64,000 nt of DNA from the NCBI RefSeq assembly GCF_011043775.1, contig NZ_JAAKXY010000003.1, forward strand, positions 62,001-126,000, given 5' to 3'. The stretch is from Natronolimnobius sp. AArcel1 (GTDB lineage: Archaea > Halobacteriota > Halobacteria > Halobacteriales > Natrialbaceae). A program made the position numbers and the translations under genes. The notes under the pieces are model-generated. The model worked only from the letters and a program-made list of their open reading frames with translations. It was not told the DNA's origin and did not search any database. Below, piece by piece: positions 1 through 64,000 of this stretch; position 1 is the stretch's first letter; each line of letters starts with the position of its first letter.

Positions 1-1
1 G

Positions 2-1753
2 ACGCTCGCCGATCAGGGCGCTCCTGACTGGCGTGTCTGGTCCGAGGCACACGCAGACGAGTACGACACCTTCGAAGACGCCGTCGACGCCTTCCTCGAG
101 GAGGCAATCGATTACGCGGAGTTCGACGAGCGCATCGAGTACGGGACTCGATTCCTCGAGAACGTCGTGACGATGTCCGATTTCCCGGTCGAGGATATCG
201 AGCAGACGGTCCGCGACATGCGCAAGATCGGACTGGGCATTATGGGCCTTGCACAGCTGTACATCCAGCTGGGCATCAAATACGGCAGCGACGAAGGCAA
301 CGAAGTCGCCCGCCAGCTCATGACCCACATCAACCACGGCGCGAAGGCCACAAGCCACGAACTCGCGACTGAGCGCGGCTCCTTTGCCGACTGGGACGAG
401 TCCAAGTACGCGAACCCGACCGAGTACCGCGAGTGGTTCGAACACCAGACCGGCGAGGACGCCGACGACTGGGAGGATGGTTTCCCAATTCGGAACCACA
501 ACGTCACCACGATTGCGCCGACCGGCACGACGAGTATGGTTGGGAACACGACGGGTGGCTGTGAGCCGATCTACAACGTTGCCTACTACAAGAACGTCAC
601 CGACGACGTGCAGGGCGACGAAATGCTCGTCGAGTTCGACGACTACTTCCTGCGCACGCTCGAGGCGAACGACATCGACGTCGCCGCCGTCAAAGAAGAA
701 GCGCAAGAGCAGATGGCCACCAACCAGTTCGACGGCGTCGAAGGGCTCTCGACGGTGCCAGACGCCATCGGTGAACTGTTCGTCATCACGAGCGATCTCT
801 CGGCCAAACAGCACGCCGCTGTCCAGTGTGCCGCACAGAAAGGCGTCGACTCCGCCATCTCGAAGACGGTCAACGCGCCAAATGACTCCACGCTCGAGGA
901 CGCAAAGGAAGTCTTCGAGTGGGTCTACGAGAACGGTGGCAAGGGCGTCACCTACTACCGCGACGGCACCCGCTCGAAGCAGGTGCTGACGACGCGTGCG
1001 GACAACGCTGACTTCGCAGACGAAACCGAAGCCGCGGAGACCCTCGTCGAACAGATCGACGAGATCTTCGGCGGTCTCGAGGCCTTCCTCGAGAGCGAGG
1101 ACGTCCAGGACGTGCTTGATGAGGACGTCTCCTCGCTGGTCTCGGCAGCAGAAGACGAGATGGTTCACGTTGATTTCACCGAAAAGCGCGAACGGCCTGA
1201 TGCCCTGCAGGGCGTCAGCCAGCGCATCGACACCGGCTACGGTAAGGTCTACGTGACGATCAACGAGGACCCAGAGACCGGCCAGCCGTTTGAGCTGTTC
1301 GCGAACATCGGCCACTCGGGTGGCTTTACGAACTCCTTCACCGAGGCGCTCGCGAAGGTCATCTCGACCTCGCTGCGCTCCGGTGTCGACCCCGAGGAGA
1401 TCGTCGACGAACTCTGTGGGACGCGCAGTCCGAAGGTCGCCTGGGACAAAGGCGAACAGATTCAGTCCATCCCAGACGCCATCGGCACCGCGATGCGTCG
1501 CTATCTCGACAACGAGATCGACAAGCCGTACCCGACCCAGCAGACGCTCGAGGATGCGGCCGACGCAAGTACGGAAGCCGACTTCGACGGCCCACAGACC
1601 GACGGTGGCGCAGCCGCCAAAAGCGGTGACGACGCCACGCAGGATCTGATCGATGCTGGCGAGTCACCCGAATGTCCCGAGTGCGGATCGCTCTCGCTGT
1701 ACTTCTCTGAAGGCTGCAAAACATGCAATAGCTGTGGATGGTCGGAATGCTGA
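2..1753 (+). CDS. nrdJ: Adenosylcobalamin-dependent ribonucleoside-diphosphate reductase, C-terminal part (5' end outside window)
   Basis: Class II ribonucleotide reductase, which makes deoxyribonucleotides with a cobalamin radical. The reading frame is open from base 2, so the gene begins before the window. Visible parts are the end of the catalytic barrel (segments IGLGIMGLAQLYIQLGI and TTIAPTGTTSMVGNTTGGCEP, the latter typical of class II active-site loops), then a TSCPD-type domain (IGHSGGFTNSFTEALAKVIS) and a C-terminal cysteine cluster, CPECGSLS then CKTCNSCGW, the redox-active or zinc-binding tail seen in NrdJ. Codon use is the GC-rich host type. Radical-site residues lie upstream, so activity cannot be judged here. 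The family call is firm. Confidence 0.95.
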   Translation, partial: TLADQGAPDWRVWSEAHADEYDTFEDAVDAFLEEAIDYAEFDERIEYGTRFLENVVTMSDFPVEDIEQTVRDMRKIGLGIMGLAQLYIQLGIKYGSDEGNEVARQLMTHINHGAKATSHELATERGSFADWDESKYANPTEYREWFEHQTGEDADDWEDGFPIRNHNVTTIAPTGTTSMVGNTTGGCEPIYNVAYYKNVTDDVQGDEMLVEFDDYFLRTLEANDIDVAAVKEEAQEQMATNQFDGVEGLSTVPDAIGELFVITSDLSAKQHAAVQCAAQKGVDSAISKTVNAPNDSTLEDAKEVFEWVYENGGKGVTYYRDGTRSKQVLTTRADNADFADETEAAETLVEQIDEIFGGLEAFLESEDVQDVLDEDVSSLVSAAEDEMVHVDFTEKRERPDALQGVSQRIDTGYGKVYVTINEDPETGQPFELFANIGHSGGFTNSFTEALAKVISTSLRSGVDPEEIVDELCGTRSPKVAWDKGEQIQSIPDAIGTAMRRYLDNEIDKPYPTQQTLEDAADASTEADFDGPQTDGGAAAKSGDDATQDLIDAGESPECPECGSLSLYFSEGCKTCNSCGWSEC

Positions 1754-1819
1754 CTTGTCGCTGATGAATTAATTCGGATCTACCTTTTCTTTTTAACTGA
1801 AGACGGGGCGATATAGTTT

Positions 1820-2710
1820 ATGCCTCCGGTAGAAGAGTGTCCAGCCTGTGGAAGAGATGACTTCAAGAACGAGTACGGTATAGGAATTCATCTTATACGA
1901 TACTGTGAACAAAGCTCTGAAGAACAAGAAGCACTTGGTCGTAGTCTTATTTCCGGTAAAAACCATCCAATGACGGGACATGAAATGTCGGATGATGCAA
2001 AACGGAAAATTGGCGAAGCAGCATCGGGAAGGTCAATGCCAGAAGAGGCAAAACAAAAAATCAGTGAATCATTGAAGGGACATGAAGTATCGGAAGAGAC
2101 TCGACAGAAAATCAGTGAATCACTGAAGGGAGAACAGAACCCTTGGTATGGCGTTACTGGCAATGAACACCCACGCTATGGCACCTCATTTGAACTCGAC
2201 CAAGAAAGCCGTGAAAAACTCTCAAAGTCACTGAAAGAAACCTACGAAAAGGACCCGACGAAGCATTCAATGCATGGGCGAACTGGTGAGAGTCACCCCC
2301 TCTACGGCTATGAGTGGTCTGAAGAGCAACTTCAGAAACTCAGCGAGGCACACCGTGGAACAGTACCAGGAAAGACAAAGCCACGCCAAGTTATCAAAAC
2401 ACGAAACATTGTCCGAAACGGCTGGGAGGCTTCGATTGATCAAATACTGCACGATGCTGGGTTTGAGTATACGTATGAAGAACAATTATTTGAATTATCA
2501 GATCGCACATACACCCCAGATTTTGTTGTTGGCGATGTTGTGATTGAAGTGAAGGGAATGGTATGGGAGAACGATGAATCAAAGGCTAAGTCATTCATGA
2601 ACAAATACTCCAATCCGTATATCGTAGTTGGCTCGAAACTACCATGTAGTGAGCATTTGCACTGGGATGAACGAACGGAACTTCCGAGCATTGTTCGAAC
2701 TTATCTCTAA
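1820..2710 (+). CDS. NUMOD3-repeat homing-endonuclease-like protein with PD-(D/E)XK-type nuclease domain
   Basis: A 296-residue probable DNA-cutting selfish gene. Residues 8-29 form a Cys/His cluster (C8, C11, H24, C29). Residues about 50-180 hold several copies of the NUMOD3-like motif (for example AKQKISESLKG and TRQKISESLKG), a DNA-binding repeat of intron-encoded endonucleases. Residues about 200-285 look like a restriction-fold nuclease: WEASIDQIL, then YTPDFVV and VIEVKG, matching the PD...EVK signature (D234, E243, K245). Base composition is clearly more AT-rich than both neighbours, which suggests transfer. It sits 66 bp after nrdJ, a gene often invaded by introns and inteins, but nrdJ shows no interruption in the visible part. 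Cutting activity is inferred. Confidence 0.75.
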   Translation: MPPVEECPACGRDDFKNEYGIGIHLIRYCEQSSEEQEALGRSLISGKNHPMTGHEMSDDAKRKIGEAASGRSMPEEAKQKISESLKGHEVSEETRQKISESLKGEQNPWYGVTGNEHPRYGTSFELDQESREKLSKSLKETYEKDPTKHSMHGRTGESHPLYGYEWSEEQLQKLSEAHRGTVPGKTKPRQVIKTRNIVRNGWEASIDQILHDAGFEYTYEEQLFELSDRTYTPDFVVGDVVIEVKGMVWENDESKAKSFMNKYSNPYIVVGSKLPCSEHLHWDERTELPSIVRTYL

Positions 2711-2788
2711 TAAGTATCTGCAGAGTGGCGAATACCTGGCAACTTCGGAAGAGTTAGAGTGAATTACACAGAACTGTAACTCGAGGTA

Positions 2789-2914
2789 ATGGCTAACGAA
2801 GGTGACGGCGGCCGGCCGTGTCCACGCTGTGAGCAGCCGATGTTCAAGCGCCACTGCAAGTACGTCTGTCCGCAACACGGCGTGATCTATGACTGTGCAG
2901 ATACGTTCTGGTAG
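2789..2914 (+). CDS. 41-residue zinc-finger micro-protein
   Basis: A very small gene encoding CPRC at residues 11-14, C23 and C27 with nearby histidines (H22, H30), and a final C36. This CPxC...C...CPxH...C layout matches haloarchaeal zinc-finger micro-proteins; I believe it is the HVO_2523-type family, recalled rather than checked. A purine-rich GAGG lies 2-6 bases before the ATG. It stands alone between the nuclease gene and the RAD55-like gene on the same strand. Its function is unknown; related micro-proteins are thought to work as small regulators or protein-binding modules. Confidence 0.7.
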   Translation: MANEGDGGRPCPRCEQPMFKRHCKYVCPQHGVIYDCADTFW

Positions 2915-2971
2915 CTGGTCTCGGTGAATCTGCCAGAACCTATTTATCCGCCAGTACCCCTGCATTGAACG

Positions 2972-3679
2972 ATGCGACTGTCTACGGGCGTTCCGGGCTT
3001 CGACGAACTGGTCGATGGCGGGCTCTTACGAGACCGCCTCTATATCGTCAGCGGGCCGCCCGGCAGCGGCAAGACGACATTTTGCTCGCAGTTTCTCACG
3101 AAAGGGATTTTCGAGGGTGAGACCGCGCTGTACGTCAGTATGCACGAATCCGAAAGCGAAATCGTCCGAGATATGACGAACTTCGAGTTCGGCTTCGATC
3201 AGGCGGTGAACTCGGGGAAGCTGAAGTTCATGGACGTCTTCGAAAGTGAAACCAAACGATTCCTCGCCTCCTCGAGAGGCACTGGCGATTCGCCCGATAG
3301 CGTCGAGAACCTCTCGAACAAACTCGTCTCGTTTATCGAGTCGAACAACATCGACCGCGTCGTCATTGACTCGACGATGCTCCTCGAGTACTTCTTCTCG
3401 ACCGAGGTCGAACAGCTGATTACGTTTCTCACGCGGCTCAAGCGGGCGGATGCGACAATCTTGCTGATTTCGGAGATGACTGATCCGACCTCGTATTCGG
3501 ATGGCCACTATCTTGCCCACGGCGTGATCTTCATGCACAACTACCTCGAGTCGGGTGGGATGACCCGGGGCGTCCAGATCATCAAGATGCGCGGGACGAA
3601 AATCGACTGTAATATTCGTCCGGTCGAGTTCTCCGAGCGCGGGTTGCACGTCAATCCAAGCGAGACGGTCCAGACCTAA
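2972..3679 (+). CDS. RAD55/KaiC-type RecA-superfamily ATPase
   Basis: A 235-residue single RecA-fold ATPase of the RAD55/KaiC group that is expanded in haloarchaea and usually linked to signalling or regulation. The protein starts TGVPGFDELVDGGL, the classical KaiC N-terminal signature, followed by Walker A GPPGSGKTT (about residues 29-37) and Walker B RVVIDST (about 130-136). There is only one RecA domain and no added sensor domain, so it is not a KaiC clock protein. A TATA-like TATTTATCC lies about 30 bases before the ATG, indicating a leaderless transcript. The following gene begins 2 bases after the stop, so the two are probably an operon. The exact partner is not visible. Confidence 0.85.
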   Translation: MRLSTGVPGFDELVDGGLLRDRLYIVSGPPGSGKTTFCSQFLTKGIFEGETALYVSMHESESEIVRDMTNFEFGFDQAVNSGKLKFMDVFESETKRFLASSRGTGDSPDSVENLSNKLVSFIESNNIDRVVIDSTMLLEYFFSTEVEQLITFLTRLKRADATILLISEMTDPTSYSDGHYLAHGVIFMHNYLESGGMTRGVQIIKMRGTKIDCNIRPVEFSERGLHVNPSETVQT

Positions 3680-3681
3680 TC

Positions 3682-4221
3682 ATGTACGAACGGACGTTCG
3701 GGACCGACTGGGAGCACCTCGAGAGTCGCGATGAAATCCTCTGGCGAGCGTTCGCACTCGGGGTGGCAGAGTGTCTCGGCGCAGACCATCCCGGCGAACT
3801 CGAGCGACTCGCTGATGCAACGGAGACGACCTACGATCGGAGTTTTGCCGAACTGGCCTATCAGAAAGGTCGCCAGCGCGTCCAGCAACTCGAGGGCGAA
3901 GACGCAGCCCGGATCTGGCAGGAGTTGGTCGAAGAGCAGTCGGAACTCGATCTGTGGGCGGAGCCGGAGTCGACGGTCGAGTCCACGACACAGGATGACG
4001 AAGAAACTGGCTTACCCGACTCGCTGCGTGGGTTTCGTGCCGATACGCTGCCGGCCGACAGCACGGAACGCGTCCAACGACCAACGTTTCTTGAACGCGA
4101 GAGTTCAACCCGTCGTCGTCAGCAGGTAATCCGTGAGTCACTGTCGCGCTCTCGGGCTGGGCGCACTCCTGTCTCCAGGGCGACAGAGACGGATGACGAC
4201 GGCGACGGCGAAGACGAGTGA
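3682..4221 (+). CDS. Conserved haloarchaeal hypothetical protein in operon with the RAD55-like ATPase
   Basis: A 179-residue soluble acidic protein that I do not recognise. The first 100 residues look helical (segments such as DEILWRAFALGVAECLGA and YDRSFAELAYQKGRQRVQQLEG); the rest is a low-complexity acidic tail ending in an Arg/Ser stretch and then DDDGDGEDE. It starts 2 bases after the ATPase gene, so translation is probably coupled, and a role as partner or regulator of that ATPase is a reasonable inference. No catalytic motif, signal peptide or membrane segment is visible. It ends 7 bases from the stop of the convergent VTT gene. Confidence 0.7.
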   Translation: MYERTFGTDWEHLESRDEILWRAFALGVAECLGADHPGELERLADATETTYDRSFAELAYQKGRQRVQQLEGEDAARIWQELVEEQSELDLWAEPESTVESTTQDDEETGLPDSLRGFRADTLPADSTERVQRPTFLERESSTRRRQQVIRESLSRSRAGRTPVSRATETDDDGDGEDE

Positions 4222-4227
4222 CGATAC

Positions 4228-5010
4228 CTATCCTTCTGTGGGTGACCGTGAGGCGGCTTGACTTCGCGTCTGGAGCAGCCGATAGGTCGGCCCGGCGAGC
4301 AAGAAGACCGCGGCAAGTCCACAGGCAATCGACAGGGCAATACCGAGTTCGCCCAGCCCGCTCGTTGTGACGGTCGCCGCAGAGGCACCGACGAAGACGG
4401 CAGCAATCGTCCAGGGGAGTTCGCCAAGGATCGTGCCGATAACGAACTGCTGGAGTGTGACTCCGCTAACTGCTGCTGCACACGTCGAGACATCGGATGG
4501 GATCGGCGCGAGTCGCGCCGCCGTCATCCCACGAACCGGCCCGGCTGTCTCAAAGTAGCGAGAGGCAACGCCACCAGCGCGCTCGAGCGTACGGTCGACG
4601 ACCCCGGTGCTCGAGGCACTTTCAGTGGGCTGGTCGGGTGCCTGCGTTTCAGCCGCAGAGACCTGTGGTGGCTGTGTGGGGCCGTTCCCAGACACCGAAA
4701 TTTTTCTCGCAGCGAGGAACACTGGTAAGACGCTGGTGAGGAGCGCCAGCATGGCGATCGGAATGCCAAGTGTCACACCGAAGCCGTAGCCAACTACGAC
4801 TGCAAGCGGCGTCGTTGGCCAGGCAAGCAGCGGCCGCACCGCATACAGTCCGGCCACGACGAGACCAAATGTCAGTGGATCACCCGTCAGCGACTCGAGC
4901 GCGCCAATGACGGCGCTGGGGGAGACAACGAGCCCGGCGGTGACGATCGCAGCGGCGACGACGAGTCCAGCGGTTGCACGCGTTGACGCTTGCGACCCCA
5001 GTACGGACAT
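4228..5010 (-). CDS. TVP38/TMEM64 (VTT domain) integral membrane protein
   Basis: A 260-residue membrane protein of the DedA/VTT superfamily, likely involved in lipid or small-solute transport across the cytoplasmic membrane. Hydrophobic stretches occur near residues 15-40, 50-70, 75-105 and at the C-terminus. The family signature is present: RLAPIPSDVSTCAAAVSGV, then GTILGELPWTIAAVFVGAS. The frame stays open upstream to 5265, but that extension is Arg-rich and improbable. The ATG at 5010 gives MSVLGSQAST and a normal family length. It is divergent from the gene at 5115, sharing about 100 bp of promoter region. The substrate is unknown. Confidence 0.85.
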   Translation of the reverse strand: MSVLGSQASTRATAGLVVAAAIVTAGLVVSPSAVIGALESLTGDPLTFGLVVAGLYAVRPLLAWPTTPLAVVVGYGFGVTLGIPIAMLALLTSVLPVFLAARKISVSGNGPTQPPQVSAAETQAPDQPTESASSTGVVDRTLERAGGVASRYFETAGPVRGMTAARLAPIPSDVSTCAAAVSGVTLQQFVIGTILGELPWTIAAVFVGASAATVTTSGLGELGIALSIACGLAAVFLLAGPTYRLLQTRSQAASRSPTEG

Positions 5011-5114
5011 CGAGCGCAGTTTCGTCTCAACTGTTGAATCTTTTGTGCCTCGCGTGCGCACTCGCTGCGTCGCGGCGCAACGTTTATTCGCCACGCCACA
5101 ACAGACACGCACCG

Positions 5115-5555
5115 ATGGGTAGCGATCCCGAGCGCAACGGCGGTGACCGAGTCGACCCTGGCGCTGCGGAGGCCAGCGAGAGAGACAGCGCCACTGCGGC
5201 CGACGACGACCGCGTTGCACTCGGTCTTGCTCTCCTTGAGCGCCTCGAGCACGAGTCGCTGTCACTCGCGGATGCAGTTGACCGAATCGAGACGGTGACG
5301 ACCGATCCGACAGTCACGCGAACGATTCTCGATCAGGCCGAACTGCGCGGCATTATCGAGCGCGAAGATGGCATCATCCGGCCAAAAAGCCGCCAGTACG
5401 TCAGTTTCGAGCAGGACGTGATCACGAAAGAAGGCGATTTCACGTGCCAGCGCTGTGGCTCTGGGCTTTCGACCGGCCACTTCATCAACCTCGAGGCGGG
5501 CGAACTGGGGCCGTTTGGCTCGTCGTGCATTCGGAAGGTTACGGGCAGAGAGTAA
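5115..5555 (+). CDS. Conserved haloarchaeal protein with C-terminal zinc-binding motif (DUF5830-like)
   Basis: A 146-residue cytoplasmic protein. The middle resembles a winged helix (ALGLALLERLEHESLSLADA through LDQAELRGIIEREDG), and the C-terminus has a zinc-type pattern, FTCQRCGSGLSTGHF then FGSSCIRKVTGR. I think it belongs to haloarchaeal family DUF5830, but this is from memory. The ATG at 5115 is chosen because a TATA-like TTTATT at 5083-5088 lies about 29 bases upstream, which suits a leaderless start; an upstream in-frame ATG (4974) overlaps the divergent gene. The role could be transcriptional or RNA-related, but nothing visible decides this. Confidence 0.75.
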   Translation: MGSDPERNGGDRVDPGAAEASERDSATAADDDRVALGLALLERLEHESLSLADAVDRIETVTTDPTVTRTILDQAELRGIIEREDGIIRPKSRQYVSFEQDVITKEGDFTCQRCGSGLSTGHFINLEAGELGPFGSSCIRKVTGRE

Positions 5556-5576
5556 GAAAAAGTCGATGCGAGCGCG

Positions 5577-6908
5577 TTAGCGACCGTGTCGAAGCTCTTC
5601 GATCAACTGCTCGATTGTCTCTTGTTGGTGTTCAATCAGTTCCGTCTGTTGCTCGACGGTCGCTTCCAGGTCGTCGAGACGCTCGAGGACTGCGTCGTCA
5701 ACAGCCGGTGACGCCTGTGCGTCGTGATCTTCAGCGTCGGCTCCAGCGGTTGCAGAAGACGCAGCAGCCGATTCCTCACGGCCTGCCGACTGGTGACTCG
5801 AGGCGTCGTCTCGAGGAGACGACTCTGTCGTCGTCGCTGGTGTTTCAGCCGATTCTGTGGCCGTGTCGGTTGTCTCCCAGGTGGAACCAGATTGCTCAGA
5901 TTCGTCGAAGAAACTGCCGGTTTCGGCGGGTTCGGTCTCAGCAGTCTCGGATACTGCGTGCTGCGCGTGGGAGTCTGCGGTATCGTCGCTGGCAGGTGGC
6001 TCTGTCGTCGACTCGTCGTGGTCCGTCCGCTGCGCCTCGAGCGACTCCGGGACGGCAGCGTCTGACGACGGCGCTTCCGCAGCAGCACTGTCGACGGCAG
6101 TCGTCTCCGTCGGTTCGCGGACTGGGTCGGGTTCTGGTTCTGGCTCCGAGCGTCCGTCGCCGATCGGCTCGCGGTCGTCCAGTTCTGGCGGATTCGCCTC
6201 GAGTGGATCAACACCGCTGCCGAACTCCATCGTGCTCCCAGTGTCTTCGTCTGGCGTTTCTGCGTCGTCGTCACCGATTTCCTCGTTGAGTTCCTCAAGG
6301 CTCCCGACATCGTGATACTCGAAGAGGGCTCGCTGGAGTCGCTCGCGGAGGTCGTTGGCTTCGTCGTTCGGGGCTTTGATTCGCTGTGGGCGACCGTCGA
6401 CGGCGAGGACGACCTGTGTTGCGACGCTCCCGTCTTCGAACGAGAGATTCGTGACGTCCTCGTAGTGGTACTCCTCGTAGTCGCCATCCCAGACGGCGCT
6501 GCCGATGTGTTTGACCAGCCGCTCGCTCGTAATGATAATCGTAAGCTCGCTAAAGCGGTAGGTCTTGACGACAGTCTCGCCGGGGTTCGTAATACCGTTT
6601 CCGTTCAATATGCCGGCAAGCACCGGGTGCAAGACGGTGTCTGTCTTCCCCGATGGAACGGTAAACTCGGATTCGCCCTCGAGTGAGTACTCGAGAGTGA
6701 ATTTGGTTTTTCGTCGGCCTTCCGAAAGGGTGAGCCGGTCGGCGTCGTGGGGATATTCGTCGACTGATTCGTCTCGTAAGAGGCCGTCGGATCGATAGAC
6801 GAGGGTGCTCGACGCGGTGATGAAGAGTTCGTCTTCGCCACCGAGTGAAACACGGGCGGCGACATCCTCGCCATCGAGGGCAGAGTGGACGATACCGGGA
6901 ACGCTCAT
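5577..6908 (-). CDS. DUF7115-like haloarchaeal protein: N-terminal PH-like domains, acidic linker, coiled coil
   Basis: A 443-residue protein with two clear parts. Residues 1-200 form a beta-rich region with an internal duplication feel (FITASSTLVYRSDGLLRDE and TIIITSERLVKHIGSA), like bacterial PH-type domains in which a strand segment is followed by an 'RLV/TLVY' turn. Residues about 210-395 are a low-complexity Glu/Thr/Ser/Asp linker. Residues about 400-443 form a short coiled coil (VLERLDDLEATVEQQTELIE) that probably mediates oligomerisation. I recall this arrangement as haloarchaeal DUF7115, not verified. No membrane segment. It converges with the gene ending at 5555. The function is unknown. 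Confidence 0.75.
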   Translation of the reverse strand: MSVPGIVHSALDGEDVAARVSLGGEDELFITASSTLVYRSDGLLRDESVDEYPHDADRLTLSEGRRKTKFTLEYSLEGESEFTVPSGKTDTVLHPVLAGILNGNGITNPGETVVKTYRFSELTIIITSERLVKHIGSAVWDGDYEEYHYEDVTNLSFEDGSVATQVVLAVDGRPQRIKAPNDEANDLRERLQRALFEYHDVGSLEELNEEIGDDDAETPDEDTGSTMEFGSGVDPLEANPPELDDREPIGDGRSEPEPEPDPVREPTETTAVDSAAAEAPSSDAAVPESLEAQRTDHDESTTEPPASDDTADSHAQHAVSETAETEPAETGSFFDESEQSGSTWETTDTATESAETPATTTESSPRDDASSHQSAGREESAAASSATAGADAEDHDAQASPAVDDAVLERLDDLEATVEQQTELIEHQQETIEQLIEELRHGR

Positions 6909-7015
6909 GTCTGTCGCGGTTGTTCGTATGGCCCTGTGATAAATCCGTGGGTCCGCGTTACACGCCGAATTCGAATGAGAAGGTTAAAGAGATAGACGGC
7001 ACTACGAAAAACTGA

Positions 7016-7169
7016 GCCCGGGTGGCTTAGCTGGACATAGCGCCGCACTCATAGGGTTCAGAGATTCGGTGCGGTTTCGCCTTGGAAGCCTCCGTGTCCC
7101 TCGAGGACTCATGCCGAGCCTCGAACCTGGGACATGCGGAGATCGAGGGTTCGGAGCCCTCCCCGGGCA
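7016..7169 (+). tRNA. Elongator tRNA-Met (CAU) with intron of about 80 nt
   Basis: The acceptor stem GCCCGGG (7016-7022) pairs with CCCGGGC (7162-7168), with discriminator A at 7169. The anticodon stem CCGCA pairs with TGCGG, and CAT at 7050-7052 is the anticodon. The T arm is GAGGG TTCGGAG CCCTC. The intron runs roughly 7054-7133, directly after position 37, the usual place in haloarchaeal tRNA-Met. GTTC (7056-7059) can pair with GAAC (7123-7126), as expected for the central helix of a bulge-helix-bulge splice motif. Exact splice points were not folded. It is the elongator and not the initiator form, because the anticodon stem lacks the GGG/CCC pairs of initiators. Confidence 0.93.
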
Positions 7170-7378
7170 TGCTTCTCAAACATCACGAGTTGAAGACGAG
7201 TGATAACGCTGAGAAGCATGGCCGGTTCGCTCCGAACCCGGTGGTCTTCACCGAGCGAAGCGAGACGCGAACACAGTGAGCGTCTCGGAAACGCGAGCGG
7301 CGAAGCCGCGAGCGAAGCGAGGTGAAGGCAGGAAAGACGAACGCGTTCGTCTTTCCGTGGTTCGGAGCCCTCCCCGGG
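7148..7378. repeat. Duplicated 3' end of tRNA-Met (att-like direct repeat)
   Basis: The 20-base segment GGTTCGGAGCCCTCCCCGGG lies inside the tRNA (7148-7167) and again, identically, at 7359-7378, 211 bp downstream. A duplicated tRNA 3' end is what site-specific integration of a plasmid or virus leaves behind. No integrase gene remains here, so this is read as a scar or a tiny leftover islet. Confidence 0.75.
7331..7356. repeat. Perfect 26-bp palindrome between the two tRNA-end copies
   Basis: Bases 7331-7343 (GGAAAGACGAACG) are the exact reverse complement of 7344-7356 (CGTTCGTCTTTCC). It sits 2 bp before the second tRNA-end copy. It could be a recombinase or protein binding site, or a transcript hairpin. 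The preceding 100 bases are AGCGAAGCGAG-type low-complexity sequence of the kind common in haloarchaeal spacers. Confidence 0.7.
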
Positions 7379-7844
7379 GCACTCATCAAATTCTTCATAT
7401 GAACGCGTAAATACCCCTGTCCAGCAGGGAATTAACGCGGTTTCTCCAACCTCTAGTCGTGACACCGATCAACCACATACTGCAATAGAACCGGTCAACG
7501 GAGGTGTCCAAGCATGGCAGCTGGCCATCGCGAGGCCAGCGGCGTTTCTATGGACGTCACCTACCAATCGATCACCGAAGCTTTGAGCCTCCAAGGGTAG
7601 TTTTTGAACCATGCGAATATCCTTACTATTGAAGCATGAGCGTGTGTTTCGTAGCACCCTTTTTCGTTAGTTTCCAATACTCGCTCACAACCGGGAGTCA
7701 ACATCATCATTCCACACTTTTGGTACCTATCTGTAAGCCCAAGCACCCTATACCGGTGTTAAACGGGTGATGCAGATGTACTGAGGGACAGGCCCTTTTT
7801 TGTAAAATTCGTTCCCATTCGAGAGGCTTGTGAACTACCCCTGC
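7379..7844. other. Gene-free stretch downstream of the att-like repeat
   Basis: No convincing gene on either strand; short open frames here have poor composition and no recognisable motif. A hairpin-forming segment, CTGGCCATCGCGAGGCCAG, lies at about 7521-7539. Probably decayed mobile-element sequence. Confidence 0.5.
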
Positions 7845-8622
7845 CTACTCGCCAGCAAAAGCTGGCTCCTCGAGGCAGGGGCTTCCTGCTTCAACGACGT
7901 TGTCAGACTACGTCTGATAGCCTGTCGAGGTTCCCGCGACGTAGTGCATGCCGTACTTGTCACAGTGATGTTCGAGAATCCGACGAAAGTCACTCCAACC
8001 GACTTCAGCCTTGTTCCGAGCGTTGCCATCACCTTCCAACATCGATTTCACATTGAGGTTCTCGACAAACACGGCATCGTACTCTGTCGCGTAGAAATGC
8101 GTGAGTTTGTGTTTGTAGTCACGCTTCTTATTCAACATACGAGCATGAACCTCTGCAACGCGGCGGCGCTGTTTCTCCCAGTTGTTCGGCTCGTATTCCT
8201 TGCGAGAGAGCGAACTGATGTTGGTTCGGATGCGTTCGACAGCTTTCTGCAACACAGTGGAGTAGACCTCTTTGAGGTCAGTCCACTGCTGTTTAAGACG
8301 GGGAAGATCGTCTCGAACTTGCCAGACGCGCTGTCGAAGCGTTCCTTCGTCTTCTGGGATCTTGGTGAATTCGTGAAGTGCGTGGTTGTAGAGTTGTCGC
8401 ACGATGTCACGAGTCAATCCAGACTCTCCCGTTGATCGGTTGTCGGAAAGAGTCGGTATCTTGGACTATTCTCCATGCGACTTGTTCGCTGTCAGGAGTT
8501 GTACCATGTTAAGATTGTTGACCAGAATCGTTTGAAAGTCGTGCGGGCACTGTTTCTCCTCCCTACTCACTCACTCCACGTTGCTCCTTTCGCTCCTTGA
8601 GGACGGGGGCTTAGCACCCTAT
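7831..8622 (-). mobile_element. IS1341-type element remnant around the decayed tnpB
   Basis: Approximate limits only. The tnpB end side has the GC-rich hairpin-like CCCCTGCC...GGCAGGGG around the stop codon (7837-7888). The start side has TTCGCTCCTTGAGGACGGG followed by GGCTTAGCACC near 8590-8616, sequence that in haloarchaea often marks the end of IS1341-type elements. A similar end-like sequence recurs at about 33958-33995. No tnpA gene is present, so it would have depended on a helper transposase. Confidence 0.5.
7845..8476 (-). pseudogene. Decayed TnpB (IS200/IS605-IS1341 type) with two internal deletions
   Basis: Reading on the minus strand, an N-terminal segment (YRLFPTTDQRESLD, then a frameshift, then TRDIVRQLYNHALHEFTKI) continues to RIRTNISSLS and jumps directly to RKEYEPNNWEKQRRRV. 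The block carrying the RuvC-I aspartate (the GID/VG motif) and the preceding beta domain is missing. The frame goes on through YAVFVENLNVKSM-like sequence (here YDAVFVENLNVKSM, which keeps the RuvC-II glutamate) to EHHCDKYGMHYVA and breaks again; the zinc finger and RuvC-III are gone, but the usual tail VVEAGSP...EEPAFAGE with stop at 7845 is kept. So the ends persist while the catalytic core is lost. It cannot encode an active nuclease. Confidence 0.85.
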
Positions 8623-8670
8623 TATTCAGCTAAATCGACATTCGTTGACGACAAAGACTTCGCCAAGAAA

Positions 8671-9513
8671 TTACCAGGCTGACGTTTTAATACGGATATC
8701 GTGATCGGCAGCTTCGTTGAGGCGGTTCCGGACATCCGGTGAGTAGTAATCAATATCGAATGCCCATGTTTCACCATCTCGAAGATCAGTCACGTTCGTC
8801 CACTCATCACCCAACACAATCCCGTCATCATTATAAATCGTCGTGACGACCTCAACGTAACTTTGATCTTCACCACTTTCGTTTTCGACCTCCCCTTCTA
8901 CGATTAAATCCTTGTCACCAAAGTCGTCTTCTGTCACTTCCATACTGCTGTCGACCAATGAGACTCCCTCTGGTGGTTCATATGTGTCTTCGTCGAACTC
9001 TCCCTCCAGTTCGTAGTCATCAATATTCTCCGGACTTGTGCCAAGGTAATAGACACGCGCTGACCATGTTTCGCCTGCATCGAGTGTCGTCAGTCGCCCT
9101 GTGTCGTTATCGAGATAGTTGCCATCATCATCGTACCAATCCGCTTGGAGTTCGATGTCACCGCTCGGTGCATCGCCGGTGTTCTCAACTGTCGTGTCAA
9201 CGAAGACGTCCGTGGTAAAGTCACCCTCTTCAACGACCAACTCATGATCAACGATCTCTAGGTCCGCTGTCTCGTCTGATGAATCGTCCTCATCAGCTTC
9301 CTCTTCCGCATCATCATCGTCTGAACTCCCGTTCTCGTCAGTGTCATCGGACGTGTCTGCATCTGTTTCTATGTCGTCGTCTGCATCACCGTCGTCGTCT
9401 GCATCACCGTCGTCTCTCGTCCCACCCTCCATCTCCTCACTTTCATTTGAGCATCCAGCCAGGATTGTTGAGAGAACAACACCACTTCCGAGTAGCACCT
9501 TCCGCCGATTCAT
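8671..9513 (-). CDS. Secreted acidic lipoprotein with FxLYD-like domains
   Basis: A 280-residue surface lipoprotein. It begins MNRRKVLLGSGVVLSTILAGC, a twin-arginine-like start and hydrophobic stretch ending in a lipobox (LAGC, Cys21). Residues about 25-80 are an extremely Asp/Glu-rich linker. The rest contains two similar beta domains: VDHELVVEEGDFTTDVFVDT...VENTGDAPSGDIELQADWYDDDGNYL and VTEDDFGDKDLIVEGEVEN...YVEVVTTIYNDDGIVLGDEW. Each carries the 'N-x-T/S...DG-x-xL' look of FxLYD domains. The ligand is unknown. It is the only intact gene between the TnpB remnant and 9.8 kb, and slightly AT-richer than the core. Confidence 0.8.
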   Translation of the reverse strand: MNRRKVLLGSGVVLSTILAGCSNESEEMEGGTRDDGDADDDGDADDDIETDADTSDDTDENGSSDDDDAEEEADEDDSSDETADLEIVDHELVVEEGDFTTDVFVDTTVENTGDAPSGDIELQADWYDDDGNYLDNDTGRLTTLDAGETWSARVYYLGTSPENIDDYELEGEFDEDTYEPPEGVSLVDSSMEVTEDDFGDKDLIVEGEVENESGEDQSYVEVVTTIYNDDGIVLGDEWTNVTDLRDGETWAFDIDYYSPDVRNRLNEAADHDIRIKTSAW

Positions 9514-9813
9514 ATCAACTGTTCTGGATGGTTATCTGATAGGCGTTTCGACTTTTGTCTATGTTCTTGCCAAAGGCAGACGGTACTGATCAGTTCAATG
9601 GCATCGACGTGTTTGGCTGCGGCTTGTTATTAAAAATAGTCTCGAGTGATTGTATCTCTCTAACCTTGATCAGCAGAGGTCATAGTCCACCCCTCGCAAT
9701 CTCTTCCCAGTCAAAATCTACCTTCGCGCCCCTAATACTCAATCTTTCTTCTTTGAAGTTTACTACTAAACAGTAGATAGTAAAACGATCAATTCATTCT
9801 ATTTCACTTCTCG
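9514..9813. other. AT-rich spacer without a recognisable gene
   Basis: About 300 bases with no credible reading frame. TACTACTAAACAGTAGATAGTA near 9758-9780 forms a weak inverted repeat just before the next gene and may belong to its promoter. Confidence 0.45.
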
Positions 9814-10089
9814 ATGGATGCGGAAGACGAACCTGTCCGAGAAGTGTATGGCAAGATATTTGCACCGCACGATGAGTATGAAGTGATCATCCAGGATCAG
9901 ACCGTAGCTGGGAACACTCTCGAAGTCACAATTGGCATCGGGGAAGTGACCGACAATGGAGACGGCTGCGGTGGTGACCCAGTTAGATATGATTACTACT
10001 TTGCAGGTATTGAGAGCCAGGACTTTGAAGTGATTACGTTCCACCTTGATGATGCCCTAGGTACCCACGAATCTGTATTCACTTGCTAA
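9814..10089 (+). CDS. Small hypothetical protein
   Basis: A 91-residue acidic protein that I do not recognise. The sequence alternates beta-like segments (EYEVIIQDQTVAGNTLEVTIGIGEV, YDYYFAGIESQDFEVITFHLDD) and has Cys residues near the centre and at the C-terminus, but no signal peptide. Composition is coding-like but more AT-rich than the core genes, in line with the adjoining islet. An AT-rich promoter-like stretch precedes the ATG. It could be a fragment of a longer surface-protein gene. Moderate confidence that it is expressed. Confidence 0.5.
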   Translation: MDAEDEPVREVYGKIFAPHDEYEVIIQDQTVAGNTLEVTIGIGEVTDNGDGCGGDPVRYDYYFAGIESQDFEVITFHLDDALGTHESVFTC

Positions 10090-10388
10090 TACCAACAGAC
10101 GGCCCACTCCTTCTCTGAGCGCAGCGAGAGTCTGGTAATGGTGTGAGGTGGACAGTTAGAGACCTCCCTGGAGTAGTACCTATCTAGTCTTAGCATTATT
10201 CGGAAATCAAAGGGTTTTTTATGCTGATACCGGCCCTCACCTCGAGTTGTCATGTCGACCATAACCGACAGCCGAACAATCGATATCGCCCTCAAGCCCA
10301 GACGTATAAAAAAGACAGCGGTGGTGTGGCTGTGAGTCGTTGTCACTGCTCGAGGTCACGACATGCGTCCAGCAGAACTGGGCGCGGG
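10090..10388. other. Intergenic spacer with a possible 27-codon frame
   Basis: No recognised gene. A 27-codon plus-strand frame (10251-10334, starting MSTITDSRTIDIALK) lies about 35 bases after a T-rich TTTTTTATG element, but nothing supports it beyond the start and stop codons. Confidence 0.35.
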
Positions 10389-10688
10389 TCAGGCGGTTTG
10401 AATCCGAATCTCGCCGTCGGCGGTGACGGTAACCAGACAGTCGTTGTATTCGAAGCTAACCGTGCCGCCGGTTCGGGGGCCGTCTACACGGGGTTCGAAC
10501 AACCGTTCGAGTGCATCTGCGTTGATCGCGTGGTGAAGTGGCTTGAGTGACGTGACATTGACATCGCGGTACGTCGCAACTGCTTGTGCAACGGCAACAG
10601 ATAGTGGCGTCTCATCGAGTCGGTCGTACTGTACTGTATACGGCTCCTTGTGTGTCGTCGAGACAGAACGTGAAGTCATCTCGGTCAT
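10389..10688 (-). CDS. HalOD1 output-domain protein
   Basis: A single-domain protein of about 99 residues from the haloarchaeal output-domain family HalOD1, predicted to be a signalling output module. Typical features are YDRLDETPLSVAVAQAVA at the N-terminus, LKPLHHAINADALERLF in the middle, and the closing pattern GGTVSFEYNDCLVTVTADGEIRI. The ATG at 10688 (MTEMTSRS) is preferred over the open extension to 10739, which has no family similarity; an ATG 9 bases further in is also possible. A second HalOD1 protein lies at 31488. It is transcribed in the same direction as the Bat-like regulator downstream. Confidence 0.85.
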   Translation of the reverse strand: MTEMTSRSVSTTHKEPYTVQYDRLDETPLSVAVAQAVATYRDVNVTSLKPLHHAINADALERLFEPRVDGPRTGGTVSFEYNDCLVTVTADGEIRIQTA

Positions 10689-10795
10689 GTGAATATCCCC
10701 AATCCCGCGCGTGGGACAGCCACATCTTTGCCAGTCCAACTAAAGAGTCTAGCCGTTAACTGTATAATGTGGCGTGGGCAGCGATGGTTAATCAG

Positions 10796-13042
10796 TTAAC
10801 CATCTCGCGTTCGATCGTCGAACAACCGGCTAAAAAGCTTCCATTCGGCGGATCGAACGTGCTTGTGAAAGGCGGGCGATGAGATATCGAGGGACTCAGC
10901 GATGGCTTCGCCGGTCGTCTCACGCGGCCAGTCGAAGAAACCGCCGTGATAGGCCGTCTGGACGACTTCGCGCTGACGATCGGTCAACGCCTCGAGCAGG
11001 GCGTCGTAACTGGGGCTCGCTGGTGATGTGAGATCGTCACTCGAGCGCTCGCGTCGGGCGAGCAGTGTGTGTGAAATGTTGCGGCGCTCGAGTTCGGTGA
11101 GCAGGGTACGGACGTCGACGGTGTCGGGGACGACAACTGTCGCCGTCGTCGTCTCGGGAGTTGCGACGAGTTCGCGGACGGAACCGCCGTACGTGTCGAC
11201 GACGCCTCCGAGAGACGGGCTCTCGAGTGTGACTTGTAAGATTGGCCGTTGTGACACGTCGGAGATGACGGCGGCGGTGGCGACACCGTTGACAGCGCGG
11301 ATACGGTCGATAGTCGTCTCCTCGAGTGGGCAGTCGACAGCGATGAAGACGACCGCAGGAGTTGTTTCGTCGGTTGTTGTACCCGCGAGTTCGACTGGCG
11401 TAGCGAGTTGAGACGCGATTCGGGAAAGGACGGATCCCGACTGGATCTCGAGTTCGAGTTCGGTAAGCGGTGTGTCTTGGTCGGCCGTAGCGCGGGTGAC
11501 GGAGTCGATCGTCTGTGCGATTGTCGTGGCAAGGTCCGAAAGCAGGGATCGAAGCGGCTCGTCGAATGCCGCTGGGCGGTCGCCATAGAGCGCCAGGACG
11601 CCATAGAGGTAGTCCGAAGCGATGAGCGGCACAGCGATGACGGACTGATAGTTACTGGAAAGTGCTGTGCCGCGCCACTCGCCGTCGTGGACGTTCGCAG
11701 CCACGTTTTCGATGTAGACGGGTGACTCGGTCCGTGCAACACGACCGGCTGGCTCGCCGGCAGCGTCGTCGCTCGGCGGAATCGCAACCGTGTCGAGATA
11801 CGCGCGTTCACGCCCGGCAATCGCTCGAGACTGTAACTGTGTTCCGCCGGGTGTCGGTTCGCTGAGCCAGGCCATCGAACACGCCTCGATGTCGACACAG
11901 CGGTCACAGATCGCCTGCTCGATCTCGCTGCGTGAGTCGGTTCCCAAGAGTATCGTCTCGATATCGGACCTGAGTTGGTCGATTGCGTGTCGTCGCTCGA
12001 GGCGTTCGTTCTGAGTGGTGAGTTCGCGTTCACGCTCGCGGAGGCTGTGTGCGCGACTGTGTTGCTCGAGTGCGCTTTCGGCGGTGTCTGCAAATAGCGT
12101 CGCAAGGTCGATCGTGCCCTCGTCGTAGCGCGCTGGATCTCTCGAGAGTGAAACCAGGACGCCGTAGGATCCAAGCGGCAAGTAAAGGCCGCTTTGGGCG
12201 TTGTCCCAGAGCGCAGGGTGAAACGGCTCTGGCCCGTGTTCGTCTCGAGTAACGGACTGGACCTGTCCCTCGATGAAGGCTGTCCACGCGAGATCAGTTT
12301 CAGGGTGGATCTGGGGAAGTGAATCGACCAGTGCGTCGAGACCAGCAGCCGATGTCTGGGGGGACAGTTCGTTTGCCCGGTCATCGTAGCGATAGAGAAC
12401 TGCCTCGAGGCCGAGGATCTCGGCAGCGAACGCAATGAGTAACTCGGCTGCGCGGTCGGTCGAGTCCGCACTGAGCAGCGTCTGGGTCGCGTCGTGAAGT
12501 TCGCGGAGCGTTTCGCAAGCGTGGACGTGGTCGGTGTTGTCGCCGCTCTGGTCCGAGTCGCCAGAGTCGATTGTGTCTGCACTTGTCGTCGCTCGAGTAT
12601 GTGCGAGTGCCCGACGCAACCGATGGGCGAGGACGGCGGGCATTTCGACTGTCTCCTGGGTGAGCACATCGGTGGCATCCTCGAGCAGCGTGTCGACCGT
12701 GTCTGACTCGCCCGAGTCGTCCGACTCGAGAACATAGACGAGCGGATACGTGTCGTCGATAGCGTCGTTGGATCGTACGGCCGCAATGACGTCTCGATCG
12801 CAGGTCAGTAGACAGTCGCTTGACTCGAGCGTCGCTGTCTTGAGTGTCGCCGGCGAGTCGACGGCTGCGAAGATTGTAATGGGTTGGCCTGTGTCAGTAT
12901 CATCTGATTGCGGGGTGCCAGCATCGTTTTCGGAGCCATCACCTGCCTCGAGTCCTGCCATCACAGTCTCACGCCACGATGGCGGGCCGACCACCACCAC
13001 GCTGACCGGAGTCGATCCGGTTGAGATGAGACTGTGAACCAT
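10796..13042 (-). CDS. Bat-like regulator: N-terminal receiver-like region, two GAF domains, bacterio-opsin activator HTH
   Basis: A 748-residue transcription regulator. Residues about 1-150 form a divergent receiver-like domain (SVVVVGPPSWRETVMAGL). Residues about 180-330 are a first GAF domain (ETLRELHDATQTLLSADSTD to FADTAESALEQH). About 360-500 is a second GAF (CSMAWLSEP, SVIAVPLIASDYLYGVLALY). About 530-660 matches the Bat-associated region, and the C-terminus (LTDRQREVVQTAYHGGFFDW ... ESLDISSPAFHKHVR) is the HTH-10 domain of bacterio-opsin activators. ATG 13042 is preferred over the in-frame codon at 13099 because MVHSLISTG begins the domain. The GAF ligand is unknown. No opsin gene is visible, so the target regulon is open. 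Confidence 0.88.
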   Translation of the reverse strand: MVHSLISTGSTPVSVVVVGPPSWRETVMAGLEAGDGSENDAGTPQSDDTDTGQPITIFAAVDSPATLKTATLESSDCLLTCDRDVIAAVRSNDAIDDTYPLVYVLESDDSGESDTVDTLLEDATDVLTQETVEMPAVLAHRLRRALAHTRATTSADTIDSGDSDQSGDNTDHVHACETLRELHDATQTLLSADSTDRAAELLIAFAAEILGLEAVLYRYDDRANELSPQTSAAGLDALVDSLPQIHPETDLAWTAFIEGQVQSVTRDEHGPEPFHPALWDNAQSGLYLPLGSYGVLVSLSRDPARYDEGTIDLATLFADTAESALEQHSRAHSLRERERELTTQNERLERRHAIDQLRSDIETILLGTDSRSEIEQAICDRCVDIEACSMAWLSEPTPGGTQLQSRAIAGRERAYLDTVAIPPSDDAAGEPAGRVARTESPVYIENVAANVHDGEWRGTALSSNYQSVIAVPLIASDYLYGVLALYGDRPAAFDEPLRSLLSDLATTIAQTIDSVTRATADQDTPLTELELEIQSGSVLSRIASQLATPVELAGTTTDETTPAVVFIAVDCPLEETTIDRIRAVNGVATAAVISDVSQRPILQVTLESPSLGGVVDTYGGSVRELVATPETTTATVVVPDTVDVRTLLTELERRNISHTLLARRERSSDDLTSPASPSYDALLEALTDRQREVVQTAYHGGFFDWPRETTGEAIAESLDISSPAFHKHVRSAEWKLFSRLFDDRTRDG

Positions 13043-13136
13043 AGTTACTCTGCGAGCGGCACGAACAAAAGCATCGTGTCGATACTGTTTGGGGGACAAT
13101 TGCTCGAGCCAGGTCCGGTCGGCGGGTTCGCTCGAG

Positions 13137-14819
13137 TTAGTAGCCGATCACGTCACCGTCTTTCCGAGGTTCAGTTGCCCCCGAAAGTGTCTCGCCACGT
13201 TTACGGACGAGTTGCGCACCGCCGAACAGCACTGGCGGCAGGACGCTCACATTGTGTCCCCTCCGTACAAGCGCGGTCTGTGCCGGGAGTCGCTCTTCAA
13301 CGCCGAGTGTTCCATCTTCGCGGTAGCGCCAGCGAGGTGCATCCAGCGCGGCTTGTGGCGTCATGTCGTAGTCGATCAGATTCGACAGAACCTGCACGTG
13401 GCCCTGTGGCTGCATATACCCGCCCATGACGCCAAACGCAGCCCAGTCGTCGGTATCGAGTTTCGCAATCGCGGGAACGAGCGTATGGAACGGGCGCTTT
13501 GCTGGCTCGAGACTGTTCGGATGGTCGGCCTCAAGTGAGAAGGATGCGCCGCGGTTCTGGAGTGCAATCCCGGTGTCTCCGGCGACGAGGCCGCTGCCGA
13601 AGCCGGCGAATCGGGAGTTGATATAGGAGACGAGGTTGCCTTCGTCGTCGCCGACAGTCAAGAGGACGGTATCTGCGTCCTCAGCATTCGCGTTCGGCAC
13701 GCCGACTGCAGGGTCTTGGATTGGCGTTTCGCTGATCGCCGACGCTCGCTCGCGGGCGTAGGACTTCGAGGCCAGTGGGGGAATCTCCTCGAATTCGGGA
13801 TCTGTAATGTAGTGATGGCCATCGACGAACGCGAGTTTCATGGCCTCAGCGAAGGCGTGGACGCGCTCGGGAGACTCGTAGTCGTGGTCGCCCGCGCCGA
13901 TTGCTTCGGCGATGTTCAGTGCCTCGAGTGCGATCAGTCCCTGATTGTTCGGTGGGAGTTCGTAGATTTCAGCGCCGTTGTAGGTCGTGCTCACCGGGTC
14001 GACGAACTCGGGTTCGAAGTCAGCCAGATCGTTGTGGCTCAGGAAGCCGCCTGCGGACTGTACTTCCTCGACGATTGCGTCCGCGATTTCGCCCTCGTAG
14101 ACGGCGTCTGCGCCCTCCTCGGCTATCAGTTGCAGTGACTCACCGAGTCGGGGCAGCGTGACTGTCTGGCCGGGCTCTGGACTCTCGCCGTCGAACAGAT
14201 ACGCCTCACGCGCGTGATCGTCTGTAAATAGGTCCTCGGCCCCCTGCCAGTAGTACGCGATAACCGGCGAGACGGGATAGCCGTCCGTCGCGTAGTGAAT
14301 CGCCGGCTCGAGGACATCACCCAGGGACTTCCGGCCGAATCGATCGACAGTTGCTTCCCAGCCTCGAGCCGTTCCCGGGACCGTTACTGCGTGGGGTCCG
14401 AGGAAGGGCATCTCGAGGTCATCGGTGTTCGTCTCGCCGTCGACAGCGTACCCTCGAGAGTCCGGGTAGTACTGTGAGAGTGTCTCAGCGTCGGTGTTCT
14501 CAAGTGCGTTCGTCACGCGCTCGATTGAGGCGTCAGCGGGTGCGGGACCGCAGGAACGCATCGCACCAACCTCGCCGTCTGCAGTCCGGTAGAGCGCGAA
14601 CACGTCGCCGCCGAGTCCAGTCGAGGTCGGCTCGACGACGTTCAGTGCGGCAGCTGTCGCCACTGCTGCGTCGAACGCATTCCCGCCGTCTTCCAGTATC
14701 GAGACACCCGCCTGTGCGGCAAGCGGCTGACTCGTCGCAACCAGCCCGCGGTTCGCATAGACAGTCGATCGTCGTGACTCGAATCGATCGAGAATCGCAT
14801 CGAAATCAGTCTCGCCCAT
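13137..14819 (-). CDS. ggt: Gamma-glutamyltransferase family protein
   Basis: A 560-residue Ntn-hydrolase of the gamma-glutamyltransferase family, which transfers or hydrolyses the gamma-glutamyl group of glutathione-like peptides. Visible features are ANRGLVATSQPLAAQAGVSIL and GGNAFDAAVATAAALNVVEP at the N-terminus, TSTGLGGDVFALY, and the autoprocessing site DADTVLLTVGDDEGNLVSYI with Thr384 as the expected nucleophile. The G-rich loop and the small-subunit arginine region follow. There is no signal peptide, so it is likely cytoplasmic. Since haloarchaea use gamma-glutamylcysteine, a role in its turnover or in gamma-glutamyl peptide use is plausible but not shown. It stands alone on the minus strand with the methyltransferase 37 bp upstream. 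Confidence 0.9.
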   Translation of the reverse strand: MGETDFDAILDRFESRRSTVYANRGLVATSQPLAAQAGVSILEDGGNAFDAAVATAAALNVVEPTSTGLGGDVFALYRTADGEVGAMRSCGPAPADASIERVTNALENTDAETLSQYYPDSRGYAVDGETNTDDLEMPFLGPHAVTVPGTARGWEATVDRFGRKSLGDVLEPAIHYATDGYPVSPVIAYYWQGAEDLFTDDHAREAYLFDGESPEPGQTVTLPRLGESLQLIAEEGADAVYEGEIADAIVEEVQSAGGFLSHNDLADFEPEFVDPVSTTYNGAEIYELPPNNQGLIALEALNIAEAIGAGDHDYESPERVHAFAEAMKLAFVDGHHYITDPEFEEIPPLASKSYARERASAISETPIQDPAVGVPNANAEDADTVLLTVGDDEGNLVSYINSRFAGFGSGLVAGDTGIALQNRGASFSLEADHPNSLEPAKRPFHTLVPAIAKLDTDDWAAFGVMGGYMQPQGHVQVLSNLIDYDMTPQAALDAPRWRYREDGTLGVEERLPAQTALVRRGHNVSVLPPVLFGGAQLVRKRGETLSGATEPRKDGDVIGY

Positions 14820-14856
14820 ACGCTGTCAGGGTGTGCAACGGGCAAAAACGTGCCCA

Positions 14857-15942
14857 TCACTCGAGTGACAATGGCCTGTGACTCACGCGATAGCCACGTT
14901 CGCCGTCACGGTCTTCCTCGAGCGAGTCGACGGCTGTGGCTTCGCGAAACTGGATTCGTCGTTCCATCTTCGTCATGACTGGCGTCTCGTAGTGTTCGGC
15001 CTCGTACTCGAGCGTGGAGCCATCATCCCGACGCTGTGAGACGAACTCCTCGTGGCGAGCTAGCCGTGCCCGACCGACCGACCGCGACAGCGCCGGTACC
15101 TCGGCCACGCCCGCATCGAAGGCCTCGAGAAACGCCGACTCGAGTTCGTAGCCAACCGAATTGCGACCGGCACACATCGCGGCAAGTGTCGTGGTTCCGG
15201 TCCCCCAGAACGGATCGAGGACGGTGTCGCCGTAGGCTGAGTACATACAACACAGCCGATAGGGGATCTCGAGTGGGTACGCCGCAGATCGCTCGCGCAG
15301 GTCGGCTCCAGCCTCGCCGTCGAGGTCGAAATCGAGTTCTTGCAGTTCGCCCTGGACTTCGGTCCAGACATCGGAGAACCAGCGGTTGCGTTCCTCCCAG
15401 AAGTAGGCGGCTTCGTAGCGCCGATCCGCGCCGGGCTCGAACCCACGGCTGTCGCCCCCGTTTCGGAAGATCAGGATGTACTCGTGTTCTAAGGTGACGT
15501 AGGCATTCGGCGGGATCATGCCACTACCCATGAACTTGGCCGCGCTGTTTGTCGGCTTGCGCCAGAGCACATCCGGCAGCGGGTCGAATCCCCGCGTCTC
15601 GAACGCCTCGAGGATGCGAGCGTGGTTCGGATAGACGCGGAAACTATCATCGAGCGAGCGCGTCGCATCACCGATGTTGAGACAGACGATCCCGCCGTCG
15701 ACGACCACACGCTCGAGTTCGTCCCAGACTGCCTCGAGTTGGGCGTGCATCGCCTCGAACGCCGCTTGCCCGTCTGCGGCCTCGAGTGCATCGCCGATTT
15801 CCGGATCGAGGGTCGCAAACAGGTCGTCCCACATCTCGATCATGGGATACGGCGGTGAGGTGACGACGAGGTCGATGGAATCGTCCTCGAGGGCCGACAG
15901 CGACCGAGCATCATCGACGACGACGCGGTGGCTCGTCTCCAT
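14857..15942 (-). CDS. Orphan DNA methyltransferase (TSPPY type; possible CTAG methylase, Zim-like)
   Basis: A 361-residue site-specific DNA-methyltransferase. The catalytic motif TSPPYPMIEMW lies near residue 28 and the SAM-binding motif DPFWGTGTTTLAAM near residue 245, so motif IV precedes motif I (beta-type order); TSPPY favours N4-cytosine methylation. The start at 15942 (METSHRVVVDD) fits the family; the longer in-frame start would add a basic tail. There is no restriction endonuclease nearby, so it is solitary. Haloarchaea commonly carry a solitary CTAG methylase (Zim), and this protein has the right size and motif order; the specificity is therefore a hypothesis. It may matter for the CTAG cluster at 26053-26155. 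Confidence 0.85.
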   Translation of the reverse strand: METSHRVVVDDARSLSALEDDSIDLVVTSPPYPMIEMWDDLFATLDPEIGDALEAADGQAAFEAMHAQLEAVWDELERVVVDGGIVCLNIGDATRSLDDSFRVYPNHARILEAFETRGFDPLPDVLWRKPTNSAAKFMGSGMIPPNAYVTLEHEYILIFRNGGDSRGFEPGADRRYEAAYFWEERNRWFSDVWTEVQGELQELDFDLDGEAGADLRERSAAYPLEIPYRLCCMYSAYGDTVLDPFWGTGTTTLAAMCAGRNSVGYELESAFLEAFDAGVAEVPALSRSVGRARLARHEEFVSQRRDDGSTLEYEAEHYETPVMTKMERRIQFREATAVDSLEEDRDGERGYRVSHRPLSLE

Positions 15943-16056
15943 TGGGTCACACTGTCGGCGTCGCCACCTTAGCTCCTTCGTCACCGCTGTCAGGCGTGGC
16001 GAATTCGATGTAGGGGCGATCAGTGAGAAATCGAAGACGATCGCCGCGAAACGCAG

Positions 16057-16671
16057 TTACTCGTCGTCGCTCTCGTCCGTGCTCGCTTCTGCCTCTTCAG
16101 CGTCATCCTCGAGTTCCATCTCGTCTTCGCCGTCGTCGCCGTCTTCATCCAAATCAGCGGTCGTCGCCGGCTCGAACTCTTCGATCGGCTCCCACTCTTC
16201 GTCCTCGCCACTTGCTCCCAGCCGTTTGCGAAGCGCAATCGCGCCAGCGACGAGTCCAACTGCGAGCAACAGCTTTGGTAGCCGACTCGACCCGTCGCTT
16301 TCGGCGTCAACATCGATATCAGTCTCGCCAGCAGCGTCGTCTTCCGCAGTCTCTTCGTCGAGCACCTCAGATTCTGCGCCAGTCGCTTCTTCGACCTGTT
16401 CGGTAACGTCGTCGATAATTTCCGGCTCGTCAAGACTCTCGAGCGGTGATCCCTCGAGATCGCTCGATTGCTGACCGACGAGGAAACCAAGCGCGGCACC
16501 GAGTCCAAACACGGCACCCACCAATGGAAGACGACGCTGCTGGGCGCTTGTGTCGGACTCTTCGACAGCCTCGAGAATTGACTCTCGCATCGGGCTGTCG
16601 AGTCCTTTACCGACTGCTTCTTTGACCACAATCTCCGACAGGGTTTTGTCCTGTTGTTCGCTCTCGGGCAT
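16057..16671 (-). CDS. Acidic two-helix membrane protein of unknown function
   Basis: A 204-residue protein with two predicted membrane helices: LPLVGAVFGLGAALGFLVG (about residues 48-66) and LPKLLLAVGLVAGAIAL (about 131-147). The loop between them and the C-terminal tail are strongly acidic, and the tail is almost entirely Asp/Glu/Ala/Ser. The N-terminus is soluble and helical (KTLSEIVVKEAVGKGLDSPM). I do not recognise a family beyond a conserved haloarchaeal hypothetical. It has its own promoter region on the 3' side of the divergent spacer. Confidence 0.7.
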   Translation of the reverse strand: MPESEQQDKTLSEIVVKEAVGKGLDSPMRESILEAVEESDTSAQQRRLPLVGAVFGLGAALGFLVGQQSSDLEGSPLESLDEPEIIDDVTEQVEEATGAESEVLDEETAEDDAAGETDIDVDAESDGSSRLPKLLLAVGLVAGAIALRKRLGASGEDEEWEPIEEFEPATTADLDEDGDDGEDEMELEDDAEEAEASTDESDDE

Positions 16672-17094
16672 AATCGCATCCGTCTACATGGCTGTACATA
16701 ACTGTATTCACCGTTTCAATCGATTCGTGTGAGCGCTCGAGTGGTAAGCTGTCCTTACTCGCGCACCGGCTGTCTGTAGTTCCGTATTGCTGCAGGCCAT
16801 TGGAGCACAATCACGACACAGGTTGGCTTATCGGAAGAACATGCGAGCGGTTTTGCACGCTGTGGCCTCCCAACTCCGTAGCGTGTCCCAGCCGAAACTG
16901 TTCGAGACTAGATTCAGTTCGTCGCTGAACTCTCTCGAGCACCGACTAGTCACTGCTTGAGACTAATCGAATGTATCAACCGGAAACACTGTCCGCGTAA
17001 ACATCCTGTTACCCTCCTATAAGGTCTGTATCAGCGGCTCAAATCAGTGGTAATGTCTTGCATAACGAAAGTGGCCTACTGTGAACGGCGATGT
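16672..17094. other. Divergent intergenic region
   Basis: About 420 bases with no gene seen. AGTTCGTCGCTGAACT (about 16916-16931) can form a small hairpin, and GAGACTAGATTC and GAGACTAATCGA recur loosely on either side. Promoters for the flanking divergent membrane-protein genes must lie here. Confidence 0.45.
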
Positions 17095-17742
17095 ATGAGT
17101 GTCATTCGTCAGCCTGGCGTCCTCGGCCGGACGACGCGACAGCGAGTCGTTGGGCTGACCGCCGCACTCTCTGCTGCGGCGCTCGAGACGCTTGCCGTTG
17201 CCATCTGGTTCGGCCTTGTCGTTGGCTCGCGGACAACGTCGACGGCGCTTGCCGGGCTTGGAATCCTGTTCTGTGGTGCACTGCTCAGGGCGGGCGTTTT
17301 CGGTGCCACGGTTAACGAACTTGGCGAACTCCTCGAGCCGCGACGCCTCGGTGCGGCGACGATTCTGACCGGCGGCTGGATCGTCTGGCTGTTGCTCGCA
17401 GAGCAAATCGGCGGGCAGGAAGGCGTTGTGCTTGCCACGCTCGCGCTTGCGATCGTCTTGACTGCCCAGTTCGAGTACGAACGGCGAGTATTTGGCCACC
17501 GCTCGATTCGTGACACCTCGTTCACGCCGATCGTTCCCGCCGTGTTGCTCGCAGTCGGCGCATCGGCGCTGCTTGGATCGGCCTGGTTCATCGACTGGAC
17601 GCTCACGTCTCCGCCGATCGCACTCGAGATAACGACGGTCGTGATCCGGATCGAAGCGGTCCAACTCGGTGGCGTCGTCTTCGGCCTGTTCGCGTTCATT
17701 GCCCATCAGCGCCGATTCCAGCGCCTGCTTTCGCACTGCTGA
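17095..17742 (+). CDS. Polytopic membrane protein of unknown function
   Basis: A 215-residue integral membrane protein with about six hydrophobic helices (for example LTAALSAAALETLAVAIWFG, LAGLGILFCGALLRAGVF, ATILTGGWIVWLLLA, VVLATLALAIVLTAQF, VPAVLLAVGASALLGSAW and LGGVVFGLFAFIAH). ATG 17095 gives MSVIRQPGVLG and is preferred to the upstream in-frame GTG/ATG codons (17047-17053), whose extension is Cys-rich and unlike the rest. It stops 1 base before the stop of the convergent reductase gene. No catalytic motif identified. Confidence 0.7.
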   Translation: MSVIRQPGVLGRTTRQRVVGLTAALSAAALETLAVAIWFGLVVGSRTTSTALAGLGILFCGALLRAGVFGATVNELGELLEPRRLGAATILTGGWIVWLLLAEQIGGQEGVVLATLALAIVLTAQFEYERRVFGHRSIRDTSFTPIVPAVLLAVGASALLGSAWFIDWTLTSPPIALEITTVVIRIEAVQLGGVVFGLFAFIAHQRRFQRLLSHC

Positions 17743-17743
17743 C

Positions 17744-18331
17744 TTACTTCCCTTCGGCGCCAACGTTCTGGTCGCTCTCGAGCGAACCCGGATCTGGCTC
17801 GATTGTCGCGTACTGGACCGCTCGCTGGCCGAGCGTCGCGACTCGATCTGCTAACTTCTCGTCGACGAACTCGCCGTCCTCGAGTGCCGAGTGTGCGTTC
17901 GGTATCGCTGCCTGATGAGGCAACACCCACGCTTTCAGCGACCGGCAGACGGATCTGAGGTGCTCGAGTGCGGTGACGGGGAACGCACCACCCGAGACGG
18001 CAAGCAACCCGACAGTCGTGTCTTCGAACTCGTCGAACCCACAGTAATCGATCGCAGTCTTCAGCGGCGAGGCGTACGAGCCGTGATACATCGGCGAGCC
18101 GAGGAGGATTGCATCTGCCGCTTGCAGTTCGTTCGCGAGTTGTGCTGCATCACCGGCCGTCTCGCGGTCGCGGTCTGCATCGAACGCGGGCAGGTCGTAC
18201 TCCCGGAGATCAAGTAAGGTGGTGCTCGCACCGGCAGCCGATGCAGCCTCGAGGGCGTGCTCGAGTGCCAATCTGGTCGTACTTTCATCGCGCAGGCTTC
18301 CACAGACGCCAACGACGTGGACAGCTTCCAT
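17744..18331 (-). CDS. NADPH-dependent FMN reductase family protein
   Basis: A 195-residue flavodoxin-like reductase that uses NAD(P)H to reduce FMN, quinones or related substrates. The N-terminus VHVVGVCGSLRDESTTRLAL is the family signature (the GSLR loop binds FMN phosphate), followed by DLREYDLPAFD and the second flavin loop GSPMYHGSYASPLKTAIDY. Length agrees with the family. A conserved VSGGAFPVTALEHLR segment closes the flavin site. Cytoplasmic. The ATG at 18331 has no competing upstream start. It stands alone, convergent with the membrane protein. Confidence 0.9.
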   Translation of the reverse strand: MEAVHVVGVCGSLRDESTTRLALEHALEAASAAGASTTLLDLREYDLPAFDADRDRETAGDAAQLANELQAADAILLGSPMYHGSYASPLKTAIDYCGFDEFEDTTVGLLAVSGGAFPVTALEHLRSVCRSLKAWVLPHQAAIPNAHSALEDGEFVDEKLADRVATLGQRAVQYATIEPDPGSLESDQNVGAEGK

Positions 18332-18438
18332 AGAACGCTTGACGACGCCGGTGTTGAAATATCTCCGGCCCGCTCAGAGACAGAGGCGAGTACCTATTCG
18401 GCCATAAAGATAAACCAACCTGCATAGGTACAGCCAGT

Positions 18439-18624
18439 ATGACACAGCGTGTAATCTGTCCGCATTGCTCGGAGAAGATTCCTGTTGATTTCAATCGAAA
18501 AGTGCTCCAGACGCGAGCAAAGCCGGGCACGCTGCGCGATGACTTCGACCGATCGTCTGTGTGTTCGAAGTGTGACGAGAAATTCGCGTGCAAACTCAAA
18601 GATCCGATGCGGCGACGGCGGTAG
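18439..18624 (+). CDS. 61-residue zinc-ribbon protein
   Basis: A small basic protein with CPHC at residues 7-10 and CSKC at 42-45, a two-knuckle zinc-ribbon layout (VICPHCSEKIPVD ... SSVCSKCDEKFAC). The spacing between the CxxC pairs and the closing KDPMRRRR tail suggest RNA or DNA contact. No family name recalled. A TATA-like AAAGATAAACC lies about 30 bases upstream, so the gene is probably leaderless. The next gene (endonuclease III) starts 53 bases further on in the same direction. Confidence 0.75.
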   Translation: MTQRVICPHCSEKIPVDFNRKVLQTRAKPGTLRDDFDRSSVCSKCDEKFACKLKDPMRRRR

Positions 18625-18677
18625 GACGCCAGACAGCCGAGCGGAATATCGATACGCCTCGAGTGCATACTGCGGGC

Positions 18678-19232
18678 ATGGACGAGGACCGCGAGCCATC
18701 GGTCAACATCAGCGGCGGTGCCTCCGGTGGTGGCGTTCCCGCCGAGTTCGATCCGGAAACGGCCGAAACCCGCGCTGAGCGCGTCATCGACCGTCTTGGT
18801 GAACGCTACTGGCAGAAAACCTACGGCGGACGGGACGCGTTTTCCTGCCTTGTTCGCACAATTTTGAGTCAGAACACGAGTGACAAAGCGAGCCAGCCCG
18901 CCTACGACGCGCTGGTCGACCGGTATCGTCCGGACGTATCTGACGGCCGCGAGTCAGACCTCGCCGACGCACTCGCCACCGCCGAGCACTCAACACTCGC
19001 AGAGACGATTCAGCCAGCCGGCCTCTACAACCAAAAGTCCGAGATGATCCGTGAGGCGGCCGACTGGGTGCTTGAGGAGTTCGGTTCCGGGGCGGCCTTC
19101 GACGCATTCGTCAAAGACGAGGATCCAGCTGTGGTCCGCGACACACTGCTTTCGGTTCGGGGCGTCGGCCCGAAAACCGCCGACTGCGTGTTGCTCTTCG
19201 CTGGCGGTCGCGACGGCGTCTTTCCAAACTAA
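18678..19232 (+). pseudogene. nth: Endonuclease III (HhH-GPD), 5' fragment of a gene split by an insertion
   Basis: A base-excision-repair glycosylase gene. The fragment keeps the N-terminal domain (SQNTSDKASQPAYDAL) and the helix-hairpin-helix LLSVRGVGPKTADCVLLF with the catalytic Lys position (GPKTA), then runs GGRDGVFPN and stops. In intact proteins FP is followed by VDTHVHR, which carries the catalytic Asp, and by the four-cysteine Fe-S cluster. Exactly that missing part appears at 21061-21342. ATG 18678 (MDEDREPSVN) is the likely start. The truncated product lacks both catalytic Asp and Fe-S cluster and should be inactive. Confidence 0.93.
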
Positions 19233-19340
19233 ACGCAGGACATCTGGTCACAATCTGGAACTATGACAGTACAATAATAGGTATTGTTCTGATTCTATCA
19301 CCCATCCAATTATTATTACATAGTAGTTACTAGCTCCAGG

Positions 19341-20399
19341 ATGCCAAGCGAGACGTTCACTGATTTATTTGAGGAGACGAGGGGAGAAAAATGGAAACTT
19401 GCAGAAGATGCTCCTGAGATTTACTGGGAAGCTATAGAATCATTAGAGGAATCTCTTGAAGACGGCAACAATAGAGATATTATACTCAGCGCGTTCACCG
19501 AAGAAACACGTCCTCTAGAATACACTGGACGAATTTCTGTGATTAATACTACACGGGCAACATTATTCTTTGACGTAGATGATGAGGTGTTCAAACCACT
19601 ATCTATCGGTATGACGCAGGGAGGGCCACTAAATGGCGACCAAGTGTCAAGTGCTCTTAATGAATTATACGAGAAAGCAGAGGTGACTACAGCAGAATTA
19701 TTGCAGTCGAAATCAAAATCAGAGGCCCTTCGTTCAATCAAACAATCACGTGATTTCATCATAGGAAATGTGAATTCCTTCCTTCAGGAATGTATGGAGT
19801 TGAAACAGTTTCTCCATACTCCCAAGAAGAATCGAGACGAAATCTATGAGAAGCAGGCTCCACGAGTTGAAAGGGAGTTACATAATCTTCTTAGCTCAGT
19901 ATGGACATTCCAAGAAACGGTTGACGCCAGCCTGAAAAAGCTCGAAGTTTCTGACGAACACAAGCACTATCTACAAAAATATGAAGATGAAATTTCGACA
20001 GCAACTGGATTACGGCATTGCATTCAACACACGTTATCAATTCGAATAAATTGGATAGCTCAATACTCACATTCGATGGATAGATACGAATTCTCAATTG
20101 GTGTTCCACTGGCCCAAGTGCATAATGACGACTTATATGATGGCGTGACATATTATGATGCAGGTGGTGACCCACATTCTCCACTTGAATACTTCTACGG
20201 AGACATCAATGACCGTATAATCAATCTAGAAGAGTTGGCTGATTCAATACAGAAACATAGTGCTAATCTCTATGAGTCTTTAAAAGAGGAACTTTATGGT
20301 GATTCTCGGGTAGACCCAGAAAAAGCCAAAAAGCATCATGTAATCACATGTACCGAATTTTTCGATGTCGACGATGATATTGATACAGTATATTTATAG
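19341..20399 (+). CDS. Unknown 352-residue protein carried by the insertion
   Basis: I do not recognise this protein. It is soluble, acidic and mostly helical with likely coiled-coil character (segments YWEAIESLEESLEDGNN, SALNELYEKAEVTTAELL, RVERELHNLLSSVWTFQETV). A central part contains RHCIQHTLSIRINWIAQYS and a beta-rich FSIGVPLAQVHNDDLYDGV. There is no signal peptide, membrane helix or nuclease signature that I can name. AT-rich codon use marks it as foreign. Its stop overlaps the stop of the convergent 194-residue gene by 6 bp. As cargo of a small insert it could be an anti-phage or toxin-type gene, but that is speculation. Confidence 0.75.
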   Translation: MPSETFTDLFEETRGEKWKLAEDAPEIYWEAIESLEESLEDGNNRDIILSAFTEETRPLEYTGRISVINTTRATLFFDVDDEVFKPLSIGMTQGGPLNGDQVSSALNELYEKAEVTTAELLQSKSKSEALRSIKQSRDFIIGNVNSFLQECMELKQFLHTPKKNRDEIYEKQAPRVERELHNLLSSVWTFQETVDASLKKLEVSDEHKHYLQKYEDEISTATGLRHCIQHTLSIRINWIAQYSHSMDRYEFSIGVPLAQVHNDDLYDGVTYYDAGGDPHSPLEYFYGDINDRIINLEELADSIQKHSANLYESLKEELYGDSRVDPEKAKKHHVITCTEFFDVDDDIDTVYL

Positions 20400-20978
20400 C
20401 ATATCTGAATCAAAGGAATATCTAGACGAATATTCTGAATTTTGTTTAGCGATTTCACGGGCCGTAGGAACTGCTGAGTCAGGAATTTGTAATTCACCAT
20501 CTTTCACGTATCCTCGGAGATCGATTCCGTGTTTGAGAGCCGCCAAGTAAGCACTCATCGGAGTTGTTTCGTACTCTAGTTCATTTACTGTAAAGGGAAA
20601 TATCGTTTCTATCACATCTGGGGGGTGCCATTCTATGCCCTCATCCTCCTTACTGAATCGCATTACACCTTTTTCCTCAAATCTATAAACTCCATTTTCT
20701 TTGTCGTGGTGTAATACTTCAAATGAGAATCCTTCTTTAGTTCCTTTTCGAGGAAGTGGAATTCTATCATTATAGCAAGTCAAACAATACGATTCCTGCT
20801 GAGCCATAGTTGGTAGCTTCCCTTCAACATATCCCCCCCATTTCGTATCACAAAAATAAGTAGCAACGTAATCTCCATCTTCTAAAGATGTTGGACAGCC
20901 ATCACAGTATCTTTCAGTAGTATATTCCTCTTCAGCTCGGCCAATTCTTTGGAGGTTCATACCCAGATATTCGTTCAA
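20394..20978 (-). CDS. Unknown 194-residue protein with zinc-binding cysteine pairs, carried by the insertion
   Basis: Two cysteine pairs near the N-terminus, YCDGCP (residues 24-27) and YCLTCYNDR (about 65-68), plus a single Cys at about residue 43, suggest a zinc-binding fold. The remainder mixes beta strands (GFSFEVLHHDKENGVYRFEE, GVMRFSKEDEG) with a helical C-terminus. No family recognised. AT-rich codon use matches the companion gene. An internal ATG six codons in (MNLQRIG) is an alternative start. Convergent arrangement with the 352-residue gene means separate promoters at both ends of the insert. Confidence 0.7.
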   Translation of the reverse strand: MNEYLGMNLQRIGRAEEEYTTERYCDGCPTSLEDGDYVATYFCDTKWGGYVEGKLPTMAQQESYCLTCYNDRIPLPRKGTKEGFSFEVLHHDKENGVYRFEEKGVMRFSKEDEGIEWHPPDVIETIFPFTVNELEYETTPMSAYLAALKHGIDLRGYVKDGELQIPDSAVPTAREIAKQNSEYSSRYSFDSDML

Positions 20979-21060
20979 TTCAACAAATATCTTCGGCCAG
21001 TTGCGTAGAAAAACGCTCTACGACGGCCAAATTTAGTCATACTCAAAAACGACAACCTTT

Positions 21061-21342
21061 CCGGTTGATACGCACGTTCATCGTATCTACCGTCGCCTCG
21101 GCATCGCGTCGCCCGACGCCGATCACGAAACAGTTCGGGCCGCCCTCGAGCGCGAGGTCCCTGCCGAGAAGTGTGGCTTTGGGCATACGGCATCCATCCA
21201 GTTCGGCCGCGAGTTTTGCACGGCGCGTAGGCCGGCCTGTCTCGAAGACCCCGACGCCTGTCCGATGGGTGATCTCTGTGACCAGATCGGTGTCTATCCC
21301 GCGAGTGGTGAGGTCGTTGACCCTGCTGACGCGCTCGAGTGA
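21061..21342 (+). pseudogene. nth: Endonuclease III, 3' fragment (catalytic Asp and Fe-S cluster)
   Basis: Begins in the codon after the duplicated CTTTC and reads P-VDTHVHRIYRRLGIA, which carries the catalytic Asp, then EKCGFGHTASIQFGREF, and ends with the cluster residues C-x6-C-x2-C-x5-C (CTARRPACLEDPDACPMGDLC pattern), closing GVYPASGEVVDPADALE. The frame has no internal stop, so the insertion is recent or the fragment is conserved by chance. GC-rich host codon use, as in the 5' fragment. No start codon is well placed, so it is unlikely to be made on its own. Confidence 0.92.
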
Positions 21343-21425
21343 GTGTGGAGTGGAGAAAGCGTGTCCACTCGAGAACCAGTAATATGTAGCTGTATTATCT
21401 TGTAGTTGTATACCCGTCTTTGTAT

Positions 21426-21656
21426 ATGGCAATGAAAACTCTGAGAATCACTGAGGAGGCGTACGAACGACTCCAGTCTCACAAACGGGGTGATGAGAGC
21501 GTTACAGACACTATTCTCCGGTTGACGGAACCCGATACTGACGGATTCGGTGTGCTCGCTGACGACGACGGGTTCGCTTCGGCCGCTGGTCGCACACACG
21601 AAGAACTCGATGATGCATTCGACAGGCGACGTAAACAGCGTAACAGTGATACCTAA
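21426..21656 (+). CDS. VapB-type antitoxin (orphan)
   Basis: A 76-residue protein starting MAMKTLRITEEAYERLQSHK, followed by DESVTDTILRL, the ribbon-helix-helix-like pattern of archaeal VapB antitoxins. The C-terminal half is acidic (DDAFDRRRKQRNSDT). No PIN-domain toxin gene follows, although VapB normally sits directly before VapC: the next gene, 170 bp on, belongs to a different TA type. It therefore looks like an orphan antitoxin or the remains of a pair. A TATA-like GTATATG overlaps the start region; the ATG at 21420 is an alternative. Confidence 0.75.
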   Translation: MAMKTLRITEEAYERLQSHKRGDESVTDTILRLTEPDTDGFGVLADDDGFASAAGRTHEELDDAFDRRRKQRNSDT

Positions 21657-21800
21657 CCTCGGGACGTTTTTCACTGATGGTGATGGCGAGCCCAGAGCAC
21701 TGTGTTCTACCTATCACACTCAACTAGTACTATTTCATTCAGGAGTCCACCTGTGGGAACTCGCTCACTCTACGTGAAAATTGACCGAAACATCTTTATG

Positions 21801-21829
21801 GTACATTCGACTACATTCGGGTACATTAT
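21801..21829 (+). promoter_or_regulatory. Three tandem 10-bp repeats over the start of the winged-helix gene
   Basis: GTACATTCGA, CTACATTCGG and GTACATTATG follow one another at 21801-21830 with exact 10-bp period, about one helical turn. TTTATG at 21795-21800 is the likely TATA box and the ATG at 21828 lies in the third repeat. This is a good candidate operator for autoregulation by the adjoining winged-helix antitoxin. Confidence 0.7.
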
Positions 21830-22241
21830 GCCGGTGCTCCTCAAAGACCACGACTCCGAACTTACTCTTCGGCCGGGAACGACAAAGTCGGACATTGTAG
21901 CGTATCTATACCAAAATCCCGAGTGGGGATATTCCCCACAGGAGCTAAAGGAAACCCTCGATATTCCCCGGGGGACTGCGACAACCACACTCAAACGCCT
22001 CTACGACAACGGTTACATCGGAAAAACCGACGACGGGTACTATCATGCTCTGAGCGAACGAGAAGACATTCGACGGTACGTCTCTAATCTTGACCAAGTA
22101 CACCGATTATTTGGCCATCACCGTGATGTGGACGCCACACCCGAAGGTCCCGAAAAACAAATTGGAGAGGACCGCACTGACGCGGAACTCGATGCAGAAC
22201 TCGTAGAGCTTGAATCGGGTTTGGAAGAGTTGCATGAGTAA
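21828..22241 (+). CDS. Winged-helix (MarR-like) antitoxin of a PemK-type TA pair
   Basis: A 137-residue DNA-binding protein and likely antitoxin. Residues about 18-75 form a winged helix: TTKSDIVAYLYQNPEWGYSP, ELKETLDIPRGTATTTLKRL (recognition helix), then NGYIGKTDDGYYHAL (wing). The C-terminal tail (DAELDAELVELESGLEELHE) is acidic and helical, suited to toxin binding. ATG 21828 lies 28 bases after TTTATG and is preferred to in-frame codons up to 21702. It overlaps the toxin gene by 8 bases, so translation is coupled. The same architecture, a winged helix followed by a PemK-like toxin, recurs at 54669-55013 and 55987-56358. Confidence 0.8.
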   Translation: MPVLLKDHDSELTLRPGTTKSDIVAYLYQNPEWGYSPQELKETLDIPRGTATTTLKRLYDNGYIGKTDDGYYHALSEREDIRRYVSNLDQVHRLFGHHRDVDATPEGPEKQIGEDRTDAELDAELVELESGLEELHE

Positions 22242-22575
22242 ACTGTCAGCAGGTGATGTTTGTTGGGCACGAGATCCAACAGATGCCCATCCACAGAGAC
22301 CAATTATCGTTTTATCTCATGAGACACACCCGTTCAGTGCCACTGATTGTACTGTGATGTGTGTCGGGACAAGCGCTGGAAAATATCAGCAAACGACTCC
22401 TGAACTCAAAAACGAGCACCTCCACGGCATTTCGTTCAACGACACGTCGTACCTGATGCCATGGGCACTATACACGATTCCACCAGCATCAATCATGAAC
22501 GGAAAAGCCAACGGTGAACTTACAGAAGATGGGCGAAGACTGGTGAAAAAGTCACTAATTTCTCTCATTCCGTAA
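22234..22575 (+). CDS. PemK/MazF-like toxin
   Basis: A 113-residue protein of the PemK/MazF (CcdB-fold) type, expected to be an mRNA-cleaving or growth-inhibiting toxin. It begins MSKLSAGDVCWARDP, the usual GDV(V/I)-(x)-DP start, followed by QRPIIVLSHETHPFSATDC, equivalent to the RP-x-(L/I)-(V/I)-(L/I)-S segment with the catalytic Arg position, and later YLMPWALYTIPPASI, the conserved PW segment. Start 22234 overlaps the antitoxin stop (22241). It is related to the toxins at 54333-54668 and 57881-58207 but clearly diverged. The activity is inferred from the family. Confidence 0.8.
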   Translation: MSKLSAGDVCWARDPTDAHPQRPIIVLSHETHPFSATDCTVMCVGTSAGKYQQTTPELKNEHLHGISFNDTSYLMPWALYTIPPASIMNGKANGELTEDGRRLVKKSLISLIP

Positions 22576-22669
22576 CTGGCCACTCTCCTTGAATATCGAT
22601 CGAGCGTGCGTCCAATTATCGATAGCTGTGCTGAATACGTTTATTCCGGGCCATCACAAAGTACCTCCT

Positions 22670-23488
22670 GTGATCGTCGTCGCAACGTCGGACTTCGAGG
22701 TGTACCACGGCGTCGTCAACGAGCTTCGAGACCGGGGCTCGCAGTTCACGACGCTCGAGCCGGACGAGCCGTTGCCCGAGCAAACCGCAGTCGTCGTTAC
22801 TGACACAGACCATGCGGGGGAGTTTGCAGACGTCACGACAATTGTCGCAGAACCAGACGAGCCACGCCGCGCCGTCGATCAGGCACTGACGGCGGTTCGT
22901 GGCGACGGCGGACGGACGATTATTGGCGTTGATCCCGGACGAAAACCCGGTATTGCTGTTCTGGCCGGCGAGATGGTCGTCGCCGCGTTCCAGGTGCCAC
23001 TGGCCGACGCCGTCGACGCGATTCAGCGTGAGGTCAGCGAAGCCACCAACCCACTCGTCCGGATCGGCGACGGCTCCCGGCTTCAGGGGGCTACACTCGT
23101 CAACGATCTCGAGGACGTCCAGGTCGAACTCGTCGACGAAACGGGGACGACGCCCTACCTCGGGACGGGTGCCCGCGGCATGGAAGACGTTCTCGCCGCA
23201 GTGAATATCGCCCGCCTCGAGGGTGAACTCGTCGACCGTCGCGACATCGAGCCGACGGCCGGAGAGCTACAGGTGATCAAGGATCGCTCGCGCGAGCAGA
23301 GCGAACACAATCGCGCGATCGACGAGATGCTTGCACGGCGGGTCGCTGCGGGTGAGTTGACTGTCGAGGAAGCGCTGGCCGAACATCGAGCAGCCAGTCA
23401 GGGTGCTGCGGCAGGTGACGGTGACGACACTGACGGTGCTGACAGTGCTGACGAAACGGACGGTGCTGACGACACCACCACGAACTGA
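22670..23488 (+). CDS. RuvC-like (RNase H fold) haloarchaeal protein
   Basis: About 272 residues. The centre, GGRTIIGVDPGRKPGIAVLA, is the first strand-loop of a RuvC/RNase-H-like fold with a leading acidic residue; later NPLVRIGDGSRLQGATL and TGARGMEDVLAAVNIARLEG continue the fold. The N-terminal 80 residues form a small alpha/beta domain (VVATSDFEVYHGVVNELRDRG). The tail is a low-complexity Asp/Thr/Ala stretch. The start is taken as GTG 22670 because TTTATT at 22640 lies 30 bases upstream. A resolvase or nuclease role is plausible; the remaining acidic positions were not mapped to a known enzyme. Confidence 0.75.
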   Translation: MIVVATSDFEVYHGVVNELRDRGSQFTTLEPDEPLPEQTAVVVTDTDHAGEFADVTTIVAEPDEPRRAVDQALTAVRGDGGRTIIGVDPGRKPGIAVLAGEMVVAAFQVPLADAVDAIQREVSEATNPLVRIGDGSRLQGATLVNDLEDVQVELVDETGTTPYLGTGARGMEDVLAAVNIARLEGELVDRRDIEPTAGELQVIKDRSREQSEHNRAIDEMLARRVAAGELTVEEALAEHRAASQGAAAGDGDDTDGADSADETDGADDTTTN

Positions 23489-23497
23489 GACGGCTGC

Positions 23498-24205
23498 TTA
23501 CTGGACAACCGTTGCCCAGCGCTTCTTTACGGCCGGCCTCGAGATGATCCACCAGGTGACTGCGCCGCCAAAACAGCCGGCGAACGCGAGGATGCCATCA
23601 GTTGAGCCACCGTCGGCGACGAGTGCGAGCGCGCCCAGTATGGCGGCACCGGCGAACGCTTTTGTCGGGTCGTCATCGGCGAGTCGTGCGCCGACAAGCA
23701 AGAACGCGGTGGCGAAGATAACTGAGGCCACGACATCGACGAGGTAGTGAACGCCGAGTGCGAGTCTCGAGGCGGCGACAACGGTGATAATCGCCGCGGC
23801 AAGGCTGAGGCGGAGTCGGCGCGTGAGTCGGCCGCGCAGCCCCCAGAGTGCAAGGGCGGTCCAGAGCAGTGTTGCGGCCATGGTGTGCCCGCTCGGGAAG
23901 CCATCGCCCTCGCGCGGGACGGCCTGCAACGAGGATGGCGGTCGGGGGAGGCCAAACGTCGTTTTCAGGATGAGCGTAAATGCGAGGCCGCCGAGGACGA
24001 TCGCCAGGACGAACGCCGTCCGGTCGGTGATGAGTTGTGGTGCTCCACGGCGGGCGGACCGATAGGCATCGACCCCAGCGAGTGCGAACAGGACGCCAAC
24101 GATGAGGAGTTCATCACCCAGTAGCGCCGTGAGTTCGGCGACCGAGACGAGCCACTCCGGGAGGTGCGTGCGGACAAATTCGGTGACGCCGAGGCTTCGG
24201 TCCAT
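23498..24205 (-). CDS. PAP2-family membrane phosphatase
   Basis: A 235-residue polytopic phosphatase of the phosphatidic-acid-phosphatase type 2 / undecaprenyl-pyrophosphatase-like family. All three signature motifs are visible: KTTFGLPRPP (C1), PSGHTMAAT (C2) and SRLALGVHYLVDVV (C3), with the catalytic His in each of C2 and C3. Six hydrophobic segments fit the usual topology. In archaea such enzymes may recycle dolichyl pyrophosphate or act on phospholipids, which is of interest next to the glycosylation region 2 kb away. It is convergent with the RuvC-like gene, with 9 bases between stops. Confidence 0.92.
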   Translation of the reverse strand: MDRSLGVTEFVRTHLPEWLVSVAELTALLGDELLIVGVLFALAGVDAYRSARRGAPQLITDRTAFVLAIVLGGLAFTLILKTTFGLPRPPSSLQAVPREGDGFPSGHTMAATLLWTALALWGLRGRLTRRLRLSLAAAIITVVAASRLALGVHYLVDVVASVIFATAFLLVGARLADDDPTKAFAGAAILGALALVADGGSTDGILAFAGCFGGAVTWWIISRPAVKKRWATVVQ

Positions 24206-24453
24206 CGTTTTGATATGCTTCCACAGATCGCCGTCTGCGGCCTGGTTTCCTGCGTCTTTTCCGCGCTGGCTAATCTATGTGTCGGAGTTCGTATCGGTTC
24301 CCCTCGCTCGAGTACATTGAACCGTTTGACAGGTTCGAATCAAACGTGGTCGTGTAAAATCAATGCTGTAACAGGACACACCGAGCGTCTGTACAGTATA
24401 CTTGAGAAACATATAACGGGCCAGCCGGAATCTGCTGGTGTGAACCAGTGGTT

Positions 24454-25635
24454 ATGGAGTCGAAATCGAGTACGTCGACGCCGTCTAGTGCCGTCAGGGA
24501 CCACGGGGGGACCGTCCCACGCGCTGTCTTACACAAGAAAATCCTCGACACGGCAGAGGCGCGCCCGGAGGCCTCAATGGAGGGCATCGCAGAGGCCGTC
24601 AACGGTGCCACCCTTTCCATCGTCGAGCAGGTCCTCGAGGAGTACGGTGATCCGGGAGCACACGCTGTGGCAGACGATACTGCCGTGACAGATGGGGTTG
24701 ACAACATGGAACCGGGAGCACCGATAGACGAACCTGACGACGAACAGCCCTCGAGTGAGCCGCGGGAGACGAGTACAGACGCAGACGAGCACGCGGCTGC
24801 GGATTCGAACGAGACAACTGCTGGCGACGAGTCGGTAGGCGGAGCCGATACTGACGCCACAGTCGAACCCGCATCCGTCGATGTGGATGAATCGAAACCT
24901 GGCGAGACAGACGCCTCGAGCAAAGCCGGTGAATCGGTCGACGACGAGCCAGCGCCGACAACAGACACTGCGATACAGCCCGCTGCGTTGACTGCGAAAC
25001 AACGCGAGACGCTGCGCGAAATCGCCCGCCAACCGACGGCGACGCAAGCAACGCTGGCCGATAAACTCGGGGTAACGAGTGCGACGATTAGCCAGCGCGT
25101 GAACTCCATCGAGGGGTTCGACTGGTCGGATCGCCGCGCGTTTGTCGACGGGCTGTTCGATGACGACGACCTCGAGGAGACACCAGCCGCCGGTAGCCAG
25201 GACGAGACAAACTCTGATGAGACGCGTACGGAGGCACATACACACGAGCACCCAGAACCGTCAACTGAAACTGCACAACCGATGCAAGCGGACGACAGCG
25301 ACGAGGAACCACAATCTGTGACAGACCGTGAACAGTACACATCAGCTGACGAACACCACCAGCACCCACCGCACTCACTCGAGGCACTCACCGAACTCAC
25401 GGAGCAACTCGAGGCCCTGGAAGATCACCTCGAGCGACTCGAGGAGCGGTGTCTGGCACTCGAGTCACAATCAGAATCGACTGACTCGCATGTAGCCACT
25501 GAGTCTGGCTTGCTCTCTGAGCCCGAACTGACGCATAAGGTCTTACACGCCTGTTTGCGGGCCGATACCATCTCTGAAGAAGAGGAGCTTCGACTGTTGA
25601 AGTTGCTCACAGCTTCGGGGACAGAGTCCGAGTGA
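24454..25635 (+). CDS. HTH protein with long acidic linkers and coiled coil
   Basis: A 393-residue regulator-like protein. The N-terminal 70 residues look like a small helical domain (AVLHKKILDTAEARPEASMEG). A low-complexity acidic linker follows, then a MarR/AsnC-type HTH at about residues 185-235 (LTAKQRETLREIARQPTATQ, LADKLGVTSATISQRVNSIE), another linker, a coiled coil (LTELTEQLEALEDHLERLEE) and a short conserved-looking C-terminal helix (LTHKVLHACLRADTI). ATG 24454 is chosen; an in-frame GTG is 6 bases upstream. It could be a chromatin- or promoter-associated factor, but the targets are unknown. Confidence 0.75.
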   Translation: MESKSSTSTPSSAVRDHGGTVPRAVLHKKILDTAEARPEASMEGIAEAVNGATLSIVEQVLEEYGDPGAHAVADDTAVTDGVDNMEPGAPIDEPDDEQPSSEPRETSTDADEHAAADSNETTAGDESVGGADTDATVEPASVDVDESKPGETDASSKAGESVDDEPAPTTDTAIQPAALTAKQRETLREIARQPTATQATLADKLGVTSATISQRVNSIEGFDWSDRRAFVDGLFDDDDLEETPAAGSQDETNSDETRTEAHTHEHPEPSTETAQPMQADDSDEEPQSVTDREQYTSADEHHQHPPHSLEALTELTEQLEALEDHLERLEERCLALESQSESTDSHVATESGLLSEPELTHKVLHACLRADTISEEEELRLLKLLTASGTESE

Positions 25636-25722
25636 GGTCTACCCGCTCGCTCACTACGGCGCAGTTTTGCTGTTTGTGAGTGTTCGTAAAAAGATATATT
25701 CTAGCCACGTCTCTGAGCATGT

Positions 25723-25896
25723 ATGGACAGTCCGCCAGACAGCCGTCTGTTTGCGATGTGTCTGCTTTCGGCCCTCACGGCCTTTGTCGTCTGGGTTCTC
25801 TTCGGTTCTGCGTACAACGGCGGCGTCATCCTCTTCATCGCAATCGCGGTCTTTGCCGTCCTGATGTTCATCGACGGATACAGACAGACCGCGTAG
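25723..25896 (+). CDS. 57-residue membrane protein
   Basis: A small gene giving a protein with two hydrophobic helices, MCLLSALTAFVVWVLFGSAY and GVILFIAIAVFAVLMFIDGY, joined by a short NGG turn, with a soluble N-terminus (MDSPPDSRLF). It resembles a two-helix hairpin micro-protein of the cytoplasmic membrane. AAGATATATT at 25691-25700 lies 23-32 bases before the ATG, which supports a real leaderless gene. I know no function for this type. Confidence 0.7.
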   Translation: MDSPPDSRLFAMCLLSALTAFVVWVLFGSAYNGGVILFIAIAVFAVLMFIDGYRQTA

Positions 25897-26312
25897 CGTT
25901 TGATCACTCCGAGTGAACATTTGTTCGACGGAGAGAATCAATCTCCTCGAGAAGTCAAAGACGCAGCTAGTCCTTGGTGTGAGTCGCTCTGGATCTGCGC
26001 ACTCTCGCTATCGTTTTATTGTGCTCGCTCGAGTGACTGTTCGGGACTCGTCCTAGTGTTTGGTACTCTCGACTAGAGGGGCTGGGTGTGAGTGATTGCA
26101 GTCACCTCTCCTAGTACTAGGGCGTACAGTGTCCACTTGTGACGCTCTAGGCTAGGCTCGGAGAATACTCTGAGTCGTCGCTCGCCGCGCAGGGGCCGGA
26201 GTGTTCTACTCTGTGACTGAGGTGAAATCGGCCAACGGCACGCTGTTTCACTCGGGAGTGCAGGCATGGACCGCCACTACCTTTTTACCGAGGATTGGCG
26301 TGGGCGTTGGAC
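25897..26312. other. CTAG-dense intergenic region before aglF
   Basis: A spacer of 416 bases without a gene. Six CTAG sites lie within 103 bp (26053, 26073, 26111, 26117, 26147, 26152), including the 12-bp palindrome CCTAGTACTAGG (26110-26121). CTAG is normally rare in haloarchaeal DNA. CCTTTTTACCGA near 26280 is a possible promoter part for aglF. Confidence 0.7.
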
Positions 26313-27077
26313 ATGCAAGCTGTCGTCTTAGCTGCAGGAAAGGGGACCCGCCTGCGACCGCTGACGGAAGATAAACCGAAGGCGCTGGTCGAAGTCGATG
26401 GCCGGCCGATCATCGAAGACGTCTTCGACAACCTCCTCGCGGTCGGTGCGTCGGAGTTGCTCGTCGTCGTTGGCTACCTGAAAGAACAGCTCATGGAGCG
26501 CTACGGCGACGACTACCGAGGCGTTCCCATCACCTACGCCCACCAGGCCGAACAGCGCGGACTCGCCCACGCCATCTTGCAGGTCGAATCCCACATCGAG
26601 GACGACTTCATGCTGATGCTTGGCGACAACGTCTTCCGCTCGAATCTCGCCGACGTGGTCAATCGCCAGGGCGAAGAGCGCGCCGACGCTGCCTTCCTCG
26701 TCGAGGAAGTCCCATACGAGGAGGCAAGTCGCTACGGTGTCCTCGATACGAACGAGTACGGCGAGATCATCGAAGTCGTCGAGAAACCCGACGACCCGCC
26801 GTCGAATCTCGTGATGACTGGCTTCTACACGTTCACGCCGGCGATCTTCCACGCCTGTCACCTCGTCCAGCCGAGCGACCGCGGCGAGTACGAACTCTCC
26901 GATGCGATCGATCTGTTGATCCACTCCGGGCGGACGATCGATGCCCTCCGGATGGAAGGCTGGCGTATCGACGTCGGCTATCCCGAGGACCGAGGGCGCG
27001 CGACACAGCGACTCGAGGAAGCAACTCCAGAGGCGACTGCGAGTACACGGACGACGCCCGAAGCCGAGACGGACTGA
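26313..27077 (+). CDS. aglF: AglF-like sugar-1-phosphate nucleotidyltransferase
   Basis: A 254-residue nucleotidyltransferase that makes an NDP-sugar from NTP and sugar 1-phosphate. The start MQAVVLAAGKGTRLRPLTEDKPKAL has the GxGTRLRPLT pyrophosphorylase signature and the PKA-x-x-(V/P) lysine. DDFMLMLGDNVF holds the metal-binding Asp; then EVVEKPDDPPSNLVMTGFY gives the sugar-binding region. The short acidic C-terminal tail lacks the hexapeptide-repeat acetyltransferase domain of GlmU, so this is the short glucose-1-phosphate uridylyl/thymidylyltransferase form, as in AglF of haloarchaeal N-glycosylation. Upstream of aglB in the same direction, with aglB starting 147 bases later. The exact nucleotide and sugar are not visible. 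Confidence 0.85.
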   Translation: MQAVVLAAGKGTRLRPLTEDKPKALVEVDGRPIIEDVFDNLLAVGASELLVVVGYLKEQLMERYGDDYRGVPITYAHQAEQRGLAHAILQVESHIEDDFMLMLGDNVFRSNLADVVNRQGEERADAAFLVEEVPYEEASRYGVLDTNEYGEIIEVVEKPDDPPSNLVMTGFYTFTPAIFHACHLVQPSDRGEYELSDAIDLLIHSGRTIDALRMEGWRIDVGYPEDRGRATQRLEEATPEATASTRTTPEAETD

Positions 27078-27224
27078 GTGAAACGAGAGAGTCAGAACGC
27101 TCGAGTAGAGTGTCGGCCCTGGCTCGCTGTGGGTCGTTGCTCTCGCGTTTGTGAGATCCTGCTGCTGCGCCACGCGACGCCGTGCTCGCAGGCTTTATCA
27201 AATCACGGCGCGACGTACGCGCTA

Positions 27225-29672
27225 ATGGCTGAGGAACCGGACCCCGCCACGGTCGCCGACGCGGCGGCCGACTTCTGTGCGGATACCGACGACGGCGAGG
27301 CTATCCTCGAGACGGTGCTCGCCGTCGACGGCGACCACGAGACGTGGACGTTCGATGACCTTCCGCTAGATTCGGGGACGTTCGGCGAACTCGTCTCGCG
27401 CGATATCGTCGTGCGCGCTGGCGACGAGTATCGTGTCGCGAGCCGTGACGGCGTTCGGGCCACACTCGAGGGTGAGTCACTTTCCACTGAGGAATCAGCA
27501 CCCGGCCCGACGCTTGCTGAGCGCATGTCGATTGACTTCGACGGGCGGGCACTGGCAGGGCTCATCGGCGCTCTTGCCGTGGTGGTCGCGATGCGCCTGC
27601 TGAATTTTCGGTCCGTCTTTCAGGGTGATCACGTCGTCTCGCCGGCGAACGATCCGTACTACTATCGCTACTGGACAGAGGAGTTACTTGCTGAGTCGGA
27701 TGGACTGACCGACTGGAGTGTCGTGACGGCGATGCCAGACGGTGCAGCCGGAACGCGTCCCTTTACCCACGCCGCAAACTGGCTGTTCGCATCCCTGCTT
27801 GGTGGCGATCAGTGGGCCGCTGCAATGGTCGCCGCGTGGGTGCCCATCATCATGACGGTTCTATTGGGGATCGTCGTCTACTGGCTCGCCATCATCCTCA
27901 CTGATGACGTTCGCGTCGGCCTCGCATCCGTCTTCTTGCTGGCGTTGACCCCCGTCCACGCCGTCTATACGTCCGTCGGTTTCCTCGAGCACCGGCCGTA
28001 TCAGTACTTCTGGCTCGGCGTCACACTGTTGGGATTGTGCTGGATCGCTGTCGACCTGCAACGCCGTCGAGCGCACACTGACAGTGCTCGAGCAGCCGTC
28101 CGGGCACACCTCGAGCGCCCAGGGACGTGGCTTGCAGCTGGTGCGTTCGGGATTGCGCTCGCACTGTCGGCACACGCCTGGGGTGGCTCGGCGCTGATGT
28201 TTATCCCCGTCGCCGGCTACGTCGGACTGAAAGTCGCTCTCGACGCGCGAAACGGTATTTCACCACTGCTGGCGAATCTTCCGGTTCTCGTTGGATTAGT
28301 GGTCTCCGCCGCTGTCGCCGGCTTCTTGCACCTTCGCTGGGGCTGGCACGAGCCCTTTACTGCCATCGTTCCCGTCCTCGTCGTCGTCGGTGCTGTCGTC
28401 GTCGCCGGTCTGGGCGAACTCTGGGCACTCCTCGAGTGGCCAACGAGTGGATTGGTTGGACTCGAGGCCGTCACTGCGGTTGTCGGCCTCGTTGCATTTC
28501 ACTCACTGCGTCCGGACGAGTGGGCGCAACTGCGCGAGCGGGCTGACGATGTCTTTTTCCGAGAACATCACGGTGCCACGGAGATTGGGTCCCTCTTTGC
28601 AGCCGAGAACGCGATCATCCTCGAGCCGATGGCTCAGATCGGGATTGGCTTCTATATCGCAATTGGTGTGCTGTGCTGGGCGTGCTGGGTCGCAACCAAG
28701 CGCTACGAGCCGGGATGGTTGTTGCTTGGGACGTACGGCATCTTCTGGCTCGCGTTGGCGGCGTTTCAAGTACGGTTTGCCGCGCAGTTGTCGATCGTGC
28801 TGTCAGTTCTTGGTGGCCTCGGACTGGTCTATCTGCTGTCCTGGGTCGATCTGGCTCGCACGCCACAACTGTTCCGAACGCGTGATTCGGATTCGAAGCG
28901 AGAGCAGCGTGCTCGCAGCCCCGTTGCCGACGGCGGCGAGCGCGAACACAGTATTCGCCTACCAGCAGACCGCACAAAGCTCATTGCACTGGTCTGGGTC
29001 GTGTTGTTGATCTGTGGATTGAACCTGTTTTTCGTCCCGTCGCTGAGTGCGCAGACGACCTACAGCGACGGTGAGTTCGACGCCGCGATGGCGATTGACG
29101 ACCATGCAGACGCGGTTGATCGGGCGGACAACGGCGAGTTCGTCCTCAGTCAGTGGGGCGACAACCGCATGTACAACTACTTCGTCAGCGGGGACTCCCA
29201 GAGTTACAGCTACGCGGCAAACACCTACGACGATTTTATCGCTGACGACGACCCCGACGCCTGGTACGACGACGAGTTCGACGGGCGGGTTGGGTACGTC
29301 GTCGTCACCGACCGCGGCGAGGCCCCCGGAACGAACGCCTATGTCCAACTCCACCAAGAGCATGGAATCGGGGGCGCTGACGACCCGCTCGAGCACTATC
29401 AGACAATCTCCATCGACGATGAGGCCTTAGCGTTTGCCGTCGTCCCCGGAGCAAACATTACCACGACTGGTGAGTCTGGCGAGACGATCACTGTCGCCAC
29501 CGAACAGACGGTATCAGGAGAGACAATCGAGTACGAGCGATCGGTGACCGTTGATGACGACGGCAACCTTGCGGTTACGGTACCGTACTCCGGCGAGTAC
29601 ACCGTTGGCGACGAGACTGTCGAGGTCTCTGAATCCGCCGTCGAAACCGGTGAGACAGTCGAACTCGAGTAA
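27225..29672 (+). CDS. aglB: Archaeal oligosaccharyltransferase AglB (STT3)
   Basis: An 815-residue membrane enzyme that moves the lipid-linked glycan to Asn in N-x-S/T of exported proteins. About residues 95-600 contain 11-13 hydrophobic helices. SPANDPYYYRYWTEELL early on supplies the metal-site acidic residue of the first external loop. The C-terminal extracytoplasmic domain begins near residue 615. The catalytic-domain motif reads SQWGDNRMYNYF near residue 644, where most STT3 proteins have WWDxG. The N-terminal 90 residues are an unusual soluble extension (VLAVDGDHETWTFDDLPLDS). TTTATC at 27194 lies about 30 bases before ATG 27225, so the frame open back to 27078 is not used. It heads the glycan region. 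Confidence 0.9.
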   Translation: MAEEPDPATVADAAADFCADTDDGEAILETVLAVDGDHETWTFDDLPLDSGTFGELVSRDIVVRAGDEYRVASRDGVRATLEGESLSTEESAPGPTLAERMSIDFDGRALAGLIGALAVVVAMRLLNFRSVFQGDHVVSPANDPYYYRYWTEELLAESDGLTDWSVVTAMPDGAAGTRPFTHAANWLFASLLGGDQWAAAMVAAWVPIIMTVLLGIVVYWLAIILTDDVRVGLASVFLLALTPVHAVYTSVGFLEHRPYQYFWLGVTLLGLCWIAVDLQRRRAHTDSARAAVRAHLERPGTWLAAGAFGIALALSAHAWGGSALMFIPVAGYVGLKVALDARNGISPLLANLPVLVGLVVSAAVAGFLHLRWGWHEPFTAIVPVLVVVGAVVVAGLGELWALLEWPTSGLVGLEAVTAVVGLVAFHSLRPDEWAQLRERADDVFFREHHGATEIGSLFAAENAIILEPMAQIGIGFYIAIGVLCWACWVATKRYEPGWLLLGTYGIFWLALAAFQVRFAAQLSIVLSVLGGLGLVYLLSWVDLARTPQLFRTRDSDSKREQRARSPVADGGEREHSIRLPADRTKLIALVWVVLLICGLNLFFVPSLSAQTTYSDGEFDAAMAIDDHADAVDRADNGEFVLSQWGDNRMYNYFVSGDSQSYSYAANTYDDFIADDDPDAWYDDEFDGRVGYVVVTDRGEAPGTNAYVQLHQEHGIGGADDPLEHYQTISIDDEALAFAVVPGANITTTGESGETITVATEQTVSGETIEYERSVTVDDDGNLAVTVPYSGEYTVGDETVEVSESAVETGETVELE

Positions 29673-29813
29673 GTTTCGTTGCGGGTGCCATCGTCGTCCT
29701 CGTCAAACTGACTGAGTAGTGATACTGAAATAGCACGAATACCGAGAGTAACCTCATTCAGACATCATATCTTCAGAGGGGAAACGGTCAGGATAAAATA
29801 TAAAATATGTTAT

Positions 29814-31292
29814 ATGAGCCGCTGGTGTGCGACGGAACGAATGTTGAACGGATGGAAGTACCGGCTGGTAAGCGTCGTCGGCGTGATTGTGCTGACCGCG
29901 GGTGCCGTCGTCGTGGCAAACCACCCGCTCGCACAGCGGCTGTTTACGACGCATGTGCCGGTCTTTGATCGCCTCGAGATAACCCTTCTTTCCGGCCGTG
30001 GGCTGTACTGGGCGCTCCTGTTGAGCGTCGGTGCCGTTGTCGGGAGTCTCACACCGCTGTATCGGCCACATCCACGGCGCGTGCTTGATACTGTGTTTTT
30101 CGCCCAGAAGCGCGTACTCGTCGCCGGGCTGGCGCTCGCGACACTTGGATATTTTAATTACTCCTATCGACTCCCGCGTGCGACGCTTGTGATGACGTTT
30201 GGGATCCTGTTCATCGTCGTGCCTGCGTGGTTCGTCTGGATCCGAAACCGGCCCGGGAACGGCGACGAACGGACGCTCGTCGTCGGTGACGACCTCGATC
30301 AGATCGATCAGATCGCCCCACAGCTGTCAGCCCCTGTCCACGGCTATCTCTGCCCGTCCGTCGTCCGCGCTCGCAACGACCTCGAGTCGGTTCGTCCGGC
30401 ACCTGATGGCGGCATCGCGCCGGCAGATGCCGACCGTCTTGCTGCGAATGGCTACGGCAACGTCGACGGCCTCGCGCGTCTGGGCGGCCTCTCGCGCCTC
30501 GAGAACGTCTTGCTCGAGCACGATGTCGACACCGTCGTTCTGGCGTTTCGTCACGCCGACCGCGCGGAGTTCTTTGGCGCGCTCGATGCCTGTCACGAAC
30601 ACGGGGTTGACGTGCGCGTCCATCGCGAGTACGCCGACAGCGTGCTCGTCTCCGAAGGCGATGTCGACGAATTCGTCGAGGTCGATGTCGAGCCCTGGGA
30701 CCCACTCGATCACATCGGCAAGCGGTTGTTCGATGTCGTTTTTGCAGCGGTCGGCTTGCTCGTGTTTGCCCCGCTCATGGTGGTGATCGCCATTGCAATT
30801 ACACTCGATAGCCCCGGGCCGATCCTGTACACGCAGGACCGAACTGCCGGTTTTGGCGAGACGTTTCCTGTCTACAAGTTCCGAACGATGGTCCCTGAGG
30901 GAGAATCTGCAACACCCGCAGCAGACGATGAAAACGACCGCATTACACGTGTTGGGCGGCTGTTGCGGCGGACGCATATGGATGAGTTGCCACAGTTGTG
31001 GTCGATTCTGGTCGGCAAGATGAGCGTCGTCGGCCCGCGAGCCGCCTGGACCGAAGAGGAAGTCTTACTCGAGGCGGATGCTCCAGCCTGGCGCAAGCGC
31101 TGGTTCGTCAAACCCGGACTAACCGGACTCGCACAGGTCAACGGCGCGAAAAGTACGAACCCGACGGAGAAACTGCGCTACGACCTCGAGTACATTCGTC
31201 GCCAGTCGTTCTGGTTCGATCTGAAGATTGTGATTCGCCAAATTTGGGGCGTGCTCGCGGATCTCTGGGTGTCTCTGTGGAATCGGCGCTGA
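29814..31292 (+). CDS. Polyprenyl-phosphate sugar-1-phosphate transferase (bacterial sugar transferase family)
   Basis: A 492-residue initiating enzyme of glycan assembly, placing the first sugar phosphate on the membrane lipid carrier. The N-terminal third carries about five helices (VVGVIVLTAGAVVVANH, GLYWALLLSVGAVVGSL, VLVAGLALATLGYFNYS). A Rossmann-like middle follows, then the WbaP/ExoY-type catalytic domain from about residue 300: KRLFDVVFAAVGLLVFAPLM, SPGPILYTQDR, FPVYKFRTM, RRTHMDELPQLWSIL, MSVVGPR and KPGLTGLAQVNG. All signature segments are present. It lies 141 bases after aglB, in the same direction. The AT-rich AAAATATAAAATATG is the promoter; ATG 29841 is a possible later start. 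Confidence 0.92.
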   Translation: MSRWCATERMLNGWKYRLVSVVGVIVLTAGAVVVANHPLAQRLFTTHVPVFDRLEITLLSGRGLYWALLLSVGAVVGSLTPLYRPHPRRVLDTVFFAQKRVLVAGLALATLGYFNYSYRLPRATLVMTFGILFIVVPAWFVWIRNRPGNGDERTLVVGDDLDQIDQIAPQLSAPVHGYLCPSVVRARNDLESVRPAPDGGIAPADADRLAANGYGNVDGLARLGGLSRLENVLLEHDVDTVVLAFRHADRAEFFGALDACHEHGVDVRVHREYADSVLVSEGDVDEFVEVDVEPWDPLDHIGKRLFDVVFAAVGLLVFAPLMVVIAIAITLDSPGPILYTQDRTAGFGETFPVYKFRTMVPEGESATPAADDENDRITRVGRLLRRTHMDELPQLWSILVGKMSVVGPRAAWTEEEVLLEADAPAWRKRWFVKPGLTGLAQVNGAKSTNPTEKLRYDLEYIRRQSFWFDLKIVIRQIWGVLADLWVSLWNRR

Positions 31293-31487
31293 TAGTCGTT
31301 TGTCTACTAGTATTGGCTTTAACTGCTCGCGCATTGTCATCAGTAGTAGCTGACGTAAATTACGCATACTTAGTTCCGGTATGCGCCCCAATATATTCGA
31401 TTCAGTGAATGACTAACTAATCAGTCAGTCTTATTTGTACTCTCGCCCTTACTGTAAGGCACGGATCAACACGATCCGCCCACTCCT

Positions 31488-31745
31488 ATGGAGTACCACA
31501 TTCAAAGCGGTGAGTCCGCAAGTGCCGCCGTAGTCGGTGCGCTGGCGACCTACACGGACCAGCCCCCTGAAGAGATTGGCCCGCTGTACGATTCCATCGA
31601 GCCGGACGCACTCAACTCCCTCGTCAGCCACCATGGCGAGGTTACTATCCGCTTCAGATGCGAGAATACCACCGTCGAGGTCCGGTCAGACCGCATCTGT
31701 CTCAGCACTCCGGACGATTTCGTCTCGGAATCAGTTCCGGAATAA
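31488..31745 (+). CDS. HalOD1 output-domain protein
   Basis: An 85-residue single HalOD1 domain, a haloarchaeal signalling output module. It starts MEYHIQSGESASAAVVGALA, then DQPPEEIGPLYDSIEPDAL, and closes with GEVTIRFRCENTTVEVRSD, the typical glycine-led beta hairpin. The same fold occurs at 10389-10688. No sensor domain is attached. It follows the sugar transferase by 195 bases in the same direction, but with its own spacing, so it is probably separately transcribed. Possible control of surface-glycan genes is a guess from position. Confidence 0.85.
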   Translation: MEYHIQSGESASAAVVGALATYTDQPPEEIGPLYDSIEPDALNSLVSHHGEVTIRFRCENTTVEVRSDRICLSTPDDFVSESVPE

Positions 31746-31813
31746 TTTTTAGTTGATTACAGGCGCTAGCCCTCCCCTACGGAGCCGCCACCGGCGGCGA
31801 GTACAGGGGTCAC

Positions 31814-32419
31814 TCATCGATCATCATTGTCGACTGTTGCCTGAGACTCATCTGTGTGTGACTCGGCCGCTGTTGTGTTCGTCGATTCGGGTGGCTCCGG
31901 TGGTTCGAATGCCTCGCTAAGTAGTTCCCATGTCCGCGTCTCAGTCAACTCCTCGAGCGTTCGCTCCGAGCGCAGGCCACCGACTGCAACTGCCGCGAGC
32001 ACGATGTGTGCACTGAGCCAGACCGTCCCTGTGCGTCCGAGTGCAAGCGAGAAGAGAATCGACACAGAGACCGCCACAAGGGTCCCAGCCCCGAGCACGC
32101 CGAGCGGACGTTCCCGGAATCGGTCAGCCACGTCGCGGCCACTATCGACCGCACGCGAGGTATGTGCGGCGCGGGCGAACTGCGCGATGATCGCATCGAG
32201 GATCCGGATGAATGGACCAACGGTGTACGTTTCCCGGAGGTCAATAACGATGACGTCCGGATCGGGCTCTTTCGTGAGCCAGCGATAGCACCACGAGTGG
32301 CGAACGTATCGGGTGAGGGTTCGGCCCGCAGCCGTGATTTTGGACTGGTCAGCGCCCGCTCGGAGTCGCTGTTCGACGGAGTCGCGGTCTGTCGGGGTGT
32401 CGGTGTTCGAATCTGTCAT
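31814..32419 (-). CDS. Haloarchaeal membrane protein of unknown function
   Basis: A 201-residue protein. The N-terminal part is soluble and helical; YRWLTKEPDPDVIVIDLRETYTVGPFIRILD is a recognisable conserved-looking block. Two hydrophobic helices lie at about residues 105-145 (VLGAGTLVAVSVSILFSLAL and VWLSAHIVLAAVAVGGL). The tail is Thr/Glu-rich. It starts 6 bases after the stop of the DUF4330 gene on the same strand, so the two are likely co-transcribed. I cannot name a family. A link with surface-glycan export is suggested only by location. Confidence 0.75.
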   Translation of the reverse strand: MTDSNTDTPTDRDSVEQRLRAGADQSKITAAGRTLTRYVRHSWCYRWLTKEPDPDVIVIDLRETYTVGPFIRILDAIIAQFARAAHTSRAVDSGRDVADRFRERPLGVLGAGTLVAVSVSILFSLALGRTGTVWLSAHIVLAAVAVGGLRSERTLEELTETRTWELLSEAFEPPEPPESTNTTAAESHTDESQATVDNDDR

Positions 32420-32425
32420 AGGCTG

Positions 32426-33562
32426 TCAGTCGACGATCCAGGCGCGTTCCTCGACGGTCGTGATCCCGAAGTCGAGGTAGACGCTATCGCCGTTACGGAA
32501 CTCCGAGCCCTGGAACTGCGTTCCCAATGCCGTTTCGCGCGTCTCGAGGTCGACAGTCAGGGTGAGGTCGTTCTCGGTTGGATGCTCACGCTCGTGGAGA
32601 TCTCCGTCATCGGTCTCGACGACGATCGAGGCGGGTTCGCGGTCGACGCCAGTGATCGTCGCCCACGTGTCACCGCCCATCGTTTCGGCCAGTCCCGGTT
32701 CGAACTGGGCGGCCTCGCGATCCGTGAGGCCCTCGAGGTCGATCTCGACGGTGGTCGTCGTCGCCTCACCTGGGTGGGCCGCTGTTCCGGTCTCGAGGAT
32801 CGTCGGCTCGAGGGTGTACTCCTCGGTCGCGAACGTGAGTGTCGACTCCGATTCGACGGGTGATGGTCCGTATCGGATCTCGTCGTTTTCGTCGTCGGTG
32901 TCGAGGGTTATCAGCGTTGCTCCGGCGACGACGCGGTATTCGTTGTTCGCGATCGGGTAGACAGAAACGTCCTCGAGACTTGCGAGTGTCTCATTGCCCA
33001 ACTGGGACTCGTTGCCAGCCCGGACCTGCGCTGCTGTCTCCTGATTGACTGTTTGTTCGAAGACGACCTCCGTTTCGGCCGTCTGGAAGTCCGTAGTGTC
33101 GTTCTCGAGCGCATCGACGGAGCCAGTCACATCGTACGCATCAGTTTCGATGGAGACGTTCTGGCCGGTCGCGAGTTCCGTCTCGGCAAACGAGAGCGTC
33201 CCGTTCTCGTGTTCCGTCGCCTCGAGTTCGGCCTGCACTGTTACGTCTGCAGTGTCACTCGAGATGGGCACCGCGTACGTGTCGGTAATCTTGAGGCGTT
33301 CATCACCCGCCGTCATCTCGTCGCCCGCCGCGATGGCTTCCGCGGTTGAGATGGATTCGGTTCCGATCTCGAGGGTCGTATAGTACGTCTCGATCGAGTC
33401 CGCATCTTCGGTCTCCTCTTCGTCCTCATCGTCGTCTGCCGTCCCAAGAACGCCAACAGCGGCGACCCCAGCCACGACGACCGCGAGAACGAGCAAGACG
33501 ACCAGCGCGTCGACGACATTGACCGCGCCGAAGAGGTTTCCATCCTCATCGATCAGTTCCAT
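32426..33562 (-). CDS. DUF4330 family membrane-anchored protein (long form)
   Basis: A 378-residue protein with an N-terminal membrane anchor: MELIDEDGNLFGAVNVVDAL is the DUF4330 opening signature and is followed by the helix VVLLVLAVVVAGVAAVGVLG. The remaining 340 residues are acidic, extracytoplasmic and beta-rich, with repeated segments such as VTVQAELEATEHENGTLSFA and TTTVEIDLEGLTDREAAQFE. DUF4330 proteins are often found in polysaccharide loci of archaea and cyanobacteria; the function is not established. A shorter paralogue lies at 59659-60462, so the two bracket the glycan and TA regions. Upstream of, and probably in an operon with, the 201-residue membrane protein. Confidence 0.88.
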   Translation of the reverse strand: MELIDEDGNLFGAVNVVDALVVLLVLAVVVAGVAAVGVLGTADDDEDEEETEDADSIETYYTTLEIGTESISTAEAIAAGDEMTAGDERLKITDTYAVPISSDTADVTVQAELEATEHENGTLSFAETELATGQNVSIETDAYDVTGSVDALENDTTDFQTAETEVVFEQTVNQETAAQVRAGNESQLGNETLASLEDVSVYPIANNEYRVVAGATLITLDTDDENDEIRYGPSPVESESTLTFATEEYTLEPTILETGTAAHPGEATTTTVEIDLEGLTDREAAQFEPGLAETMGGDTWATITGVDREPASIVVETDDGDLHEREHPTENDLTLTVDLETRETALGTQFQGSEFRNGDSVYLDFGITTVEERAWIVD

Positions 33563-33989
33563 GGCTCACCCGAAGTGTTCATAGTTGTGGTAAGTCTGGC
33601 GGAGAGGTATAGGTGTTTTGTCCTGGCTGAACGCGGTTTTGACTTGGATTGGGTGAAATGATGAGTGAAATTTGATGGTTTGGGATCGAGTAACGCCGTC
33701 TGATTCACGTCACGCTCTTTGTATTGTTGGCTTCTACAGCGTAGCGACCACCTCGCTGCACCCTCATGGTGCCCGATCTCGAGGCGATATTTGTACCGCA
33801 ATCGTGTTGTTGCCCGTGGAAGCGGACAGAAGTCTTGCAGGGCTGCGCAAACCGCCGACTTGTGCTCGATACGAACCTCTCCGCTCAACTCGAGAGTCCT
33901 CGTTAGAGGTGGAGGAGTATCTCAAGTGAACTCCTCACTTATTTGCTCAGGACAGACGCCATTCGCTCCTTGCGGAGGGGACTTAGCGC
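33563..33989. other. Spacer with a decayed mobile-element end
   Basis: About 430 bases without a credible gene. Near 33958-33995, CCATTCGCTCCTTGCGGAGG and GGACTTAGCGCC resemble the end sequence beside the TnpB remnant at about 8590-8616, in the same orientation, so this is probably a leftover IS1341-type end. The rest has frames with host-unlike composition and looks degraded. Confidence 0.45.
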
Positions 33990-34463
33990 CTACTTCTCGT
34001 TAAAACCGATAGCTTGGTCATCATCCCACCTAATCCGTTTCAGTACACGTGGGAGTTGATCCAGTCTCCTGTGGAAGATTTCTCCCGGATGGCTATCAAT
34101 CGTTTCCGCTGATTTTCGAGCAACGACAGAATCCTTGTGATTGATTTGTACGTGCGTTGGTCCGAGGTCTGGGTGGTCGCCATCTCGATGCCAGCCAAGC
34201 ATGAACGACCGCTCCGGCTCGATCCAGTTGAACCAGTACCAATACTCGCTGTCCTGATCTGTGAATCCGATTTCAAGACGTGCATCGGCCGACGGGTAGG
34301 TTGGATCATCGAGAATCCATTGTGTCTTCGTCGATCCGACTACACGATAACTCCCCGATTCCCGTGGCTCGGCCAGCCGAAACTCAACGGTATCAAACCG
34401 ATCATCATTCTGTAATTCACGGACAAGGTGGACCCGGTGAAGTGTTCGCATCCCCGGACGCAT
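33990..34463 (-). CDS. TumE-like (DUF6516) toxin candidate
   Basis: A 157-residue protein. The block SEYWYWFNWIEPERSFMLGW then HRDGDHPDLGPTHVQINHKD resembles the TumE/DUF6516 pattern, in which an aromatic strand is followed by an Arg/Asp segment and a His-rich 'P-x-H...H' motif. It lies 80 bases downstream of an HTH gene on the same strand, the usual order for TumA/TumE-type toxin-antitoxin pairs of haloarchaea. An internal Met (MRTLHRV, four codons in) is an alternative start. Assignment rests on pattern memory, so moderate confidence; the biochemical activity of the family is not established. Confidence 0.65.
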   Translation of the reverse strand: MRPGMRTLHRVHLVRELQNDDRFDTVEFRLAEPRESGSYRVVGSTKTQWILDDPTYPSADARLEIGFTDQDSEYWYWFNWIEPERSFMLGWHRDGDHPDLGPTHVQINHKDSVVARKSAETIDSHPGEIFHRRLDQLPRVLKRIRWDDDQAIGFNEK

Positions 34464-34542
34464 CCAATTTACGAGAAATAGTGGCAGAGAGATTACCTAT
34501 TGGATTGGTAGTGAATAGCAATCAGACAGTGAGTGGCGTTTC

Positions 34543-35046
34543 TCAATTTGATTGAGACAGCTGAAAGAGATCATCATAGAGCTGTAAGGCGTTTTTCAGG
34601 TGTCGAATCTCTAACTCGAGTGCCGCCCATGTCTCGCTGACGTTCCGTATCTCTCGTATCTCTTCGGCAGAGACATCATCGTTGGTCAACTGCTCTCGCA
34701 ACTCTTTCGCAGAGGGTGCGCCGTATTCCGCCGAGAGATCCTCTACTTGCTCTTGATACTCTTGGAGCTGTGATTCAAGCTCCGACTTCGAGTGGTCTTC
34801 GATGAGTTGGAGAATCTGGTCGAGGAACTGTTGGACCGGATTCGGTTCATAGCGTCCATCGTCCCGTTCGCGGACTTTGTTTTCCGTCTTCAGCCGTTTG
34901 ACCTCGCTATTGGCAGTCTCCCACGCAACCTCCGCTTGTTCTGCGATAGTATTGATCGTCGTTGGTTCGTCAAGTGTCTCAACTACCATGCGGACGCGCT
35001 CACGTCCACTCGTTTTTTCCTTCCACGATCCAGGTTGTGAGGTCAT
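34543..35046 (-). CDS. HTH antitoxin-type protein (DUF7342-like)
   Basis: A 167-residue DNA-binding protein. It begins MTSQPGSWKEKTSGRERVRM, followed by a helix-turn-helix at about residues 25-65 (PTTINTIAEQAEVAWETANSE) and a wing (ENKVRERDDGRYEPNPVQ). The second half is a long coiled-coil region (LQLIEDHSKSELESQLQEYQ and EIRNVSETWAALELEIRHLK). I recall this as haloarchaeal DUF7342. ATG 35046 is chosen over 35073 because it opens the family-like MTS...WK segment. It precedes the TumE-like gene and likely represses its own operon and neutralises that protein; both points are inferred. Confidence 0.75.
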   Translation of the reverse strand: MTSQPGSWKEKTSGRERVRMVVETLDEPTTINTIAEQAEVAWETANSEVKRLKTENKVRERDDGRYEPNPVQQFLDQILQLIEDHSKSELESQLQEYQEQVEDLSAEYGAPSAKELREQLTNDDVSAEEIREIRNVSETWAALELEIRHLKNALQLYDDLFQLSQSN

Positions 35047-35124
35047 TAGAGCACATACGTGGTCAGGTCTCAAATAGTTTGCCTACCTCTCGATAATATA
35101 GACAGTATCGTCTCTCTTCAGAAG

Positions 35125-35191
35125 CGTCAACGGCGCGTGTTCGCTTTGATGCGTTCGGAGACATCGTCCTCGAGGCGGATCTGATGTGAAT
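35125..35191 (-). pseudogene. Fragment of a VapB-type antitoxin gene (left copy)
   Basis: Read on the minus strand this gives SHQIRLEDDVSERIKANTR, the start of a VapB-type antitoxin, with its start codon lost. The same stretch, about 85% identical by eye, recurs at 36725-36792 in the truncated gene on the other side of the HTH/PIN pair. Confidence 0.7.
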
Positions 35192-35425
35192 CTCTGTTAA
35201 CAACGAGGAGAATGTGCTCCCTACGGACAGTACTCAGATGTCTGCAAAGCGCGTTCGTGAGATTACATCTTGCGAACTGTCAAACATCGTCTGACAACGT
35301 CATTGGAACAAGAATGCGGAGTCGTGCGGAAGACGGAATCTCCCGTGATAACGAGAGACAGCGTTTTTCGAACCACTTTGCACCGAGATATTCACCTGCT
35401 CAATCACCGGTAGACTTTAGGACAT

Positions 35426-35444
35426 AGTCCACGTACTGTGGACT
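35426..35444. promoter_or_regulatory. Operator-like inverted repeat before the HTH/PIN pair
   Basis: AGTCCAC (35426-35432) and GTGGACT (35438-35444) are perfect 7-bp arms around GTACT. The repeat ends 3 bases before the ATG at 35448 and lies just downstream of a TATA-like ACTTTAGG, so binding here would block a leaderless start. It is the likely site of autorepression by the antitoxin. Confidence 0.75.
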
Positions 35445-35447
35445 GAA

Positions 35448-36062
35448 ATGGCCTATGCTTCCCCCAACACCTCGGTTGAAGCCGAACGGGAGAGACAAGA
35501 GTTCTTCACAATCCACGAATTACTTCATCGGCCAGAACTAGCCGTCTTCTATACAGATATGCTCTTACACTCTCCCACCACAGTCGGCGAGAGCGTAGAA
35601 CGCGTCCCCCTCTCTAGTAGCGCTGCCCACAACTATGCGAAGAGTCTGCAGCAGCTAGGTGCGGCGGAGCAACTGGATGAAAAAAGAGAGCGAGCTCACC
35701 TCTGGGAAGCAAAGTCCGTATCTGGCATGTGGAACGGGGTAGAGCCCATTGGACCAGCCATGATTGCCGTGTATGGCGCGATCGAATTGAACGAAGACAT
35801 CCAACTCTTTGTTGATCGCCATGGGAAGTCGAAACTCAGCTCCGCTATCGCACAAACCATCGAATACCTACGTGGGAACACGAGTCGCCGTGGTGCAGCA
35901 GACGCACTTGGCGTTCCTGCTGTCGAAGGAATTGCAATTACGCAAGCGATTGAAAAGATTGTCTACCTACTGAAGGACCTTGACCCGTCGATTCCGGCTG
36001 ATGAATTTGAGGTTTCGCTTCCTGACAGAGCACTCGAAGAAGCCCCGTATACCGACGAATGA
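35448..36062 (+). CDS. HTH antitoxin of a PIN-type TA pair (DUF7437-like)
   Basis: A 204-residue protein. The N-terminal half is a divergent winged helix (ELLHRPELAVFYTDMLLHSP, TTVGESVERVPLSSSAAHNY, LQQLGAAEQLDEKRER). The C-terminal half is a helical domain (GPAMIAVYGAIELNEDIQLF, HGKSKLSSAIAQTIEYLRGN, RRGAADALGVPAVEGIAITQ). The layout, with a winged helix, then VDRHG/LDRHG, then a helical part, matches the protein at 52736-53269. Its stop overlaps the toxin start by 4 bases (ATGA). The palindrome at 35426-35444 is its likely operator. The antitoxin role is inferred from gene order. Confidence 0.78.
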   Translation: MAYASPNTSVEAERERQEFFTIHELLHRPELAVFYTDMLLHSPTTVGESVERVPLSSSAAHNYAKSLQQLGAAEQLDEKRERAHLWEAKSVSGMWNGVEPIGPAMIAVYGAIELNEDIQLFVDRHGKSKLSSAIAQTIEYLRGNTSRRGAADALGVPAVEGIAITQAIEKIVYLLKDLDPSIPADEFEVSLPDRALEEAPYTDE

Positions 36063-36559
36063 GTGACGGAGATTTAACGCCGTTTCCATCTGCGTTGGTC
36101 TTGGACACGAGTTTCCTCCGAACACTCGGCGGGACTCAAACAGAAAAATACCAGACATTTATAGAGTACGTGAAACAGGAAGACGCAACGCTATTTTTGA
36201 CACGCCGAGTGATTACCGAGCTTACCGAACAGCGGGCATACATGAGTATCGACTGGGTTGACAAAGCCCAAACTGCAGAATGGATTGAAATGACTCGAGA
36301 ACTCCAACCAGGAGTTCGTATTCACGATGGGCCACGTGCTGGAGAGATTTTCGATAGGACACACGCCAACATCGCCGAACGGGAACAGAAGAATCCTGAT
36401 GAATTACGAAAGACAGACGCATCACTTCCTGCGATTTCAGTCATGTTGCTAGGATCCCGGACATTCGACCGAGTTGGTATTCTCATCGATGACAACCACG
36501 CAGAGGAGTCTATCGAATCTGTGCTCACAACACGTACTACGACGGTCGAATCACCGTAG
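36059..36559 (+). CDS. PIN-domain-like toxin
   Basis: A 166-residue protein with a PIN-type acidic pattern: ALVLDTSFLRTLGG (first Asp), RRVITELTEQRAY (Glu), RKTDASLPAISVMLL (Asp after Lys/Thr), and GILIDDNHAEESI (last Asp). PIN toxins cut RNA, often tRNA or rRNA. It is translated with the preceding HTH gene through a 4-base ATGA overlap. It is a distant relative of the toxin at 53266-53793, which shares the gene order and the same first and third acidic segments. Codon use is slightly AT-richer than the core, in keeping with a mobile module. Confidence 0.75.
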   Translation: MSDGDLTPFPSALVLDTSFLRTLGGTQTEKYQTFIEYVKQEDATLFLTRRVITELTEQRAYMSIDWVDKAQTAEWIEMTRELQPGVRIHDGPRAGEIFDRTHANIAEREQKNPDELRKTDASLPAISVMLLGSRTFDRVGILIDDNHAEESIESVLTTRTTTVESP

Positions 36560-36613
36560 TCAACATCTGGGATGCGTTGTCCTATATGAACACAAGGATA
36601 TGAGTTTTCCACG

Positions 36614-36793
36614 TCAAGAGCTCGCTCCAGGACAATCAACGACGGAATGATTGTCACCGAAGACATCGCGGAGATCACGAAGCGACCGCCCAGCGATGAG
36701 TCGGTCCACGGTGTCACTGAACGACTCGTCAGCACGCGTGTTTGCTTTGCTGCGTTCGTAACCATCGTCCTCGAGGCGGATCTGGTGTGACAT
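36614..36793 (-). pseudogene. Truncated VapB-type antitoxin (right copy)
   Basis: A 59-residue frame starting MSHQIRLEDDGYERSKANTR, then ADESFSDTVDRLIAGRSLRD and LRDVFGDN, the normal VapB-type opening, after which it leaves the family pattern (HSVVDCPGASS) and stops early. No PIN toxin follows. The N-terminal part matches the fragment at 35125-35191. It may still be translated, but as an antitoxin it lacks its toxin-binding tail. Confidence 0.7.
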
Positions 36794-36979
36794 CCGTGGT
36801 GACATCGTTGACGCTCTCCGAGAATCACGGTTTGGGTGCGTCACAGTACCAACTGCAACGAGTTACACAGATTGCGTCGTTCACTCACGGGGTATTCTTA
36901 CTGCACTCGAGGATCGCGTCTTGACGTTGTTCGTTCTAAGCCATGCTCTTTTTGACGGTGGGTAGCAGATATATCGCCA

Positions 36980-37966
36980 ATGCGCGTTCTCGTCACCGGG
37001 GGTGCCGGCTTTATCGGCGGCCACCTCGCGGAACACTTTGCGGCGACCGGACACGATGTCGTCGTGCTCGATAACTTCGAGCCGTACTACGATCTCGGCA
37101 TCAAAGAGCACAACGTCGAGGCTGGACGGGAGGCTGCCGCCAGTAGCGACGGCAGTTACGAACTCGTCGAGGGGACGATCACCGACTCAGAGCTCGTTTC
37201 CGAGGTCGTCTCTCGAGTGGATATCGTCTACCACCAGGCCGCCCAGGCCGGCGTTCGCACGAGTGTCGAACAGCCACAGAAGGTCAATCAGTTCAACGTC
37301 GACGGCACGATGACGCTGCTGGAAGCCGCGCGTACGCATGATCTGGACCGTGTGGTGTTGGCGTCGTCGTCCTCCGTGTACGGGAAGCCGGAGTATCTTC
37401 CGTATGATGAGGCCCATCCCACCACGCCGGTCTCTCCCTACGGGGTATCGAAGTTAGCCGCCGAGCAGTACGCCCGTGTGTACAACGAGGTCTATGGGTT
37501 GCCGACTGTTGGGTTGCGGTACTTTACCGTCTACGGCCCGCGAATGCGCCCCAACATGGCCATGACGAATTTCGTCTCGCGGTGTCTGCACGGCGAGTCA
37601 CCCGTGATCTACGGCGATGGCACCCAGACTCGAGACTTCACCTACGTCGATGATATTCAACGCGTCAACGCGCAGCTGTTGACCGATGACAGTGCCGACG
37701 GTGAGATTCTGAACGTTGGGTCGACCGACAACATCGATATCAAGACGCTCGCTGAAGTGGTTCGGGATACAATTGATCCGGGGTTGGACCTCGAGTTCGG
37801 TGATCGATACGACGGTGACGCCGAACACACCCACGCGGATGTCTCGAAAGCGAACGACCTGTTGGGCTATGAGTCAACCGTGGATATTCGAACGGGCGTC
37901 TCGAAGTTTATCGACTGGTATCGGGCGAATGAGGAGTGGTACGATCCACTTGTTCGGAACTCGTGA
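36980..37966 (+). CDS. NAD-dependent sugar epimerase (GalE/UDP-glucuronate-epimerase type)
   Basis: A 328-residue extended short-chain dehydrogenase acting on nucleotide sugars. The NAD-binding loop is [15 protein letters not shown] at the N-terminus, DNFEPYYD follows at the ribose-binding position, then [15 protein letters not shown], the Ser of LASSSSVYG, and the catalytic YGVSK. The QAGVR segment is common in UDP-glucuronate 4-epimerases, so that substrate is favoured over UDP-glucose. TATATCGCCAATG lies right at the start. It opens the second part of the glycan region, in GC-rich host-like composition, and provides an epimerised sugar for the glycosyltransferases that follow. Confidence 0.9.
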
Positions 37967-38130
37967 GTTCTGGCGTTGTGAGTTGGACCGAACGACATAT
38001 CCGTCTTCCACAAGTCACATGCGGTAATGCGGAGTCGACGACACGTGCAGTCCCAGCGTTCAGCCAGGCGTAGCCGTTCGAATTTCCATCTCCAAGTCGT
38101 GACCGACACTAGTAGTCTTCTCGAGGAACG

Positions 38131-38988
38131 ATGACTGAGGATTCCTTTTCCGTACTTATCAGCGTCTACCAAAATGACGATCCGGAGCACTTCCGGCTCG
38201 CACTCGAGAGTGTGTTCGATCAAACGGTCGAGCCAGCAGAGGTTGTTCTCGTTGCCGACGGCCCGCTTACTGACTCGTTGGACACTGTGATTGACGAGTT
38301 CAAAGAGTCGAATCGAGAGCAACTAACCGTCGTTCGGCTGCAAGAAAATCACGGCCTCGGAACCGCGCTTCGTGTCGGTGTCGAACACTGCTCGCACGAG
38401 CTTGTTGCGCGGATGGACTCGGATGATATCTCCGTGTCTGATCGGTTTGAGACCCAACTCGAGTATCTCGCTGCGAATCCCGGTATCGATGTCGTTGGGG
38501 CTCACGTCGGTGAGTTTCACGGTAATCCAGATGATATCCACAGTGTTCGGTCCGTCCCCGCTACTGCGTCGGATGTCGAATCTATGGCTACGTTTCGCTC
38601 TCCCGCGAACCATCCGAGCGTGATGTTTCGACGCTCATCTGTTCTCGAGGCCGGGAACTATCGCTCACTGCGATCAATGCAGGACTACGAACTGTGGGTG
38701 CGAATGCTCTCGCAGGGGTATACGATCGAGAATATTCCGGCTGTCCTCGTCAAGTGCCGCGCCGGGTCTGATCTGTACGGCCGACGTGGTGGACTCGAGT
38801 ATGCGCGTCTCGAGGTATGGCTACAACGAGAGTTTCTTCGAATGGGTGCGATTTCGCCTGTCGAGTTTATACGTAACCTGGCTACTCGAGTTCCAATCCG
38901 TCTGGTTCCAAATCGAGTTCGAACGGCGATTTATCAGGCATTGCTTCGCGAGGAGTCCGAACCGAGCGCAGATACGTCGAGAATATAA
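38131..38988 (+). CDS. Family 2 glycosyltransferase
   Basis: A 285-residue GT-A glycosyltransferase. The start FSVLISVYQNDDPEHFRLAL and VEPAEVVLVADGP form the nucleotide-binding half; HELVARMDSDDISVSDRFET carries the DxD-type metal motif; ANHPSVMFRRSSVLEAGNY and MQDYELWVRM form the acceptor side with its ED/QDYELW signature. No membrane helices, so it works at the inner face of the membrane on lipid-linked glycan. The 3' end overlaps the convergent beta-propeller gene by 55 bases. Composition is GC-rich. Donor sugar unknown. Confidence 0.9.
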   Translation: MTEDSFSVLISVYQNDDPEHFRLALESVFDQTVEPAEVVLVADGPLTDSLDTVIDEFKESNREQLTVVRLQENHGLGTALRVGVEHCSHELVARMDSDDISVSDRFETQLEYLAANPGIDVVGAHVGEFHGNPDDIHSVRSVPATASDVESMATFRSPANHPSVMFRRSSVLEAGNYRSLRSMQDYELWVRMLSQGYTIENIPAVLVKCRAGSDLYGRRGGLEYARLEVWLQREFLRMGAISPVEFIRNLATRVPIRLVPNRVRTAIYQALLREESEPSADTSRI

Positions 38989-40202
38989 CTTCGACGAACG
39001 CCTTCGTGGGCCGAATCAATCGAGATTGCAGTCCCATCAGGACTCCATCTCGGGTGGAGGTCACACCGGTGTTGGCCCTCGTACTCGAATGGGGCGAGAA
39101 ATTGCCCGATTTCGACGACCGTCTCTTGCTCGAGATTGTAGAGGAGGAGATGTCGCCGCCGACCACGGTCTGGATAGGTGTCCGTGACGATCCACTGCCC
39201 ATTCGGCGAGAGCGAGGGATGTCCGTCACTGTATCCATCCAGTGCGTCAACGTACTCTGTGTCTCCTGTTTCTACGTCGACGATGTGGTAGCCGTCGCCG
39301 AACGCTTCCGTTCGTCCCCAGACGAATAGTCTGGTTTCGTCTATCCAGCAGTAGTGAGAGACGAGGCCGTCGTCCATGATGAGTTGGTACTCGCCTTCCT
39401 GATCGGCCACGTAGAGTCTGGAAACCCGTCCTTCGGGTCCGTTCCAGCGGTGTAAGAAGACGAATCGGTCACCACTTGGATTGTACAAGACGTGATTCAG
39501 GTAGTGATTCTGTTGTGCAACGTCGTTGTCAATGAGTTCGGCTAACTGAATGCATAGCTCGCTCGAGCCAGTGTCCGTCTCGACGCGCCAGAGTCCGTCT
39601 TCGGATGGGTCGTGAATTTTCGAGGGCGTGTCGAGGCCGTAGCCGTAATCAGGACGGTTGTAATCGAGTCGGTGATAGTTCAACGAGATGAACGCGTCTC
39701 CGGTGGGAGACATTGCCTGTAGTGGATACTCGAAGTGTTTGACTTCGGACCCAGATGTATCGACGACAGCCGTGACTAGGGTCGCTTCACGACAGTCATT
39801 GTAGAGAATGTGATCGTCATTCGTTGGGTGCCACTGTGTTCGAGCTCCCTGCTGGTAGTTCCACGCCGTTGTGGTTGCGATTGTGTCTGTCGTCTGCTCC
39901 TGATAGCACTGAATTGCTGCCTGCGAGTCATCCAGTGGTCGGTGATACACCATCGCGTCCATCGATTGGTTCCACGGCGAGGTATCGAAATAGCCGAACA
40001 ACTCTGCTCCCTCGAGTGATTGTGTGTCCATGCATTCGGCAGGCGTTTCGATCTCGACAGCCGGATGGAGTGTGTGCGTGAATTTTCGGTCGCCGAAGAG
40101 CAGATAATTCGTTCGCTGATAGGCTGCCTTCGTCGTCCGCTTGAGTGCCGGAAACCGATTGAGAAGTTCGGCAACTCTGCGCTCGAGTGGATTATAGCTC
40201 AT
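38934..40202 (-). CDS. Beta-propeller protein in the glycan locus (TolB/oligogalacturonate-lyase-like)
   Basis: A 422-residue protein that appears to be a beta propeller: repeated blade-like segments end in WHPTNDDHILYND, YNPSGDRFVFLHRW, LSPNGQWIVTDTY and RWSPDGTAISIDS, the 'SPDG' pattern of TolB-like and oligogalacturonate-lyase-like propellers. Without a signal peptide it may act in the cytoplasm on a glycan or glycan precursor. The N-terminal 45 residues (LNRFPALKRTTKAAYQRTNY) are basic and helical. It is divergent from the GT4 gene at 40309 and overlaps the GT2 gene at its 3' end by 55 bases. Enzymatic activity not demonstrable from sequence. Confidence 0.75.
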   Translation of the reverse strand: MSYNPLERRVAELLNRFPALKRTTKAAYQRTNYLLFGDRKFTHTLHPAVEIETPAECMDTQSLEGAELFGYFDTSPWNQSMDAMVYHRPLDDSQAAIQCYQEQTTDTIATTTAWNYQQGARTQWHPTNDDHILYNDCREATLVTAVVDTSGSEVKHFEYPLQAMSPTGDAFISLNYHRLDYNRPDYGYGLDTPSKIHDPSEDGLWRVETDTGSSELCIQLAELIDNDVAQQNHYLNHVLYNPSGDRFVFLHRWNGPEGRVSRLYVADQEGEYQLIMDDGLVSHYCWIDETRLFVWGRTEAFGDGYHIVDVETGDTEYVDALDGYSDGHPSLSPNGQWIVTDTYPDRGRRRHLLLYNLEQETVVEIGQFLAPFEYEGQHRCDLHPRWSPDGTAISIDSAHEGVRRSYILDVSALGSDSSRSNA

Positions 40203-40308
40203 TCAAGTCCGTGGGCTATGCATTCTGTCGCCCCAATTAGCTGTTTTCCAATCGGCTCGCACAGTCGCCTTTCACCACCTATTAGCCATAACACCATGGA
40301 ATGTCCGT

Positions 40309-41394
40309 ATGGCCATCGACCTCCTCTACATCGTCTCGACGCTTCGCCAAAGCGGTCCGACGAATCAGTTGTACTACTTGCTGGACAATCTGGACGACGA
40401 GTTCAACGCGAAGATCCTGACGCTCTCACCCGAACCAGCCGATTCGGAGTTAAATCGCTTTCTCGAGCTCGGTGTCGAGTACGAAACGCTCGGACTGTCT
40501 CGAGTGAAGGGAGGGATTGTCGGTCCGTATCAGCTTCGGAAGGCTGTGCGTGCGTATGAACCAGACGTGATCCACACGCAAGGTATTCGAGCAGATACGC
40601 TCGCAGCGGTGTTTCTCTCCGGCTATCCTCACGTCACAACCATTCGAAACTACGCGTACGATGACTATCCAGCGAAGTACGGCGGGAAGAAAGGGACTGT
40701 AATGGCGTTCGTCCACCTGAACGCGTTGAAACGCATTCCGTATCCAGTAGCCTGCTCAGAGACGATTGCGAAAAAGGTCGCTCCACACGGGATTGACGCC
40801 GTGCCAATCCAGAACGGGGTGGACACGACTGCGTATACTCCCGCCAGTGACTCGGAACAGCAGGCTCGTCGTGAGGAATTGGGGTTGCCAGAGTCAGGTC
40901 CAATCGTTATTTCGGTTGGCTCGCTCATCGAGCGGAAAGACCCACAAACCGTCATTCGTGGATTTTTTGAAAGCGAACTAAGTGATGATGGATATCTGGT
41001 GATGCTTGGTGATGGTCCACTTCGAGACGAGTGTGAACGTCTCGTTCAGGATGACTCTCGAGTTTTCTTTGAAGGATGGGTTGATGATGTCGATGACTAT
41101 CTACAGGCCAGTGACTACTTTGTGTCGGCGTCTAAGTCAGAGGGTCTACCGAATTCGGTCATGGAAGCGCTCGCATCTGGGCTTCTAGTTACCCTGTCAG
41201 ATATTCAACCACACAATGAAATAATGCAGTACGGTAATGTCGGTGCTGAGTTCGAGTTAGGGAGTGTTTCAGGACTTGCATCGGCGCTCAAATCGATTAA
41301 AACTATTGATAGCGAGGAACCACGTGCTGTGGCAACTAATTTTTTAAGCGCAACCCATATGTCTAGAGAATACCAATCCAAGTACTATAAATAA
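40309..41394 (+). CDS. Family 4 glycosyltransferase with an internal composition break
   Basis: A 361-residue GT-B glycosyltransferase. Features are an N-terminal Rossmann domain (LLYIVSTLRQSGPTNQLYYL), then PIQNGVDTTAYTP, VISVGSLIERKDPQTVIRGF, VMLGDGPLRDECERL, FFEGWVDDVDDYLQASDYFV and the family signature SKSEGLPNSVMEALASGLLV with its E-x7-E acidic pair. The first two thirds have host-like GC-rich codons, while the sequence from about 40960 becomes much more AT-rich without a break in frame. That places a recombination junction inside this gene, at the left edge of the AT-rich cassette. Sugar unknown. Confidence 0.9.
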   Translation: MAIDLLYIVSTLRQSGPTNQLYYLLDNLDDEFNAKILTLSPEPADSELNRFLELGVEYETLGLSRVKGGIVGPYQLRKAVRAYEPDVIHTQGIRADTLAAVFLSGYPHVTTIRNYAYDDYPAKYGGKKGTVMAFVHLNALKRIPYPVACSETIAKKVAPHGIDAVPIQNGVDTTAYTPASDSEQQARREELGLPESGPIVISVGSLIERKDPQTVIRGFFESELSDDGYLVMLGDGPLRDECERLVQDDSRVFFEGWVDDVDDYLQASDYFVSASKSEGLPNSVMEALASGLLVTLSDIQPHNEIMQYGNVGAEFELGSVSGLASALKSIKTIDSEEPRAVATNFLSATHMSREYQSKYYK

Positions 41395-41426
41395 TGGACT
41401 AATTACTTGATAAGGTGTAACAGGCC

Positions 41427-42161
41427 TCAAGAGCCATCTTTCTTGAATATAAATAAGTTTTCAGGTATTTCGGTGACTTTTTCAACAGATACTTTTGAAC
41501 GGATGTTTTGAACATCGTCTTCCTCATAGGTATATCCATAATTGTTAAATTTACATTTCCAATATCTTCTGTCCTTCTCATTGACATGGTGTTTTCCACC
41601 TTGACCTGGTGGTGCTGCAGTGAATGCCACGATATCTCCTGACTTTGATATCGATTGCAGTAATTTATTCACATGAGGTTCTGAAAGATGTTCGGCGACC
41701 TCAAAACAAATAACTAAATCATACTTTCCATTTGGGGCATATATGTCTCGTAAATCATGAATTTCTATATTTTCTTTTGGTACAACTGCATATTCTAATG
41801 CAGCATCATTCCCCTCAACACCTTGAATAATTTTATCCCGGTTATGAAAATACTCAAGGTAATGGCCAATCGCACATCCTAAATCAATTACACTGTTAGG
41901 TTCATATCTATCATTCAGTGCCTTTGCAACTTGGTGGGCATCCGATCGACGAGGGTTTTTCCGTCTTTTTTCGTAATATTCGTTACTATAAATGTTTTCA
42001 GGCCCCGTGAATCTGTATTTGTCTGTTATTGAATAAACCAAATTGGTTATTTTCTGCGCCGCATATCTTAATTCATTCTTGGAAAATCGGATAGATTTGT
42101 ATATCAACTCAACCAAACCCTCATTTCGATACGTGTCAATAGCTTTCCGTAGAAGTTTCAT
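41427..42161 (-). CDS. SAM-dependent methyltransferase (class I)
   Basis: A 244-residue methyltransferase. SVIDLGCAIGHYLEYFHNRD is the SAM-binding motif I, followed by GVEGNDAALEYAV (motif II acidic residue) and KYDLVICFEVAEHLSEPHVN (motif IV region with the E/D-x-x-EH pattern of small-molecule methyltransferases). VAFTAAPPGQGGKHHVNEKD near the C-terminus is typical of enzymes of glycan loci that methylate sugars or lipid-linked glycans. ATG 42161 (MKLLRKAIDTY) is preferred to the in-frame codon at 42245. The gene is strongly AT-rich, in the foreign cassette. Substrate is inferred from context only. Confidence 0.85.
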   Translation of the reverse strand: MKLLRKAIDTYRNEGLVELIYKSIRFSKNELRYAAQKITNLVYSITDKYRFTGPENIYSNEYYEKRRKNPRRSDAHQVAKALNDRYEPNSVIDLGCAIGHYLEYFHNRDKIIQGVEGNDAALEYAVVPKENIEIHDLRDIYAPNGKYDLVICFEVAEHLSEPHVNKLLQSISKSGDIVAFTAAPPGQGGKHHVNEKDRRYWKCKFNNYGYTYEEDDVQNIRSKVSVEKVTEIPENLFIFKKDGS

Positions 42162-42350
42162 GAGTAATTGTCGTGGCTTAATCCCATAAGAACTCTTCTG
42201 TTCTTCGGATCTACGAAACCCTATAAACAATATGCACAGAGTCAAATAAAAGTCTAACCGATAGATATAGATGCCTGAGAGGACATATATTTTCAGTGAC
42301 TTACCGACTCAATCACCATCCAAATTTAATAAGGTGTAATAGACGTAATT

Positions 42351-43394
42351 ATGTGTACTAAAATAGGAATTGTCCATAACTTAAAACCAGAATCGCCTTC
42401 GGTCAAAAATTTATCTCAAACACTCGGTGAGCTTAGGGACACATACGATATTGATGTGTTTCCGTTGAGAGGTGATTCAACAAGTATTCTTAGAAATAAT
42501 AAATATGCGAAAAGTGTAAATTCAATTTTAAAATCTATATTGTACTACAAACGGATAAGGAAATATGATATTATAATAGTACATAAATGTCTTACTCCTG
42601 TCGACCTTCCACTTCTTGAATATCTATTCATGTCCTGTGAAAGGACTGTATTTAGCACATATGATGCAGAATACATAGAAAAGCCTTATTGTACAAACGT
42701 TCTCTCAGAGCATTCAAATAAAGTTCTTGCTACAAGTTCAAGGATATTAGATGTATATGAAGGAAAAACCTCTGATGAAAAAGTACATTTAGTTCCTCCA
42801 AGTATAGATACAGAATTTTTCTCCCCGATAGATAATGGGGAAGGTGGTGCAAAGAATGAATACGTCCTTGGATGGGTTGGGAATGCAAACTCTCATTCGA
42901 TAGATTTAGAATATATGGTATCAATATTTAATAGGATTGAGTTCAATCAGAATGTGACGCTTCGATTATTAGGTGGTGGAGACATACCAGACAAGATCTC
43001 ATCCAAACTCGAAGACCTCAATCTTAATATTGAGATAATCGATTTTGTTCCTTGGGAGGAGGTACCAGTTATAATAAACTCCTTCGACGTTGGATTGGTT
43101 CCGTTAAAGGACACAGAATATAATCGAGGAAGGTCTTGCGAGAAGGTGAGAGAATATATGGCATGTGGAGTACCAGTTATAGGTTCTCATGTAGGAGAAA
43201 ACCCCCAATTGATCCCCAGAGAGACTGGAATACTTTGTGAGGACATTAGTGATTGGGAAAACGCGATAGGATATATGCGAGATGATGAGGTAAGAAGTCA
43301 ATATGGAACAAAAGCAAGAGAACATATTGTTGATAATTATTCAACTGAGATTGTTTCCGAGTTACTAGATGAAAAAATATTAAAGAGGACGTAG
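42351..43394 (+). CDS. Family 4 glycosyltransferase
   Basis: A 347-residue GT-B type enzyme in very AT-rich sequence. Identified by VHLVPPSIDTEFFSP, NEYVLGWVGNANSHSIDLEY (the phosphate-loop position), VTLRLLGGGDIPDKI, VPWEEVPVIINSFDVGLVPL and REYMACGVPVIGSHVGENPQ, the C-terminal nucleotide-sugar site. The N-terminal acceptor domain is weakly conserved, as is usual. No membrane segments. It is followed after 29 bases by the P-loop kinase-like gene and is likely co-transcribed with it. Donor and acceptor unknown. Confidence 0.88.
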   Translation: MCTKIGIVHNLKPESPSVKNLSQTLGELRDTYDIDVFPLRGDSTSILRNNKYAKSVNSILKSILYYKRIRKYDIIIVHKCLTPVDLPLLEYLFMSCERTVFSTYDAEYIEKPYCTNVLSEHSNKVLATSSRILDVYEGKTSDEKVHLVPPSIDTEFFSPIDNGEGGAKNEYVLGWVGNANSHSIDLEYMVSIFNRIEFNQNVTLRLLGGGDIPDKISSKLEDLNLNIEIIDFVPWEEVPVIINSFDVGLVPLKDTEYNRGRSCEKVREYMACGVPVIGSHVGENPQLIPRETGILCEDISDWENAIGYMRDDEVRSQYGTKAREHIVDNYSTEIVSELLDEKILKRT

Positions 43395-43423
43395 TTACAA
43401 CAGTATTAGTGGTGGCCCTACAG

Positions 43424-44161
43424 ATGAATGAGGAAGATACACCTATATTTGACCAATGTCATATTGAATTACTGGGTCCTCCTGGAGCTGGGAAGTCGTC
43501 AATATATAATAGAGTCAGTTCAAGAAACAAGATGTACGGCCCCAATATATTAAGGTATAGTAAATTGATCCCGAATAACATTAACATTCTCGAGTATCCT
43601 CTCCAAAAAATATTGAAAAGGTATTGGGATACCTCATTGAAACATAAGTATTTCACAAAGCATCTGAAAAATAGGCCCTTGACAGCTAGTTTACTCCATT
43701 ATGTTGGAGAATCAGTTAAAACTGACCGAGATACCATTCTAGATTATCTAATAAAATTAATAGCTTCATTTGAATATGGCAGGTCTACAAAGTATAAAGA
43801 TGAAATAGTTTGCATTGATGAAGGGTTTAGTCAGCGCTGTCTTGGAGTACTCTGCAGGCAACCTTCAAATGAATTCGAAATAAGCAATTTTATTGACCTA
43901 ATCCCCTCTCCAGGTATAGTGATACATGTGGATGCACCTGCTGAACTATGCTTGTACCGACAAGTTCAACGTGGGAATGTTCGTAGTGATTTTGGAAACC
44001 CAATCAAAGAAATTAATAAAATGCGTGATCAGTGTTCTGAAATTGAATCAGAACTGGTTGATCAAGGTGTGAAGACAATTAATGTGGAAAACATAGGTGA
44101 GATCGAGACAACAGTCATGAATATTGAGGATCAATTGCATGACATGTCTTTACATCCATGA
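43424..44161 (+). CDS. P-loop NTPase / kinase-like protein of the glycan cassette
   Basis: A 245-residue protein with Walker A GPPGAGKSSIYNRV near the N-terminus and a Walker-B-like DEIVCIDEGFSQRCLGVL near residue 130, followed by PGIVIHVDAPAELCLYRQVQ, the lid/arginine region of (d)NMP or nucleoside-kinase-like folds. A sugar- or lipid-kinase role in glycan modification is plausible; no specific family is recognised. The ATG at 43424 is chosen, while the GTG at 43409 is the alternative. AT-rich like its neighbours. It converges with the next gene at about 10 bases. Confidence 0.75.
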   Translation: MNEEDTPIFDQCHIELLGPPGAGKSSIYNRVSSRNKMYGPNILRYSKLIPNNINILEYPLQKILKRYWDTSLKHKYFTKHLKNRPLTASLLHYVGESVKTDRDTILDYLIKLIASFEYGRSTKYKDEIVCIDEGFSQRCLGVLCRQPSNEFEISNFIDLIPSPGIVIHVDAPAELCLYRQVQRGNVRSDFGNPIKEINKMRDQCSEIESELVDQGVKTINVENIGEIETTVMNIEDQLHDMSLHP

Positions 44162-44172
44162 ATGATGGATGA

Positions 44173-45024
44173 TTAGACACTTTTAAACAAACCATTCATT
44201 CCACGTTTTATGGTCTTTTTCACACCTCTGTCTTTGATGGAATATCGGAAACGTTCAATAATACTTGGCTCCTTTAGTTGTACCCTGTCGCCGACCCTAT
44301 AGTAAATACGAAGGTCATCCTGACGGTTCAATTCTGAGACGGCTTGTTTAACTTGGACACGTTTCTCTGCTCCATAACTACTAAGATCAATTAGTCTTCC
44401 ATGAAATACCTTTACTGGACCATTCACGCAACCTGGACGACGGAAGACACAATTATACTCATTTCTCATCGTTGCAATTCGTACGTCACTTTGATATAGT
44501 GCTATTCGCAAAGCTGCTTGATTATGTATTTGACCTTGTTTAGTGACCTCCTGATATGCTTGTCTCCATCTTTCTAAAAAATCATTTACTCTGTTATTTT
44601 GTTGAAAAGCAATCATTCCTCCGTTATATTCTGGAAAGCTTTCTGGAACACTCCCCATTTTCGAGATGTCTATGCGGTCACTAGCAAATTTCCTTTGGTC
44701 TATACAAGCAGCCACATCAAAATTGTTGAGTAAATCGAAGACATCATATATTGGTTCGGTTAGGTATATGTCTGTATCGAGGAAGATTGTTTTATCGTAA
44801 GGCGTTTTATTTGCATGAAATACTCTATCTCCTCCATCATATCTTGGGTTATCTATCTGGATATGATTATCAAATTCATCATATGCTGAATCTGAATTAC
44901 TTATTAACGTAATTGAAGTTTCTGGCATAACTGCTTTTGTCTGAGAAGCAGATACTTTTGCTTCTTTAATGAATTCTTCACCTACAGCTAGATACACCAT
45001 TCCCTGATTAGCGCTTTCAACCAT
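44173..45024 (-). CDS. Nucleotide-diphospho-sugar transferase (GT-A, GT8-like)
   Basis: A 283-residue glycosyltransferase-like protein. KTIFLDTDIYLTEPIYDVFD contains the DTD metal motif in the position typical of GT8-like enzymes, preceded by GMVYLAVGEEFIKEAKVSA and followed by PEYNGGMIAFQQNNRVNDF (the NGG-x-(M/I)-x-(F/Y) motif) and QIHNQAALRIALYQ, another family-typical D/N-Q segment. The C-terminus is basic (IKDRGVKKTIKRGMNGLFKSV), suited to membrane contact. Start 45024; MVYLAVGEEF nine codons in is an alternative. AT-rich cassette gene. Confidence 0.82.
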   Translation of the reverse strand: MVESANQGMVYLAVGEEFIKEAKVSASQTKAVMPETSITLISNSDSAYDEFDNHIQIDNPRYDGGDRVFHANKTPYDKTIFLDTDIYLTEPIYDVFDLLNNFDVAACIDQRKFASDRIDISKMGSVPESFPEYNGGMIAFQQNNRVNDFLERWRQAYQEVTKQGQIHNQAALRIALYQSDVRIATMRNEYNCVFRRPGCVNGPVKVFHGRLIDLSSYGAEKRVQVKQAVSELNRQDDLRIYYRVGDRVQLKEPSIIERFRYSIKDRGVKKTIKRGMNGLFKSV

Positions 45025-45198
45025 CTTTCTATAGAAGATCAGTCGCCTAATATATAGTATTCTTGGTCACAGCCTGGAATTTCAATATTTTATTTATATA
45101 CTAATTGCCGATGGAGATATGATTCAAACTCTTCCGGCCCTTGTTTATAGGAAACCACAAAACGGAAGTCAACTAATGAAGTATAGTGTGTGAGATAG

Positions 45199-46404
45199 AT
45201 GCAAAAGGAAAATAAAAATCATAATTTCATAAATGGGACAATATTGCTTTTTTCCTATATGTTTATAATATCTGATATATTGTTTAGTAATATCACCCTC
45301 TTCTTCGAAATCGACATCAATAATTTGTTTGCTCTATTGTTAGTTTTATTCTGGGTAATCGGGATGTATGTTGAGAGAAGCTATATTTATATGTCTAAGA
45401 TCCATATAGTATTTCTGATATTATTAACATATTATATATCGACAATACTTTGGTCTGTTTCTATAGAGTCTAGCATATTTCAGATAATCGTATTCTCATA
45501 CCTATTTCTAGTTTTCCTTGTTATTTATGACGTGTATGACAATGAAGGGAAAATACTATACGGTGTTTTTTCCGTAACTATATCCTCACTTGTAATGGTT
45601 TGGACCGTTCTTATTGGATACTTTTTGCACACATTTATAGGATTTGACCAGTCATGGTGGATGGTTAACGACCCTAGCACACCAATAAGTTGGCATTTCC
45701 CATCTGTGACTCCAGAAACAACGGGAGTTACGATTTCAATTGGCATGATTTGTGCTTGGTATTTATATAATAACCCACCGTCAAGTGTAGTAAAATATAC
45801 CTCAATATCTCATTTGGCTTTATCTCCATTTGCACTAGTTTTGGTTGCCTCAAGACAAGGATTTGCTGCTTTCTCAATTGTCTGCTTATACATAGTCCTT
45901 ACAGTTATAGTGGAGAGGAAAGCTGGTTTGAAGGATACTGCTAAAAAAATAGGTTATGTCTCTCTGCCCGTTTTAGTTTCATTTATATTCGTTGCACCAG
46001 CTGTCGCTGTTGAACGTGTTATAAGATTTGATCCAGGTTCATTTGGGGGAAGAATGGGTGTCTGGGAGCGCATCGTTAGTGCTATAATTGAACGTCCATT
46101 GACTGGACATGGGATTGGAACTCAAAGCTTCTTTTTGACAGATGTTTCTGAAGAGACGACGCATAACACATATATGGCACTTGTTGTTGAAACTGGCATA
46201 CTTGGGCTCTTACTCTATATGATCATAATAGTTCAATCGATTCGAATGTGCGTATATAATTTAACCGAGCGAAACCTGATGTGGATTATGATTATATTAG
46301 TATGGGGGATCACGGGACTATTCCATGAACGGTCCGCTATGGGGCTTCTTTGGTTTTCAATCGCAATGGTGTTAGCAGAGGCCAAAAATGAAGGTCCTTT
46401 GTAA
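45199..46404 (+). CDS. O-antigen polymerase/ligase-like membrane protein (Wzy/WaaL type)
   Basis: A 401-residue polytopic protein with about ten hydrophobic helices and a large external loop between about residues 155 and 185. The helices are AT-rich in codon use. Near the C-terminus, GGRMGVWERIVSAIIERPLTGHGIGT is the Wzy/O-antigen-ligase signature (the 'R-x-x-x-W...P-x-x-G-x-G' pattern), followed by EETTHNTYMALVVETGILGL with the conserved His. It would polymerise glycan repeat units at the outer face of the membrane, downstream of the ABC flippase encoded at 48421-50223. Whether it acts on an exopolysaccharide or on the N-glycan carrier is not decided by sequence. Confidence 0.85.
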   Translation: MQKENKNHNFINGTILLFSYMFIISDILFSNITLFFEIDINNLFALLLVLFWVIGMYVERSYIYMSKIHIVFLILLTYYISTILWSVSIESSIFQIIVFSYLFLVFLVIYDVYDNEGKILYGVFSVTISSLVMVWTVLIGYFLHTFIGFDQSWWMVNDPSTPISWHFPSVTPETTGVTISIGMICAWYLYNNPPSSVVKYTSISHLALSPFALVLVASRQGFAAFSIVCLYIVLTVIVERKAGLKDTAKKIGYVSLPVLVSFIFVAPAVAVERVIRFDPGSFGGRMGVWERIVSAIIERPLTGHGIGTQSFFLTDVSEETTHNTYMALVVETGILGLLLYMIIIVQSIRMCVYNLTERNLMWIMIILVWGITGLFHERSAMGLLWFSIAMVLAEAKNEGPL

Positions 46405-46618
46405 ATATATAGTACCCGTTCGATTTTACTCTTTCACACGGATAATGTTGTTTAGAATAGAAAATCATTTTGACGAAGTTTCTGTCAAGGAACTACAAGC
46501 ATCCACGTTAATGAAAGGAAAGAAGTCACACAATCAGCGAATTACACCGGTACCGCACTTGACCAACTCTCTGTTCCATGAGTGAGTAATTTCCTAACAC
46601 TCACTAAATTTATAATTT

Positions 46619-47374
46619 TTACACAATGTATTTTAGATCAGGGTGTGATCTTTCAAGACTAAATTTCTTTGGGTGAATTCTCTCTTTATAAATTTTATTT
46701 CGTATTGATTGCCAGCTACTATGTCGTACTATAATTCTGATTGAGATTTCATTGAGATTTAGTAATTTCGCTAAGCGAATACGGTGGTTACCATACCCTG
46801 CAAACAATAATTCACCACGTCTAGATATGTGGACAAAAACATCGTCTAATGCAGCAATTGTCTTCTCTTCCCCAATCTTATTTTCCCTCACATACCCATT
46901 ATTTTTCATAGACATATACACTTCATCCAAATTTTTGTATCGTTTTTCGAGACCATGGAGTGTAGTGCAACCCCAGGCGCTTTTTCCATTATGTATCCGC
47001 TTTTTTTGAGAGGTATAAAAACCAATATCTTCCCAAGGAACTCCTTGTTTGTACCGAACCTTCAATGCCTCATAGAGTGGATCATTTTTAGTCAGGTGTT
47101 TCTTGTTTTGATCCCAATTTCCTCCTATGACACGACCACAGTCGCTTCGATTAAAAGGTTCAGGTGACACTCGATAGTTGATACAAGAGGGGGATATCTG
47201 AATTACTCGGAAGGGTTCTGTCGGAATGTCACCTGGTGCGAATTTCTCATTCTTTTTCCAACACGATATAGTCCAGTAATACTTTGATCTCTCCCATGCG
47301 CTTTTTATCCCCCCTCCCACAATTGGAATGTCTGTTAAAACCCTAAGTTTGTTCAACAAGTCATCTTTACTCAT
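46619..47374 (-). CDS. ParB-like-fold protein of glycan loci
   Basis: A 251-residue protein. The region AALDDVFVHISRRGELLFAG then GNHRIRLAKLLNLNEISIRI resembles the ParB/sulfiredoxin 'G-x-HR' fold, here without a DNA-binding part. The central KKRIHNGKSAWGCTTLHGLE and the N-terminal EPFRVIQISPSCINYRVSPE look family-specific. Similar proteins occur in archaeal polysaccharide loci, where a kinase or sugar-modifying role has been suspected but not shown, as far as I know. Start overlaps the epimerase stop by 4 bases, so the two are co-translated. AT-rich. Confidence 0.7.
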   Translation of the reverse strand: MSKDDLLNKLRVLTDIPIVGGGIKSAWERSKYYWTISCWKKNEKFAPGDIPTEPFRVIQISPSCINYRVSPEPFNRSDCGRVIGGNWDQNKKHLTKNDPLYEALKVRYKQGVPWEDIGFYTSQKKRIHNGKSAWGCTTLHGLEKRYKNLDEVYMSMKNNGYVRENKIGEEKTIAALDDVFVHISRRGELLFAGYGNHRIRLAKLLNLNEISIRIIVRHSSWQSIRNKIYKERIHPKKFSLERSHPDLKYIV

Positions 47375-48333
47375 TTGAGTGAATCACTATAATTACCTTT
47401 CGAAAGTTCGGTTGCCAGTTCCTTAACCGCTAAACGAACTGCCATATCACTCTCATATTTTGGCTCCCATCCTGTACTAGTCAATTTTTCGGTAGATAGT
47501 CGCATTTTTGGAACATCACCTTTCCAGCCTCGATCTCCCCCTGTGTATTGATAGTCAGGGGACTCATCTAAGGTATTACACACAATATTCGCAATTTGGT
47601 CCACAGAAGTTGTTGTTTTAGTTCCTAAATTGAAAGTACTGACTGGAACACTTGTTTGACTGTTTATAACATGGCACATGGCCTCTACACAGTCGGTAAT
47701 ATGCATATATGATTTTTCTTGTCGACCATCTCCAAGGATTGTCAAACTTTTTGGATCACTCCGAACTTTTTCAATAAAGTCTGGGATTACAGCTCCGCGA
47801 AGCCGTGGCCCTACGATATTTGCAAATCTGAAAATGTATGAATTTATCCCATGACTATGAGCATATGAGGATACTAAACCCTCTTCTCCGAGTTTGCTGG
47901 CCCCATATACACTTATTGGTTCAAGTGGTGCATAATTTTCGGGTGTTGGACGTGGTGCCTCACCATAGATCGTCGACGATGATGCAAATACAAATTCATT
48001 CACATTTTCGATTTGGCATTCCTTTAGCAACAAGCGTGTCATCGTTGTATTTTCTACGAATTGACCATCTGGATCGTCGTCATTTGGATCTTTTCGAGCA
48101 GCAAGGTGAATAACAATGTCTATCTCGGGACCCACAACCTGTTCAATAATCTCACAATTTGTCAGATCGCCCATGGTTAATTTCGCATCACTTGGAACCC
48201 AGTTAGCATTTGAATTTGAAAAGTCATCGACAATATGTACGTCGTTGCCTAATTTTAGAAGATGTTCTACTAGATGAGAGCCAATGAATCCACCTCCACC
48301 AGTCACCAGTACGCTTTTATTTCGGAGTTTCAC
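47371..48333 (-). CDS. NAD-dependent sugar epimerase/dehydratase
   Basis: A 320-residue extended short-chain dehydrogenase. VLVTGGGGFIGSHLVEHLLK is the NAD-binding loop, followed by HLAARKDPNDDDP, the active-site Ser in FASSSTIYGEAP and the catalytic YGASKLGEEGLVSS. AT-rich, within the foreign cassette. The protein is related to, but not a copy of, the GC-rich epimerase at 36980. It probably makes a 4-epimer or dehydrated sugar for this cassette. Its 3' end overlaps the ParB-like gene by 4 bases. Substrate unclear. Confidence 0.9.
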   Translation of the reverse strand: MKLRNKSVLVTGGGGFIGSHLVEHLLKLGNDVHIVDDFSNSNANWVPSDAKLTMGDLTNCEIIEQVVGPEIDIVIHLAARKDPNDDDPDGQFVENTTMTRLLLKECQIENVNEFVFASSSTIYGEAPRPTPENYAPLEPISVYGASKLGEEGLVSSYAHSHGINSYIFRFANIVGPRLRGAVIPDFIEKVRSDPKSLTILGDGRQEKSYMHITDCVEAMCHVINSQTSVPVSTFNLGTKTTTSVDQIANIVCNTLDESPDYQYTGGDRGWKGDVPKMRLSTEKLTSTGWEPKYESDMAVRLAVKELATELSKGNYSDSLK

Positions 48334-48420
48334 ACAACAAAATCGTTCTTCAACAAAAAAGATGTTCCGATTAAGGGTACTAGTATAAATGGACCTCAGG
48401 AGATGATAACATCCGAAATA

Positions 48421-50223
48421 TCATTCGGATTGAACGGCATATAACTCTGCGTACTTTCCTGACTCCTCTACAAGTTCCTGATGCGATCCAACTTCTATTA
48501 TCTCTCCATCTCCCATAGTGTATATCCGATCGGCGTTCTCTACCGTTGATAATCGGTGAGCAATCCCAAGGATTGCATAGTCACGATCCATATCCTCGAT
48601 TGCTGACTGAACTTCTTGTTCTAGATTGGAATCTAGATCACTGGTTGCCTCATCTAGTACTAGAAGATCAGAATCCTTAAGCAAGGCTCGCGCCAGCGCA
48701 ACTCGCTGTTTCTGCCCGCCAGATAGTTTCATTCCGTCGTCCCCTAATACAGTGTCGTAGCCATTCGGCAACTCGTCAAAAAACTCGTCAACTTTTGCAA
48801 TCTCACAGACGTGATCTAGTTCTGTAAGTGCTACATTTCGATTCCCGATGGTCAGGTTGTATCGAAGCGTATCGTTGAAAATGAATGGGCTTTGTCGAAC
48901 GACCGCAATACGTTCACGCCATTCATCGATATCTATCTCGTCGGTTGGGATTCCGTTTGCCCTGATTTTGCCCTTGTCAAGGTCGTAGAACCGAGTAAGC
49001 AACGACACGATCGTTGATTTTCCAGCACCAGATTGACCGACAAATGCGACGAACTCACCTTTTTCGACTTCGAAGTTGATTCCGCGTAAAATTTGCTCCT
49101 CATCATCATATGAGAAATGCACATCATCGAATTCGACATGGTCGACCGTTGCTGGAACATCTCGTGTTGCATCGTTGGGTTCCTCACGTTCCTTGAGCTC
49201 CCGAATAAACTGCTGCGTCCGTACCAGGTGCGGTAGATCGTTTTCAATCTTGTAGAACCGCTGGTTGAGGCTGCTCACTTTCGGGCCAAGCTGGAACATC
49301 GCGAAGAGGAACACTCCGAGCGCGCCGATTGAGAGGTTCGCAAACGTGAGTGCGAGGTAAATCAACACGAACACCGAAACTGCGACACCGAGGTTGTAGA
49401 AGTTGTCAATTGCCGCTTCGTTTCGTCGAAGGGTGATCCGTGCGTCGGTGTACTTCTCGACGGCGTTGGTGAAGTCCTTGTACAACTCATCGGCCAGTCC
49501 GAAGATCCGAACGTCACGAATCCCTTGTGTTCCAGCTTGAGCCGCTTCTTGTCGCTGTTCGTTTGCATCCGCAACGAGATCGCCGACCTCGTATCCGGGC
49601 TCAATCACGACGCGAAGCATGATTGTGAGCCCACCAAGAACGACAACCGCGAACACCGTAAGTAGTGGTGCCATGACGAGTGCGATTAGCAGATAAACAA
49701 GTGAGAGGAAAAGGTCCTCTAACAGTTTCACTACACGTTGAATTACCCGTCCCGCATAGTACGTTTGGGTGACGATCGCGTTCAGCATGTCGTCCGAACC
49801 TTCCTCGTCGAAATATTCGACGCGGGCGTTCAACGCATTGTCAAACGCACGCAGTTGCAGATCACGAATGTAGTATGTCCGCAGAGCTTCCCGAAACCAC
49901 GCGACGACGAAGCTCGTAGTATACCGCAGCGTCATCACTGCCGCTACCCCGACAACCACGAATCCGAGAGTAAATGGTATCCCCAAGAACTGGTAGGCAG
50001 AGACGAATACTTCCATCAATCCGTCGGCTTCTGCAACTGGATCATCTGCCTGTACGATCTCGATGATTGGTAAGATAAAACTCAGGCCGATTCCCTCGAG
50101 AACAGCCGCAACTAATCCGAGTGCAACGATTATAATCGAGAACTTCGGATCGAATCGAGCGACGTCCAAGAGGGCATCAATCTTGTCTCGTCTGGATATG
50201 GAATCGGCATCTGAAGATGACAT
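48421..50223 (-). CDS. ABC-type glycolipid flippase (permease-ATPase fusion) with internal composition break
   Basis: A 600-residue half transporter, MsbA/PglK-like, expected to flip the lipid-linked glycan. Six membrane helices lie in residues about 25-310. The ATPase domain follows: Walker A GQSGAGKSTIVS, the Q-loop VVRQSPF, signature LSGGQKQRVALARAL, Walker B LLVLDEATSDLD and the H-loop IAHRLSTV. The start is ATG 50223 (MSSSDADSISRRDK). The membrane part (high coordinates) is host-like GC-rich, while the ATPase part from about 49150 down is more AT-rich, placing the right-hand junction of the cassette inside this gene. The flippase role comes from family and locus. Confidence 0.9.
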   Translation of the reverse strand: MSSSDADSISRRDKIDALLDVARFDPKFSIIIVALGLVAAVLEGIGLSFILPIIEIVQADDPVAEADGLMEVFVSAYQFLGIPFTLGFVVVGVAAVMTLRYTTSFVVAWFREALRTYYIRDLQLRAFDNALNARVEYFDEEGSDDMLNAIVTQTYYAGRVIQRVVKLLEDLFLSLVYLLIALVMAPLLTVFAVVVLGGLTIMLRVVIEPGYEVGDLVADANEQRQEAAQAGTQGIRDVRIFGLADELYKDFTNAVEKYTDARITLRRNEAAIDNFYNLGVAVSVFVLIYLALTFANLSIGALGVFLFAMFQLGPKVSSLNQRFYKIENDLPHLVRTQQFIRELKEREEPNDATRDVPATVDHVEFDDVHFSYDDEEQILRGINFEVEKGEFVAFVGQSGAGKSTIVSLLTRFYDLDKGKIRANGIPTDEIDIDEWRERIAVVRQSPFIFNDTLRYNLTIGNRNVALTELDHVCEIAKVDEFFDELPNGYDTVLGDDGMKLSGGQKQRVALARALLKDSDLLVLDEATSDLDSNLEQEVQSAIEDMDRDYAILGIAHRLSTVENADRIYTMGDGEIIEVGSHQELVEESGKYAELYAVQSE

Positions 50224-50397
50224 CGGGGAGTTAACTATTCCGTGGTCCACTAGCGACAGCCATAATCCCGTCGGTTCGACCGCTGTCTAGTAGCTAAATT
50301 AGTACCACAACTTATGAATTTAGTCCTGTTCGCTGAAGAACGTCGTTGCCACCATCCGTAGAATCCCGACCAAACCATCTGGTGGGACTGAAAGGGG

Positions 50398-50535
50398 CGA
50401 CGGGCTCGAGGTGCGAGACGACGAAAGCACCGTCGTCCGAAACGGCAAAGCCGTTTCGTGATCACGAGCGAGCTTTGCTCTCTCGAACGACAGCAAAGCG
50501 AGGAGCACAGCGAGTCGCAGCCCTCGAGCCCGTCG
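50398..50535. repeat. Long inverted repeat with an inner perfect hairpin
   Basis: CGACGGGCTCGAGG (50398-50411) is the exact reverse complement of 50522-50535, and similarity continues outward (GAAAGGGG versus GGGCTTTC). Inside, CGAAACGGC AAA GCCGTTTCG (50438-50458) is a perfect 9-bp hairpin. It lies between the ABC gene and the repressor-like gene, directly after the latter's stop on that gene's strand. It could be a structured transcript end, a small RNA, or a small inverted-repeat element. Confidence 0.7.
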
Positions 50536-50551
50536 GGGCTTTCGGAATCTT

Positions 50552-50815
50552 CTATTCGTCGGGGTTCTCGAGGTCGCGCCCATCGACTTCTCCCTCGAGA
50601 AACGCATCACCCATCTCACTAACCTCGTAAAGACCAGTCTCAACAGATTCGAGAAGACCTGCGTCAGTGAGTGCAACACATCGTTTGCTCACGTACTGGC
50701 GGTCATAGTCAATATTGACGGCAAGAACTTTTGGAGAGACTTTGATCGGATGCGTGTCGAAAAAGAGCAGAATCTCATAGTCGACGGGAGCCATCCAAGA
50801 GACCCGCTCTACCAT
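50552..50815 (-). CDS. PhiH1-repressor-type winged-helix protein
   Basis: An 87-residue winged-helix protein: MVERVSWMAPVDYEILLFFD, then HPIKVSPKVLAVNIDYDRQY (recognition helix region) and VALTDAGLLESVETGLYEVS (wing). This is the pattern of haloarchaeal virus phiH1 repressor-like proteins, common in proviruses and plasmids. ATG 50815 is preferred to 50866, whose extension is not family-like. It is divergent from the two unknown genes at 51049-52735, like an immunity region facing early genes. This supports a provirus or plasmid origin for 50.4-52.7 kb. Confidence 0.82.
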   Translation of the reverse strand: MVERVSWMAPVDYEILLFFDTHPIKVSPKVLAVNIDYDRQYVSKRCVALTDAGLLESVETGLYEVSEMGDAFLEGEVDGRDLENPDE

Positions 50816-51048
50816 TGTTCTCGATAACCCGTTACCAGAACAGAAAAATGAGTGCCATTCGAGCAATGAAAAACTATGAGCTTCGAATTTTGGAAACGAC
50901 GTACGTAGTTAAGATTTATGTCAATGGAGTACGCTGTTCGTGATACGGAAGCTACACGTAACTCTCGAGCACACAGAGTTGCAGAAATGCGGACCGGTGC
51001 TGCAGACACCGGACCCGCGCTAGCTCCCGTAACCTCCCTACGGAAGCC

Positions 51049-51777
51049 ATGTCAGACGACGATTCACGGGATACTAAAACTCCCGACCGACAGGACGCAC
51101 CGTCGATCAGCGAGCACATTGTCTACTTCGACAGCCTCACGCGCACACTCCTCGAGTACCTCCATGACCCACGAGACACGGCATTAGAACACACGCCACC
51201 ACAGGCGCGAGCCGAGATCCGCCGGCACGTCCTCGAGATCAGGGCTCAGGCGTGCCAGATTGCGATTGCGGCGGTGGGGCCGGAGGCGGCGATTCCGTAC
51301 CGGCCGGATGCCGATGGGCCGGGGACGGGCCTGCGCCCGGCTATCGAGTACCAGCCGCCGGCGGATGCACCGAGTGAGGGAGGCGAGACTCGAGACGCGG
51401 AGCCGGACGGAGAGCCCCAGGTGGAGACGCCGGAGGGCGAGGTGCGAGACGAAAATCCGGACGGCGAGATGCAAGCCGAGGACCCGGACGGTGAGCCTCG
51501 AGAGCCGGACACCGACTCCACGGACCCGAACAACTCAACGGACGCTGTCGCGGACGTAACGCCGACGCTCGCCCTCGAGTGTGAGTGTACGGTCAGGATC
51601 GATTTCGACGCCGAGTTGAATCTCGAGGTCGAGATCGACTGCGACGAGGACTGTCCGTACGAGCACGCACTCGAGGGGACAGAACCGGCGGACCGATGCG
51701 ACGAGAGTGAGACTCCCGAGCGCACACGCGAGACGCCCGACACGGACGCCGACGACGGGGGTGTCGAGGATGCGTAA
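51049..51777 (+). CDS. Unknown acidic protein of the plasmid/provirus-like segment
   Basis: A 242-residue protein that I cannot assign. Residues 15-70 are a small helical domain (ISEHIVYFDSLTRTLLEYLH, ARAEIRRHVLEIRAQACQIA). Residues 100-170 are repetitive acidic sequence with units such as PDGEPQVETPEGEVRDENPD. Residues 175-215 contain LALECECTVRIDFDAELNLE and CDEDCPYEHA, a beta-like segment with four cysteines. It overlaps the next gene by 8 bases, so they are co-translated. GC-rich. Confidence 0.65.
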   Translation: MSDDDSRDTKTPDRQDAPSISEHIVYFDSLTRTLLEYLHDPRDTALEHTPPQARAEIRRHVLEIRAQACQIAIAAVGPEAAIPYRPDADGPGTGLRPAIEYQPPADAPSEGGETRDAEPDGEPQVETPEGEVRDENPDGEMQAEDPDGEPREPDTDSTDPNNSTDAVADVTPTLALECECTVRIDFDAELNLEVEIDCDEDCPYEHALEGTEPADRCDESETPERTRETPDTDADDGGVEDA

Positions 51778-52735
51778 CGAGCCCGCTGGCTCCACTCCCG
51801 CGACCGACTCCACCGCCGACGCCGACCTCGAGACGGCCCTCCACCAGGCCCTGACTCGAATCGACGAACTCGAGCGCAAAACTGCACACCTCGAGACCAC
51901 AACCGACCGCCTCGAATCGGAACTCGAGCGCAGAACCGCACAGCTCGAGTCCGAACTCGAGACCAAGAGCGAACGCATCGCCGAGCTCGAGGACGCCCTC
52001 CACCACACCCGAACCCGTCTCGAGGACTGCGAGTTACGGACGGACCAGCAGACCCACCTCGCCGAGGCCGCCTGCAAGAAAGCCGAGACGAACAAGCAGC
52101 GCCTCGCGGAACTCCAGTCGCGCGAACTCGAGAAGGGAGCCCACCTGCGAACAACGCACGTCGACGAACACCAACTCGAAATCACTGGGGATCGCCTCGA
52201 GCGCATCACCAAAGCCGACGACCGAACGTATTACCGACTGCCCGAGCAGGCGGATCCGCTCGAGCGCACCGCCACCACGCTCGCCTACGGCGACCTCCTG
52301 CCGATCCAGCAACTGGCGCGGATGGACGACGACATGCGACGCTCGGCCGCGAATGCACTCCCAACGCGGTTAGCCGCGCAACTTTGGCAGGCACGGACGG
52401 ACGCGAGTGTTGGCGACAACCCATGGAAGAGCGGCTGCAAAACCGTCGCCGAGTACGTCACCGCCAGCGATCTCAAACACTGGATCCGCAGACAGGAAGC
52501 CGGCGTCAGCGACACGTACGCGAAGAAACTCGTCTCGAGGGTGATCGACGCCATATTGGACCTCTCCAAGAACCGACTCGCGGTCCGCAAGCGCACCGAA
52601 CGAAAGAACGGCCTCGAGTACACCGAGCGCCGGCTCGTGCTGCCCACCGACGCAGCGGCGCCCGGAGACGACAGGTGTCCATCGGACCATTCCGGGGGGA
52701 AGCCTTATTATGAATTCTCCATAATACATAACACA
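51770..52735 (+). CDS. Coiled-coil protein of the plasmid/provirus-like segment, fused in frame to the next gene
   Basis: About 320 residues before the next start. Residues about 20-110 are a long coiled coil (TALHQALTRIDELERKTAHL, ETKSERIAELEDALHHTRTR). The rest is a helical domain with TYYRLPEQADPLERTATTLA, WQARTDASVGDNPWKSGCKT and KNGLEYTERRLVLPTDAA. There is no stop codon before the antitoxin gene: the frame runs straight through its operator and start. A second, decayed copy of the 3' end (55518-55600) ends PADTAIPGETKDGRNSR and stops, so the original end was probably removed when the TA pair arrived. Function unknown. Confidence 0.65.
52707..52725. promoter_or_regulatory. Operator-like inverted repeat before the second HTH/PIN pair
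   Basis: ATTATG (52707-52712) and CATAAT (52720-52725) are perfect 6-bp arms 10 bases before the ATG at 52736. AGCCTTATTATG also supplies a TATA-like element. Position and layout are like the palindrome at 35426-35444 before the related pair, though the sequence differs. Confidence 0.65.
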
Positions 52736-53269
52736 ATGTCCAAGTCTACGACGCCACCAGAGCAGCCACCAATCAGACAACTGCAAACAGTCCTCGAGCT
52801 CTTAGAGACCCCATCGCTCGCCCGAATATACAGCTACGTATGTCTCACAGAAGACGTGCCTGTCGAAGAACTGATATCTACCCTCGAGGTCCCACAGGGA
52901 ACCGTCTACGACTACGTCAACAGGCTCGAGGACGCTGGTCTCTTGCAGAAGACACGCACAGAGAGACCATACCGGTTTGACGCCGAGCCACTATCTGTAA
53001 CGGTCACCATCGACGGCGACCAACAGACGATTTCGGCCGAGCTCGTAGATGCAGTCGGCCGTAGTGATGAGAATCAGGATATCTCTGTGTATCTCGATCG
53101 CCACGGAATTGATGGACTCGCAACTGCACTGGAGTACGCACGCGAGTACGTGGGCGGAACGGTCAATCACCGAATCATGGCTCGAGAACTCGATCTCTCA
53201 TCGCTCGAGGCCGAGATTATTCTGCAGGCACTCGAACCAGTCGTTCGTGCCCACCGTGCTGACGAATGA
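52736..53269 (+). CDS. Winged-helix antitoxin of a PIN-type TA pair (DUF7437-like)
   Basis: A 177-residue protein. The winged helix spans residues about 12-85 (LLETPSLARIYSYVCLTEDV, VEELISTLEVPQGTVYDYVN, RLEDAGLLQKTRTERPYRFD). The C-terminal helical domain includes ISVYLDRHGIDGLATALEYA and VNHRIMARELDLSSLEAEII. The same two-part arrangement is found in the protein at 35448-36062. ATG 52736 follows the palindrome 52707-52725, and although the frame is open further upstream, the operator marks the real start. Its stop overlaps the toxin by 4 bases (ATGA). Antitoxin role inferred. Confidence 0.8.
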   Translation: MSKSTTPPEQPPIRQLQTVLELLETPSLARIYSYVCLTEDVPVEELISTLEVPQGTVYDYVNRLEDAGLLQKTRTERPYRFDAEPLSVTVTIDGDQQTISAELVDAVGRSDENQDISVYLDRHGIDGLATALEYAREYVGGTVNHRIMARELDLSSLEAEIILQALEPVVRAHRADE

Positions 53270-53793
53270 GTACGGTATATCTCGCAGACTCGGGCGTCTT
53301 CATCCGGTGTGGCGGACCTGATCGAGACAAATACCAGCGACTGCGCCGTGCGGTCCGAACTGCTGGCATAACGTTGTACGTCCCACGGCGTGTGTATGAG
53401 GAACTCGGAGGCGAACCATCCGACGAAGCATATCCCACCAGCAGTATGCCCTGGCAAGAAGGAATCGAGGAAGGGTGGATCGTCGTGGCGGATCCGCTCG
53501 AGTATACGAACCCGATCGTATCGGGGATCATGGATGCCACAAGACGATTCATCGCGAACGAGACGGGCAGATCACAGGATATTGTCGAAAAAGCGGATAC
53601 AGCCCTCGTTGGGCTTGCAGCACAATTCCTTGAGAGTGAGGCCGACCAGATTGTACTCTTAACAACAGACAAGCCGGCAGGACGCGCAGCAGAAACATTA
53701 CTTCCCGAGTACGGGTTCGAAGAACGTCTCGAGTATCGGTATGTGAGCGAAGCATATCTTCAGAACATAACTGCGAACGAATTTCTCGAGTGA
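53266..53793 (+). CDS. PIN-domain-like toxin
   Basis: A 175-residue protein with a PIN-type acidic layout: VYLADSGVFIRCGG (first Asp), PRRVYEELGGEPSD (Glu), VEKADTALVGLAAQFLES (Asp) and QIVLLTTDKPAGRAAETLL (the final 'TTD' Asp). Predicted ribonuclease toxin, co-translated with the winged-helix gene by an ATGA overlap. The last 25 residues (YRYVSEAYLQNITANEFLE) are probably the antitoxin contact. It resembles the toxin at 36059-36559 in order and acidic residues, but identity is low. Confidence 0.8.
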   Translation: MSTVYLADSGVFIRCGGPDRDKYQRLRRAVRTAGITLYVPRRVYEELGGEPSDEAYPTSSMPWQEGIEEGWIVVADPLEYTNPIVSGIMDATRRFIANETGRSQDIVEKADTALVGLAAQFLESEADQIVLLTTDKPAGRAAETLLPEYGFEERLEYRYVSEAYLQNITANEFLE

Positions 53794-53898
53794 AAGGTAA
53801 CCGTGATACGGACTACTTGCGTGATCGAGAACGGTCGAAGTCTCGAGCGAGTACGGCTGATCCAAAGACCGTTGTAGCTGTCCCGACAATCATACCCT

Positions 53899-54147
53899 AT
53901 GCGGACGATTGATGTTCCGCCGGACGTCTACGATTCCGTCACTGTTCCAGAAAACGAGCGAGAAGATGTGCTCCGGCGAGAGCTAGCCGTGTCATTGTAT
54001 CGAGAGCGGATGCTCTCGTTCGGAAAGGCGCGTGAACGTGCTGACCTATCACGCCAAGAGTTCCACAAACTGCTTGGTGAGCGAAACGTTGAGCGCCACT
54101 ACACGACCGAGGAACTCGCGGAAGATCTCGAGTATGGGAAACAGTGA
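53899..54147 (+). CDS. UPF0175-family antitoxin
   Basis: An 82-residue protein matching UPF0175: a short N-terminal strand (RTIDVPPDVYDSVTVPENER), the helix VLRRELAVSLYRERMLSFGK, then ARERADLSRQEFHKLLGERN, an HTH-like segment in which 'SFGKA-x-x-x-A-x-(L/M)-S-x-x-x-F' is the family mark. UPF0175 proteins pair with DUF3368 PIN-type toxins, and such a toxin gene begins at 54134, overlapping by 14 bases. The toxin is broken, so this antitoxin no longer has its usual partner here. Confidence 0.82.
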   Translation: MRTIDVPPDVYDSVTVPENEREDVLRRELAVSLYRERMLSFGKARERADLSRQEFHKLLGERNVERHYTTEELAEDLEYGKQ

Positions 54148-54289
54148 CGGCGACGACAGTGACAGTGACCTCGTCGTCGCCGATACGTCACCGGTACTCA
54201 ACCTCGCATTGATCAACCGGCTCGACCTCATCCGCGAACAGTTTTCGACGGTCGTCAGACTGACGGACACGGGCAAGCGAATATTCTGA
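54134..54289 (+). pseudogene. DUF3368 PIN-type toxin, 5' fragment
   Basis: Starts MGNSDGDDSDSDLVVADTSP, then VLNLALINRLDLIREQFSTV, the N-terminal PIN strand with Asp in VADTSP. After residue 41 the family sequence ends; an unrelated RLTDTGKRIF follows and the frame stops. The C-terminal half of this toxin is found at 55172-55405, with a complete winged-helix/PemK pair between the two parts. Confidence 0.85.
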
Positions 54290-54332
54290 AGACAACAGTT
54301 GTCACTGAAGACCCAACTCATCGTTCGGCCAG

Positions 54333-54668
54333 TTATTGATCGAGGATGTACGCAGAGAGTTGCTCTGTCGCCGTTGTGATGATCGGTTCCATGAGTGTCC
54401 CTTGTTTGCTGTCGATCTCATCGGAGCTAATTGAGTTCACTGACCACGGCGTGAGTGAACTTGATCTTGGTGCCCCTCCGTCGAGCCAATCGGACTCCTC
54501 GATTGGGATTCGTTCCTCGTGCCAGGTCCTCGTTGTGAGTGCGAGTGTAATATATTGTTCTCCGTGGAACGGGGTCTCTTCGGTGCTGATGATCAAAAAC
54601 GGGCGTCCACCGGAATTTTCCTTGAACGTATCGGTGGCAATGACGACATCACCTCGATTGTAATCCAT
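54333..54668 (-). CDS. PemK/MazF-like toxin
   Basis: A 111-residue PemK/MazF-type toxin. MDYNRGDVVIATDTFKENSG has the family GDVV opening, GRPFLIISTEETPFHGEQYI corresponds to the RP-x-(L/I)-(V/I)-(L/I)-S strand with the PFHG extension shared with the pseudogene at 57881, and DWLDGGAPRSSSLTPWSVNS ends in the conserved PW. All main elements are intact, so it is probably active. The start codon directly follows the antitoxin stop (TAA-ATG). The pair lies on the minus strand between the two halves of a DUF3368 toxin gene. Confidence 0.88.
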   Translation of the reverse strand: MDYNRGDVVIATDTFKENSGGRPFLIISTEETPFHGEQYITLALTTRTWHEERIPIEESDWLDGGAPRSSSLTPWSVNSISSDEIDSKQGTLMEPIITTATEQLSAYILDQ

Positions 54669-55013
54669 TTATTCGCCCTCAACTGCGTGCTCCTTCCACT
54701 CCTCGAGGTCCTCTTCACCATACTGGTCGTTCAGTCGTTGAACGGTCTTGTGGAAGTCATACGCATCACGGACGCGGTCCATATCCCCAATTGCCCAGTA
54801 TTCTCCCTTGTGCCGAACCAGATTTGCATCCTCGAGACGACTCAAGACGGTGCTGACTGATCCCCGCTTTATGCCTGCCCCATCAGCTATTTCGGATGGT
54901 GTAAACGCCTTATCATCGTTCCGGGCCAGAAACGTGATGATCCGCTCTGCATTTGTCTCTCCCTCGAGTTCAGTTTCAGAACTCTCGTCGAAGGTTTCGA
55001 TATCGATTGGCAT
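54669..55013 (-). CDS. Winged-helix antitoxin of the PemK pair
   Basis: A 114-residue DNA-binding antitoxin. After an acidic start (MPIDIETFDESSETELEGET) comes the winged helix NAERIITFLARNDDKAFTPS, EIADGAGIKRGSVSTVLSRL, EDANLVRHKGEYWAIGDMDR, and then an acidic C-terminal helix, RLNDQYGEEDLEEWKEHAVE, likely to bind the toxin. It aligns along its full length with the protein at 55987-56358. ATG 55013 is chosen because MPID matches the MSID start there; upstream in-frame codons reach 55139. TAGTGACA occurs twice in the upstream region (near 55017 and 55067), a possible operator. Confidence 0.85.
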   Translation of the reverse strand: MPIDIETFDESSETELEGETNAERIITFLARNDDKAFTPSEIADGAGIKRGSVSTVLSRLEDANLVRHKGEYWAIGDMDRVRDAYDFHKTVQRLNDQYGEEDLEEWKEHAVEGE

Positions 55014-55171
55014 AGTTGTCACTACAGTCCCCCAAGTCATAAGCGTATTTCTGTAACTGATGTCACTATGTATCCGGCGTAAAAACGATTGATCTCGGGA
55101 GGCAACGACGGTCGCGGTCACTGCCTCGAGTACGATCACGAACCGACTCGAGGCCAGCTAGACGACTGGTG

Positions 55172-55405
55172 TCTACGAAGATTGAACCGGATGCCGATCT
55201 CGTACTGATTGACGAGCATGACGCACGCCGAACGGTCCGGCGACGTGGGCTCTCGATGACTGGCGCAATCGGAGTTCTGTCACGTAGGAGTGGCGACGAC
55301 ACGGACACATTGTGAACAGAACTCGGCTGTCTTCGCAAAGCGGGATTTTGGATTCCCGATGACTTGTACGAGACAGTCCTCGAGCAGGCGCGTGATGAAC
55401 TCTGA
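55172..55405 (+). pseudogene. DUF3368 PIN-type toxin, 3' fragment
   Basis: Reads IEPDADLVLIDEHDARRTVR, RRGLSMTGAIGVLSRRSGDD, then a TGA stop (55313-55315), and continues in the same frame as TELGCLRKAGFWIPDDLYET, VLEQARDEL. This is the C-terminal half of a DUF3368 toxin (LIDE-x-x-AR and the GFWI-(S/P)-DDLYE ending). Its 5' half is at 54134. Both the split and the internal stop show the toxin is dead. Confidence 0.85.
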
Positions 55406-55517
55406 TGTGGTCTCTTGTACTGAGCAACTGATCTACCCACAGAACGGTGCCGGGTGTCGCTGGAACTGACGGACAACAGTTCCGATGTGAGGTTTCTGGG
55501 GGCACTCATCCTCCTCT

Positions 55518-55600
55518 CGAGCGGAACGGAAGAACGGCCTCGAGCACACTGAACAGCGATTAGTGCGTCCCGCGGATACAGCAATTCCAGGTGAAACGAA
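55518..55600 (+). pseudogene. Decayed copy of the 3' end of the coiled-coil gene
   Basis: Gives RKNGLEHTEQRLVRPADTAI after a frameshift, matching RKNGLEYTERRLVLPTDAAA at the end of the gene at 51770-52735. Only this end remains. Both copies lie directly before a TA pair, which suggests that TA modules arrived repeatedly at this site or that the unit was duplicated. Confidence 0.7.
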
Positions 55601-55986
55601 AGATGGCCGTAACAGCCGGTGAAAGCTGGTGTTCTCACTGGGGAGAACGGGTTACAGTACGCCTCGAGAGCGGAGTCGATATCGCTCTGGGAAGTCTCTC
55701 TCACAAGACGAACGCGGGTGTATGAAGGGTGGATACCGTGGGTGTCTCCCTCGAGTGGTCGTCGTGGTCAGACTGACGGACAGGTGTTGAAGGATGTCCT
55801 GACGACAACAGTTGTCACTGGAGCGTCTCACTCCGTTCGTTCCGAACCGCGCATCCGTGTGCGATCAGGTTGCAGTGACGTTCCGTGGGTACTATATCTA
55901 CTGAACGCCAATATCAGCGCTTACAGGGTTCATAGTAATTACGCTCCTAACGATTTTCACAGCAGAAAGTATACGTTCGGTTACTG
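55601..55986. other. Degraded intergenic sequence before the third winged-helix antitoxin
   Basis: About 390 bases with no credible gene. It contains the right copy of the direct repeat (55767-55820). CGTGGGTACTATATCTACTG near 55885 provides a TATA-like element, but it is about 90 bases from the next start. Confidence 0.5.
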
Positions 55987-56358
55987 ATGTCCATCGATCG
56001 AAACACCTTCGAAAACACGAGTGAGGAAGAACTCGCGGATCTTTCGGGGCCGGATCAAGTCCTCGGGTTTCTCGCTGTCCACAACGACCAGGCGTTTAAG
56101 GCCCACGAGATTGTGTCCCGGATCGGGATCAACGAGGGGACGGTTAGCACTGCCCTCTCGCGGTTGAAGGATCGTGGCCTGGTTGAACATAAAGCAACGT
56201 ACTGGGCGATAACCAAAGATAGTGAGCGACTTGAGGGGTACAGTGGCTACAAACGGGCGACCACCCTGTTCAACGACCAACTCGGAGAGGAGAACAAAGA
56301 GTCCTGGCGCGAACACGCCCCTGAAGAGCCACATCCGAGTGTGGAGAACGAACAGTGA
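55987..56358 (+). CDS. Winged-helix antitoxin whose PemK partner is split by TnpB
   Basis: A 123-residue antitoxin related to the one at 54669-55013. It begins MSIDRNTFENTSEEELADLS, then the winged helix: GPDQVLGFLAVHNDQAFKAH, EIVSRIGINEGTVSTALSRL, KDRGLVEHKATYWAITKDSE, followed by the shared acidic tail FNDQLGEENKESWREHAPEE. Its stop overlaps the GTG start of the toxin (GTGA at 56355-56358), so the pair was translationally coupled. The toxin is interrupted 30 bases later, leaving this as an antitoxin with no cognate toxin. It could still bind the related toxin at 54333-54668; that is a guess. Confidence 0.85.
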   Translation: MSIDRNTFENTSEEELADLSGPDQVLGFLAVHNDQAFKAHEIVSRIGINEGTVSTALSRLKDRGLVEHKATYWAITKDSERLEGYSGYKRATTLFNDQLGEENKESWREHAPEEPHPSVENEQ

Positions 56359-56387
56359 CCGACGAGGAAGCCGTCCCTATCTTCTGA
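56355..56387 (+). pseudogene. PemK-like toxin, 5' fragment
   Basis: GTG at 56355 opens MTDEEAVPIF and then meets TGA at 56385 inside the TnpB element. Joining it to 57881 restores ...PIFERGDVVYGDDPFKG in one frame, the proper start of a PemK toxin. Confidence 0.85.
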
Positions 56388-56519
56388 CAGCGAGAGAATC
56401 CCGGCGTTTACGCCGGGCGTGAATCGCGTCACTCAACTACGCAAACCACCGCTCGATAGCAGACTGGATATTCAACGCTAACCCAAACTATTTTATCGTT
56501 TCAGCTACATAGGCTATGT

Positions 56520-57770
56520 GTGGCGATTGAGGTCACACGCACCTACGTTGGTTCGATCCAGAACCACCAACAGGTCTGCGATGGTCTCGATTCGCTCGGT
56601 GATTCCGCCTCGAAGATCTGGAACGTCGCACGATGGACAGCAGACCGCGTATGGGATGAGATTGGGAAGATTCCCAACGAAGGATCGCTCAAATCGTATA
56701 TGAAGAATCAGTCGTGCTGGAAAGACTTGAATGCACAATCAAGTCAGAAAGTCATCGAAGAACTTTCTGACGCTTTCCAGTCGTGGTTCGACCTGCGACA
56801 CAAGGACGACGAGGCGAATCCGCCCGGCTACCGCAAACACGGCGATACCCGACCGCGTTCCACGGTCACGTTCAAAGCAGACGGGTTCAAACACGACCCT
56901 GAAAACAACCGCGTCCGACTCTCAAAGGGGAAGAACCTGAAGGAACACCGTTCCGATTTCCTGCTCTGCGAGTACCAGACTCGTCCCGACGTTGATCTCT
57001 CGGAAGTCACCAAGGTGCAAAACGTTCGAGCCGTCTGGAACGGCGACGGGTGGGAACTCCACTTCGTCTGCAAAGTCGAACTCGAAACTACCGACTCGAC
57101 AGACGACGGAGTGGCAGGGATCGACCTTGGGATCACTAACATCGCCACGGTCGCATTCCCCGACGAGTTCGTTCTCTACCCCGGTAACTCGCTCAAAGAA
57201 GACAAACACTACTTCACCCGAGCAGAGTACGAGACTGAGGGTGAGAACGGCCCATCAGAGAAGTCAATGTGGGCACGTCGAAAACTCGCTGACCGAGAGA
57301 CACACTTCTACCACGTCCTCACGGACACGATTATTACCGAGTGTGTCGAGCGCGGTGTTGGGACGCTCGCGGTGAGTTGGCCCGAAGACGTGCGTGAGTC
57401 TGACTGGGGGAAGACCGGTAACAAGAAGTTGCACTCGTGGGCGTTCGACCGCATCTACCAGTACCTCGAATACAAAGGCGAGATTCGTGGCGTCGAGGTG
57501 CTAAAAGAGAACGAGTGGAACACCTCGAAGACGTGTTCACGGTGTGGTGACGATACGAAGTCGAATCGTGTCGAACGTGGCCTGTACGTTTGCTCGTCGT
57601 GCGAGTTGGTCGGGAACGCGGATTGTAACGGGGCGGAGAATATGCGACAGAAGATAACTCCGAGTCCTTACGGTGAGGATAGGAGTAACGGCTGTGTGGC
57701 ACAGCCATCGACATACCTGTTCGACCGCGAGAGCGGGACGTTCAACACGAGAGAACAGGCCGTGTCGTAG
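56520..57770 (+). CDS. tnpB: RNA-guided endonuclease TnpB
   Basis: A 416-residue TnpB of IS200/IS605-type elements, an RNA-guided DNA nuclease that helps element retention. The start is GTG 56520. Domains: N-terminal helical part (TRTYVGSIQNHQQVCDGLDS), beta/OB part up to about residue 190, RuvC-I at GIDLGITNIATVAF (Asp202), the bridging helix, RuvC-II region GTLAVSWPEDVRESDWGKTG, zinc finger C339-C342...C358-C361, and RuvC-III NADCNGAENM (Asp368). The usual RuvC-II Glu is not at its expected place: LAVSWPEDV has Ser286 there, with Glu289 three residues on. Length is complete and no stop interrupts it. Confidence 0.9.
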   Translation: MAIEVTRTYVGSIQNHQQVCDGLDSLGDSASKIWNVARWTADRVWDEIGKIPNEGSLKSYMKNQSCWKDLNAQSSQKVIEELSDAFQSWFDLRHKDDEANPPGYRKHGDTRPRSTVTFKADGFKHDPENNRVRLSKGKNLKEHRSDFLLCEYQTRPDVDLSEVTKVQNVRAVWNGDGWELHFVCKVELETTDSTDDGVAGIDLGITNIATVAFPDEFVLYPGNSLKEDKHYFTRAEYETEGENGPSEKSMWARRKLADRETHFYHVLTDTIITECVERGVGTLAVSWPEDVRESDWGKTGNKKLHSWAFDRIYQYLEYKGEIRGVEVLKENEWNTSKTCSRCGDDTKSNRVERGLYVCSSCELVGNADCNGAENMRQKITPSPYGEDRSNGCVAQPSTYLFDRESGTFNTREQAVS

Positions 57771-57880
57771 ACCGGCAAATATCCCACCTGCGGTACGGGA
57801 AGCCTCGCCGTCGTCGGGCTCTGCCCGACTGCCTGAGGGATCTTTGATCCCTCTCCGTTTACGGCGAGGAGGATGTCACT
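57771..57880 (+). ncRNA. Predicted omega (reRNA) 3' end of the TnpB element
   Basis: CCTCGCCG (57803-57810) pairs with CGGCGAGG (57862-57869), enclosing two 7-bp hairpins, GTCGGGC/GCCCGAC (57813-57829) and GAGGGAT/ATCCCTC (57835-57853). TnpB guide RNAs end in such a structure, with the guide taken from the bases just outside the element. That would be TTTTGAGCGAGGCGATGTCG, starting at about 57880, which is toxin-gene sequence. RNA ends are not determined. Confidence 0.7.
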
Positions 57881-58207
57881 TTTGAGCGAGGCGATGTCGT
57901 CTACGGTGACGATCCGTTCAAAGGAGCGGACGCTGCGCGGCCGTGACTTGTTCTCTCGAACAACGAGGGACATCCATTTCACGGCGACCAATATATTGCG
58001 CTGACGCTGACGTCGAAGTCCTGGATGGATGGCCGTATCGCGATCCCTTCGGAGCAGTGGCTTCGTGGTGGGACGCCGAACCAGAGCCAGATCGTCCCGT
58101 GGGGCGTCCAATCAATTGATCACGAGGACATCGATTTCTGGCAGGGTCGGCTTGACAGCGACCTTGTTGACGAGGCAGTCGCTGTGCTCGTCGAAGAACT
58201 TCAATGA
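57881..58207 (+). pseudogene. PemK-like toxin, 3' fragment with an added nonsense codon
   Basis: Continues the toxin in frame: FERGDVVYGDDPFKGADAAR-P, then TGA at 57944-57946 where relatives have an aromatic or Phe residue (RPFLIIS at 54333-54668), then LVLSNNEGHPFHGDQYIALT, LTSKSWMDGRIAIPSEQWLR, GGTPNQSQIVPWGVQSIDHE and a normal end. TGG to TGA would explain the stop. The toxin is therefore doubly disabled, by TnpB and by the stop codon. Confidence 0.88.
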
Positions 58208-58243
58208 GAGCCTCGGTTATCCAGCAGTCGAAAACCGACGGCG

Positions 58244-58711
58244 TCACTCTCCAAGAAACCGATTTAATTCACTAAATTCGTCAGGTGAGAGAATAACCTC
58301 GGTGTCGAACGCATCAAATTGTTCAAAGTCATAGTCAATCGTCAATACTGTATTCACTCCTTCATCAATTGCGACCTGAGCGTAGTACCCATCCCACCCG
58401 TTGACGTTTGCATCACGTGAGCGGGAAAGCCCACCTCGAACCACTTCATCGGGCATCTCATCATACCAATGAATTCGTTTTGCGTCCATGAAATTTTCCA
58501 ACAGTCGAGACGCATCTGTGTTCGAGTGTCCGTAGTACGTCGTCAAGACAGTATGTGCACCGAATAGCGCAGGATATGGGACGATAGCATCGATGTCACC
58601 GGTGATGGCATCTCGGACGTATGAGAGCGCAGAAGCACGAACCGGTGTCTCTGTGTGTGCGAGCGCAATGACGCCAACATCGAAAAGATACGGGCCGCTT
58701 GTCTCACTCAT
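58244..58711 (-). CDS. PIN-domain toxin (VapC-like) of an AbrB-type TA pair
   Basis: A 155-residue PIN-type protein. YLFDVGVIALAHTETPVRAS has the first Asp, SNTDASRLLENF and the conserved YAQVAIDEGVNTVLTIDYDF carry later acidic positions (the TIDYDF end is the usual 'T-x-D' strand). ATG 58711 (MSETSGPYLFD) is preferred; the frame upstream is open but overlaps the antitoxin gene in another frame. It overlaps the antitoxin gene's 3' end by 8 bases. Predicted ribonuclease toxin. Intact, without internal stop. Confidence 0.82.
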   Translation of the reverse strand: MSETSGPYLFDVGVIALAHTETPVRASALSYVRDAITGDIDAIVPYPALFGAHTVLTTYYGHSNTDASRLLENFMDAKRIHWYDEMPDEVVRGGLSRSRDANVNGWDGYYAQVAIDEGVNTVLTIDYDFEQFDAFDTEVILSPDEFSELNRFLGE

Positions 58712-58988
58712 CGCGATCTTTTGTTGCGCCCTTTCGAACAGCTGCTCGGTGCGTCTGGGCAACTGGCTCAACGCCTTCGCCAAGCGGGGTCGTCTCTGTT
58801 CGGTCTGCTGTCGCTTCCGCAACAAGATTCTCCATGCGTTCGATAATCTGTTCAGGGTCATCTTCCGGTTCAACGACAACTTTTCCGTCTTCTTCATGAA
58901 TCTCCACTTCCGCTCCAGGAGTAATCCCGAGTCGCTTTCGGACCTCCTGCGGGAGGACGACCCGTCCTTTTGAATCCACGGTGACCAT
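58704..58988 (-). CDS. AbrB/MazE-type antitoxin
   Basis: A 94-residue protein with the swapped-hairpin AbrB DNA-binding domain at the N-terminus: MVTVDSKGRVVLPQEVRKRL, GITPGAEVEIHEEDGKVVVE, with the family mark 'V-x-x-KGR-(V/I)-x-(L/I)-P'. The C-terminal half (DDPEQIIERMENLVAEATAD, VEPVAQTHRAAVRKGATKDR) is the expected toxin-binding tail. ATG 58988 is chosen over upstream in-frame codons because it opens the domain. It forms the fifth TA pair of the 52.7-59 kb stretch and is co-translated with the PIN gene through an 8-base overlap. Confidence 0.88.
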   Translation of the reverse strand: MVTVDSKGRVVLPQEVRKRLGITPGAEVEIHEEDGKVVVEPEDDPEQIIERMENLVAEATADRTETTPLGEGVEPVAQTHRAAVRKGATKDRDE

Positions 58989-59206
58989 ATTCCCACATTC
59001 AGTGGGAAATCTCATAAGAGTTCTGGTCGGAGCTGTAACACCCTCACTACCGAAGTTCGTCGGAATAGTGATCACGGAGAAACAACAGTACTGCATCTGC
59101 GATTAAATCTTTGACACACCGAACGGTACTGCAACCCGGAAGGAACCAGCTACCAGTGGTCAACTGGCTCGTTACTAACCGGAAACACGGTGTCCACCCG
59201 AATACG

Positions 59207-59656
59207 GTGTCGATTCGCCTTCCCTTGGTCCCGTGGCCGCTTCGATGGCTTCCTGCAGGGGCCGTCGGCGCGCTCATTTGCTACTGGTCGCTGGTCACCG
59301 CACCGCCAGCACTGCAGCCACTCGAGCCGACAGCCACGCTCACAACAAGCGGCGTTGCCAGCGTTCCAGGCTCGTATCAGCGCCACGCAGTCGCGTATGC
59401 AGCGTTAACACTCGCGCTCGCGTACGCCATTGCGGACCGAAACGCACCCGCGGTCCGGAAGGCGCTTCTCGTCTTCTCACTCGCAACAGGGTACGGTGCG
59501 CTGATGGAGTTCGGACAGTTCTTCCTGCCGGAACGAACCGCCTCTATGATCGATATCGCAATCAACGCCGTCGGCTCGGCACTGGCGCTGTCGTGGTATC
59601 ATCTCGAGCAGCGAGTGCAGTTCGTCCCCGTTGGACGGACGCTGCGCTCACCGTAA
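59207..59656 (+). CDS. VanZ-family membrane protein
   Basis: About 149 residues with four hydrophobic helices: LRWLPAGAVGALICYWSLVT, AVAYAALTLALAYAIADRN, RKALLVFSLATGYGALMEFG and SMIDIAINAVGSALALSWYH. The H-x-x-x-Y-x-x-L and 'GA-x-x-E-x-x-Q-x-F-x-P-x-R-x-x-x-x-x-D' pattern (GALMEFGQFFLPERTASMID) is diagnostic of VanZ-like proteins. The GTG at 59207 (MSIRLPLVPWPLRW) is the likely start; the frame is open to 59111. Its stop lies 2 bases from the stop of the convergent DUF4330 gene. Function in archaea unknown, with glycan or lipid linkage suspected. Confidence 0.82.
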   Translation: MSIRLPLVPWPLRWLPAGAVGALICYWSLVTAPPALQPLEPTATLTTSGVASVPGSYQRHAVAYAALTLALAYAIADRNAPAVRKALLVFSLATGYGALMEFGQFFLPERTASMIDIAINAVGSALALSWYHLEQRVQFVPVGRTLRSP

Positions 59657-59658
59657 TC

Positions 59659-60462
59659 TCACTCGCTCTCGACCTGCGTGATAGTCCCGGTCGCAGCAAG
59701 CGTCTCGAACTCGAGTGCGAGATCCTGGCCCACACCGAGGCGCTGACCCTGATAGTAGAGGCCGTCGTCGGTTTCGAGCGCTTCAACCTCGAGTGCTACC
59801 TGAAGGTCCTCATAGCGCGGATGCTCGTGTTCGTGGAGTTCGCCGTCGTCGCTCTCGAGGACGAGCAGCGAAGGCTCGCGCTCGACGTCTGTGACTGTGA
59901 CAACCGTGTCACCACCTTCAGTTGCGGTTGGTCCGGCCTCGAGGGCGTCTCCAAGGGTCGGGTCAACCTCGGTGAGCGACAGCGAAACAGTGGCGCTCGT
60001 GCGTTCCATGTTGAGCGTTGGCTCAGTTCCCAACTCGGAAACGGAGCCATTGACGGCGTACAGTCCGAAATCAACGGTCAAATCGCGATTGAACTGGACC
60101 GGTTCATCGCCGACGTTGATGGTGTCGAGGTCCTCTACGGGTTCGCCTTCGATTTCGAGGCGAAGGAGGGTTTCAGACTGTATCGTCTGGACATCAGTCA
60201 CTGTCGCGTTCTGATCACCTGCGACAGTGCCTTCGGTACCCGGCTCGAGGCGCTCTACGACGTAGTCTGGCTGGGAATCTGCCTCGAGAGTGACGTGTTG
60301 GGTTTCGGTTTCCGTGGCCGATTCGGTGTCTCCCGGTCCAGGGGCACCCATCGTGACGACAGCGATGCCGGCGACGCCGATAGCGAGGACGAGTAAGACC
60401 ACCAGCGCGTCGATGACGTTGACCACACCCAAGAGGTTCCCGTTTTCGTCGATTAGTTCCAT
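59659..60462 (-). CDS. DUF4330 family membrane-anchored protein (short form)
   Basis: A 267-residue paralogue of the protein at 32426-33562. MELIDENGNLLGVVNVIDAL is nearly the same opening signature, followed by the helix VVLLVLAIGVAGIAVVTMG and an acidic beta-rich exterior part (TVTDVQTIQSETLLRLEIEG, LTVDFGLYAVNGSVSELGTE). It is about 110 residues shorter than the other copy. The two lie on either side of the glycan and TA regions and both beside small membrane-protein genes. Composition is host-like. Function unknown; family known mainly from polysaccharide loci. Confidence 0.88.
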   Translation of the reverse strand: MELIDENGNLLGVVNVIDALVVLLVLAIGVAGIAVVTMGAPGPGDTESATETETQHVTLEADSQPDYVVERLEPGTEGTVAGDQNATVTDVQTIQSETLLRLEIEGEPVEDLDTINVGDEPVQFNRDLTVDFGLYAVNGSVSELGTEPTLNMERTSATVSLSLTEVDPTLGDALEAGPTATEGGDTVVTVTDVEREPSLLVLESDDGELHEHEHPRYEDLQVALEVEALETDDGLYYQGQRLGVGQDLALEFETLAATGTITQVESE

Positions 60463-60744
60463 GGCTGGCCAAAGTGTGTCCGCGTGGTTCGGTCGTGATC
60501 CGCTATTCGGACGCTGCTCATTGTGTGTTCACCCGCCGATATTGGGTCCCAACCGCCCGATGGATCGCCACCAGGGGTCGCTGATACCGCCACCAACAGT
60601 TCTTTGCACTCCAGCACCCTTTCATACCTTTGCGTAACAGGTTGTAATATATAAGGGCCGGTGGTAGGGACAAGTGACGCGTCCCAGCCAACCGAAACGG
60701 TCTCCTCTTCTCGAGTCCGTCGATGCTGTCCGATGGGTCACGGT

Positions 60745-61284
60745 TCAACAACTCATTGAGGTGTTCATGCTGACCCCACTGTCTCCAAGTGTGATCTCCG
60801 TGTGCGCGAGGCAGTCCGCAGATGCGCTGATGGAGGTCGTACTCTCTAATGACCCCGATTCGACCATCGTTTCGTAGGTTCCCGGCTCACCAGCGACAAC
60901 CTCGAGAACGGTCTCTCCCGGCAGGTCGTCGGTCGCCTCGAGTGCGGGCTCGTCTGCATCCTCGAAGTCGATCCGAAGGGTGAGTGATCGGTCATCTTCG
61001 TCGGTGTTTGTAATCGAAAGCATGGGTTCCTCGAGGCCATCCTCGTCGACGGCATCGATGGCGACGGTTGCGATCTCCTCGAGCGGACTGTCGTCCGGAA
61101 GCGTCCATGCTGTCTCGTCATCTTCTGTGTCTGAATCGCCCGTCTCGTCCGTTTCCGTCTCGGTACTATTTGTTGCCGAGTCGGTGGCGCTCTCGTTGGC
61201 CGTGACTATACTGTGGAGTCGCTCGAGCAGGCCCAGACTGAGCAGTCCGCCAAGAGCGACGACCATACGTCGTGTCAGTTGCAT
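60745..61284 (-). CDS. Exported acidic protein of unknown function
   Basis: A 179-residue secreted or membrane-anchored protein. MQLTRRMVVALGGLLSLGLL is a twin-arginine-like signal or anchor, followed by a Thr/Glu/Asp linker (ATDSATNSTETETDETGDSD) and a beta-type domain with two similar strands (PMLSITNTDEDDRSLTLRID; GETVLEVVAGEPGTYETMVE) ending in a Cys-containing tail with C161 and a final C. ATG 61284 is preferred to 61296. It is divergent from the small gene pair at 61362. No family recognised. Confidence 0.72.
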   Translation of the reverse strand: MQLTRRMVVALGGLLSLGLLERLHSIVTANESATDSATNSTETETDETGDSDTEDDETAWTLPDDSPLEEIATVAIDAVDEDGLEEPMLSITNTDEDDRSLTLRIDFEDADEPALEATDDLPGETVLEVVAGEPGTYETMVESGSLESTTSISASADCLAHTEITLGDSGVSMNTSMSC

Positions 61285-61361
61285 AGTATCCCTCACGTGT
61301 GCCTATCTAAAACCGCTTTTTCAGCCTCGAGAGACCATCTCGAAGACAAACTAATCAATTT

Positions 61362-61637
61362 ATGAACGATGTGAGCCACTATCTATTCCACACAGCAAGC
61401 ATCACCGTAAGTCGCTCTTGGGACTGTTTCGTGCCCACACTCGAACTCGAGGGTGAGGTGTTTCGACTGCATTCCGTAACCATCAAAAATCACCAGCGGG
61501 GATCCAGGGACGTTTGTCGCGTCTCGACGACAACCGACACCTATTGTCTCGAAATCGAGTGTTTGTCCGCTAAACGATTCCAGTCGTTTATCCATGAACA
61601 GATTGACACGACGTTCGCCGCAGGGGCCTATCAATGA
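61362..61637 (+). CDS. Small hypothetical protein coupled to a secreted protein
   Basis: A 91-residue soluble protein of unknown family. It is predicted to be mostly beta (SITVSRSWDCFVPTLELEGE, VFRLHSVTIKNHQRGSRDVC, RVSTTTDTYCLEIECLSAKR) with a short C-terminal helix (FQSFIHEQIDTTF). Four cysteines at scattered positions do not form a CxxC pair. Its stop overlaps the next start by 4 bases (ATGA), indicating coupled expression. It may serve as a cytoplasmic partner of the exported protein, but nothing proves it. Confidence 0.65.
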   Translation: MNDVSHYLFHTASITVSRSWDCFVPTLELEGEVFRLHSVTIKNHQRGSRDVCRVSTTTDTYCLEIECLSAKRFQSFIHEQIDTTFAAGAYQ

Positions 61638-61990
61638 CTGACAGACAACGACGCTACCGACAGGCGATTACGATCGCTGTTGCTATTGGATTGCTTGGGA
61701 TGACACTCAGCGCTGGCGCAGCGATGGCACAGGAACAGACGGACGGGGTAGACGCTGACAACACCTCAGTCGAACAGGCGAGCGACTCAGTGGCTGAAAA
61801 TGTAACGGTCGAAGAGAGTGAACAGGCAGTCGTCGACGACCAACAGACTGTCGAGGTTGAAGAGACGGTAACCGACACTGGCGACACTGACAGTGCAGAC
61901 CTATTCGACCTCGAGGACGGGTTCTTCGATGACGGATTCACCGATGACGGATTCGGCGATGACTTCCTGACCGGTTCGCTCTTCGAGTAG
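61634..61990 (+). CDS. Small secreted acidic protein
   Basis: A 118-residue protein with a Sec-type signal: basic start (TDRQRRYRQA), hydrophobic core ITIAVAIGLLGMTLSAGAAM and probable cleavage after AMA (residue 32). The mature part is highly acidic (VDADNTSVEQASDSVAENVT) and ends in a short repeat, DGFFDDGFTDDGFGDDFLTG. The mature chain resembles small haloarchaeal matrix or amyloid-accessory proteins only in general character. It is co-translated with the preceding gene and lies 200 bases from the end of the curlin-like gene on the opposite strand. Confidence 0.75.
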   Translation: MTDRQRRYRQAITIAVAIGLLGMTLSAGAAMAQEQTDGVDADNTSVEQASDSVAENVTVEESEQAVVDDQQTVEVEETVTDTGDTDSADLFDLEDGFFDDGFTDDGFGDDFLTGSLFE

Positions 61991-62189
61991 CGCGAGAGTC
62001 GATCGACGACTCGCCGCCGCTATCGTTTCTCTCGAGCACACTAAGTTGCATGAGACGGACGCTGTCCAGTCTCACATACTGTTAGATACCGAGTGATACG
62101 CACGCCAGACCGACGCGTTAGATCTGGTTGTCACTCTCGAACAAACAGAGTACACCGCGAAAACGAGAAAAAGCGCCGGTTAGTCGTCG

Positions 62190-63791
62190 TTAGACTGCAG
62201 CCCAGACGTTTGTCGAGGCGACGGCACTGTACTGGATGTTCTCGTTCTCTTGCATCGTCACCTGTGCAGAGTCAGCGCTGCCGGCGTCGTCAGCGACGGC
62301 GATGGCAGCCTGCTGTTCGTTGATGTTCTCCTGTGCAACGAACTGGATCTGCTCGATCTGTGCGCTGGCTTCTTGTTCGACGTCGTTAGTCTGGTTCGCA
62401 TCGGCGTCGAACGCGACACCTGGTGCCTCTTCCATGGCGTCACCGCCGAGCATCACACTCGTCGTGTCCGAAGTGATGACACTGTCGTGTGCGTAGGCGG
62501 GGCCGGCGTAGACGTTCAGCGCGTCAGCGTAGCCAATCTGGCTGTTGACGTTGTTCTGGTGGGACCACTGAACTGCCGTGGCGTCACTGCCGTTGGTGGC
62601 AAGTGCCATAGCCGAACTCTGGAGGTTGACGTTCATCTGCTCGACTTCCTGGCCCTGTGCGACCTCGGAGGTTGCTGACTGTGCCGAGCCGTCGTCTTTC
62701 TTGTGCTCTTTGTCCTTTTGGTCGTCCTTCTTGTCATCCTTCTTATCGTCTTTCTTGTCGTCCGCGTGCTTGTCGTCGTACTTTGTATCGTCGTCTTTGT
62801 CCTCTGCGAGGTCACTCATCGCCGCTGCGGCGTCATCCATCGCACCGTCATCGTCGATGCCGGCCGTTGCGATGCTCATGCCGGACATCATCTCGAGGAT
62901 GTTCGTGCTGTCGGCGGTGGCGATCTGGTCGTTGAAGTTGGTCTGGTCGGTCAGCTGGATCGACGTTGCAGTGCTGTTCTCACCGACTGCGATGGCGACA
63001 GCGCTGTCCTGCTCGTTGTAGTTCGTCTGATCGAGGGACTGTTCCTGGTTGACCGTCGCATCAGCGGACTGGTCGCTGAAGTCACCAGCACCCTGGTAGA
63101 CGTTCGTCGCGTTCGCTGCACCGTGCTGGAGGTTCTGGTTGGACTGCTGGGATTGCTGGAGGGCAACTGCATCGCTCTCGTTCTCCGCGAGCGAGAACGC
63201 AGTGCTCTGTTCGTTGTAGTTGAGCTGGCCAACGACCTGGCTCTGGGTCACAACGGTGTCTGCGCTCTGGTCGGCGTCAACATCGGCTTTGTCGCCTTTC
63301 TTGTCGGCGATGCCCCAGCCGTCGAACTGCTGGCCGTCGCCGTTACCGATAACGACGTTGACGGTGCCGACGTCCTCGAAGTTAGTCTCATCGACCTGGA
63401 CGTTCTGTGCGGCCGCATCAGCAAACTGTTCGTTGTCGTTGTACTGGTTTGCGTCCTGGATTGCGGTCGCCTCACCGCCGTCGATCGAGATCGACGTTGC
63501 GTTATTCTGCTGGTTGATGTTTACCTGATCGACATCCTGGTACTGGTTGATGTCTGCATCAGCTTCACTTCCTGACTGTGCTTCGATGTACTCGTCTAGC
63601 GTTTTGTCGCCGAGATCAGCGCCGAAGACGAGATACAGCTCTTCACCGTTCTCGAGTGCGTGGACTGAACTCTCGGAGGGGTCTTCGCCTGCGGCCGCAG
63701 CCGGTGCGCCGGCCGCGATCATCGATAGGGCGACTATACACGCCATAAGTACTGTCGTATATCGTGAACGTATCGTCGTTGTGTTGCTCAT
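62190..63791 (-). CDS. Secreted protein with five curlin-like repeats (candidate functional amyloid)
   Basis: A 533-residue exported protein. The signal peptide spans residues 1-34 (VLMACIVALSMIAAGAPAAA, cleavage near AAAAG). Five repeats of about 51 residues lie at 81-131, 181-231, 247-298, 377-427 and 479-529. Each has a first half VxQxQxVxQxNxNxQxxA and a second half QxxxQxNxNxQ, ending ADAxNV. The Q-x-N-x-N-x-Q/SxA pattern resembles curlin (CsgA) units, two per repeat, which stack as a beta solenoid in amyloid fibres. Residues 328-368 are an insert of alternating Lys and Asp. A surface fibre or matrix role is inferred. No CsgB- or CsgG-like gene is nearby; the small secreted protein at 61634 is the closest candidate partner. 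Confidence 0.82.
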   Translation of the reverse strand: MSNTTTIRSRYTTVLMACIVALSMIAAGAPAAAAGEDPSESSVHALENGEELYLVFGADLGDKTLDEYIEAQSGSEADADINQYQDVDQVNINQQNNATSISIDGGEATAIQDANQYNDNEQFADAAAQNVQVDETNFEDVGTVNVVIGNGDGQQFDGWGIADKKGDKADVDADQSADTVVTQSQVVGQLNYNEQSTAFSLAENESDAVALQQSQQSNQNLQHGAANATNVYQGAGDFSDQSADATVNQEQSLDQTNYNEQDSAVAIAVGENSTATSIQLTDQTNFNDQIATADSTNILEMMSGMSIATAGIDDDGAMDDAAAAMSDLAEDKDDDTKYDDKHADDKKDDKKDDKKDDQKDKEHKKDDGSAQSATSEVAQGQEVEQMNVNLQSSAMALATNGSDATAVQWSHQNNVNSQIGYADALNVYAGPAYAHDSVITSDTTSVMLGGDAMEEAPGVAFDADANQTNDVEQEASAQIEQIQFVAQENINEQQAAIAVADDAGSADSAQVTMQENENIQYSAVASTNVWAAV

Positions 63792-64000
63792 GAGTTGTTT
63801 TGATTCGTGCCGTGAGAGTCGTTTCTTTTTGCACCTCTCCGGCGTGAACCATCATATCCTGATTACCGTCTTTGTTATCGGTCAGTTGTGCTGACGGTGT
63901 ATGGGACCTACTACGCAGAAGGCGGCGATTTATGGACGGAAGGCGGTGGTTTCGCTAAAGATTATCTCTTGATGTGAACTGATTCAGTAAGAAACTATGT
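63792..64000. other. Upstream region of the curlin-like gene
   Basis: About 210 bases before the start (ATG complement at 63791). On the minus strand AT-rich AAAAAGAAACGACTC lies about 30 bases upstream. CTTATCTCTTGAT-like sequence near 63961 is A/T-rich. No other gene is visible. Confidence 0.4.

Follow-up and report, generated by a model that had tools for sequence, protein, structure and literature searches.

A five-repeat secreted protein of Natrialbaceae-type haloarchaea as a candidate subunit of a functional-amyloid-like fibre

Does a gene near the end of the window (the whole stretch of 64,000 nucleotides of Natronolimnobius sp. AArcel1 DNA that was analysed) encode an extracellular functional amyloid, and is its product a relative of bacterial curli? 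A first-pass annotation had described this gene as encoding an exported protein with five curlin-like repeats and had proposed it as a candidate archaeal functional amyloid. The amyloid part of that proposal is plausible in view of the putative Gln/Asn ladders and the predicted all-beta repeats, while kinship with curlin was not supported by sequence.

The gene and its repeat layout

The gene (62190..63791, minus strand) was called as an open reading frame with an ATG start and specifies a protein of 533 aa, homologues of which were recovered in 48 of the 100 genomes searched (its own included) and in 27 of 54 genera. Residues 1–34 (VLMACIVALSMIAAGAPAAAA; 63690..63791, minus strand) constitute a Sec-like signal peptide with a putative cleavage site, and its hydrophobic segment is kept in orthologues. 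A lipobox reading of the conserved cysteine in this peptide was rejected because the residue sits within the hydrophobic stretch and not every member has it.

Repeat alignment and a repeat profile placed five repeats in the remainder of the protein, all encoded on the minus strand: R1 (residues 77–133; 63393..63563), R2 (residues 177–233; 63093..63263), R3 (residues 243–300; 62892..63065), R4 (residues 373–429; 62505..62675) and R5 (residues 475–531; 62199..62369), the protein ending two residues later, uncapped. When the profile was compared with the 4.56 Mb of the organism's own genome, exactly these five places were matched (E 1e-22 to 5e-19). Additionally, ten Q-x-N-x-N-x-Q motifs are present, whereas shuffling the mature sequence 20,000 times produced 0.035 on average and never more than 2. 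The signal peptide, the number of repeats and the two half-units per repeat were thus correctly recognised at first sight; the metrics were not, as the repeats, which are imperfect, span approximately 57 rather than 51 residues, and the gaps from R1 to R5 measure, in order, about 43, 9, 72 and 45 residues, so that the spacing of 50–80 residues given earlier is wrong for most of them and above all for R2–R3. A Lys/Asp-rich linker insert (residues 328–368; 62688..62810, minus strand) does exist, but it is variable in the orthologue alignment, and the idea of a conserved functional spacer is not supported. Scans of the 533-aa protein against Pfam, NCBIfam and PHROGs gave no matches, and neither the protein nor the repeat profile found a meaningful match in PDB sequence searches.

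The repeat consensus reads AxAxVxQxQxVxQxNxNxQxxAxAIAxxGSxATAxQxxxQxNxNxQxGxAxAxNV, in which positions Q7, Q9, Q13, N15, N17, Q19, Q37, Q41, N43, N45 and Q47 are 95–100% conserved when scored over the five repeats in about 39 orthologues, with small residues kept between them. These Gln, Asn and Ala positions alternate with variable and often acidic ones, and the repeats of the window protein are free of Lys, Arg, Cys and Pro. If alternate residues are assigned to an inward and an outward set, charged residues occupy 0.3% of the predicted inward and 25% of the outward positions, and mean column entropy is 0.50 and 2.68 bits, respectively, contrasts that are partly built in (the entropy above all) since the inward set was picked by looking at conservation; that choice does not account for the near-regular interval of two residues between the conserved positions. 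On our reading of the sequence, the half-repeats would mirror each other about a turn at positions 27–31, bringing N17 opposite N43, N15 opposite N45 and Q13 opposite Q47. Furthermore, same-numbered repeats share 62–70% identity between orthologues as against 38–54% between different repeats within one protein, which suggests that the five putative layers are old and distinct and were fixed before the family spread.

Family, partner gene and flanking sequences

When sampling was widened to the class, matches came from 58 of 292 genomes, 55 of them in the same taxonomic family and three in two other families of the order; a phylum sample added no members from outside. Homologues occur in Natrialba, Natronolimnohabitans, Natrinema, Natronoglomus and Natronorubrum, as well as in a Natrialbaceae metagenome bin. 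Judged by sequence comparison, the five-repeat proteins are a family of their own, mainly of Natrialbaceae-type haloarchaea. All 54 distinct major proteins carry exactly five repeats, and across the family the R2–R3 linker is short (7–36 residues) while the other linkers measure 35–80 residues.

Three C-terminal types are distinguishable among these proteins. The commonest is a short end, 35 of the 54 members stopping 2–6 residues past R5. Some members carry a long acidic/lysine linker followed by a PGF-CTERM-like end, which the NCBIfam PGF-CTERM model recognised above cut-off in L040, L023 and L026 and which was assigned by tail pattern at further loci; the same NCBIfam scan found no such sorting domain in the window protein. 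The third type comprises six members with lysine-rich ends (L089–L092, L079 and L080), tails that are unusual for haloarchaeal secreted proteins. Archaeosortase processes PGF-CTERM proteins and thereby fixes them to the cell surface, and the presence of this domain in relatives therefore speaks for the family being located at the surface.

The consistent neighbour, oriented divergently, encodes a small secreted protein; it is situated just beyond the end of the window (L041:6440-6946) and present as a single copy in the genome. The product measures about 106–214 aa and has a signal peptide that is strongly conserved. By tblastn and reading of open reading frames, the gene was located in 34 of the main set's 37 testable loci (two contigs that were cut fall outside these 37), L008, L023 and L035 being the three in which it was not found. 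The repeat model scored at least 8 bits for 11 of 25 small proteins (44%), as against none of 1250 shuffles. The best of them, from L028 and L030, hold one whole repeat each (44.5 and 42.8 bits), and the remainder show at most a half-unit or weak repeat similarity. Next to the lysine-tailed members no partner gene turned up, and next to PGF-CTERM members only a few did, which gives at most a hint that partner and C-terminal tail may replace each other, because detection is less sensitive at the tailed loci. The pair of small genes on the other side (61362-61990), earlier suggested as possible accessory genes, was rejected in that general role: both adjoin the gene only in L003, a locus of the same genus, with weak partial matches in L013 and L018.

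Upstream of the major gene, a conserved element (GTAGG-N27-GATAACAAAG; 63870..63911, minus strand) keeps a constant distance to the start codon in different genera. In 36 of 39 loci the GATAACAA block begins 85–88 bp ahead of the start codon, an invariant GTA lies about 33 bp further upstream, and the combined pattern occurs once in the organism's own genome. This block may serve as an operator or belong to a conserved mRNA leader; Rfam gave no match in the intergenic region. The leader of the small gene (L041:6300-6440 and its equivalents) contains a long inverted repeat, GGGCAACGCGTCACA...TGTGATGCGTGCC, which ends approximately 20 nt before the start codon and the arms of which differ yet remain complementary in some genera. 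Single leaders fold with z-scores of -1.4 to -5.0, and MAFFT/RNAalifold yielded a consensus of eight pairs with one pair changed on both sides, for which reason no proven RNA structure is claimed.

As regards the wider neighbourhood, Cdc48-like and LarC-like genes were recognised by eye. A gene for a DUF4330 protein (59659-60462, minus strand; E 8e-31) lies downstream and is also found near the gene in the Natrialba loci L032, L037 and L039. Overlapping frames at 58244-59096 (minus strand), one with a start resembling AbrB/SpoVT (VDSKGRVVLPQEVRKRLGI) and the other for a PIN-domain-like protein, have by eye the look of a VapBC-type toxin–antitoxin pair.

Predicted structure and competing explanations

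Structure prediction, which had been proposed as a check on the amyloid reading, agreed with it in that AlphaFold2 (ten sequences) placed strands in all five repeats (pTM 0.48), with block pLDDT values of about 50–76 in the repeats and mostly below 50 in the linkers; a two-repeat model was nearly all strand (pTM 0.36), confidence in the models being no more than moderate. The top PDB fold match of both models was Pseudomonas FapC (9nqd), a lead rather than a result as regards a Greek-key layer fold, since the Foldseek E-values of 0.13 and 0.43 are not significant and the TM-scores are low.

From the sequence pattern and these models, we consider it somewhat probable that Natrialbaceae-type haloarchaea form an extracellular functional-amyloid-like fibre and that this protein is its polymerising major subunit. 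Each repeat would fold into one flat layer of two kinked beta arms facing each other across the turn at 27–31, with Gln, Asn and small residues pointing inside the layer. The five layers would stack, the Gln/Asn side chains forming hydrogen-bonded ladders and the linkers projecting sideways. Since most members lack a cap where the chain ends at R5, the R5 face left exposed on one molecule could template R1 of the next and so extend a fibre. The small partner protein may start, cap or pace this growth, and the PGF-CTERM or lysine-rich tails of other members might tether the fibre to the cell surface. It would probably function as a biofilm or cell–cell matrix fibre.

The most serious alternative, which we regard as unlikely but well short of negligible, is a beta-solenoid surface protein or adhesin that stays monomeric and does not polymerise. 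Its layers would stack within one molecule, and on the S-layer it would act as a rigid spacer or provide a binding surface. Gln/Asn ladders occur also in monomeric beta-solenoids. The constancy of five layers in every member could point to a closed structure of set size, a conserved N-terminal segment (ENGEELYLVFGADLGDKTLDEYIE) could be its cap, and the PGF-CTERM-bearing relatives suit a surface protein. However, the short C-terminal ends of the 35 members described above leave an open edge, and a single-repeat partner makes more sense for a growing stack. A fixed copy number, moreover, is also the rule in FapC (three) and in enterobacterial CsgA (five) (PMC12822426). The absence of a cap is nevertheless clear at the C-terminus only, and residues 35–76 could cap the N-terminus.

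It is far less probable that the protein is a true curlin (CsgA/CsgB) which diverged in a high-salt lineage. The alternating Gln, Asn, Ala and Ser strands, the five repeats, secretion and the small partner gene would fit such an origin, as would the occurrence of apparently genuine haloarchaeal curlins in two genomes of the same archaeal family: L043:1300-2037 (minus strand) and L044:994-1617 (plus strand) encode secreted proteins with repeats of about 20 residues (ADVDQRNxAxVxQDGKNND) that score above the Pfam Curlin_rpt cut-off (30.2 and 27.4 bits), the L043 copy additionally resembling the CsgB/CsgA models (E 2e-27, below the equivalog cut-offs). The window protein itself, however, gave no match to Curlin_rpt (PF07012) at E 10 in the HMM comparison that had been suggested for it, nor did any protein of its own genome, while the E. 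coli control was recovered. By hhalign its repeats scored 9.0 against curlin, inside the shuffled background (up to 11.4), where the positive control of curlin against haloarchaeal curlin scored 15.0. The supposed identity of Gln/Asn spacing with CsgA also dissolved, the CsgA motif Q-x-G-x-G-N-x-A-x(3)-Q being present five times in E. coli CsgA but in none of the 54 proteins of the family, and Q-x-N-x-N-x-Q having no occurrence in CsgA. Furthermore, the curli repeat is about 22 residues as against 57 here, and CsgG (PF03783) is absent from the genome, a control having matched. Archaea are without the outer membrane that CsgG serves.

Least credible of all is a low-complexity, intrinsically disordered acidic secreted protein without an ordered fold, since the composition of the mature protein (19% Gln+Asn, 20% Asp+Glu) and pLDDT values below 50 over 285 residues are countered by the strict position-specific conservation across many genera, the in/out alternation and the confinement of the low-confidence residues mainly to linkers and the N-terminus.

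Taking the polymerising fibre subunit as the preferred reading, the five-repeat family offers a concrete fibre-protein candidate in many cultured haloarchaeal genera. If this is true, the imperfect-repeat Gln/Asn-ladder layer would have been reached more than once, here under a strong acidic proteome bias; such a fibre would be made in the absence of the pores and chaperones employed by bacteria; and a fibre design stable at high salt would be available for materials work.

Comparison with known systems

No sequence test applied showed the window protein to be a relative of curli or Fap. Its likeness to CsgA/CsgB extends to the residue alternation, repeat number and secretion noted above and to an adjacent gene comparable with that of the minor subunit, and the difference lies in the motif and repeat length, the long linkers, and the lack of CsgG and of HMM or profile similarity. 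The curlin-repeat proteins of L043 and L044 likewise carry secreted Gln/Asn repeats and differ in that they pass the Curlin_rpt model, which the window protein fails. The accessible part of a GTDB v226 survey names bacterial phyla only for curli and Fap operons (PMC12822426).

Among archaea, the best-described functional amyloid is the methanogen sheath of the MspA/SH family (PMC10593813, PMC11576556), similarly an extracellular amyloid-like protein. SH proteins, however, have a core of two sheets with six antiparallel strands each and form hoops (PMC11576556), and no fold or sequence match to the window protein was seen. Amyloid dyes stain biofilms of Haloferax volcanii (PMC4180959), which makes a haloarchaeal amyloid plausible; the five-repeat family is, however, found in few haloarchaeal families only. 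No described haloarchaeal fibre protein of this kind was found in the open-licence papers searched, in agreement with the first-pass annotation.

FapC of Pseudomonas is described as a secreted protein with three imperfect repeats, variable linkers, one cross-beta layer per repeat and a conserved Asn/Gln network, accompanied by a second repeat-bearing subunit that acts as nucleator (PMC12392863, PMC12822426); the repeats measure 38–39 residues and bear a GN-psi-G-psi-N motif (PMC12392863). The haloarchaeal protein resembles it in secretion, fixed repeat number, long variable linkers, conserved Asn/Gln and a repeat-bearing second protein, and differs in having five repeats of 57 residues rather than three of 38–39, in belonging to another domain of life and in the motif, which none of the 54 family members contains. 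As there is no outer membrane, a FapF-type pore would not be expected. By analogy, the design with its large putative layers, fixed repeat number, long linkers and conserved Asn/Gln core seems closer to FapC than to CsgA. A bolder proposal, which we hold to be arguable though less secure than the fibre itself, is that of a third functional-amyloid class, independent of curli and Fap and so far confined to haloarchaea, in which a five-layer major subunit and a divergently transcribed single-layer minor subunit would be assembled without outer-membrane machinery and fixed to the surface by the partner, an archaeosortase anchor or a polylysine tail.
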